Source of the DNA: Synergistaceae bacterium | GTDB lineage: Bacteria; Synergistota; Synergistia; Synergistales; Aminobacteriaceae | DNA: 34,103 bases | Assembly: GCA_017445205.1 (NCBI GenBank) | Contig: JAFSUP010000060.1 | Coordinates: 1-34,103, forward strand | Reading direction: 5' to 3' | Part shown: piece after piece, positions 1-34,103 of the stretch | Layout of the letters: every line of letters begins with the position of its first letter | Numbering within the stretch: position 1 is the first letter of the stretch | Notes under the pieces: model-generated | The model's database searches: none | What the model was told of the DNA's origin: nothing | The model's input: only the letters and a program-made list of their open reading frames with translations | Made by a program: the position numbers and the translations under genes

Positions 1-60
1 GAACTCGAACGCCTGACCGATTACGATAGGCCCGGAGACGATTATTAAAATTTTTTTCAT
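1..60 (-). CDS. carB: Carbamoyl-phosphate synthase large subunit, N-terminal fragment
   Basis: Only the first 20 codons are inside the window; the gene runs off the left edge. The start is the ATG at 60-58 on the minus strand, and the visible peptide reads MKKILIIVSGPIVIGQAFEF. This matches the conserved N-terminus of CarB, where a short beta strand leads into the GPIVIGQAxEFDYSG nucleotide-binding segment of the first ATP-grasp half. CarB makes carbamoyl phosphate from bicarbonate, ATP and glutamine-derived ammonia for pyrimidine and arginine synthesis. A Rho-independent terminator (111-147) separates it from the foldase gene upstream on the same strand, so it probably has its own promoter in the roughly 50 nt before the ATG. 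The ribosome binding site is weak (AGAAG). Identification rests on one motif, but that motif is distinctive. Confidence 0.75.
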   Translation of the reverse strand, partial: MKKILIIVSGPIVIGQAFEF

Positions 61-110
61 GGTACTAATCACTTCTTTCAAACTTAAAACATAAAACAAA
101 AAATAAAGAC

Positions 111-147
111 AAAAAAAACGAGGCAAGGAGTTTAATCCTCACCTCGT
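111..147 (-). terminator. Rho-independent terminator after the PpiD-like gene
   Basis: Read on the minus strand, ACGAGG (147-142) pairs with CCTCGT (123-118) and AGGA (139-136) pairs with TCCT (129-126), with a small internal mismatch. A run of eight T (118-111) follows directly. It lies between the foldase stop codon (173) and the carB start (60), where a terminator would be expected. Confidence 0.85.
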
Positions 148-172
148 AATTATAAAATAATTTCTTTTTTAT

Positions 173-1831
173 TTACTCTTTAATTTGAAGCGGAATGTCA
201 AGCGATGCGGCTGCTTCTTGTACAGCCTCGATTAGCTCTTCAGTTAAGGCTTCGACATCTTCAGATTTAATTTCTTCTTTAATTTCTTCAGTCGGCTTTG
301 CCTCTTCCGCAGTCGCCGCTTCAGGTTTAGCCTCGTCTTTAGTTTCTTCGCTAGGAGTCGGCTCTACCGCAGGCGCGGCCTCTTCGGGAGTTTCTTCTAC
401 TTCTGCTGCTTCTTCTTTTGCTTCAGGCGCTGGAACTTCCTCGGGCTTTGTTTCTTCTGCTTTAGCTTCTTCGACTTCGGCAGGCTCAACCGCCGGGACA
501 TCTTCAGATTTTGCTTCAACCTCTTTAACTTCTTCAGCCGGTGTCGTTTCTTCTACAGCTTCTTCGACTGCTTCAACCGGCGCAGTGTCTTCTGATTTTA
601 CTTCGGGTTCTTCAGTTTTAGCTTCTTCAACGGCGGGTAAATCTTCAGATTTAATTTCTTCTTTCACTTCGTCGTTTTTAACTTCGGGCTCTTTCTCGTC
701 GGCTGCTGGAGTTTCTTCTGTCTTTGATTCTTCAACGACTGTTTCGGGCTCGACGTCTTCACTGACTTCGTCAATTATAATTTCAGGTTCTGGCTCGGGT
801 TCTTCGTCAGGTGAAACTGCTTTGCTTGCGAATAATTCCGCGTCGTTAATCACAAGATTGGCTTTTGCTTTCAAAGTTTCTTCGTACTCGGCGAGCCTCT
901 TGCGCTGCTCTTCTTGAGTCAAGAGCGCTTTAATATCTCCGCTGACCTCGTCATAAAGTTTTGTCGTCTCGTCAACATGGCTGACTTTCATTCCGACAGC
1001 GAAATCAGAACTTGAAACCGAAAATACCTCGCTAGGTTCGGCAATGTCAAGCGACGCAAGAATATTCAGTGTTCCCATTCTAAGAGCGCTTGCAGGTAAG
1101 AATACGGGCGCTTTAGTGATGTTCACGATGTCGCTAGATTCAGCTTTGTCTTCGGAGGCGATAACGTCCCAACTTGCTCCGCCTGAAATTTTTGCTCTGA
1201 AGGCTTCGGCGTCCTCGCTAGTTTTGAAGTCGGCCATGTGAACCATAAATCCTTCCGGCTGCGTGTAGAATAAATTTTTCATTGAGTCATAAAACTCTAC
1301 GGCCTGATCTTCGCTAATTTCGATGTCGCCAATAGCGCGCGTCATAAGCTGATCTACTGCGATCTGTCGCGCCAAGTTGCGTTTATAATCTTCAACTTTT
1401 ACGCCGGCTTGTGCGAGAGCCTGATAAAAAGTTTCGCGCGTCGGATAATAAGTATCCGCGTAATTCTTCATTACTTGCTCGGCTTCGGCGTCAGAAACTT
1501 TGATCCCCTGCTCGTCAATCTCTTTTATAAGTTGCGACTCAAGGACGGCTTGGTCAAGAACAGTCTTATAAGCTGCCGCCATATCGAGCGACGCTGTATT
1601 ACGTGTGCTTAAAGTGCTGAGATAATTTCTAAGTCTTTGATCCAATTCCGAACGCATTAGCGAACGTCCGTTAATCTGTGCGACTTCATAATCATTCATT
1701 GAGCCATCTGCATTGCGAGTAGGAGTGCGGCGCGTGCCTCTACCCTCGTACATAAGAAACGTAGAGAGCAGAAACGCTACTACAATGATAGCCATAACCC
1801 ATTTCATTTGTTTGCGCAGAAAATCCAACAT
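173..1831 (-). CDS. PpiD/SurA-like membrane-anchored foldase with long acidic tail
   Basis: 552 residues. Residues about 10-28 form one hydrophobic membrane anchor after a basic MLDFLRKQMK start, as in PpiD. Residues about 50-185 resemble the SurA N-terminal chaperone domain: a helix-rich stretch with NGRSLMRSELDQRL, then a GIKVSDAEAEQVMK segment. Residues about 190-335 look like a divergent parvulin-type region (QPEGFMVHMADFKTSEDAEAF), but I do not see a convincing active-site set, so isomerase activity is doubtful. From about 340 to 545 the protein is almost only Glu, Pro, Ala, Val, Lys and Ser in imperfect repeats around SEDVPAVE, EEAKTEE and EEVK. Members of this family normally lack such a tail. 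The likely role is as a periplasmic chaperone for outer-membrane proteins leaving the Sec translocon. It lies 150 nt downstream of polA on the same strand; GAGAGAGGG is a plausible SD before the ATG at 1831. Confidence 0.7.
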   Translation of the reverse strand: MLDFLRKQMKWVMAIIVVAFLLSTFLMYEGRGTRRTPTRNADGSMNDYEVAQINGRSLMRSELDQRLRNYLSTLSTRNTASLDMAAAYKTVLDQAVLESQLIKEIDEQGIKVSDAEAEQVMKNYADTYYPTRETFYQALAQAGVKVEDYKRNLARQIAVDQLMTRAIGDIEISEDQAVEFYDSMKNLFYTQPEGFMVHMADFKTSEDAEAFRAKISGGASWDVIASEDKAESSDIVNITKAPVFLPASALRMGTLNILASLDIAEPSEVFSVSSSDFAVGMKVSHVDETTKLYDEVSGDIKALLTQEEQRKRLAEYEETLKAKANLVINDAELFASKAVSPDEEPEPEPEIIIDEVSEDVEPETVVEESKTEETPAADEKEPEVKNDEVKEEIKSEDLPAVEEAKTEEPEVKSEDTAPVEAVEEAVEETTPAEEVKEVEAKSEDVPAVEPAEVEEAKAEETKPEEVPAPEAKEEAAEVEETPEEAAPAVEPTPSEETKDEAKPEAATAEEAKPTEEIKEEIKSEDVEALTEELIEAVQEAAASLDIPLQIKE

Positions 1832-1863
1832 AATAAATTAAAACCCTCTCTCTTTGATTTTAG

Positions 1864-1926
1864 ATTAGGAGTGAGGAGTTAGGATTGAAGAATTTTATTT
1901 TTGTTCCGTCATTCCTAATTCCTAAT
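1864..1926. repeat. Inverted clusters of a 7-bp tandem repeat
   Basis: On the plus strand 1864-1884 reads ATTAGGA-GTGAGGA-GTTAGGA, three consecutive heptamers. At 1913-1926 the reverse complement reads TCCTAAT-TCCTAAT, so two heptamers face the first three. The two clusters can pair imperfectly (GGAGTTAGG with CCTAATTCC). The same heptamer family recurs at 12694-12707, 17434-17466 and 19010-19023, always just downstream of a gene. Confidence 0.7.
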
Positions 1927-1981
1927 TAATTTTTTCTCCGTAATTTTTACGAAAATAAATTTTAGCATATAGTTTTGAAAA

Positions 1982-4360
1982 TCACACATCACTTAACGAT
2001 TGACCGATTTTAATTTGAACTTCCAAGTGTTCGATTTCGCCGCCAGAAGATTTCATGACGTTGCTTAAAATTTCTGCTAGTTCTTGTGCTTCGCTTTCGG
2101 GGCATTCACAGACTAAAGAGTCGTGAACTTGTAAAAATAATTTTCCGGGGCAACGCTTTGCAAATTCAATCATGGCGCGCCGTGCAATATCTGCTGCAGT
2201 TCCCTGAATCGGTGAATTTATTAAAGCTCTTTCGAGCGCCTGACCGCGCACAGGAATTTCATCAACGGGCCTTATACGGCCAGCTAAAGTTTTTGAATAT
2301 CCTCGTTCTATTGCTTCGCTTACGCTTGCGTCTAAAAAATTTTGAATCCCCGGCAACGCTTCAAAATATTTTTTCATAATTTCGCCGGCTTCAGTCCGAG
2401 ACACGCTAAGACGTTCAGCAAGTCCGAATGAGCTCATGCCGTATAGCAGACCGAAATTAATCATTTTGGCAGCTCGCCTAAGTTCCGGCGTAACGAACTC
2501 CGGAGCCGTTCCAAAGACCCATGATGCCGTCTCTGTGTGAATGTCGCGCCCATTTTTGAAAGCTTCGATTAATTTTTCTTCGCCAGACATGTGAGCGAGG
2601 ACTCTTAATTCAATCTGTGAATAATCCGCTGACACAAAAATATTTCCTGGCGCAACTGGAATTAAGCCGGATTTAATTTTTTCTGCCCAGTTTCCATAAG
2701 CGGGAATGTTTTGCAAATTCGGATCTTTGCTGCTAAGTCGGCCTGTGCCTGTTGACGTCGGCAAGAACGTTGTATGAATTATTTGATTAGGGTCGGCCGC
2801 TTTCTGTAACGGAATCACGAAGCCAGAAAGCATTTTTGTTAATTCGCGATGTTCAAGGATCATGGCTGGCACTTGGCCATTCGGTAGCTTCGCGAGTTTT
2901 TCAAGGACGGCCGCGTCAGTTGAATAAGATTTGCTTTTAGTTTTCGATTCGGGTTTGAAGTCAAGATGTTCAAACAGGAGCCAAGAAACTTGCTTCGGAG
3001 ACTTCAAATTTATTCTTACGCCGGTGATGTCAATAACTTCGAGTTCGATTTTCAAAATCTTTTTTTCAAGTTCGTCTTGAATAATCGAAAATCTTTCAGG
3101 CTCAATCCGAACGCCGTGAGCTTCCATTTGATTTAAGACCGGAATTAATGGCAAGTCGATTTTAGTCATGACGTCGTGAAGATTTTCATATGAAAGAATT
3201 TCACCTTCGAGTTTTGCGGCCATATCTTCGAGTTCTTGCTGTGTTTTCAGGGCGTCGTTTAGAGCTTGAAAATTTTTTTCGGCTATATCCGGGTGAAGCA
3301 TATAGTAGGCTGTCTTTAAGTCCCAAATTTTGGGAACGTTTTCAAATTTTGAGGGTATGGCCAATAATTCTGATTTTAGATTCCTTGTTATTAAATCACA
3401 GACGGGCGCAACAGGCTGAATAATTTTTTTATCTTCGAATTCTGGGACGGTGTTAAAAATTTCTTCGCCGTTTATGAGTTTTTGAAGAATATTTTGAACT
3501 TTAGTGAGCGCTAGACGTTTAACGATTTTCATCGCGTTTTCATAATCTGGAGCGGCGCTCATACATTCATCTAAAATTTTTTTATCCGCATCGAAAACGT
3601 CAGCTTTTAATTTCGTGAGATTGTCGCGAATCCACAAAGCGTGCTCAAGGCCGCAGGCTCTTAATTTATTTTTGCTTCGAGTCTCTAGCGTTTCGATGTT
3701 TGCAAAAATTTCTTCGAGGCTCGGGAACTTAGCTAAAAGTTTTTTCGCTCCCTGAATGCCAATGCCTTCGACGCCTTTTATATTGTCAACGCTATCGCCG
3801 ACTAACGCTAGATAATCCGGCATTGACACGGGCATGAAATTATATTCTTGTTTGAAAGCATCAGTGTCGTAAATCTCCGCGCCGCTGATCCCTTTATCGA
3901 CCATGCGGAGAACTGTTACTCCCGTCCCCACAAGTTGAAATAAATCTTTGTCCGACGTCAACACGACCGCTTGATGTCCTTCACGATGAACAAGAGACGC
4001 AAGCGAAGCTATAACGTCGTCCGCTTCGACGCCTTCGCGTGAAATTATTTTTAATCCCAGATAAATTAAAAGCTCCTTAAGGAGCGGGAGCTGGATTCTG
4101 AAATCGTCGGGAGTTGGTTTTCTTGTAGATTTATAATCGGGAAGGAGCTCATGCCGGAAAGTTTTGCCTCCGGCGTCAAAAACAATGACGGTATAATCGG
4201 GCCTCACTTCGTTCAAAACTTTATAAAGCATGTTTATCGAGCCTACTAACATTCCTGTCGGTGTTCCGTCAGGTGCGCTTAATTTTGCTTTGATTAAAGC
4301 GTAATAGCCTCTGTAAGCGAGACCATGACCGTCGATAATTAAAAATTTTTTTCCTTGCAT
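1982..4360 (-). CDS. polA: DNA polymerase I, lacking a recognisable 3'-5' proofreading site
   Basis: 792 residues, against about 930 for the E. coli enzyme. The N-terminal 5'-3' nuclease (about 1-285) has DGHGLAYRGYYAL, VFDAGGKTFRHE, EADDVIASLA, TSDKDLF and the helix-hairpin-helix GDSVDNIKGVEGIGIQGAKK. The middle (about 300-400) is short and I find no DxE or other exonuclease metal-ligand motif, so editing activity is probably lost, as in Taq-type and many anaerobe enzymes. The C-terminal polymerase domain is intact: motif A begins DYSQIELRVL at D579, motif B is RRAAKMINFGLLYG from about 628, and motif C is QVHDS with H746-D747. It fills Okazaki-fragment and repair gaps and removes RNA primers. 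The ATG (4360-4358) overlaps the stop of the upstream GGDEF-EAL gene as TGATG, so the two are probably translationally coupled. Confidence 0.97.
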   Translation of the reverse strand: MQGKKFLIIDGHGLAYRGYYALIKAKLSAPDGTPTGMLVGSINMLYKVLNEVRPDYTVIVFDAGGKTFRHELLPDYKSTRKPTPDDFRIQLPLLKELLIYLGLKIISREGVEADDVIASLASLVHREGHQAVVLTSDKDLFQLVGTGVTVLRMVDKGISGAEIYDTDAFKQEYNFMPVSMPDYLALVGDSVDNIKGVEGIGIQGAKKLLAKFPSLEEIFANIETLETRSKNKLRACGLEHALWIRDNLTKLKADVFDADKKILDECMSAAPDYENAMKIVKRLALTKVQNILQKLINGEEIFNTVPEFEDKKIIQPVAPVCDLITRNLKSELLAIPSKFENVPKIWDLKTAYYMLHPDIAEKNFQALNDALKTQQELEDMAAKLEGEILSYENLHDVMTKIDLPLIPVLNQMEAHGVRIEPERFSIIQDELEKKILKIELEVIDITGVRINLKSPKQVSWLLFEHLDFKPESKTKSKSYSTDAAVLEKLAKLPNGQVPAMILEHRELTKMLSGFVIPLQKAADPNQIIHTTFLPTSTGTGRLSSKDPNLQNIPAYGNWAEKIKSGLIPVAPGNIFVSADYSQIELRVLAHMSGEEKLIEAFKNGRDIHTETASWVFGTAPEFVTPELRRAAKMINFGLLYGMSSFGLAERLSVSRTEAGEIMKKYFEALPGIQNFLDASVSEAIERGYSKTLAGRIRPVDEIPVRGQALERALINSPIQGTAADIARRAMIEFAKRCPGKLFLQVHDSLVCECPESEAQELAEILSNVMKSSGGEIEHLEVQIKIGQSLSDV

Positions 4361-6021
4361 CAGTCTTTAATGGGGGCAGGGTGCCCAAACAAGAATCCCT
4401 GTGCTAGGTCGCAGCCGACGCTCTTTAGGAATTGCAACTGCTCAATCGTTTCGACGCCTTTTGAAAGTGCGGGAATTCCCAATTTCTTCGCCATGTCTAT
4501 AACGGCAGCGATTATTATGTTTGCGCGTTGATTATCTACCGTTTTTATCATGTCCATGTCGATTTTAAGGCCGTCAAGCGAGAAATCTTTCAGGACTTTC
4601 AGCGACGAGTACCCCGCTCCGAAAGCGTCCATCCAAACTTTGAAGCCATGTTCACGAAGTCGTTCAGCCTCATGCTGCATTGCTTCCATGTCAACAGCGA
4701 TTAAACTTTCAGTCAGTTCAAAACGTAATAAATCGGGCGAAATTTCATTTTTGCTTACGGCGTCTTCAATCACTCGAACGACATCGGTTAATTCAAAATC
4801 GAGCCTCGAAAGATTTAGCGACACAGGCACAATCCTTTCACCGTTCTTAATTTGACGACGCAATTCTTCGCAGACTTTATTTATAACGTAAGTGTCAAGC
4901 CTGTGAATTAAATGCTGCTCTTCAAGAACGTAAATATAACTTGCCGGTGAAAGTCGTCCGTACTTGGGATCTTCCCAGCGTGTCAGAGCTTCAACAGAAG
5001 CAGTTTTGTTAGTCCTGACGTCGATAACGGGCTGAAGGTAAACTTTTATTCGTTCCTCTCTTAGAGCCTCATTGAATGACGCGACTATATATTCTTGAAG
5101 GTGAGCTTTTTCATCGAGTTTGCCATCATAAACGCTCGTGATTATTCCGTATTCGTATTTAATACTGTCGCAGGCGAATTTAGCGCAGTCGCAAATTACG
5201 CTTGTGTCGAGATTTTGATCTTTAATTTCATAAATCCCGGCTTTCATTTCGACAATAACTCCGCGACGAATATTATTAATTCTCATACTCATTCGCTTAA
5301 TTCGTTCTGCTAAGTCTTCTTTAATGGTGATGACGGCAAAATGATCGCTTTCAAAACGAGCGATAAGACCCTGCGGGAATGAATCTTGCAAAATCCTAGC
5401 GATCGATTTCAGCATTCTATCGCCGCCCGCAAAGCCGTAAGTTTCGTTATAGGTATGAAAATTTCTGATGTTGAAGTAAACGCATTGAGGTTTCCCGCCG
5501 CGCTTTAAGAAGTCTTTAATTTTTTCGGGAGCTTGCTGTCTGAAGCCTTTCAAGTTTAGGAGGCCGGTTAGTTCGTCGATGATATTGGCGGCAGGTTCAG
5601 GGAATGTAGTTTGGCCGGAAAGTTCCGTAAGATTGTCGCGAAGGACCATATCGTGAAGATAAACATAAAATAAATCTCCGAGTTCTTCATCATGGACAAG
5701 ATGTCCCCAGTCTTCGATTTTTTTAATTTTACCGTTTTTGGAAATTATTCTGTAAGTTACATAGTCGTAGCCTTGTGTAGCAGCGATTTGTCTTTTGATT
5801 ATATGTTCGACTTCTTCGATGTCTTCCGGATAAACTATTGTGGAAAAACTTCCGCCTGTGAATTTCATGAAGTCTTCAATGGATTCACATTCAAAAATTT
5901 TAGCGATTTCATCACTTGCGAAGATAATTTCTTCAGTCTCGTTATCTTTATAGACAAGCAAGGCCCCGGGCATGTTTGCTGAGATTTTTTCGAGGGTCAT
6001 GCTGTCGTTCGAGTTAAACAT
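4360..6021 (-). CDS. PAS-GGDEF-EAL protein with both catalytic domains degenerate
   Basis: 553 residues from the ATG at 6021. I prefer this start over one 16 codons upstream because AGGAGGG (6040-6034) lies 12 nt before it. A PAS-like sensor domain (about 10-125) is followed by a GGDEF domain (about 148-290) and an EAL domain (about 310-550). The GGDEF signature reads ESDHF (224-228), losing both glycines and the catalytic Glu. The EAL domain keeps EAL (344-346), NLS, ELTES, KID and QGF. The DDFGTGYSS motif, however, reads DAFGAGYSS with Ala at 466, and the Glu of AEGVE is Lys at 521; both normally help bind the catalytic metals. The protein is therefore more likely a c-di-GMP receptor or signalling scaffold than an active cyclase or phosphodiesterase. 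Its stop overlaps the polA start. A promoter with -10 TATAAT (6052-6047) lies just upstream. Confidence 0.9.
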   Translation of the reverse strand: MFNSNDSMTLEKISANMPGALLVYKDNETEEIIFASDEIAKIFECESIEDFMKFTGGSFSTIVYPEDIEEVEHIIKRQIAATQGYDYVTYRIISKNGKIKKIEDWGHLVHDEELGDLFYVYLHDMVLRDNLTELSGQTTFPEPAANIIDELTGLLNLKGFRQQAPEKIKDFLKRGGKPQCVYFNIRNFHTYNETYGFAGGDRMLKSIARILQDSFPQGLIARFESDHFAVITIKEDLAERIKRMSMRINNIRRGVIVEMKAGIYEIKDQNLDTSVICDCAKFACDSIKYEYGIITSVYDGKLDEKAHLQEYIVASFNEALREERIKVYLQPVIDVRTNKTASVEALTRWEDPKYGRLSPASYIYVLEEQHLIHRLDTYVINKVCEELRRQIKNGERIVPVSLNLSRLDFELTDVVRVIEDAVSKNEISPDLLRFELTESLIAVDMEAMQHEAERLREHGFKVWMDAFGAGYSSLKVLKDFSLDGLKIDMDMIKTVDNQRANIIIAAVIDMAKKLGIPALSKGVETIEQLQFLKSVGCDLAQGFLFGHPAPIKD

Positions 6022-6046
6022 TATAAAAAATTTCCCTCCTGTAAGG

Positions 6047-6052
6047 ATTATA
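6047..6052 (-). promoter_or_regulatory. Candidate -10 box for the GGDEF-EAL/polA transcript
   Basis: A perfect TATAAT reads on the minus strand at 6052-6047, in the 92-nt gap after the hybrid kinase stop. A transcription start about 7 nt downstream would fall next to the AGGAGGG ribosome binding site. The matching -35 region (around TCTGAC) is weak, so this is only a candidate. Confidence 0.35.
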
Positions 6053-6113
6053 CTTTTATATATCGGCAAAAAGTCAGAAAATTTTTGCTTCCTTTTTCAA
6101 ATTTATTTTATAG

Positions 6114-8060
6114 CTAAATTCGAATTTTTAAATTTTCGGGTAGATATTTTGCAAGAATTTTTTTCAGCGCTACTAATTTCATAGGTTTGGGCAAGTAATC
6201 ATTAAAACCGAGCGAAATATATTCTTCTCGAAGTCCTGAACCAGAATTTGCCGTCAACGCAATATATTTAGAAAGTTGCGAAGGGCCATCAAGTTCTCTT
6301 GCAGCTTTTAGAGTCTCTACACCGTCCATGCCGGGCATCTTATGGTCAAGGAAAATAATATCGTAATGATTCGTCTTCAGGAGTTCTAAACAGTCTTCGC
6401 CGCTCTCTGCTGTTTCGACTTGAGCTTCCGTTTCTTTCAACATTCCCTTAACGACGACAAGATTAACAGGCGTGTCATCGACGACTAATAATTTTGCTTC
6501 CGGACACGTGAACGGTCTGTTATCGTCTTCGCGAGCGACACCGTAAACATTTTCATTTTCCTGCGCGAGCATTTTTTCATATTCGCCAATGGTGCCTAAG
6601 AATCCTTCTTGCGCAAGTAACTGCGGGATTTCCATAGTGAAGACGCTGCCTTTGCCATACTCACTTTGCGCGGAGATTTTGCCGTCCATAAGTTCTACAA
6701 GATAGCGAACTAAAGTAAGTCCGAGCCCGGCGCCTCTGATATTTTGAGTTTCGTTTAGATTTACGCGTTCAAAAGATCTAAATAATTTTCCTAAATCTTC
6801 ATCTCTAATTCCGATTCCGGTATCCTTGACAGCGATTACCAAAGTCGTTATTGAATGACTATCCGGAATTGCCGTTATGCTCAACTTTATAGAGCCTTTC
6901 TGCGTGTACTTTATAGCGTTGTCAATAAGGTTATCTATAGCTTGCCTTACTCTGTCTTCGTCGCCATATAAATGTTCTGGAATTTCTTTATTAACATCAA
7001 GAACAAATTCAAGATTTTTCTCGCGCATGACTTCAGAATGACTGTCTTCGATGTCGCGGATCATTTGCCAGATATGATAGTCGGCCTTGTAAAGTTCCAT
7101 TTTGCCTGATTCGATTTTAGAAATGTCGAGAATGTTATTGATGATAGCAAGTAAATGATTCCCGGCGCTTCTGATGTCGAGTGCGGCCTCATGAATTTCT
7201 TTATCTTTGCTTTCTTTTAAAATCATTTCGTTCATTCCTAAAATGGCGTTCATGGGCGTACGGATCTCGTGAGAAGTGTTTGCTAAGAAGTCGCTCTTGG
7301 CCCTCGTAGCAGCGTTCTTTATTCTTGTTGAGCGTTCGACTAAAACGCGAGTTTCTTCAAGCTCTTTCTCTACGGTGTGCATTTTTCGATACGTCGGTGA
7401 CTCGTAATAGAAAAACGTAACGTACAAAACTATACACGAAACAGCATTCGTAAACAAAACCATTCTTATAAACATGGCCTGAACGATATTTGCGACAACT
7501 AAAAGCCCAATTAGCGAATTAAGAAGAATATATTGTGATTTTGCCGCGTAAGATTGTTTGTTAGAAATCTGAAGCCAAAGAGCCATAACCGCGAAGTAAA
7601 GAGTGTAAACGCTCCGCCATAAAGTGTTATAAGGACCGCTCAATAATCCGCCGTCCGACGTAATCACAAAAAAGAATCCGCCAGTCCCGGGGATAGCGTT
7701 CAAAATCAACATTACGAAACTCGAAAGCAATAAAAATTTATTGAACGAATCGAATTTTTTATCTTTAACTTGAACGTAAGCTTCGACATAGCGCATTAAA
7801 GCATAAGCGTTAAGATATACAGTCGCGTGATAAAGAGTCTGCGCGGTTAAGTTCACGGCCTCTCTATGTCCCCAACCGTCAACAAGAAGTGTAGAGATAA
7901 CTTCAAGCAACGTCGTTGTAAACGTTGTGAAAGTAAGAAGCCTGAAACGCCGATTCATTTCGGCTTTAGTCGCATAACGTGAATACATGAAAATTGCCAT
8001 GACCGCCAAAAACGGCAGCACGGTAACTTCGATCCATATGTTAAATCCATATGTTAGCAT
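6114..8060 (-). CDS. Membrane hybrid histidine kinase with C-terminal receiver (downstream paralogue)
   Basis: 648 residues. About seven hydrophobic segments (about 8-215) make an integral membrane sensor of no recognised family. A short coiled linker (about 225-250) leads to the HisKA domain with H-box SHEIRTPMNAIL (phosphorylated His264). The HATPase domain follows with DNLIDNAIKYT (N-box near 386-395), DTGIGI (413-418) and GAGLGL (443-448). A receiver domain (about 522-640) has VVDD, phospho-acceptor Asp572 in FLDHKMPGMDG, an ALTAN segment and LPKP containing the conserved Lys. There is no HPt domain, so phosphate must pass to a separate HPt; the divergent kinase at 10180-12675 carries one. 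It starts immediately after the stop of the next kinase (TAAATG), so the two are co-translated paralogues, both with the H-box His at residue 264. Confidence 0.93.
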   Translation of the reverse strand: MLTYGFNIWIEVTVLPFLAVMAIFMYSRYATKAEMNRRFRLLTFTTFTTTLLEVISTLLVDGWGHREAVNLTAQTLYHATVYLNAYALMRYVEAYVQVKDKKFDSFNKFLLLSSFVMLILNAIPGTGGFFFVITSDGGLLSGPYNTLWRSVYTLYFAVMALWLQISNKQSYAAKSQYILLNSLIGLLVVANIVQAMFIRMVLFTNAVSCIVLYVTFFYYESPTYRKMHTVEKELEETRVLVERSTRIKNAATRAKSDFLANTSHEIRTPMNAILGMNEMILKESKDKEIHEAALDIRSAGNHLLAIINNILDISKIESGKMELYKADYHIWQMIRDIEDSHSEVMREKNLEFVLDVNKEIPEHLYGDEDRVRQAIDNLIDNAIKYTQKGSIKLSITAIPDSHSITTLVIAVKDTGIGIRDEDLGKLFRSFERVNLNETQNIRGAGLGLTLVRYLVELMDGKISAQSEYGKGSVFTMEIPQLLAQEGFLGTIGEYEKMLAQENENVYGVAREDDNRPFTCPEAKLLVVDDTPVNLVVVKGMLKETEAQVETAESGEDCLELLKTNHYDIIFLDHKMPGMDGVETLKAARELDGPSQLSKYIALTANSGSGLREEYISLGFNDYLPKPMKLVALKKILAKYLPENLKIRI

Positions 8061-9995
8061 TTACGCAGCTCCCTTCCCTCCCTGTTGCACTTTCTCGGGA
8101 GGAATATATTCTAAGAGCATGTCTTCAAGCTCTTTGCCATTTACGGGTTTGCTTAAAAAGTCATCAAATCCGTAAGATAAAAGTTCCGCTTGAACTCCGA
8201 CAAGAGCGTTAGCCGTGCAGACTATAATTTTTGCCGAAGCCCCCGGAGCGTCAGGCATTTTCTTGATATTGTCGAGAGTTTGTTTGCCGTCCATTCTGGG
8301 CATCATGTAATCCATCAAGATGACATCATAAGAATTTTGTTTGACTTTCTCAAGGCATTCTTCACCGGATTCAGCTTCATCAATTTTAATTTCAGTTTCT
8401 TTCATTAATGAACGCAAAACTACTCTGTTCATGTCGTTGTCATCAACAATCAAAACTCGTGCAGTAGGAGCTTTCCAAATCTTTCGAGCTTCTTTCTTCT
8501 TGTGCCCCGAATCGCGTTCAAAGTCTCTTAAAGTTTTTTCACCTGTAATTTTTTGAGGAAGGACTACATGGAAAGTAGAGCCGGTTCCATAAGTTGAAGT
8601 TACTTCGACGCTTCCGCCCATGAGCTCAATAAGTCGTCCTGTAATTGCGAGCCCGAGGCCGGTGCCTTCGATATTGTGAGTTTCCTTCGCGTCGATTCGG
8701 CTGAACGACTTGAACAACTTCGGAATGTCTTCGGCGTGAATGCCTATGCCCGTGTCCGTAACCGTAATATGAAGAACTATCAAAGACGGATCGTCGCCCT
8801 TAACGCCCGTTAAAACGAACTTGACGCTACCCTTCTTTGTATATTTCACGGCATTATTCAAAATGTTGACCATAATTTGATGGACACGGATTCGGTCGCC
8901 GAAGAGTTCATCGGGCAACGAGTCATCAATCTGCGTGATATATTTCAAACCTTTCTGTTCGGCTTTAAGTTTGACCATGTTGTCAACATCGCGAAGGACT
9001 TGGCCTAAGTCGTAATTGTCGGCCGTGAGTTCGAGATGTCCAGATTCGATTTTCGAGAAGTCGAGAATATCATTAATAATATGTAACAAAGTGTTGCCTG
9101 CGCTCTGAATGTCGCGAGCGTATTCGTAGATGGGGCCTGACTCGTATTTTCGTAAAATAACTTCGTCCATTCCCAAAATTGTCGTTAAAGGCGTTCGGAT
9201 TTCGTGGGACATGTTCGCGAGGAACTCTCCTTTAGCAGCGTCGGCGGCTATAGCAGCAGCGTTGGCTTCGTCAGCTATAGCCTTGGCCTTGCGAAGACGC
9301 TCAAGAGTTCGTTCGAGGTCTCTGTAGGCGGGAGTTTCAAGCAGGAAGAAGAAATAGTAAGCGTTTACAGCTATGATTATAAAATGCACTGGGATTTCAG
9401 GGAATAACTGCGTTTGAGCCGTTTGAACACATATGCATACAATTATGTTTATGACTAGCGCCCACATTTGTCCTTTCGTGAAAGCCCTACGATAAATATA
9501 AAGTTCCAGCCATGTCCACATAGACCATAAAATCGGGAAGCCGAAATCAAGAATAGCGTTTAAGTCGCCGGTGATAATTTCAGCACGTTCCAGAGAGACT
9601 GAATAGTTTGCGCCGGTGAGCAATCCTATCATTTGAAGATAAAAATAAATTCCCAAAGTTACGTTCTGAGCATAAAACATTCTTCTTTTTGCGGGAGTCT
9701 GACCACCGAAGCCGCCAATGTATTTCATAAACATGAAATAAACTACGCCTTGCGAAATTTGCCACATTATTGCGCAGATACATTGCGTCCTCATTGAAAC
9801 GCCGCTTCGCTCCGACATAACTATTACAAAAAATAAAACTTCAAGTAAGCCCGCTAGTGTTGCTACGTAACAGTAACGCAGAAGACCGCGTTTTTCTGAA
9901 GAAGTTCCAGAATATATAATTTGAAGATACACACATAAAATTACGCTTAGGAAGAGTACGGCAATTTCTGACTCTATTATGTAACTACTTTCCAA
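8061..9995 (-). CDS. Membrane hybrid histidine kinase with C-terminal receiver (first of tandem pair)
   Basis: 644 residues, starting at a TTG (9995-9993) with AAGGGG 11 nt upstream. About seven membrane segments (10-220) form the sensor, followed by an Ala-rich signalling helix (about 236-256, KAIADEANAAAIAADAAK). HisKA carries SHEIRTPLTTIL with His264. The HATPase has NILNNAVKYTKKG, DTGIGI (414-419) and GTGLGLAI. The receiver (about 512-632) has IVDDNDMN, phospho-acceptor Asp562 in LMDYMMPRMDG, CTAN and LSKP. Layout and spacing match the downstream kinase closely, which points to tandem duplication. It is the first gene of a minus-strand unit and diverges from the plus-strand kinase at 10180. 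The shared 184-bp gap contains an extended -10 (TGTTATACT, 10096-10088) overlapped by a perfect inverted repeat. Confidence 0.93.
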   Translation of the reverse strand: MESSYIIESEIAVLFLSVILCVYLQIIYSGTSSEKRGLLRYCYVATLAGLLEVLFFVIVMSERSGVSMRTQCICAIMWQISQGVVYFMFMKYIGGFGGQTPAKRRMFYAQNVTLGIYFYLQMIGLLTGANYSVSLERAEIITGDLNAILDFGFPILWSMWTWLELYIYRRAFTKGQMWALVINIIVCICVQTAQTQLFPEIPVHFIIIAVNAYYFFFLLETPAYRDLERTLERLRKAKAIADEANAAAIAADAAKGEFLANMSHEIRTPLTTILGMDEVILRKYESGPIYEYARDIQSAGNTLLHIINDILDFSKIESGHLELTADNYDLGQVLRDVDNMVKLKAEQKGLKYITQIDDSLPDELFGDRIRVHQIMVNILNNAVKYTKKGSVKFVLTGVKGDDPSLIVLHITVTDTGIGIHAEDIPKLFKSFSRIDAKETHNIEGTGLGLAITGRLIELMGGSVEVTSTYGTGSTFHVVLPQKITGEKTLRDFERDSGHKKKEARKIWKAPTARVLIVDDNDMNRVVLRSLMKETEIKIDEAESGEECLEKVKQNSYDVILMDYMMPRMDGKQTLDNIKKMPDAPGASAKIIVCTANALVGVQAELLSYGFDDFLSKPVNGKELEDMLLEYIPPEKVQQGGKGAA

Positions 9996-10087
9996 AATTT
10001 ATATTTCCCCTTCGCTCGAATTTTTTAATTTATTTTTATGAGAGACAACGCAAAATTTAATGTTAGGCGTTAAAAAATTTTTAGCAA

Positions 10088-10113
10088 AGTATAACAAGAA
10101 TAAATAATTCTTG
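10088..10113 (-). promoter_or_regulatory. Extended -10 promoter overlapped by a perfect inverted repeat
   Basis: On the minus strand 10096-10088 reads TGTTATACT, an extended -10 element pointing toward the tandem kinases. The segment 10095-10113 is a perfect inverted repeat, CAAGAAT-AAATA-ATTCTTG. It occupies the -10/-35 spacer, a typical position for a repressor operator. As RNA it could also form a 7-bp hairpin, but the T-run after it is short. Confidence 0.5.
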
Positions 10114-10179
10114 CTAATTTTTTCAAAAAATTAAAAGTGGTTCATTAAAAGAAATGAAAAATGTGATATTATTCAGGCC

Positions 10180-12675
10180 ATGAAAACACAATCAATCAGG
10201 GATTTTATTTTAGAGCCTGACCGCCCGGGCGGAAGGGTTATGGCGTTATGTTTTTGTACCTGCGGAACTTTTTTGCTGCTTGCGACTTTAACATTAAGTA
10301 TCATGAGATTTGCGGCTGGGAATATCCAAGCAGGGTGGGGTTATGTCGTCCTTTGCGCATTATCGGCGGTGATGTTGTGCTACTCAATTATAAACATTAA
10401 ACACGGGACAATCGAAAAACTTTCAAAAATGGCGATGCCTTTCGTCGTTATTGAATTTATTTTTGGATTGACGGCGTTATTTTTCCTTGATGGCGGAATT
10501 AATGGAGGAGTTCCGATATTTTTTATACTCGCTGTCGTTTTAACTCCGTGTTTCTTTGAGACTGGCGACTCTATTGTTTTTCTTTGCTTGGAGATTTTAA
10601 CTTACTCTCTCAACGTATTCTTCTCTTATCATTATCATTACGCAATCGTTGATGAGTATGTGAAGCCAGGCGATGTGGTCTTTCCGATTTTAATTGTTAC
10701 AGCGATTCTAGGTGTCTTATGTCTGTTCTACAATTATTCTTTTAGGAAGCAACAGAAGCAGCTCGATTCGGCAATCTCTGAAGCAAATTCGGCGAATGAA
10801 GCAAAAAGTTCCTTCCTTAATAGCATGTCTCACGAAATCAGAACACCTATGAATTCTATTTTAGGAATGAACGAAATGATTCTCCGCGAGGAAGACCGGC
10901 CGGAAATTCGTGAGTACGCTCTCGTTATTCAGCGTAGTGGCAGGGCGTTGCTTGGAATTATTAACGACGTTCTCGACTTCTCGAAGCTTCAAGATAAGAA
11001 AATGGAGATTATGCCCGTTCGCTATGATTTAAGTTCTTTGATTAACGACTTTGTGAACATTGCGGCCGAGCAAGCGAAGAAAAAATCTCTTACGTTCACC
11101 GTGAACGTCGATAAAACGATTCCGAGAATTCTTGACGGCGACGAATATCATATCCGGCAAGTCATGACGAACATTCTTAATAACGCGGTCAAATATACAG
11201 AGCGCGGCGGAATCACTCTCACGATGGGATTTGAAAAACTCGATTCTTATACGATTCTCTTACACTTCGCCGTTACTGACACCGGCATAGGCATAAAGTC
11301 CGACGACATTGAATATATCTTCCAGCCTTTTGAACATATTGAATCTTCTCGAAGATTTAATGCTGATGGCTCCGGCCTCGGCCTTTCAATCGTTCAGAGA
11401 CTGCTTACACTTATGGATTCGGAACTTAAAGTTGAAAGCGTTTTCCATAAAGGCTCGACATTCTCATTTGATGTCAAACAGACCGTCATTAAATGGGAGC
11501 CGATAGGCGATTATGAAAGAGCGTTCTCTGTAGCTAGTTCGCATCAAGGCAAGAAGTTCATGCACTCGTTCCAGGCACCTGAAGCCAAAGTTCTCGTCGT
11601 CGATGACGCTGATATTAACTTGATGGTCTTCTCGAATCTTTTGAAGAAGACGAAGATAAAAATTGATACGGCGTCGAGTGGCCTCGAAATGCTTCAGATG
11701 GTCAGAATGAAACATTACGATATGATTTTCCTTGATCACAGAATGCCCGGCATGGACGGTATAGAAGCGTTCCATAATATGAAAAAAATGACCGAGTGTC
11801 TGAACTTAAACACGCCGGTCGTAGCGCTAACGGCAAATGCTGTTCTTGGTGCGCGACAGTTATACATGGACGAGGGATTTAGCGATTATATTTCAAAGCC
11901 TATTGACACCGTTCGACTTGAGCAAGTTTTGCTTGAATATCTTCCGGACGATTTAATAATTAAGGGCGAAGATATTGAAATCGAAGACGATGCTCCGAAG
12001 CTAAAAGCGCCTAAGAGTGAGCCAAGTTCTACATATAACGAGCCTACAGTTTCAGAAGAACCGGCGGAAGCAGAGGAAGAAGAAGCCGAAGGCGACGAGT
12101 ACGAGAAATTTAAGAATATTGAAGGCATTGACTTTAACGCGGCTGTAACGAACTGCGGGAGCGAAGATACTTTTGTTCAAGCGCTTGAGATTTTCTATAA
12201 TTCATTAGACAAGAAGGCCGACGAAATAGAAACTTACGAAAAAGAAAAAGACATCAAGAATTACACCGTTAAAGTTCACGCTTTGAAGAGCGCGGCGCGA
12301 CTTGTGGGAGCATTAGACTTGTCAGCTGACGCGAAGTATCTTGAAGAATGCGGCGATAAAAACGACGAGCACGAAATCGAAACAAAAACTCCAGCGCTGC
12401 TTTCAAAATATCGTTCTTATAAACCAATTCTCGCAAAAGTCTTCGGCAGCAATGACGAGCCGGATATGTCTTTGCCTGAAATTCCGGTCGCTGATCTTCA
12501 CGAGATGTACTCCCTGATTAAAGGCTTCGCGGCAGATTTCGATCTTGATAACATTGACCGAATGATGGAAGAGGCCAAAAATTTTAGAGTCCCTGAAGCA
12601 GAGCGCGAAAGATTTGAAAAAATCAAAGAGTGTGTTACAAACGCGGACTGGGGAACTTTAGAAGAATTGCTATAA
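10180..12675 (+). CDS. Membrane hybrid histidine kinase with receiver and HPt domains
   Basis: 831 residues. Six hydrophobic segments lie within about 20-190. HisKA has SHEIRTPMNSIL with His218. The HATPase has NILNNAVKYT (331-340), DTGIGI (367-372) and GSGLGLSI. The receiver (about 468-590) has VVDD, phospho-acceptor Asp519 in FLDHRMPGMDG, ALTAN and ISKP. A Glu/Pro-rich linker (about 598-640) joins an HPt domain whose VKVHALKSAARLVGA segment places the phospho-His at 700, leaving a helical tail of about 90 residues. This is a complete His-Asp-His relay in one chain, ready to pass phosphate to a response regulator such as the one 104 nt downstream. The ATG has no good SD. A possible extended -10 (TGATATTAT, 10164-10172) would put the transcript start at about the ATG, so leaderless translation is conceivable. 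Confidence 0.94.
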   Translation: MKTQSIRDFILEPDRPGGRVMALCFCTCGTFLLLATLTLSIMRFAAGNIQAGWGYVVLCALSAVMLCYSIINIKHGTIEKLSKMAMPFVVIEFIFGLTALFFLDGGINGGVPIFFILAVVLTPCFFETGDSIVFLCLEILTYSLNVFFSYHYHYAIVDEYVKPGDVVFPILIVTAILGVLCLFYNYSFRKQQKQLDSAISEANSANEAKSSFLNSMSHEIRTPMNSILGMNEMILREEDRPEIREYALVIQRSGRALLGIINDVLDFSKLQDKKMEIMPVRYDLSSLINDFVNIAAEQAKKKSLTFTVNVDKTIPRILDGDEYHIRQVMTNILNNAVKYTERGGITLTMGFEKLDSYTILLHFAVTDTGIGIKSDDIEYIFQPFEHIESSRRFNADGSGLGLSIVQRLLTLMDSELKVESVFHKGSTFSFDVKQTVIKWEPIGDYERAFSVASSHQGKKFMHSFQAPEAKVLVVDDADINLMVFSNLLKKTKIKIDTASSGLEMLQMVRMKHYDMIFLDHRMPGMDGIEAFHNMKKMTECLNLNTPVVALTANAVLGARQLYMDEGFSDYISKPIDTVRLEQVLLEYLPDDLIIKGEDIEIEDDAPKLKAPKSEPSSTYNEPTVSEEPAEAEEEEAEGDEYEKFKNIEGIDFNAAVTNCGSEDTFVQALEIFYNSLDKKADEIETYEKEKDIKNYTVKVHALKSAARLVGALDLSADAKYLEECGDKNDEHEIETKTPALLSKYRSYKPILAKVFGSNDEPDMSLPEIPVADLHEMYSLIKGFAADFDLDNIDRMMEEAKNFRVPEAERERFEKIKECVTNADWGTLEELL

Positions 12676-12691
12676 TTTAATCAAAGATTAC

Positions 12692-12742
12692 GAATGAGGG
12701 ATTAGGATTTTTTAATCTCTCATTTATTTATAAATTTTTTTT
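12692..12742 (+). terminator. Hairpin with delayed T-run after the HPt kinase
   Basis: AATGAGGGATTA (12693-12704) pairs over 12 bp, with one G-U, with TAATCTCTCATT (12713-12724). A T-run follows only at 12735-12742, so this may be a weak or partial terminator between the kinase and the response regulator. The left arm contains two units of the heptamer repeat (ATGAGGG-ATTAGGA), so the hairpin may have arisen from inverted repeat units. Confidence 0.45.
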
Positions 12743-12747
12743 ATAAT
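12742..12747 (+). promoter_or_regulatory. Candidate -10 for the response-regulator gene
   Basis: TATAAT lies 33 nt before the TTG start of the response regulator, with a strong AAGGAAGGAAG ribosome binding site in between. No good -35 is visible. It would let the regulator be made independently of the upstream kinase. Confidence 0.35.
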
Positions 12748-12779
12748 ATTGATAATCTCCAAGGAAGGAAGAAAGAAAA

Positions 12780-13643
12780 TTGAGTAAGGTATTATTCATA
12801 ACCGAAAAGGTGAGTTTTATATCTGAAGGTATTATCAATCACCTTAAGGCTCAAGATTTTGAAGTCCTCACCGTCAAACCTGATGTTACTGCGATATCGA
12901 ACTTTCTCAAGGAAGACAACGGCAATGACGAAGAAGCCATTGACCCGGAAGTTGCAGCTCTCTTAACACAGGAAAGCGGTGAAGGCGAAGGGGCTGCTGC
13001 GGCTCCGGAAGAAGAGAAAAAAGACATTCCGCGAATTTTTATTCTTTATCTTCAGGGCGAAGATAATTTGATGATTGATGTTCTTGGCTATATTAAAGAC
13101 CTTGTTGAGGACAGGGGAATCAGATTCTTTGTTATCGGCACGCAGGAAGAAATTGACACAGTCATTGGCAAGAAAGCCGACTACGTTGCGCAGCTTTACA
13201 CGCGGCCAGTTGACCTTGGCGAGTTAATCAAGCGTATTCAAAAAGAGGGCGAAGCAGTTGACAAGCTCAAAGAATTTAAGAGTATCTTGATCGTTGACGA
13301 CGACGCCACGGCTTTGCGTTCAATGAAGAATTTGCTTGCGACACATTATAAAGTTCTCGTCGCTAACTCCGGTGTGAACGCGATCACGATTCTTGCAAAG
13401 AACAAAGTAGATTTGATTCTGCTAGATTTTGAAATGCCAATCGTGAACGGCCCGAAAGTTCTTGAAATGATTCGCTCTGACCCGAACACCGCGAATATTC
13501 CGGTTATGTTCTTGACGGCCAAGGGCGACAAGCGCAGCATTATGGAAGTTTTGAGATTTAAGCCTGAAAAATATTTATTGAAGACAATGTTGCCCAAAGA
13601 TATTATTGATAGTATCGACGAGTTTTTCAAGACAAAACGCTAA
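12780..13643 (+). CDS. Response regulator with degenerate N-terminal and intact C-terminal receiver, no output domain
   Basis: 287 residues from a TTG start, chosen because AAGGAAGGAAG sits just upstream. Residues 1-155 look like a receiver fold interrupted by an acidic insert (about 44-83, rich in Glu, Asp and Gly). The strand expected to end in the phospho-acceptor reads RIFILYLQGED with no Asp in place, so this half is probably a pseudo-receiver. Residues 167-285 are a canonical receiver: ILIVDDDA, phospho-acceptor Asp216 in LILLDFEMP, FLTAKG and KYLLK with the conserved Lys. No DNA-binding or enzymatic output domain follows, so it most likely acts through protein contacts, as CheY- or PilG-type regulators do, or as a phosphate sink. 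Its place right after the HPt kinase makes it the natural recipient of that relay. A terminator follows at 13687. Confidence 0.88.
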   Translation: MSKVLFITEKVSFISEGIINHLKAQDFEVLTVKPDVTAISNFLKEDNGNDEEAIDPEVAALLTQESGEGEGAAAAPEEEKKDIPRIFILYLQGEDNLMIDVLGYIKDLVEDRGIRFFVIGTQEEIDTVIGKKADYVAQLYTRPVDLGELIKRIQKEGEAVDKLKEFKSILIVDDDATALRSMKNLLATHYKVLVANSGVNAITILAKNKVDLILLDFEMPIVNGPKVLEMIRSDPNTANIPVMFLTAKGDKRSIMEVLRFKPEKYLLKTMLPKDIIDSIDEFFKTKR

Positions 13644-13686
13644 AAATAAATTTGCTCTCATCATCGAAACACTCCTTTCTCGAAAG

Positions 13687-13723
13687 TCCCTTTCTTGATT
13701 AAATTTAAGAGAGGGATTTTTTT
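13687..13723 (+). terminator. Rho-independent terminator after the response regulator
   Basis: TCCCTTTCTT (13687-13696) pairs with AAGAGAGGGA (13707-13716) over 10 bp with one G-U, followed by seven T. It ends the plus-strand signalling unit and lies directly against the next promoter. Confidence 0.88.
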
Positions 13724-13731
13724 GTTATAAT
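13723..13731 (+). promoter_or_regulatory. Extended -10 promoter of the small-protein unit
   Basis: TGTTATAAT is a perfect extended -10 (TGnTATAAT). It begins inside the T-run of the preceding terminator and predicts a transcript start at about 13738-13740. The -35 region overlaps the terminator stem and is poor, as is usual for extended -10 promoters. Confidence 0.6.
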
Positions 13732-13738
13732 AATTTTC

Positions 13739-13815
13739 ACGAGGGAGTCCCGGGTGAGGTGCAGGGCTCATCGTCCAACGGGGAGCCGCCCCTGCGGAAT
13801 TGAGGCGAAAACTTC
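13739..13815 (+). other. GC-rich foldable leader of the small-protein unit
   Basis: This stretch is far richer in GC than the surrounding intergenic DNA. GCAGG near 13760 can pair with CCTGC near 13790, and the enclosed GCTC pairs with GAGC, giving a bulged stem around a loop. Strong folding directly after an extended -10 suggests a structured 5' leader or an RNA with its own function. I compared it by eye with SRP RNA, 6S, RNase P and common riboswitch cores and saw no match. Confidence 0.4.
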
Positions 13816-13962
13816 ATGCCTAATTCAAAAGGCAAAGATAAAAAGAAGAAGCCCAAAAAGAAGCAGCGGCGTTCATTCCGACCGAGGATTGACATTATAG
13901 CCGCTGCCGCTTACTGGTTTCTGAGAATTGCCCTATTACTTTGGGACATACTTAGTCGCTAG
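13816..13962 (+). CDS. Small Lys/Arg-rich single-span membrane peptide, 48 residues
   Basis: The ATG at 13816 follows TTGAGGCG, a reasonable SD about 10 nt away, and the frame runs to a TAG at 13960-13962. The peptide starts MPNSKGKDKKKKPKKKQRR, continues with SFRPRIDIIAAAA and ends with the hydrophobic helix YWFLRIALLLWDILSR. A strongly basic front followed by one membrane-length helix is typical of small inner-membrane proteins or type I-like toxins, with the basic part facing the cytoplasm. I recognise no family. Support comes from the complete unit around it: extended -10 promoter, foldable leader, SD and downstream hairpin (13985-14013). It converges on era. The coding claim is inference from context; the alternative is a structured RNA with a chance reading frame. 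Confidence 0.5.
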   Translation: MPNSKGKDKKKKPKKKQRRSFRPRIDIIAAAAYWFLRIALLLWDILSR

Positions 13963-13984
13963 TACCGGGTTTCAAATTTCACTT

Positions 13985-14030
13985 ATGGCGGTTAGCTCCC
14001 TCACCACCGCCATTATTATTTATTATTTTA
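13985..14030 (+). terminator. Hairpin between the small gene and era
   Basis: ATGGCGGT (13985-13992) pairs perfectly with ACCGCCAT (14006-14013). The following sequence is T-rich but interrupted by A (TATTATTATTTATTATTTT). It stands between convergent genes and may serve as terminator for both. Confidence 0.55.
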
Positions 14031-14036
14031 TCATAA

Positions 14037-14927
14037 TCACGAATATCCGAGGCGCTTTAATGCAGTCTGATTTTTCCGCCAGCCAGGCACGACTTTTACC
14101 CACAAATCTAAAAATACTCCCAAGCCTGTCGCGTCCTCTATGCTTTTTCGCGACATCGCTCCGATTTTCTTAATCATTTCGCCGCCGGAACCAATTAAAA
14201 TTTTTTTCTGTCCTTCGGTCTCTGTGATTAATGACGCTCGAATATATAATTTTTTTCGGTCGGGATATTCTTCGGGGCTCTTGTATTCGTCAATCTCAAC
14301 TGCGACGCAGTGCGGAACTTCATCATGAAACGACACCAAAATTTTTTCACGGATTATTTCGGCAGCCATAAATTTTTCGGTCGTGTCCATCAAAATCTCC
14401 GGGTCGTAAATCGCTTCGCCTTCAGGAATTAGCGGCAACAGAGCTGACATTAAATTTTCAATTCCTCGATTTAATTTTGCTGACACAGAAATCTTTGCTT
14501 TGAAGTCGTGAAGATTTTCATAAAGTTTTAAAGTTCGTTCGGGGTCAGCACGGTCGGCCTTGTTCGCAACCAAAATCACAGGCAACGACGACGGCAAAAT
14601 TTTTGCGAGTTCATAATCATCGGGCTGTAATTTTTTTGCCCCGGCTTCGACGAGCCACAAAACTACATCAGAATTTTCAATGGAATCTAAAATAGAATCG
14701 TTCAAAAAAATTCCGAGCTTATCTTTTGAATTTTTAATTTTATAAAGTCCCGGTGTGTCCGTGAAAATTATTTGCGCGTTGTCGTCATTATAAATGCAGC
14801 GAATTGAATTTCGAGTCGTCTGGGGCTTAGGTGAGATTATTACGGCCGGGGTTTTTAAGAGCGAGTTTATTAAAGATGATTTGCCTACGTTAGGACGGCC
14901 GATTAATGATACGATGCCACACTTCAT
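14037..14927 (-). CDS. era: GTPase Era
   Basis: 296 residues, the normal length. The G domain has G1 GRPNVGKSSL (10-19), a switch-region Thr in PQTTRNSIRC, G3 TDTPG near 56-60 and G4 NKAD near 120. The C-terminal KH domain contains ILIGSGGEMIKKIGAMSRKSIE, the GxxG RNA-binding loop that contacts the 3' end of 16S rRNA. Era is a membrane-associated GTPase needed for 30S subunit maturation. Its ATG follows the cdd stop directly (TAAATG), so the two are a tight operon; cdd-era adjacency is a known arrangement in other bacteria. It converges on the small-protein unit. Confidence 0.97.
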   Translation of the reverse strand: MKCGIVSLIGRPNVGKSSLINSLLKTPAVIISPKPQTTRNSIRCIYNDDNAQIIFTDTPGLYKIKNSKDKLGIFLNDSILDSIENSDVVLWLVEAGAKKLQPDDYELAKILPSSLPVILVANKADRADPERTLKLYENLHDFKAKISVSAKLNRGIENLMSALLPLIPEGEAIYDPEILMDTTEKFMAAEIIREKILVSFHDEVPHCVAVEIDEYKSPEEYPDRKKLYIRASLITETEGQKKILIGSGGEMIKKIGAMSRKSIEDATGLGVFLDLWVKVVPGWRKNQTALKRLGYS

Positions 14928-15371
14928 TTAATAATCCGGGTCGAGCGTAAACGAATGAGGCAATAATTTTTTAAGTTCGTAAACTCGTGCGCCGTCTTTG
15001 GCCGCCATAACTACGAGCATGTCTTTATTAAATTCCATCAGAGCTTGACGACAAGCACCACACGGAGGGCAAGGCGTCGTAAAATATTCGTCACTATCCT
15101 CGTGAGAACCCACCACAGCAACGGCAAGAGGATTTTTTTTACCTTGCGAGACCATGATAACAACTCCGGCACGCTCAGCGCATATCGTTACACCGTAAGA
15201 AGCGTTTTCGACGTTGCAGGACTTTATAACTTCGTCGTCCTCGAACAGCATAGCCGCGCCGACATGAAAACGAGAGTAAGGGACGTAAGCTCTATCTGCG
15301 GCCTCCCGAGCCATTTTCAAAAGCTCTTCTGGAGAAATTCTTTTTGAAGGCCAGTTTTCTTTTGCTGACAT
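14928..15371 (-). CDS. cdd: Cytidine deaminase
   Basis: 147 residues, a homotetrameric-type (short) cytidine deaminase. The zinc site is complete: TICAER supplies Cys64 with the proton-shuttling Glu66, and PCPPCGACRQ supplies Cys104 and Cys107. The substrate-binding segment NVENASYG precedes it. It converts cytidine and deoxycytidine to uridine and deoxyuridine in pyrimidine salvage. It is the first gene of the cdd-era pair; GGTGGG lies upstream of the ATG. The promoter must lie in the AT-rich 225-bp gap shared with the divergent ThDP enzyme gene, which also carries two DnaA boxes. Confidence 0.95.
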   Translation of the reverse strand: MSAKENWPSKRISPEELLKMAREAADRAYVPYSRFHVGAAMLFEDDEVIKSCNVENASYGVTICAERAGVVIMVSQGKKNPLAVAVVGSHEDSDEYFTTPCPPCGACRQALMEFNKDMLVVMAAKDGARVYELKKLLPHSFTLDPDY

Positions 15372-15469
15372 AAAATCTAATAACCCACCTTATAAAATAA
15401 AGTTCAAGTCTTAATTTGAAATTTTAATTTTGAAAACGCGATTTATTTTATCAAAAAAAATTTTTAATT

Positions 15470-15526
15470 TGTGGATAAGTATTATAGTCGTTGACCAAAA
15501 AATAAATTTATATTATTTTATCCACA
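15470..15526. promoter_or_regulatory. Two perfect inverted DnaA boxes in an AT-rich divergent gap
   Basis: TGTGGATAA at 15470-15478 and TTATCCACA at 15518-15526 are both exact DnaA box consensus sequences in opposite orientation, 39 bp apart. The symmetry extends outward: AATTTG before the left box and CAAATT after the right box match apart from a few inserted bases. TTGACC (15491-15496) lies between them and could be a -35 for the plus-strand gene, with its -10 overlapping the right box. The surrounding gap (15372-15596) is otherwise AT-rich with no gene. Confidence 0.6.
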
Positions 15527-15596
15527 ATCCAAATTAAAAATTCACAAAAAATTTTTCACGTCCATTCTTTATAAATCTAAGGAGGTATTATCCCGT

Positions 15597-17432
15597 ATGA
15601 GCAAAAAACTTGTATCTGAACTCATAGTCGATTATCTTGAGCGCAGGGACGTTCGTTATATTTTCGGCCTGTGCGGACATACCGTAATCGGAATGCTTGA
15701 CGCTCTTTCACGTAGCAAGAAAATTAAATACATTTCCAACCGTCATGAAGCCGTAGCTTCAACCGCAGCCGACGGTTACGCGCGTGTAACTCACAAAGCG
15801 TCGGTCGTTATGTGCCACCTTGGCCCCGGAATCACGAACGTATTAACCGGCGTAGCTAACGCGGCCTTCGATTCGATTCCTATGGTCGTGTTCGCGGGCG
15901 ACGTTCCGAGCTATTACTATGGCAAACACCCTCATCAGGAAGTCAACATGCACGGCGACGCAACGCAGTACAGAATGCTTGAGCCCGTCTGCAAACGTTG
16001 CTGGCGAGTCGATGACCCCGAAGCGTTACCCGACATTCTCGACAAAGCTTTCAGACTTGCCGAATCAGGACGCCCCGGGCCTGTTTTAATCGACATGCCG
16101 ATGGACATTTGGTCGCGCGAAATTGAAGAAGACCTCTTTGCGCGCACATATAACGACAGCCACATTACAATGAAACCGGCACTTGACCCGGAAGCAGCGA
16201 AGGCTATCGCGAAAAAATTAATCGAAGCTAAGAATCCTGTTATCCATGCAGGTGGCGGAATCTTGCTTGCGCAAGCGTCAAAAGAATTGGCGGCTCTCGC
16301 GGAGTTCCTTGACATTCCTATTTCAAGAACGTTAATGGGTCAGGGCTGTGTAAGCGACCTTCACCCGTTAATGATTGGTCAGACTGGATTCTGGGGACTT
16401 GCACATACTCACGAGTTCACGCTAAATGCAGATGTAATTCTCGCACTTGGAACGAGATTTGCCGAAGCCGATTCATCAAGCTGGTATCAGGGCGTAACGT
16501 TTGACCCATCAGTAACGAAATTCCTTCAGATTGATATTGACCCGTCAGAGATTGGCCGCAACTATCCTGTAGAGATCGGCGCAGTCGCAGACTTGAAACT
16601 CGCTCTCGCTCAGATTCTTGAAGAAGCTAAAAAGATTAAACCGGAAGGAATTAAACGCCCCGGACTTCGTGAGAAAATCGCAAAGGCTAAAGAAGAGTTC
16701 AAAGCCTCGAACGTCGCAATCTCGAACGATTCCCGCTTCCCAATGACCCCGCAGAGAATTTTGAAAGACGTAAAAGAGGCACTGCCTGAAGACGCTTTAA
16801 TCTTCACTGACGTAGGCTGGAACAAAAACGGCGTCGCACAGCAGTTCACAATCACAATCCCCGGCACAGTTCATCACTCATCAGGACTTGCGACAATGGG
16901 CTTCGGAGCTTCAGCAGTTCTCGGTGGCAAAGTTGCAGCCCCCGACAAAATTTGCCTTGCTTTAATCGGCGACGGCGGATTTGGAGTCAACCCGACATGT
17001 ATGGCCACAGCCGTTGAGCAGGGGATCGCCTGCACGTGGGTAGTCATGAACAACTGCGCATTCGGAACAATCGCCGGACTTGAGAACGCGAATTATCATA
17101 CGAAGTTCGGAACGACGTTCCACACTCCGGACGGATCAGTCTACTCACCGAACTGGGCAGAAGTCGCGAAGGGCTACGGAGTTGACGCTATCAGAGTAAA
17201 CTCGGCTGACGAGTTCGCACCCGCAATGAAGAAAGCTATCGAAGCTAACAAAGCTGGCAAGCCGTTCCTTGTTGAGGCAATCATGGAGAACATCGCAGTG
17301 CCGACACCTGGCTGCTGGAACATCAACGACATCTACACGCCGAGCGAGCTTGTTAAAGAAGGTAAGCTGGTTAAGAAAGAGAACGGCAAATACGTTCCGC
17401 CTAGCCACGCAAAATCACACATCACGAAATAA
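15597..17432 (+). CDS. ThDP-dependent 2-oxoacid decarboxylase/acetolactate synthase-like enzyme
   Basis: 611 residues with a perfect AAGGAGGT before the ATG. The three ThDP domains are present. The pyrimidine-binding domain (about 1-175) has the activating Glu51 in SNRHEAVASTAADGYAR. The central domain spans about 195-340, and the PP-binding domain about 385-560 has the metal motif GDG (458-460) through NN (485-486). The glycine-rich FGLCGHTVIGMLDAL near residue 23 and the YYGKHPHQEVNMHGDATQY stretch mark a subfamily often annotated only as acetolactate synthase-like. True AHAS is unlikely, as no small regulatory subunit or other ilv gene is nearby; it also lacks the look of Xsc. The next gene is a CoA-acylating aldehyde dehydrogenase, so decarboxylation of a 2-oxoacid to an aldehyde is a good inference. 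The substrate is unknown; sulfopyruvate is one possibility. The upstream gap contains twin DnaA boxes. Confidence 0.8.
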   Translation: MSKKLVSELIVDYLERRDVRYIFGLCGHTVIGMLDALSRSKKIKYISNRHEAVASTAADGYARVTHKASVVMCHLGPGITNVLTGVANAAFDSIPMVVFAGDVPSYYYGKHPHQEVNMHGDATQYRMLEPVCKRCWRVDDPEALPDILDKAFRLAESGRPGPVLIDMPMDIWSREIEEDLFARTYNDSHITMKPALDPEAAKAIAKKLIEAKNPVIHAGGGILLAQASKELAALAEFLDIPISRTLMGQGCVSDLHPLMIGQTGFWGLAHTHEFTLNADVILALGTRFAEADSSSWYQGVTFDPSVTKFLQIDIDPSEIGRNYPVEIGAVADLKLALAQILEEAKKIKPEGIKRPGLREKIAKAKEEFKASNVAISNDSRFPMTPQRILKDVKEALPEDALIFTDVGWNKNGVAQQFTITIPGTVHHSSGLATMGFGASAVLGGKVAAPDKICLALIGDGGFGVNPTCMATAVEQGIACTWVVMNNCAFGTIAGLENANYHTKFGTTFHTPDGSVYSPNWAEVAKGYGVDAIRVNSADEFAPAMKKAIEANKAGKPFLVEAIMENIAVPTPGCWNINDIYTPSELVKEGKLVKKENGKYVPPSHAKSHITK

Positions 17433-17433
17433 A

Positions 17434-17466
17434 GTTAGGAATTAGGAATGAGGAGTGAGGAGTTAA
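17434..17466 (+). repeat. Tandem heptamer repeat, five units
   Basis: Reads GTTAGGA-ATTAGGA then ATGAGGA-GTGAGGA, with a decayed fifth unit GTTAAAA: exact 7-bp periodicity starting two bases after the stop of the ThDP enzyme. This is the clearest of four copies in the window (others at 1864-1926, 12694-12707 and 19010-19023). Confidence 0.75.
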
Positions 17467-17523
17467 AAAACTTCTTTCTCCTTTCTCTAAATAAAAATTT
17501 TTGAAGGGAGTAAAATTTTTACA

Positions 17524-19005
17524 ATGGCACATCATGAAGTAACACCTGAAGAAATCGCAATGCTTGAAGAAATGGTCAAAAAGGCCAAGGCTGCCGCAGA
17601 AGTAATCGCGACATACGATCAGGAAAGAGTCGACCGTCTTTGCAGAGCTATCTGCGCCGCGCTCTATCCGCTGAAAGTTTGGGGCAAAATCTGCGACGAA
17701 GCTGTTGACGAGACAAGACTCGGCGACAAGGTAACAAAGCGCAACAAACGCAACAAACTGAAATTAATCCTTCGCGACTGTTTACGTCAAAAGAGCGTAG
17801 GCATCATCGAGTCAGACCCGGTAAAAGGTCTCGTGAAATATGCAAAGCCCGTCGGAGTCATTACTACGCTCGTTCCGACAACTAACCCTTGCGTAACTCC
17901 TGCCGGCCAGGCGATTTATGCTGTCAAAGCCCGCGACGTTCTCATCTGCTCACCACACCCAAGAGCAAAGAAAATCACGACAAAGACCGTCAACATGATT
18001 CGCGACGTTCTCGTTCGTGAAGGCGCACCTGCGGACATCATTCAGGTAATCGAAGAGCCGAGCATCACTCTTACTCAAGAATTAATGAAAATGGTTGACC
18101 TCGTAATCGCAACGGGCGGCCGTCCGATGGTCAAGTCGGCTTACTCAGCAGGCGTTCCGGCCTACGGTTCAGGCGCAGGAAACTCAACAGTAATCGTTGA
18201 CAACACCGCCAACACCAAAGAGCGTGCCTACGAAGCCGCAATGAACACGAGAATTTCAAAATGCGCTGACTTCGGTTCAGGCTGTTCATGCGACGGTAAC
18301 TTAATCGTTCACGAGTCAGTTTATGACAACTTCGTCGAAGGACTTGTAAAAGAAGGCGCTTATATCCCGACATGGGAAGAAGCCGAGAAAATTAAGAAAG
18401 TCATGTGGGACGAGACCGGCCACAGACTTCCCGACACAGTCGCAATTTCGGCGCAGGCTCTTGCAAAAGCAGCAGGCTTTGAAATCCCCGCCGACCGCAA
18501 GTTCATCGCTGTTCCCAACAACGGACAGAAAGAAGGCTTCACAATCAACAACGCCGAAGATATTAAGAAGTGCATCGGCAAAGAACATTTCTTCAGCACC
18601 GAGAAATTAACGACACTCTTAACGCTCTTCAAGTACGGCGGAGAGTTCCAGACTGCACTTGACATCATGCTCACAATCTTCGACAAGTCCGGCGGCAAAG
18701 GACACTCCTGCGGACTTTACTCGTTCGACGACGATCATATCCATCGTCTTGGAATGTGCGCCCCTGTATCACGCTGCATGATCCGTCAGCCTAACAACCG
18801 CGGCAACGCTGGAAGCGCAACAAACGGAATGCCTCCCACGAACTCTATGGGCTGCGGCACATGGGGCGGCAACATCGTCAGCGAGAACATCACCCTCAAG
18901 CACTACATGAACACCACTTGGGTCGCGCGTCCGATTCTTGAAGATATGCCTTCGCTTCAGGCTCTGTTCGGTGAGTTCTACGAAGACGGAATGGACGAAG
19001 AATAA
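17524..19005 (+). CDS. CoA-acylating aldehyde dehydrogenase
   Basis: 493 residues with GAAGGGAG upstream of the ATG. The fold is that of the acylating branch of the aldehyde dehydrogenase superfamily (AdhE-N, EutE/PduP, SauS-like). It has the NAD-site segment GVITTLVPTTNPCVTPAG (111-128), SPHPRAKK, the ATGGRPMVKSAYSAG loop and the catalytic Cys254 in FGSGCSCDG. No general-base Glu segment typical of non-acylating members is evident. No iron alcohol dehydrogenase domain follows, so it is not AdhE. It would oxidise an aldehyde with NAD(P)+ and CoA to an acyl-CoA. With the ThDP enzyme 91 nt upstream it makes a two-step 2-oxoacid to acyl-CoA path that does not need a ferredoxin oxidoreductase. 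SauS (sulfoacetaldehyde dehydrogenase, acylating) is the closest named candidate I can suggest, without certainty. Confidence 0.82.
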   Translation: MAHHEVTPEEIAMLEEMVKKAKAAAEVIATYDQERVDRLCRAICAALYPLKVWGKICDEAVDETRLGDKVTKRNKRNKLKLILRDCLRQKSVGIIESDPVKGLVKYAKPVGVITTLVPTTNPCVTPAGQAIYAVKARDVLICSPHPRAKKITTKTVNMIRDVLVREGAPADIIQVIEEPSITLTQELMKMVDLVIATGGRPMVKSAYSAGVPAYGSGAGNSTVIVDNTANTKERAYEAAMNTRISKCADFGSGCSCDGNLIVHESVYDNFVEGLVKEGAYIPTWEEAEKIKKVMWDETGHRLPDTVAISAQALAKAAGFEIPADRKFIAVPNNGQKEGFTINNAEDIKKCIGKEHFFSTEKLTTLLTLFKYGGEFQTALDIMLTIFDKSGGKGHSCGLYSFDDDHIHRLGMCAPVSRCMIRQPNNRGNAGSATNGMPPTNSMGCGTWGGNIVSENITLKHYMNTTWVARPILEDMPSLQALFGEFYEDGMDEE

Positions 19006-19009
19006 GTAA

Positions 19010-19023
19010 GTTAGGAGTTAGTA
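19010..19023 (+). repeat. Two heptamer repeat units
   Basis: GTTAGGA-GTTAGTA, four bases after the aldehyde dehydrogenase stop codon; same family as the repeat at 17434. Confidence 0.55.
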
Positions 19024-19093
19024 ATTTTTTCCTGCTCCTCCAACAACATCATACTTCTACACCACGTAACGTGATTAAATTACGCACACAAAA

Positions 19094-19131
19094 GCGTCTC
19101 CCGATAATTTTTCGAGAGACGCCCTTTTTTT
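19094..19131 (+). terminator. Strong Rho-independent terminator
   Basis: GCGTCTC (19094-19100) pairs with GAGACGC (19116-19122), extended inward by CGA/TCG after one mismatch. CCC and a run of seven T follow. It ends the ThDP enzyme/aldehyde dehydrogenase operon, facing the converging tmRNA gene. Confidence 0.92.
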
Positions 19132-19176
19132 GATTTATGTTTCAACTCGCTTAAAAATTTAAGTCGAGAGTTCTTC

Positions 19177-19532
19177 TGGTGGAGGCGGGGAGATTTGAAC
19201 TCCCGTCCGACGCGGGCCAATCGTGATGGCACTACAGGCTTAGTTCTGCGAAATTGTCGTCCGAGTCAGGTGCAGAACACCCTTCTTCATTCCAAGATTT
19301 TAAATATCTATCACCCTGCTAAAATCATCACCGGGTGGGGAGCTGCTTTTCGTGACACCTCCGGCGAACCAGCAGCAGTGTCCGTCCTTTGGCGTAGCTG
19401 GCTATACTAAGCCGCTAATGCGAAATTATCTTCGACTTTTATTTTTTTGTCCGATAGTTTTACGGGTTGTTACAGACTTCCCCCGACCTGCTCCTTCAGA
19501 CCCTCCTCGCGCCGTCGAAACCTGTCGCCCCC
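19177..19532 (-). ncRNA. ssrA: Transfer-messenger RNA (tmRNA)
   Basis: About 356 nt, one-piece. On the minus strand the 5' end GGGGGCGACAGGTTTCGACG pairs as a 7-bp acceptor stem (GGGGGCG with CGCCTCC) with the 3' end, which encodes CCA as part of ...CCTCCACCA. The T-arm GGGAGTTCAAATCTCCC is evident. The tag reading frame lies at 19433-19407. After AAAAGTC it reads GAA GAT AAT TTC GCA TTA GCG GCT TAG, giving EDNFALAA with the usual ALAA protease signal. The tag is short and would begin with a GAA resume codon rather than the common GCN or GGN. tmRNA frees stalled ribosomes and tags the unfinished protein. Its partner smpB ends 18 nt upstream of the mature 5' end, so the two may share a transcript. 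Confidence 0.95.
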
Positions 19533-19550
19533 TCATTAAAATTTTTATTC

Positions 19551-20030
19551 TTAATCATAATCACCATTGCCACGAACTGCGCGCGCCATATTTCTCTTTG
19601 CATCGCGATCAGCTATCATGTCGCGTTTATCGTGAGCAGTTCTTCCTTTCACAAGACCTAATTCAACCTTCGCTCGCCTTCCGTTCTTGATATACACGCT
19701 CAACGGAACAAGGGTCAAACCTTTTTCGCGAATTTTATTTCTTAAGCGTATAAGCTCGTGCTTGTGCATCAATAATTTTCGGTCGCGTTCCGGCTCATGA
19801 TTATAATACGTGCCTTTGTCATACGGTGATATATGAACACCAAACAGCCATAGCTCACCATTTTCAATCGAAGCGTAGGAATCTTTCAAATTAAGATTGC
19901 CTGCTCTAACGCTCTTTATTTCGGTGCCGGTTAAAACTATTCCGCACTCAAACGCATCAAGGACAAAATAATCATGTCTCGCTTTACGATTTTGTGCTAC
20001 TGTTTTATTATTATCATTCGCTCTAGACAT
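19551..20030 (-). CDS. smpB: SsrA-binding protein SmpB
   Basis: 159 residues from the ATG at 20030, the usual SmpB length. An in-frame extension 25 codons upstream is AT-rich, Lys/Ile/Phe-rich and unlike the family, so I reject it. Family signatures include NRKARHDYFVLDAFECGIVLTGTEIKS, the core AGNLNLKDSYA and LWLFGVHISPY. The basic C-terminal tail (KGRTAHDKRDMIADRDAKRNMARAVR) enters the mRNA channel of the ribosome. SmpB carries alanyl-tmRNA to stalled ribosomes, and the tmRNA gene lies immediately downstream. No clear SD precedes the ATG. The gap to rlmD is 77 nt, so it may have its own promoter. Confidence 0.97.
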   Translation of the reverse strand: MSRANDNNKTVAQNRKARHDYFVLDAFECGIVLTGTEIKSVRAGNLNLKDSYASIENGELWLFGVHISPYDKGTYYNHEPERDRKLLMHKHELIRLRNKIREKGLTLVPLSVYIKNGRRAKVELGLVKGRTAHDKRDMIADRDAKRNMARAVRGNGDYD

Positions 20031-20107
20031 ATTATAAAATTTATCATGAAAAATTTTTTTTGCAAGCGTTATAAATATATTTTTTGATGCGAAACCGTCC
20101 TGCAAAG

Positions 20108-21457
20108 TTAATTATGTGTTAGTAAACAGACGGTTTCGACATGCGCAGTCTGTGGAAACATATCGAACGCTTTAATTTTGATTAATTCGTAGCCATGCCC
20201 GGTGAGAATTTTGCAATCTCGTGCTAACGTCGCCGGGTTGCACGAAACATAAATAATTTTTTTGACGCCAAAATTATTAACAGCTTCGAGAACGGATCGT
20301 TCGCAACCGTCGCGCGGCGGGTCTAAAACTACGGAGTCGTAATTGTCTTTCAAGTCTTCGATAACATCTTCTGAACGTCCGCAAAGCGTTTCGACATTTT
20401 CAAAACCGTTCGCACTCAAATTTTTTGACGCCATTTTGACAGCTCCGCGCCATTCCTCGACACTCGTAACGTGTTCGGCTCTTTCAGCAAGATAACATGT
20501 CAAAGACCCCGTGCCACTGTAGAGTTCCAAAATATTTTTGTCGCCGTCGGCAAGTTCTGACGCATAAGAAAATAATTTTTCCGCTTGTCCCGTATTAATT
20601 TGAAAAAACGAAGTCGTATCGAACAAATATTTATATTTTCCAAGTCGTTCGGATATTAAGCCGGAGCCGATTAAATTTTCAGTGTAAGTCCCTAAAATCA
20701 CGTTGCCGGGCTTTGAATTATGATTTAATGTGAGAGTGTCAGGTCGCGCTTCATTGCCCAACGCTACGAGAGCTTTAACGCTCTTGGCCGAGAGCTTGCC
20801 ATTAATTACGAATGAAAGTAACGATTCGCCGGTGTTAATTCCTGTTCGTGCGATTATATGACGAAGTTTGCCTTTGTTAGTTTGTTCGTCGTAGCCATCG
20901 AAAGGAAATTTTTTATTTTGATTAAGTCCGTCTAAAATTTTTCCGTAGATTTCGTTTAATCGTTTTGCGTTCACTGGACATTGACGAATTAATTCTAATC
21001 TGTGAGTTCCGGCGCGATAAAATCCTGTTGCAATTCGTCCCTTGAAATTTTGAACAGGAAACGCGGCTTTGTTTCTATAATTCCAAAATTCTGGCGACGG
21101 TTCGCAAGTTAGATTTACAAAAATTTTTGCGTTGAAGCCGCCTATTCGTGTCATAGCGTCGCGAACGATTCCGGCCTTTAATTCTAATTGCGTTTTATAA
21201 TCGGCGTGTTGAAGCTGACAGCCTCCACAGCGTCCATAATATTTGCATTTTGGAACGGTGCGCCCTGTTGAAGATTTTATAATTTCGATTGTGTCAGCGA
21301 TTGAAAAATCTTTTTTACGTGCAACGATTTCAGCCTTCACGATTTCGCCCGGCAATGCTCCGTGAACAAACACAACGCCGCGCGGAGTTCTTGCAATTCC
21401 GGTTGCGTCACCGGACATTGAATTTATTTTTAGTTCTAAAGTTTCGTTATGATTCAT
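20108..21457 (-). CDS. rlmD: 23S rRNA (uracil-C5)-methyltransferase, RlmD/RumA family
   Basis: 449 residues. An N-terminal TRAM domain (about 1-60) is followed by the 4Fe-4S cluster cysteines Cys71, Cys77 and Cys80 in [10 protein letters not shown] and Cys160 in RQCP. The SAM-dependent methyltransferase domain has [10 protein letters not shown] (311-320) and LDPPRDGC (379-385). The catalytic nucleophile is Cys406 in [12 protein letters not shown]. These enzymes form 5-methyluridine in 23S rRNA, at position 1939 or 747 in E. coli. Which site is used here cannot be told from sequence, so RlmD is a family-level call; a TrmA-like tRNA role is less likely because of the cluster and TRAM domain. 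The ATG overlaps the lptB stop (ATGA), indicating translational coupling. Confidence 0.9.
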
Positions 21458-22209
21458 TTCCCTTCCTCATTTCTACTTGCGCCATGCCCTTCCCACTCAA
21501 AATTTTCACCAAGATAGAATTTTCGCGCGAGTTCGTTATCGGCGACTTCTTGGGGAGTGCCCGATAAAAAAATTTTGCCAGCGTGAATTAAATACGTTCG
21601 GTCCGTGATTGAAAGCGTTTCGCGGACGTTGTGATCCGTGATTAAGACCCCGTAGCCCTGCGCCTTCAAATCTTGAATCATTGACTGAATATCAGCGACT
21701 GCGATCGGGTCAATGCCGCTGAAAGGCTCGTCAAGCAAAATAAATTTCGGTTTCAACGTTAAGGCTCTGGCGATTTCGACGCGACGACGTTCGCCGCCCG
21801 ATAACGAGTAGCCTTTAGTTTCAGCTATGTGAGTGATTTTGAACTCGCGCAATAATTCGTCCGTGAGTTCGTTGGCATAACGCCGCTGTCCTGTTTCTTC
21901 CCAGACGAGATTAATATTTTCGCGCACGGTCAGATTTCTAAACACCGAAGCTTCTTGCGGCAAATATCCAATGCCGGCGCGGGCACGCTGATAAACTGCG
22001 AGATTCGTAATATTATTAAAATCTAAAAGCACGTTGCCCGAATCCGGTTTAATAAGTCCGACTATCATATAAAAAGATGTAGTTTTGCCGGCACCGTTCG
22101 GGCCCAGAAGTCCGACAACCTCGCCCGCGTTCACCTGAAGACTTACGCCCCCGACGACAAGCCGGCCGTCATACTCTTTTCTTAAATCCGAAGCTATAAG
22201 CGTGTTCAT
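21454..22209 (-). CDS. lptB: Lipopolysaccharide export ATPase LptB
   Basis: 251 residues. All ABC ATPase motifs are present: Walker A GPNGAGKT (36-43), Q-loop region [15 protein letters not shown], signature LSGGE (136-140), Walker [13 protein letters not shown] (156-167) and the switch His in [10 protein letters not shown]. The sequence [13 protein letters not shown] and the [10 protein letters not shown] end are characteristic of LptB rather than of branched-chain amino-acid ATPases. With LptFG it powers lipopolysaccharide extraction from the inner membrane; lptFG are not in this window. It overlaps the lptA-like gene upstream and rlmD downstream by 4 nt each, so all three are co-translated. 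The ATPase together with an OstA-domain protein is good evidence of a diderm cell with LPS. Confidence 0.95.
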
Positions 22210-23210
22210 TTATCTTTCTGCCTCTTGCTCTTGCTCGAATTAGATTTTTTATTTTTTGTCGTTGATGTCGAAGTCGATTTTGTTTTTGAATTTTTAGATT
22301 TAGGCTTTTCAGTTTTAATCGTGAGTTCTTCTTTAAGCTCTTCGTTTATGCTCTTGGGAGTGTTGATTTTTACATTTTCGCGCGATAAGTCGATCGTGAT
22401 TTCGGCTCTATCCATGCTGACGACGCCATTTTTTTCACGCGTCAGACCGCCTAACGCTTCTACACGATTTTCGCCGGGAAAGTAAACGACTGAATCAGAC
22501 TTCAAAGTTCGGCCGCCTTGCACCGCTACGACATGCCCACTAACGACAACGCTGCCTCGTTCAAGAGAGTAAACCGCGTGATCGCCTTTCAAACTCACTG
22601 AATCGCCCTTGGCCTTCGGCTTGCCCTTTATCGAAATTTTTTTATCGGCCGTCATCTCTTGAACTTCGCCATTTATCAAAACTCCTTCAACTGAATTTGC
22701 GCTGAACGTCAGGCCCTGCGAGCTGTCTTCTAAGTTGCGAACATTGGCAATCACAAATCGCGTTTGAGTGTCCGACGCTGTAGGGTCTTGAATGCCTCCG
22801 AAGCCTACAATTAATAAAGCGTCCGAATCGATTTTCATTGGACCATAACCGCCGCGAACGCCGTTTAGAAAATTACAAGTTGGGACGTCATTGAAGGAAA
22901 GTGCGAGCTGTCCCGCGCGTAAATTAATTTTATCGCCTTGCCACTTGCCCGAAGCCGTGATGCCTTTGTCAAAATTTACTTCGCGTCGGTCAACATTGCC
23001 CGAACCGACAGGGGCTTCGACATTCAAATCGCCGGCTTGAATCGTTACGTTACCGTCGGCGAGAAAATCTCCCGTTGTTGCGTCAAAGCGCATTCGATTA
23101 GCAGAAAGAGTTGCAGTGTCGGGCAAGTTGTCATCATCAAGAGAGTAAACGGGCAACGCGAGGAGCAAAATAAAAAACGAAATTGCGATTATAAATTTTT
23201 TTTTCGACAT
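22206..23210 (-). CDS. LptA/OstA-domain periplasmic protein with Lys/Ser-rich tail
   Basis: 334 residues. Residues 1-23 are a clear signal peptide ([20 protein letters not shown] then VYS). The mature part has OstA/LptA-type beta repeats. One (about 32-75) runs [32 protein letters not shown]; a second, similar run (about 200-285) includes [35 protein letters not shown] and [15 protein letters not shown]. Such beta-jellyroll repeats form the LPS bridge across the periplasm. It is longer than E. coli LptA (about 185 residues), so it may combine LptA- and LptC-like parts. The last 40 residues are almost only Lys, Ser, Thr and Asn, unusual for this family. AAGGAG precedes the ATG. The gene lies 27 nt after the glutaredoxin-like gene and overlaps lptB, which supports the LPS-transport role. 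Confidence 0.8.
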
Positions 23211-23237
23211 TGAAGATTTAATTTCTCCTTTTGAATT

Positions 23238-23519
23238 TCACATTGCGGCTTCAAGGACGCGCTTGACGTTCCCTTTGCACTCTTCAAATTTTTCGCCTGG
23301 GTGAGCTTCATAAATTTTTTTGCCGTCAATGAACATCGCGGGCACGTAGTTGTAATCAAATTGTTCAGAAATTTCAGGGTGTTGATTTTCGTTTATCCAT
23401 TCGAGCGAAACTGAAGAAAATTTTTCATTCTCCGCCGTTAATTCTTTCAAAGCCGTGCGCGCTTGTCTGCAATAAGGACAGCCGTCAATATAGAACGCTG
23501 TAATTTTTTTTGTAGCCAT
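23238..23519 (-). CDS. Glutaredoxin/thioredoxin-fold protein with CPYC site
   Basis: 93 residues. The redox site CPYC (14-17) follows a short first strand (ITAFYIDG), and the cis-Pro loop is YVPAMFIDG. Together they define a small thioredoxin fold of the glutaredoxin type. It would reduce disulfides or serve as a thiol donor in the cytoplasm; there is no signal peptide. GGAGG is well placed before the ATG. It is the first gene of the minus-strand lptA-lptB-rlmD run and diverges from the isochorismatase-like gene. The functional link with LPS export is not obvious and may be only co-transcription. Confidence 0.85.
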   Translation of the reverse strand: MATKKITAFYIDGCPYCRQARTALKELTAENEKFSSVSLEWINENQHPEISEQFDYNYVPAMFIDGKKIYEAHPGEKFEECKGNVKRVLEAAM

Positions 23520-23567
23520 TTTGATTCCTCCGTGATTAGTTTCAAGTCTGTAAGTTGTTCAATAGTA

Positions 23568-23573
23568 TATAAT
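23568..23573 (+). promoter_or_regulatory. Candidate -10 for the isochorismatase-to-rsmA operon
   Basis: TATAAT in the 94-bp divergent gap, predicting a start near 23580 and about 34 nt of leader that includes GAGAGG before the GTG start. The opposite strand also reads TATACT in the same place, so the gap may hold back-to-back promoters. No convincing -35 is visible. Confidence 0.35.
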
Positions 23574-23613
23574 AAACGAAAAAATTTTTTCAGACAGAGA
23601 GGTTTTTTGAACT

Positions 23614-24183
23614 GTGCGCAAGTCAATAACGGCTCGTTCCTCGTTCTTGTTGATGATAGACATGCAAGAGCGATTGTTGCCAGCCATTTATAATAAAGAC
23701 GAAATTATTAAAAACTCCGTCCGCATTCTCACAGCCGCGCGCGAGCTTTCAGTACCGATGATAGCAACCGAACAATATCCCAAAGGAATCGGCCCCACAA
23801 TCTCAGAACTCAAAAATTTAATTCCCGATGGCACAACGACAATGGAAAAAGTTGAATTTTCGTGCTGCGCAGCGCCGACTTTCGGGGACGCAATCTTAAA
23901 TTTGAACTTTAACACGGGAACTAAAGACACGGTGATTTTATTCGGCGTCGAAACTCATATCTGTGTACTTGCGACTGCGATCGACTTAATCGAAAAATAT
24001 AATCTTAATGTCGTAATCGCTGCGGACGCTTGCGGAAGTCGTGAAGAAAAAAATCATTCTCTTGCTCTTGATGCTGCACGCTCAATCGGCGGTCTAGTTG
24101 TCCCGACAGAAACCGTCGTTTATCACATGCTGGAGAAGGCTGGCACTCCACAGTTTAAAGCATTATTGCCGCTCTTTAAGTAA
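23614..24183 (+). CDS. Isochorismatase-like cysteine hydrolase
   Basis: 189 residues from a GTG start, with GAGAGG about 12 nt upstream. The catalytic triad of the family is visible: Asp16 in LMIDMQERLLPAI, Lys79 in TTTMEKVEFSCC and Cys117 in GVETHICVLATA, preceded by the usual cis-peptide Val-Glu. The family includes nicotinamidases, YcaC-like hydrolases and true isochorismatases. I see no second zinc-site Asp/His set typical of nicotinamidase, so the substrate is open. The next gene starts 3 nt after the stop, making this the first gene of the plus-strand run to rsmA. Confidence 0.85.
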   Translation: MRKSITARSSFLLMIDMQERLLPAIYNKDEIIKNSVRILTAARELSVPMIATEQYPKGIGPTISELKNLIPDGTTTMEKVEFSCCAAPTFGDAILNLNFNTGTKDTVILFGVETHICVLATAIDLIEKYNLNVVIAADACGSREEKNHSLALDAARSIGGLVVPTETVVYHMLEKAGTPQFKALLPLFK

Positions 24184-24186
24184 ATC

Positions 24187-25812
24187 TTGCGCACTTGGAT
24201 AATAGAACATAAAGTCGCGCTTCTCATTGCGGGAATTTTATTTTATTTATATTTCCGCGGAATTGGAGATCACGGCCTTATAGATAATCTCGAGGGCGTG
24301 AACGCTTCAATCGCTGCTCACATGTTTGGCGGCGAAAATTATTTTGTGCCCAAAATCGGCGAATCTCTAGCGACAGGCTCGACTATGGGAACGTGGTGGC
24401 TAATGGCCTTAGCTCTCAAAATTTTCGGCTGGGGAGAATTTGCCGTGCGTTTTTGGTCAACGTTATCCGGCCTCGGAATGATTTTAATCTCTGCGCTGCT
24501 TGTATGGCCGGATTCGTCTGATGAAGATGAAGACGACGAAGAAGAAAAAGAAATTTCGAAGCGTCGTTCGTGGTTCGCAGCGGCGACTTGCGGAGGCATG
24601 ATAATTTGTTTCGTCGTTTCACAAATTGCTTCGTCGCACGCGATATTTTCATTTTTGACTTCGCTAGCGCTGCTCGGAATTATTCGAGCGCAATCACAAG
24701 AAGATAAAGACTGGCTAATTTTTTCACACGCGGCTATAGCGTTTGCATTCATAACACACGGCCCGGCGGGATTATTCATGCCGATTTTGGCGGTGTCGTC
24801 ATATTGCGTTCTGTGCAACGACATGGAACTATTCAAAGACTTTTTCACATGGCCATTCGGAATTATAACGAATTTAATTTTATCGGGACTTTATTTTTCT
24901 GTCTTAATGGTTGTGAATCCGCAAGTAATTTTTTTCATGCTCTGCCGGAGTTACACTTACACTTTCGGAGGCATTATAGGAGCAGCGTTATTTTTATTTG
25001 TAAGTTTTGCGCCGTTCCATGGATTTCTGATTCAAGCGTTGATAGAAATTTTTCCGCGTCGTTATCCTGCTGAGAAGTCGCCAGAAACTTTTATGCTTGT
25101 GTGGGCGATGACATTTGCGGCATATGCGATTTTGTCGGCAGATATTCTTGCGATTGCGGCGAGCGTTCCGGCGTTGTCGGCGATACTTGCGATCCGTCTT
25201 GATTATTGGCTGCAAGGCAAGATGCTGCCTGTGCGCTACGCCGTGCTTTTGAATATTTTAATTTTGGTGCCTGCGTTTTTTGTTGTGCTGCCATTGACGA
25301 CAAAATATTTTCCTGTCATTCAAGAGTCGCTGTTGTCGTTGATACCTTACGAAATCACGTTAGCACTTTTTCTTTTTGCCTGCTGGTATTACACGAAGAC
25401 CCGGCAAACTAGAAAATGGGTTCGAAATGTCTTTTTAGCGGCGTTAATTTGTCTTATGCCCTTGGCCGGCGTGTTTAATCTGACGTCAAATTTATATTCT
25501 ATTCACGAAATCGGAATGAAAATTCGCGAGACCGTTCAGGGAAACGACATTGTTATTCAATACGGCGTGAACTTCCCTTCGGTCTATTTCTACACGTTGA
25601 GAAATTCAAAACTAGTGAACGCTCCTTTGAATCCCGGAATTGAAGAAAAAAAATTTGTCGAAGAAGTTCCATATATAGCAGCGCAATGGGTTCGACGGAA
25701 CAGGATTTTTTTAATTATTCCGTCTGACAGCATGTCGGCCGCGAAACTTCCAAATAAAAATGTCTTGCCATTACTAAGCAGCAACGGAAATTTATTAATC
25801 ACCAATAAATAA
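24187..25812 (+). CDS. Multi-pass membrane glycosyltransferase, ArnT/PMT-like
   Basis: 541 residues starting at a TTG only 3 nt after the previous stop; there is no real SD, so translation is probably coupled. About ten to twelve hydrophobic segments are spread over the chain. The first periplasmic loop has GDHGLIDNLEGVNASIAAHM followed by NYFVPKIGE and GTWWLMALALKIFG. This mirrors the catalytic loop of ArnT and related GT-C enzymes, where an acidic residue is followed by small-residue helices and a W-P/K-P substrate segment. The C-terminal part (about 430-541) is a soluble periplasmic domain. The family uses polyprenyl-phosphate sugars to modify lipid A or other envelope glycans. An unusual acidic stretch (DEDEDDEEEEKE, about 111-122) sits in a cytoplasmic loop. 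With galE nearby, an envelope-sugar role fits; the exact acceptor is unknown. Confidence 0.75.
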   Translation: MRTWIIEHKVALLIAGILFYLYFRGIGDHGLIDNLEGVNASIAAHMFGGENYFVPKIGESLATGSTMGTWWLMALALKIFGWGEFAVRFWSTLSGLGMILISALLVWPDSSDEDEDDEEEKEISKRRSWFAAATCGGMIICFVVSQIASSHAIFSFLTSLALLGIIRAQSQEDKDWLIFSHAAIAFAFITHGPAGLFMPILAVSSYCVLCNDMELFKDFFTWPFGIITNLILSGLYFSVLMVVNPQVIFFMLCRSYTYTFGGIIGAALFLFVSFAPFHGFLIQALIEIFPRRYPAEKSPETFMLVWAMTFAAYAILSADILAIAASVPALSAILAIRLDYWLQGKMLPVRYAVLLNILILVPAFFVVLPLTTKYFPVIQESLLSLIPYEITLALFLFACWYYTKTRQTRKWVRNVFLAALICLMPLAGVFNLTSNLYSIHEIGMKIRETVQGNDIVIQYGVNFPSVYFYTLRNSKLVNAPLNPGIEEKKFVEEVPYIAAQWVRRNRIFLIIPSDSMSAAKLPNKNVLPLLSSNGNLLITNK

Positions 25813-25842
25813 AAATTTGAAATTTTAGAAAGGACTTTCACA

Positions 25843-26577
25843 ATGCGAAAAAAAATTTTTAATTCAATCGCGATGATTTTAATTTTAATTTTTGTGTCGT
25901 CGGCTTCATTCGCTGAAGTCGATCCCAGCGCTGAAAATCACAAAATCATCGGCGGGCTTTACTCACTCGCAGCAGCTATCGAGCTTAACGCGAAGACAAA
26001 CCCTGATGTTAATTCACTCGTGCGATTTTTTGAACGCATTCCGCCCGGTTGGCAAAACGAAATCAAAATCGAGCGCGACAAAAATAAAAAATCAATTTGG
26101 GTCGGCATTGCTGTAGATGAATTTTCGACGGCACGAAAATATTTGCGGTCTCACGCTGACGAACTTGGAATTAAAGACGCTCCCGGCGGTGCGGCGTGGC
26201 TCGGTAGTGAGTTCGCGTGGCTCAAAGCGGCCGACATAACCAAAAATAAATTAAAAGTTGCTGACTTAGCAGCAGCTGAAGGCGAAGGGAAAATTTTCTT
26301 CAACGTCCCCGGCTCTGATTTATGGTGGGTAGCTTGGCCTTCGTTTAATTCAAGCGCGATGAAAAAAATTTTGAACTCTCACGGCGCAGAGGACGCTCCA
26401 GAACTTCAAGCACCAAAATTTGAAGAAGCTCCGCGAACAAGCATTTATGACGAAGTCAGGCCGTCTTCAGTCAGAGTCCCTGATAAAATGCACATGGGAA
26501 CGTCAAAAAATAGTTTCGATATGTCAATGGAAGTCGGCGACGTGATTTTTAATCCGATTCCGAACGTCGGAAGATAA
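25843..26577 (+). CDS. Secreted protein of unknown function
   Basis: 244 residues with AGAAAGGAC upstream of the ATG. Residues 1-24 are a clear signal peptide ending SSASFA, so the protein is exported. The mature part has an Ala-rich helix (GGLYSLAAAIELNAKTNPD), a conserved-looking RFFERIPPGWQNEI stretch, a Trp-rich patch near DLWWVAWPSF and a Pro/Glu-rich C-terminal region. There are no cysteines, no lipobox and no motif I recognise. It sits between the membrane glycosyltransferase and galE in one run of plus-strand genes, so an envelope role is plausible but not shown. Confidence 0.7.
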   Translation: MRKKIFNSIAMILILIFVSSASFAEVDPSAENHKIIGGLYSLAAAIELNAKTNPDVNSLVRFFERIPPGWQNEIKIERDKNKKSIWVGIAVDEFSTARKYLRSHADELGIKDAPGGAAWLGSEFAWLKAADITKNKLKVADLAAAEGEGKIFFNVPGSDLWWVAWPSFNSSAMKKILNSHGAEDAPELQAPKFEEAPRTSIYDEVRPSSVRVPDKMHMGTSKNSFDMSMEVGDVIFNPIPNVGR

Positions 26578-26604
26578 TTTTATTTTTTAAAAGGAGAAAC
26601 AAAA

Positions 26605-27594
26605 ATGGCGGTTTTAATTTGCGGAGGCGCGGGCTATATTGGCTCGCACAACGTCAGAGCGTTCAAAGCTCATGGCGAAGAAGTGATCGTGATTGACAGT
26701 TTGTACACGGGACATAAAGCTTCGCTCCCCGAGGACGTGAAATTTTATGAAGGCGACATTCGCGACGGCAAAATTTTAGATAAAATCTTCACTGAAAACA
26801 AAATCGAAGCTGTGGTTCACTTTTGCGCGTTTTCACTCGTGGGCGAGAGCGTCGAACAGCCTCTTAAATATTTTAATAACAATGTCGGCGGCATGATTTC
26901 GTTACTCGAAGCTATGCAGCGAAACGACATCAAACGAATAATTTTTTCATCGAGCGCAGCTACTTACGGCGAACCTAAAAAAATTCCGATTTTAGAAACT
27001 GACCCCACTAATCCCACAAATCCTTACGGCGAAAGCAAATTAATAATGGAAAAAATGATGAACTGGGTCAGCCGTCGTTATGATATTCGCTACGTGTCAT
27101 TGAGATATTTCAACGTCGCGGGCGCGTGGCATGACGGCACAATCGGCGAGGACCACAGACACGAAACTCACTTAGTCCCGATAATTTTGCAAGTTCCATT
27201 AGGAAAGCGTCCTCACGTTACTGTTTACGGCGATGACTACCCGACTAAAGACGGCACTTGCATTCGCGATTACGTTCATGTCGAAGACTTGGCGCGCGCT
27301 CATATTCTCGCACTCGAATATTTGAGAAACGGTGGCGAAAGTGGAATTTTCAATCTTGGAAGCGGCGATGGCTATTCGGTCATGGAAATGATTAACGCAG
27401 CACGCGAAGCAACGGGCCAGGATATTGCTGTAGAGATTGGCGAACGTCGAGCGGGTGACCCTGCGAAACTCGTAGCTGATAGCACGAAGGCAAAAGAAAT
27501 TCTTCATTGGCAACCGCAAATTACTCGCATGGAAGACATAATCGCAAGCGCTTGGAAGTGGCACAAGTCCCACCCGAACGGCTATCCAGATTAA
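26605..27594 (+). CDS. galE: UDP-glucose 4-epimerase
   Basis: 329 residues, the usual length. This is an extended short-chain dehydrogenase with the NAD-binding GGAGYIGSH (7-15), DIRD, catalytic SSSAATYG (Ser117) and YGESK with Tyr141 and Lys145. The C-terminal half has RYFNVAGA, the substrate-binding THLVPII, and GTCIRDYVHVEDLARAH, all characteristic of GalE. It interconverts UDP-glucose and UDP-galactose for envelope polysaccharides and galactose use. AAAGGAG precedes the ATG. The next gene begins 4 nt after the stop. Confidence 0.95.
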   Translation: MAVLICGGAGYIGSHNVRAFKAHGEEVIVIDSLYTGHKASLPEDVKFYEGDIRDGKILDKIFTENKIEAVVHFCAFSLVGESVEQPLKYFNNNVGGMISLLEAMQRNDIKRIIFSSSAATYGEPKKIPILETDPTNPTNPYGESKLIMEKMMNWVSRRYDIRYVSLRYFNVAGAWHDGTIGEDHRHETHLVPIILQVPLGKRPHVTVYGDDYPTKDGTCIRDYVHVEDLARAHILALEYLRNGGESGIFNLGSGDGYSVMEMINAAREATGQDIAVEIGERRAGDPAKLVADSTKAKEILHWQPQITRMEDIIASAWKWHKSHPNGYPD

Positions 27595-27598
27595 AATT

Positions 27599-28852
27599 AT
27601 GAACTCGTGGAGCGCAGTTCTTGACAGTTGTCCCGGGCTTCTAGTCTGTGTTATAAACCTCAAAGGCAAACTATTATACGCGTCGAACGGTTATAAAGCT
27701 GTCGCGGCGCGTCTGTTTGGTCATAAATGCACCGAGGGCAGCAATTACCCGCCGTTAATTACGGAAGTAGATAAACTTTTCCATGAAATTTTGACCGCAG
27801 CATGTCTTGGGGAATCGAACGCAGTCGAAATCACAGAGAACGGCAAAAACTGGGAGCTAACGGCCTCACCGTTGCGAACGAATCCGAAGAAAGTTGACGG
27901 CGTTGTCGTTCGTATAACTTCCGAACTTGAAAATCAAAATCAAATTCACGAAAATCAGCCGCCTGTTCAAAGTGGCGCGGAAATTCTCAACGCTGTTCCG
28001 TTCCGCGCTTGCGTCGTTAATAATAAAGGAATGATATTGGCGGCAAATAAATTTCTTTCGTCGTCGTCAAAAGAAAATCTCACCGGCCGAAACATAATCG
28101 AATTTTTCAAGCCTTTATCGAACGTTGGAATTATAAAAATAATTTCGCGTCGTTCAGGCAGTGTCGAAGGACGAATCCCGGCTTTCTCAATCGAAAAAAA
28201 TTTTTGCGATGAGTTATATCTTGATGAAAATCTCAACGACCCCGCCGAAGAGAAAACTGAAATTTTTTCTGTCGTTCGTGTTCATGCGACGCCGATTAAG
28301 TGGCAAAATTCTGAATGCGTCCTTTTGACTTTCGAGGACGTTACTGAAAAATCAAAACTTCAAAGTCAGTTGCGACGACTTTTGAGTTTCGATTCGTCAA
28401 CGGGAATCTTAAATCGCCGCGGCATTGAGCATTTAATACTTAAAGAGTTCGGGCGGGCAATTCGTGATGGCGAAGACCTTAGCTTAATCATGATTAACAT
28501 CGACAATTTCACAGCCTTAAATGAAACAATGGGATATGCTGCCGGTAACAGGACTATTCGTGGCTTTGTGGCAATCATGAAACGAACTTTAGCAAATTAT
28601 TCAAAGAGCGTTATAGCGCGTTGGAGCGGCGATGAGTTTTTAATAATGTCGCACTGTTCAGGAGCAGCAGCCGTAGTTTTGGCAAAGGATATTCGAGAAC
28701 ACGCACCCGGGATTCAGATTAGCGCGGGCATAGCGGACTTAGCGAGCGGGAGCTACGCGGGCGTGAGCGATTTTATCGGCGCGGCTTATGATGCGATGAT
28801 TTTCGCGAAGGACAACGGCAAAAATAATTCAGTTCTTGCAAAAAATTCATGA
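27599..28852 (+). CDS. PAS-PAS-GGDEF diguanylate cyclase, soluble
   Basis: 417 residues with no membrane segment. Two PAS-like domains (about 5-108 and 127-250, the first with VINLKGKLLYASNGY and the second with VVNNKGMILAAN) precede a GGDEF domain (about 258-415). The signature is SGDEF (343-347), an accepted active variant, with the preceding NIDNFTALNETMGYAAGN metal- and substrate-binding region intact. No RxxD inhibitory site is present five residues before the signature, so product inhibition is likely absent. It would make c-di-GMP in response to a cytoplasmic or redox cue. The gene starts 4 nt after galE and overlaps rsmA as ATGA. It is a likely source of the second messenger that the degenerate GGDEF-EAL protein elsewhere in the window could bind. 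Confidence 0.88.
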   Translation: MNSWSAVLDSCPGLLVCVINLKGKLLYASNGYKAVAARLFGHKCTEGSNYPPLITEVDKLFHEILTAACLGESNAVEITENGKNWELTASPLRTNPKKVDGVVVRITSELENQNQIHENQPPVQSGAEILNAVPFRACVVNNKGMILAANKFLSSSSKENLTGRNIIEFFKPLSNVGIIKIISRRSGSVEGRIPAFSIEKNFCDELYLDENLNDPAEEKTEIFSVVRVHATPIKWQNSECVLLTFEDVTEKSKLQSQLRRLLSFDSSTGILNRRGIEHLILKEFGRAIRDGEDLSLIMINIDNFTALNETMGYAAGNRTIRGFVAIMKRTLANYSKSVIARWSGDEFLIMSHCSGAAAVVLAKDIREHAPGIQISAGIADLASGSYAGVSDFIGAAYDAMIFAKDNGKNNSVLAKNS

Positions 28853-29631
28853 TAGCCTTAAAGCGTTTTGGACAAAATTTTTTAATCGATAAGAACATTT
28901 TATCTTTAATAATTTCGCGTGCGGAATTAAATTCTGATGATTGTGTCCTTGAGATTGGCCCCGGCCATGGAGTTTTGACGCGCGCTTTACTCGAAAAAAA
29001 AATTTCTTGTCTTCATTCGATTGAACTTGATGAACGACTTCGCCCCGAACTCGAAGAGCTAGCTAGCCGCGAAAAAAATTTTTATCTTCATTGGGGCGAC
29101 GCCGTGAAATTTAATTATGAAGCTCTGGCACCGTTTCCTAATAAGACCGTCGCAAACATTCCCTACAACATAACGACGCCTCTAATCTGGAATTTATTAA
29201 AATTTTCTGCGCGTGGCCTTCGATATTTTTTATTCATGCTTCAGAGGGAGGCTGCATTGAGATTAATCGCGCGACCAGACACGAAAGAACGCTATCCATT
29301 GGGCGTCACGATTGAGGCGATGGGACGCGCTACGATTGTGAAAAATGTTTCTCGAAAATGTTTTCGGCCTGTGCCTGAAGTCGATTCGGCTGTCGTTGAG
29401 ATTGTCGTAGAAAAAAATTTTGAACTTCTAAATTTTCCGACGTGGAGCAAATTATTACACCGTGGTTTCGCACAACGTCGAAAAACTTTATTAAACAATC
29501 TCAAGGGATTCAAAAATATTTCGGATTGGCGAGAAATTTTTTCAGATGCGAAAATCGAAGAGAATATCAGGGCCGAAGATCTGACTTTTGAAAATTGGTT
29601 AGCGATTTTTGAAAAACTCCCTCATGAATAG
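28849..29631 (+). CDS. rsmA: 16S rRNA dimethyladenosine transferase RsmA (KsgA)
   Basis: 260 residues. It has the family start RFGQNFLIDKNI, the SAM-binding EIGPGHGVLT (35-44), an acidic IELDERL at the end of strand 2 and the catalytic NIPYNITTP (103-111). The C-terminal helical domain with FAQRRKTLLNNL is typical. It dimethylates two adjacent adenines near the 3' end of 16S rRNA as a late 30S checkpoint. The ATG overlaps the PAS-GGDEF stop, so it is translated by coupling. Its last codons are part of the terminator stem (29617-29637), and it converges on feoAB. Confidence 0.96.
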   Translation: MIALKRFGQNFLIDKNILSLIISRAELNSDDCVLEIGPGHGVLTRALLEKKISCLHSIELDERLRPELEELASREKNFYLHWGDAVKFNYEALAPFPNKTVANIPYNITTPLIWNLLKFSARGLRYFLFMLQREAALRLIARPDTKERYPLGVTIEAMGRATIVKNVSRKCFRPVPEVDSAVVEIVVEKNFELLNFPTWSKLLHRGFAQRRKTLLNNLKGFKNISDWREIFSDAKIEENIRAEDLTFENWLAIFEKLPHE

Positions 29632-29649
29632 AGGGAGCTTTTTATTTTT
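29612..29649 (+). terminator. Bidirectional terminator between rsmA and feoAB
   Basis: CTCCCTC (29617-29623) pairs with GAGGGAG (29631-29637) around a 7-nt loop, flanked by AAAAA on the left and TTTTTATTTTTA on the right. It can end transcripts from both sides. It overlaps the rsmA stop codon (29629-29631) and stands 11 nt from the feoAB stop. Confidence 0.9.
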
Positions 29650-31987
29650 ATATTAAAATCATTCTTGTGAGCCACGCGAAAATCCACGCTACAACACACT
29701 GCCATATTACAACTCCCCACGCCCAACGACTGCCAAGTTCTCTTTTAATCGAAGCAATTGCGGCCACGCACGGCGTATATAAAAGACTGAAAACTAAAAG
29801 CGAAGCCGCTGCAACAGGCGATATAACGGCGCTGACGTTCTCGCCGAACAAAATTTCAAGAGTCGAAACGACGCTTTCTTTTGCCATAAAGCCACTTATT
29901 AACGATGTGCATATGCGCCAATCGCCAAGCCCCAACGGTCTAAACAGAGGCTCTATAAGTCCTGCGACTGCTGCCAAAATACTTTCTTGAGGATTGTCAG
30001 TTAGATTAAAATGAAAATCAAAACTTTGTAAGAACCACACGACGATCGTAGCAATGAAAATCACAGTGAATGCTCGCTGAAGAAAATCTTTTGCCTTCTC
30101 CCATAAGAGCCATAAAACATTTTTCGCGCCGGGCATTCTGTAATTCGGCAGCTCCATTACGAACGGAACAGGCTCACCTCTGAATAAAGTTTCTTTGTAA
30201 AGCAACGCGATTAAAATTCCAACGACAATCCCCAAAATATAAAGTCCTGTCATTATAAAACCGCCATGTTTCGGGAAGAACGCATTTACAAAGAAAGCAT
30301 AAATCGGAAGTTTAGCGGTACAGCTCATGAACGGAGTTAATAAAATCGTCATTCGCCTGTCGCGTTCACTCGGAAGCGTGCGCGTTGACATTACCGCCGG
30401 GACTGTACAGCCGAAGCCGATTAGCATCGGGACTATACTGCGGCCTGAAAGTCCGATTTTTCGCAAGAGCTTATCCATAAAAAAAGCCACTCGTGCAGAA
30501 TAGCCTGTGTCTTCAAGAATTGAAAGAAAGAAAAACAAAGTTATGATTATCGGCAAGAAACTTAAAACGCTCCCGATGCCTGCGAAAATTCCGTCAATGA
30601 TTAAGCCGTGAAGGACGCTGTTGACGTTCATTGAGGTCATGAAAGCGTCGGCCGCTTCGGTGAAAGAGTCAATGCCGTTTTCTAAGAGTTCTTGAAAATA
30701 TGCGCCGATGACATTGAACGTCAAAAAGAAAATTGAAATCATGACCGCCAAAAACACGGGTATAGCTGTATACTTGCCAGTTAAAATTTTGTCGAGCTTT
30801 TGACTTCTTAAATGTTCGCGGCTTTCTTTAGGTTTTACGACGGACTGCGAACAGACTTTGCGGATAAATTCAAATCTCATGTCGGCTATAGCGGCGTTAC
30901 GGTCAAGGCCTCGTTCGTTCTCCATTTGAATTATTATGTGCTCTAGCATTTCTCTTTCGTTTTGTTCAAGTTTTAATTGCTCAAGCACAAGCGGATCATT
31001 CTCAATAATTTTGCTGGCGGCAAATCTTAAAGGCAGGCCTGCGCGTTCGGCATGGTCTTGAATTAAGTGAACAATAGCGTGTAAAGCTCTATGAACAGCT
31101 CCGCCATGGTCGTTCTCGTCGCAAAAGTCATAGCGCGTCGGTTTCTCTTGATATTTAGCAATGTGAATAGCGTGCTGAATGAGTTCATCGACGCCTTCGT
31201 TTTTAAGAGCTGAAATCGGAATGACCGGCACGCCTAAAAGAGCTTCCATTTTATTAATGTCAATCGTGCCGCCGTTGCCGCTTAACTCGTCCATCATGTT
31301 CAGAGCCACGACCATCGGAATCTGCATTTCTAAAAGTTGGACAGTCAAGTATAAATTTCTTTCTATATTCGTAGCGTCGAGTATGTTTATAATGGCTTTT
31401 GGCTTCTCGCTCAAAACGAAATGACGCGAGATTAATTCTTCGCCGCTGTATGGAGACATTGAATAAATCCCGGGCAAATCTGTAACTAAAGTGTCTTCAT
31501 GGCCTTTAATCATTCCGTCTTTGCGACTGACAGTAACGCCGGGAAAATTTCCGATTCTTTGTTTAGCTCCCGTAAGCTGATTAAAGAGAGTTGTTTTGCC
31601 GGAGTTTTGATTTCCGACAAGCGCGAACGTTAAGACAGTGCCGTCCGGTAATGGTTCGCTTTCGCCTTTAATATGATACTTGCCTTCCTCACCGAGGCCG
31701 GGGTGTTCAATTATTGAAGAATGATTTTCAGATTGTGTATTTTGATTTTCTTCTTTTATATTTGCGATTTGTTTAATTTTTATTTGTTGCGCGTCAGCAA
31801 GTCTTAAAGTTAATTCATAATCATGAATTCTAATTTCGAGTGGATCGCCCATAGGAGCGTGGCGAATCATTTTTACTTCAGCGTCCGGGATAATCCCCAT
31901 ATCGAGCAAGTGTTGTCTTAAACTTCCTTCGCCGCCGACGGATTGAATTATTGCGCTTTGATTAATTTTTAATTCATTGAGATTCAT
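29648..31987 (-). CDS. feoB: FeoA-FeoB fusion, ferrous iron transporter
   Basis: 779 residues. The N-terminal 75 residues are a FeoA/SH3-like domain (LRQHLLDMGIIPDAEVKMI, then PLEIRIHDYELTLR), joined by a polar linker (about 76-115) to FeoB. The G domain has G1 GNQNSGKT (125-132), the GNFPGVTVS switch, G3 DLPG (170-173) and G4 NMMD (230-233). The membrane part (about 400-779) carries two Gate-type repeats with VPMLIGFGCTVPA and TPFMSCTAKLPIYAFF. GTP-driven Fe2+ uptake in anaerobes is the established role. FeoA and FeoB are usually separate genes; fused forms are known in some lineages. It is monocistronic here, with a shared 3' terminator and an unusually long, foldable upstream region (31988-32359). 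Confidence 0.95.
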   Translation of the reverse strand: MNLNELKINQSAIIQSVGGEGSLRQHLLDMGIIPDAEVKMIRHAPMGDPLEIRIHDYELTLRLADAQQIKIKQIANIKEENQNTQSENHSSIIEHPGLGEEGKYHIKGESEPLPDGTVLTFALVGNQNSGKTTLFNQLTGAKQRIGNFPGVTVSRKDGMIKGHEDTLVTDLPGIYSMSPYSGEELISRHFVLSEKPKAIINILDATNIERNLYLTVQLLEMQIPMVVALNMMDELSGNGGTIDINKMEALLGVPVIPISALKNEGVDELIQHAIHIAKYQEKPTRYDFCDENDHGGAVHRALHAIVHLIQDHAERAGLPLRFAASKIIENDPLVLEQLKLEQNEREMLEHIIIQMENERGLDRNAAIADMRFEFIRKVCSQSVVKPKESREHLRSQKLDKILTGKYTAIPVFLAVMISIFFLTFNVIGAYFQELLENGIDSFTEAADAFMTSMNVNSVLHGLIIDGIFAGIGSVLSFLPIIITLFFFLSILEDTGYSARVAFFMDKLLRKIGLSGRSIVPMLIGFGCTVPAVMSTRTLPSERDRRMTILLTPFMSCTAKLPIYAFFVNAFFPKHGGFIMTGLYILGIVVGILIALLYKETLFRGEPVPFVMELPNYRMPGAKNVLWLLWEKAKDFLQRAFTVIFIATIVVWFLQSFDFHFNLTDNPQESILAAVAGLIEPLFRPLGLGDWRICTSLISGFMAKESVVSTLEILFGENVSAVISPVAAASLLVFSLLYTPCVAAIASIKRELGSRWAWGVVIWQCVVAWIFAWLTRMILI

Positions 31988-32359
31988 TTTATTTTTCTGC
32001 TTCTGTGAAGCCTCACACGAATAAATTCGCGTGCTTCCGAACTTCTTAATCGTCCGAACTGCCTGTCTGTCATTCGGTCTAATCTCAGAAACCTAAAGTC
32101 GAAACCATAAGCTCCGCAAAAAAACTATAACACAGATACAGGTGCGGGTGCTTCTCCCGGAACACAAAGGAACTTTTGCCCTCGTGTCCGACTCTACTGT
32201 CACCAGTAGAGATTTCTTGTAAAACTCTTGGTAAAACGCGTGGTCTAGTGTTGGCTTTCGCTAATCTATGGCTTCTCCGTCTAATATTTACCGAAAAATA
32301 TTATAACATAGAACCGTCTAACTCACGACTGAAGTCGCGAGAATGCGACGGCTTTTCAT
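31988..32359 (-). other. Gene-free foldable stretch upstream of feoAB
   Basis: 372 bp without a convincing gene. Read toward feoAB, an extended -10 TGTTATAAT (32308-32300) predicts a start near 32293 and a leader of about 305 nt. The leader can form CTCTACTG-GTGA-CAGTAGAG, an 8-bp stem with a GNRA-type loop (32218-32199). Downstream it can form a bulged CGGA..TCCG stem and a GAAGC..GCTTC hairpin close to the ATG. Before the promoter lies another hairpin, CTCGCGACT/AGTCGTGAG (32341-32322), enclosed by CCGTC/GACGG. That last hairpin resembles ends of IS200/IS605-type elements, and a plus-strand frame around 32140-32240 vaguely recalls a TnpB C-terminus. The stretch could be a regulatory RNA leader or the remnant of such an element. 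Confidence 0.45.
32300..32308 (-). promoter_or_regulatory. Extended -10 promoter reading toward feoAB
   Basis: TGTTATAAT on the minus strand is identical to the extended -10 at 13723-13731. No clear -35 is visible. It would give feoAB its own transcript with a long leader. No Fur-box-like palindrome was obvious around it. Confidence 0.5.
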
Positions 32360-32563
32360 TCAAAAATTCTTCAATAGATACATTGCCTTGTCGTAAGTAA
32401 AGTACCGCGGTTCATATTTTGTTTCTTCAATATATAATTGCGTAGCTTCTTTCAAATTATATAAAGCTTGTTCTATTGTTTCGCCTTGACTTACAGAGCC
32501 TATCTCGGGACATTCTGCAACATATAAATTTTCTTCTTTATAAATTATTGCCGTGTAAGTCAT
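32360..32563 (-). CDS. HicB-like (type II antitoxin family) protein, no HicA partner seen
   Basis: 67 residues. MTYTAIIYKEENLYVAECPEIGSVSQGETIEQALYNLKEA is the standard HicB partial RNase H-like fold, with the CPEIG turn and the EQALYNLKEA helix. There is no room for a DNA-binding helix at the C-terminus, so it is the short HicB form. Normally a hicA toxin gene precedes or follows; none is visible, as the upstream gene is fliQ and the downstream stretch is gene-free. The ATG overlaps the fliQ stop (ATGA), so it is translated together with fliQ. It may be a solitary antitoxin, a remnant, or a small regulator. Confidence 0.85.
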   Translation of the reverse strand: MTYTAIIYKEENLYVAECPEIGSVSQGETIEQALYNLKEATQLYIEETKYEPRYFTYDKAMYLLKNF

Positions 32564-32835
32564 TGTATAAACCTTTCAAGCTGACTCAAAATTTCGCGCG
32601 TCATCACGAGCATTCTTTGCCCGATCCACGGCGACAATAACACGATACACAAGCACACCGCCAAAATTTTAGGAATAAATATCAAAGTCTGTTCCTGTAT
32701 AGACGTTGCCGTCTGTAAAATTCCAATGAATAGTCCGATTATCATTGCAGTTAATAATATCGGCAACGTAACGGAAATCATCGTCCAAATTGCTCCCGTG
32801 AGAATGTCAAGCAAACTTAAATTTGTAACCGGCAT
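32560..32835 (-). CDS. fliQ: Flagellar export-gate protein FliQ
   Basis: 91 residues, the exact family size. Two long membrane helices (about 15-42 and 52-78) flank the conserved loop QTATSIQEQTLIFIPKI, diagnostic of FliQ/SctS proteins. FliQ joins FliP and FliR in the export gate of the flagellar type III apparatus. Usually fliP, fliQ, fliR and flhB are contiguous; here fliQ has no flagellar neighbour on either side, since hicB-like follows and a divergent methyltransferase gene precedes. A type III secretion homologue (SctS) cannot be excluded, but no other secretion genes are near. AAGAAAGGGA upstream of the ATG is the likely ribosome binding site. Confidence 0.92.
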   Translation of the reverse strand: MPVTNLSLLDILTGAIWTMISVTLPILLTAMIIGLFIGILQTATSIQEQTLIFIPKILAVCLCIVLLSPWIGQRMLVMTREILSQLERFIQ

Positions 32836-32924
32836 TTTAATTCCCTTTCTTAAAAATTATTTTCATTATATAACGCGGAGCTGTGATAAAATCGGCATAT
32901 TTTTACGAGAGGAGATCAAGTCGA

Positions 32925-33959
32925 ATGGCGAAGAACACGGCGCTTCACAAGGCTATGAAGGCCAAGCAAGATGAATTTTACACGGACTTAAACGACATTT
33001 CCAACGAACTTTTTCATTATAGAGATTATTTTCGCGGCAAAACTATTTTGTGTAACTGCGACGACCCTTTTGAAAGCAACTTTTTTCAATACTTCGCGCT
33101 CTGGTTCAACGTCTACGGACTCAAAAAATTAATCGCGACTTCCTATGTTCAAAGTCCGGTTGCTCAATTAGAACTGCCGCTATTTGAAGAGGCAAAGCCC
33201 GAGAAAGAACGGACTCCTTATTGCGCAATAATGACCGAGTTCAAAGATTTCAACGGCGACGGAGCTGAAGATCTCGCTGACGTCGAATGGGCTTTGAAAA
33301 ATAACGGCATCGTTCACAAATTAAAAGGCGACGGCGATTTTAGAAGCCCGGAGTGTATCGAGTTTTTGAAAGAAGCCGACATCGTCGTTACAAATCCGCC
33401 GTTCTCGCTCTTTCGTGAATACGTCGCGCAACTAATCGAATACGATAAGAAATTTATAATCATTGGCAACAAAAACGCCGTTACTTACAAAGAAATTTTT
33501 CCGTTAATCATGCAAAATAAAATGTGGTTCGGAGTGGGCTTCAATGGCGGGAACGCTTATTTCAAAGTTCCTACTGATGATCCTTCGCGATACGCTAACG
33601 GCGTTTATAATCCAGAAGAAGAGCGTGTGAAATTTCGCAACGTAACATGGTACACAAATCTTCAACACCATCGACGAAACGAAAAAATGACTTTGTGGCG
33701 CAGATATTATGATGATCCGTCGATGTATCCAAAATATGATAATTATGACGCGATCGAAGTCAGCAAAACTTCCGACATTCCCTGCGATTATTACGAAGCA
33801 ATGGGAGTGCCGATTACGTTTCTTGATAAATATAATCCGGAGCAGTTTCACATACTTGGACTCGACAGATATATACCAGACAATCCGAAGCCGGGACGAA
33901 GGTTTACGATTAATGGCAAAGAAATTTACGCGAGAATTTTAATCAGGAGGAAGAAGTGA
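32925..33959 (+). CDS. EcoRI-type adenine-specific DNA methyltransferase, no restriction partner seen
   Basis: 344 residues from the ATG at 32925, chosen over one 14 codons upstream because GAGAGGAGAT lies just before it. The start AKNTALHKAMKAKQDEFYT and ILCNCDDPFESNF are typical of the EcoRI-like modification methylase family. Motif IV is VVTNPPFSLF (154-163), the N6-adenine catalytic NPPF. The GVGFNGGNAYFKVP, VTWYTNLQHHRR and GVPITFLDKYNPEQFHILG stretches follow. It methylates adenine in a specific DNA sequence that cannot be deduced here. No endonuclease gene is adjacent: fliQ diverges upstream and lpxI overlaps downstream. It is therefore likely an orphan, regulatory or self-protecting methylase, though a distant partner is possible. 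Confidence 0.88.
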   Translation: MAKNTALHKAMKAKQDEFYTDLNDISNELFHYRDYFRGKTILCNCDDPFESNFFQYFALWFNVYGLKKLIATSYVQSPVAQLELPLFEEAKPEKERTPYCAIMTEFKDFNGDGAEDLADVEWALKNNGIVHKLKGDGDFRSPECIEFLKEADIVVTNPPFSLFREYVAQLIEYDKKFIIIGNKNAVTYKEIFPLIMQNKMWFGVGFNGGNAYFKVPTDDPSRYANGVYNPEEERVKFRNVTWYTNLQHHRRNEKMTLWRRYYDDPSMYPKYDNYDAIEVSKTSDIPCDYYEAMGVPITFLDKYNPEQFHILGLDRYIPDNPKPGRRFTINGKEIYARILIRRKK

Positions 33960-34103
33960 AAAATAAAAATATCACACTCATAGCGGGCGAGGGAGTTTTG
34001 CCCGTCGAGATTGCAAAAAAATTAAAAAATTTTCAGCCTTCAACGTTAATACTTGCCATTCGCGACGACCCCGAAGTCTTGAGGCCATACGCCGGGAAAT
34101 TAA
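33956..34103 (+). CDS. lpxI: LpxI-like UDP-2,3-diacylglucosamine pyrophosphatase, N-terminal fragment
   Basis: The frame opens at a GTG (33956) overlapping the methyltransferase stop as GTGA, with AGGAGG just upstream, and runs off the right edge after 49 codons. The peptide begins MKNKNITLIAGEGVLPVEI and continues with KKLKNFQPSTLILAIRDDPE. The LIAGxGxLP start followed by a basic helix and a hydrophobic strand matches the N-terminal domain of LpxI, which cleaves UDP-2,3-diacylglucosamine to lipid X in lipid A synthesis. The call rests on this short segment but fits the lptA/lptB genes elsewhere in the window. Confidence 0.75.
   Translation, partial: MKNKNITLIAGEGVLPVEIAKKLKNFQPSTLILAIRDDPEVLRPYAGKL

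Follow-up and report, generated by a model that had tools for sequence, protein, structure and literature searches.

The foldable unit upstream of feoAB in the analysed window (34,103 bp of a rumen Synergistaceae MAG of 1.92 Mb in 133 contigs, 80% complete) is a whole non-autonomous element of the IS200/IS605 type. It spans 354 bp on the minus strand (32005-32358), has inserted exactly 3' of a TTGAA pentanucleotide, is homologous in its core to the 3' ends of tnpB genes and carries a covarying RNA structure. It holds no protein gene; its parts are a left-end hairpin, a promoter, a genus-specific 5' domain, a complete guide-RNA scaffold and a right-end hairpin. We consider it likely that this is a PATE-like element that is moved by TnpA and retained by a TnpB acting in trans, with the 5' flank of feoA as its guide. 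The original prediction had set a structured RNA leader against transposon debris. This was a false choice, as what the transposon contains is a structured RNA that covaries, the TnpB guide RNA; the IS200/IS605 assignment stood, but the debris did not.

Anatomy of the element and its position before feoAB

The limits at 32005 and 32358 are common to copies in the same genome and in related genomes. Read on the minus strand, the element begins directly after TTGAA (32359-32363), with its left end at 32358, and terminates at its right end, 32005, with ...GAGGCTTCAC. The TTGAA target would double as the TAM of TnpB. The left-end hairpin CTCGCGACTTCAGTCGTGAG (32322-32341, minus strand), which had been likened to IS200/IS605 ends, is shared with elements that carry TnpA and TnpB in congeners. 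It is followed by an extended -10 promoter TGTTATAAT (32300-32308, minus strand, with TATAAT at 32300-32305), from which transcription is expected to start near 32293. The position of this extended -10 is conserved in all standalone subfamilies and also before tnpB in genome G053. The promoter had been called identical to a site at 13723; the two share the 9-mer GTTATAATA (at 13724), but differ beyond it.

Downstream of the promoter lies a 5' RNA domain particular to standalone copies (32230-32292, minus strand), consisting of a stem GGUAAA/UUUACC and then AUAGA-hairpin-CACUA. Its conservation includes compensatory changes, and it is present in 8 of the 188 Synergistota genomes, all of a single genus. 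A search of tnpB loci did not recover it; short matches of the R1 model in these loci are due to the shared GUGA stem.

The remainder of the element (32005-32215, minus strand) is a TnpB guide-RNA (omegaRNA/reRNA) scaffold overlying a vestigial tnpB C-terminus. Its first helix is an 8-bp stem CTCTACTG/CAGTAGAG with a GTGA (GNRA) tetraloop (32192-32211, minus strand), which confirms the predicted strong hairpins, and its 3' end is the right-end hairpin GGAAGCACGCGAATTTATTCGTGTGAGGCTTCAC (32005-32038, minus strand). Directly 3' of the right end follows the host flank AGAAGCAGAAAAATAAAATG (31985-32004, minus strand), a candidate guide that overlaps the feoA start codon. Read on the minus strand, 31980-32375 folds more strongly than its shuffles (z = -3.4, 0/100), with a far weaker excess on the plus strand (z = -1.5). 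The tnpB tail is still visible in standalone copies, most clearly in G063. The frame recalling a TnpB tail was correctly noticed, but it has the orientation of feoA (minus strand) and is not on the plus strand. We found no conserved open reading frame in the element. Open frames differ among the subfamilies, and a conserved small protein was rejected on this ground.

Downstream of the element, feoA and feoB form a single fused ORF of 779 aa (29648-31987, minus strand; 584 bits to TIGR00437 and a FeoA match). The right end lies 17 bp upstream of feoA on the same strand, and the distance from TATAAT to the feoA ATG at 31987 confirms the proposed leader of about 305 nt. A terminator-like site was looked for at the element end on the feoA strand and not found, and the element transcript therefore likely runs on into feoAB. 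The feoAB leader is probably the guide RNA of the element as a side effect of position, and feoAB probably owes this promoter to the same accident of position. Elsewhere in the window, a 358-aa ORF (32883-33959, plus strand) looks on visual inspection like an adenine methyltransferase of the EcoRI type (NPPF motif); it had no NCBIfam match.

Dispersed copies and the insertion site

The segment matched twelve other places in its own genome at E < 1e-8. Many of these lie at contig ends, as expected because repeats break the assembly. A covariance model of the 5' half of the element recovered seven copies. We therefore give the copy number as at least seven, counting left-end copies at different sites in the 80%-complete assembly. 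The left flanks differ among these copies, and copies with an intact left end, in the same and in related genomes, have TTGAA or TTGAT just before it. Two other copies are incomplete: one lacks the left-end hairpin and begins right after TATTGA (L019, 5640-5843), the other lies in a gene, has no left end and starts partway through the 5' domain (L085, 3234-3480).

An empty site is present in G063, where the order is fliQ-hicB-hicA-feoA without the element and hicA ends in ...VEEFLKESGK*. The window bases on either side of the element rejoin in frame as ...VSIEEFLKEAEK*, the hicA tail, which implies that the insertion was exact, without target duplication, in the last hicA codons. Most of the remaining hicA is deleted in the window, a deletion of about 200 bp relative to the intact order in G063, and it fuses hicB to the tail of hicA, the gene that received the element (fusion at 32359-32563, minus strand). 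The hicB-hicA toxin-antitoxin pair is broken at this site. A further insertion appears only as a scar. Contig 2 of the same genome carries a hairpin of about 50 bp made of left and right end (C2, about 5386-5438; L020, 3387-3451), and a full element occupies the orthologous site in G060 (contig C316; L087, 1450-1805), with flanks that are 96-97% identical. The scar is an orthologous insertion that collapsed, probably via recombination between its two similar end hairpins. End hairpins on both sides that are common to an autonomous element, insertion at a fixed target, and multiple copies without a transposase gene together mark the element as PATE-like.

These results bear on the proposal that the leader of feoAB is an iron- or metal-sensing riboswitch. 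The promoter, the strong fold and the place before feoAB in the correct orientation fit it, but the dispersed copies are unrelated to iron genes, which refutes the proposal, and the exact transposon insertion and the empty site speak against it as well. Moreover, the upstream regions of feoA in three relatives contain no such RNA. In G060, whose feoA is the nearest to that of the window (91% identity), no element precedes the gene and the upstream region is a different one; G063 has the empty site, and in G040 fliQ is directly upstream of feoA. Hence, feoAB has no conserved leader RNA. Rfam returned nothing relevant at gathering or permissive thresholds (czcD/NiCo, Sensei, HEARO and others), and we regard a riboswitch as practically dismissed. 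Group I introns/IStrons, HEARO and known riboswitches were likewise considered and had no Rfam support. The sole Rfam match in the window was a tmRNA gene (19177-19532, minus strand).

A domesticated guide, through which the window copy and a TnpB-like protein would control feoAB, is also very improbable. The comparison would be with TldRs, which are nuclease-dead TnpB repressors. The overlap of the guide with the feoA start codon and a promoter pointing at feoAB fit such a role, but the insertion sites are scattered, the insertion before feoA occurs in none of the relatives compared, and the cognate TnpBs retain the RuvC triad, with none in the genome's own assembly. A search for a second genomic target of the window guide (TTGAA plus flank, at most three mismatches) gave only one poor match, in which the motif was absent.

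Guide-RNA scaffold and cognate TnpB

We scanned 84,980 genomes with a degenerate pattern of the scaffold core (GGCAAAAGTTYC...GAGAANCAYCYGCACC). In total, 21 loci were found, in Synergistaceae, Clostridia, Solobacterium, Ohessyouella and others. Where a locus does not belong to the standalone family, this core coincides with the 3' end of an open tnpB frame and its right end, in other phyla too. The right-end hairpin also stands just behind annotated IS200/IS605 tnpB genes on the plasmids pRUMAL01 of R. albus and pCY360 of B. proteoclasticus. These plasmid elements share the right-end hairpin and the TnpB group; they are autonomous with tnpB, and the Butyrivibrio locus additionally has tnpA, whereas the element described here carries neither. 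Viral contigs contained one TnpB-linked relative, and a phage collection gave no match.

In the alignment of the cognate proteins, the RuvC residues D213, E301 and D380 are invariant. An alignment profile matched the TnpB structure 9nzp at 3e-9, and also Cas12f, while the sequence of the cognate TnpB alone gave no match in the PDB. The Cas12f1-like_TNB domain was found in seven of the eight members of the group; the Synergistaceae member alone had no Pfam match, and guided_TnpB scored under its cut-off. Judged by sequence, the cognate proteins are TnpB proteins of a divergent group. A rumen and gut TnpB group (L157, L158, L160, L162, L163, L167, L174, L177; alignment A4) has an intact RuvC triad and a zinc ribbon in which the usual first CxxC pair is missing, and it is poorly covered by Pfam and NCBIfam.

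The structure alignment comprised 21 sequences, 10 standalone and 11 tnpB-linked, and 60 base pairs. Over all 21 sequences, 93.9% of the pairs were kept and 31 pairs had changed on both sides, figures that relatedness can inflate and that refer to a structure derived from the same sequences. Shuffle controls kept 81.6% on average, with 20.6 two-sided pairs, and slid controls reached at most 44.7% and 13 two-sided pairs. In the ten TnpB-less copies alone, 98.2% of the pairs were kept and 20 of the 60 had changed on both sides; 500 shuffles of this set reached no more than 94% and 13 such pairs. The window copy forms 98.3% of the structure pairs, and the GTGA-capped helix has two-sided changes in five of its seven counted pairs. 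Both the large effect and the slid controls speak for a real structure. Since this structure covaries also among the TnpB-less copies, the element is not decayed debris. Homology to the intact tnpB 3' end and right end, combined with covarying secondary structure, places the scaffold among the omegaRNAs/reRNAs. Part of the conservation need not reflect guide function, because the right-end structure is needed for transposition too.

Two autonomous layouts in the same genus have left ends similar to that of the element. In G060 (contig C47) the order is left end-tnpA-tnpB, and in G053 it is left end-promoter-tnpB-guide RNA-right end, where the promoter is an extended -10 like that of the window copy. 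The standalone element thus resembles such an element in which the ORF has been swapped for a short 5' RNA domain. Cognate TnpB occurs in 7 of the 43 genomes of the genus and the standalone element in 9, with both in 6 (Fisher p = 9e-5, ignoring shared ancestry). The three genomes with the element but without cognate TnpB are 80-83% complete. Among them, the assembly of the window's own genome (80% complete) yielded neither a cognate TnpB nor a Y1 TnpA, which counts against mobility and retention in trans; TnpA of matching elements is present in congeners. The two TnpBs of the same genome were rejected as the source of the element, as they belong to another group and their 3' ends are unlike it. 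Their genes are intact (C77, L047 2062-3201; C39, L048 1804-2958) and have nearly identical structured 3' ends, without a Y1 TnpA, and the loci are possibly IS607-like.

A rival account is a passive MITE/PATE that TnpA moves in trans while TnpB is uninvolved and the guide part is kept by its overlap with the right end or by youth. IS200/IS605 ends by themselves suffice for TnpA, a PATE-like tnpB tail with right end is known from Halanaerobium (PMC7290912), and the missing cognate TnpB in the genome's own assembly agrees with this account. It does not readily explain why two-sided changes extend across the scaffold of about 210 nt, far from the terminal hairpin, and into the 5' domain, why the promoter is retained, and why the standalone element is associated with cognate TnpB. 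We consider it unlikely.

Proposed mode of action and relation to known systems

The preferred reading, mobility by TnpA and retention by TnpB in trans, takes its mechanism by analogy from TnpB and TnpA biology (PMC8612924; PMC10278001; PMC11870625). The Y1 transposase of an autonomous relative would move the element as single-stranded DNA. Transcription from the element promoter would yield a guide RNA of about 290 nt, extended by a guide taken from the host flank, which at this site is the start region of feoA. A cognate TnpB supplied in trans would use this RNA to cut chromosomes that the element has left, at TTGAA plus flank, and repair after the cut would restore the element. More tentatively, and with rather less confidence, the family may be reduced to a guide-RNA gene between two transposon ends, a parasite of its autonomous relatives that exploits their transposase as well as their RNA-guided nuclease. 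It would be retained as a guide-only drive, and its 5' domain would be a new acquisition.

The anatomy itself is not new. A PATE-like IS605 derivative in Halanaerobium hydrogeniformans likewise consists of a left-end hairpin, a 58-nt tnpB tail and a complete right end, without a tnpA or tnpB gene (PMC7290912). That derivative occurs in one copy and was not discussed as a guide RNA (PMC7290912), whereas the element here is multi-copy and combines a promoter of its own with a conserved 5' domain and a covarying guide-RNA scaffold. In IS200/IS605 elements such as ISDra2, the omegaRNA/reRNA of TnpB overlaps the tnpB 3' end, extends to the right end and takes its guide from the flank (PMC8612924, PMC10278001). 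The RNA described here is similarly structured and ends at the right end, with a target motif 5' of the left end; unlike in ISDra2, it is encoded without tnpB, has its own promoter and an added 5' domain, and its cognate TnpB is from a divergent group. TnpB is proposed to cut sites that lack the element, which would keep or spread it (PMC11870625, citing Meers et al. 2023). There, retention is described for elements with their own tnpB, whereas here it would act in trans on tnpB-less copies. No description of a proliferating family of guide-RNA-only TnpB elements with promoter and 5' domain was found in a literature search outside which the key TnpB papers lay.

TnpB guide RNAs are normally cut out of the tnpB mRNA, and guide and nuclease therefore stay linked. 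The 5' domain might let the RNA work without such excision, for example through stability or recruitment of TnpB. For IscB nucleases, which are related, there are reports of standalone guide RNAs that act in trans. The findings correct the attractive reading of the feoAB leader as an iron riboswitch. If retention in trans is true, RNA-guided transposon retention can work with guide and nuclease on separate elements, giving one nuclease many natural guides, and this would be a conceptual step toward CRISPR systems, in which guide and effector have genes of their own.
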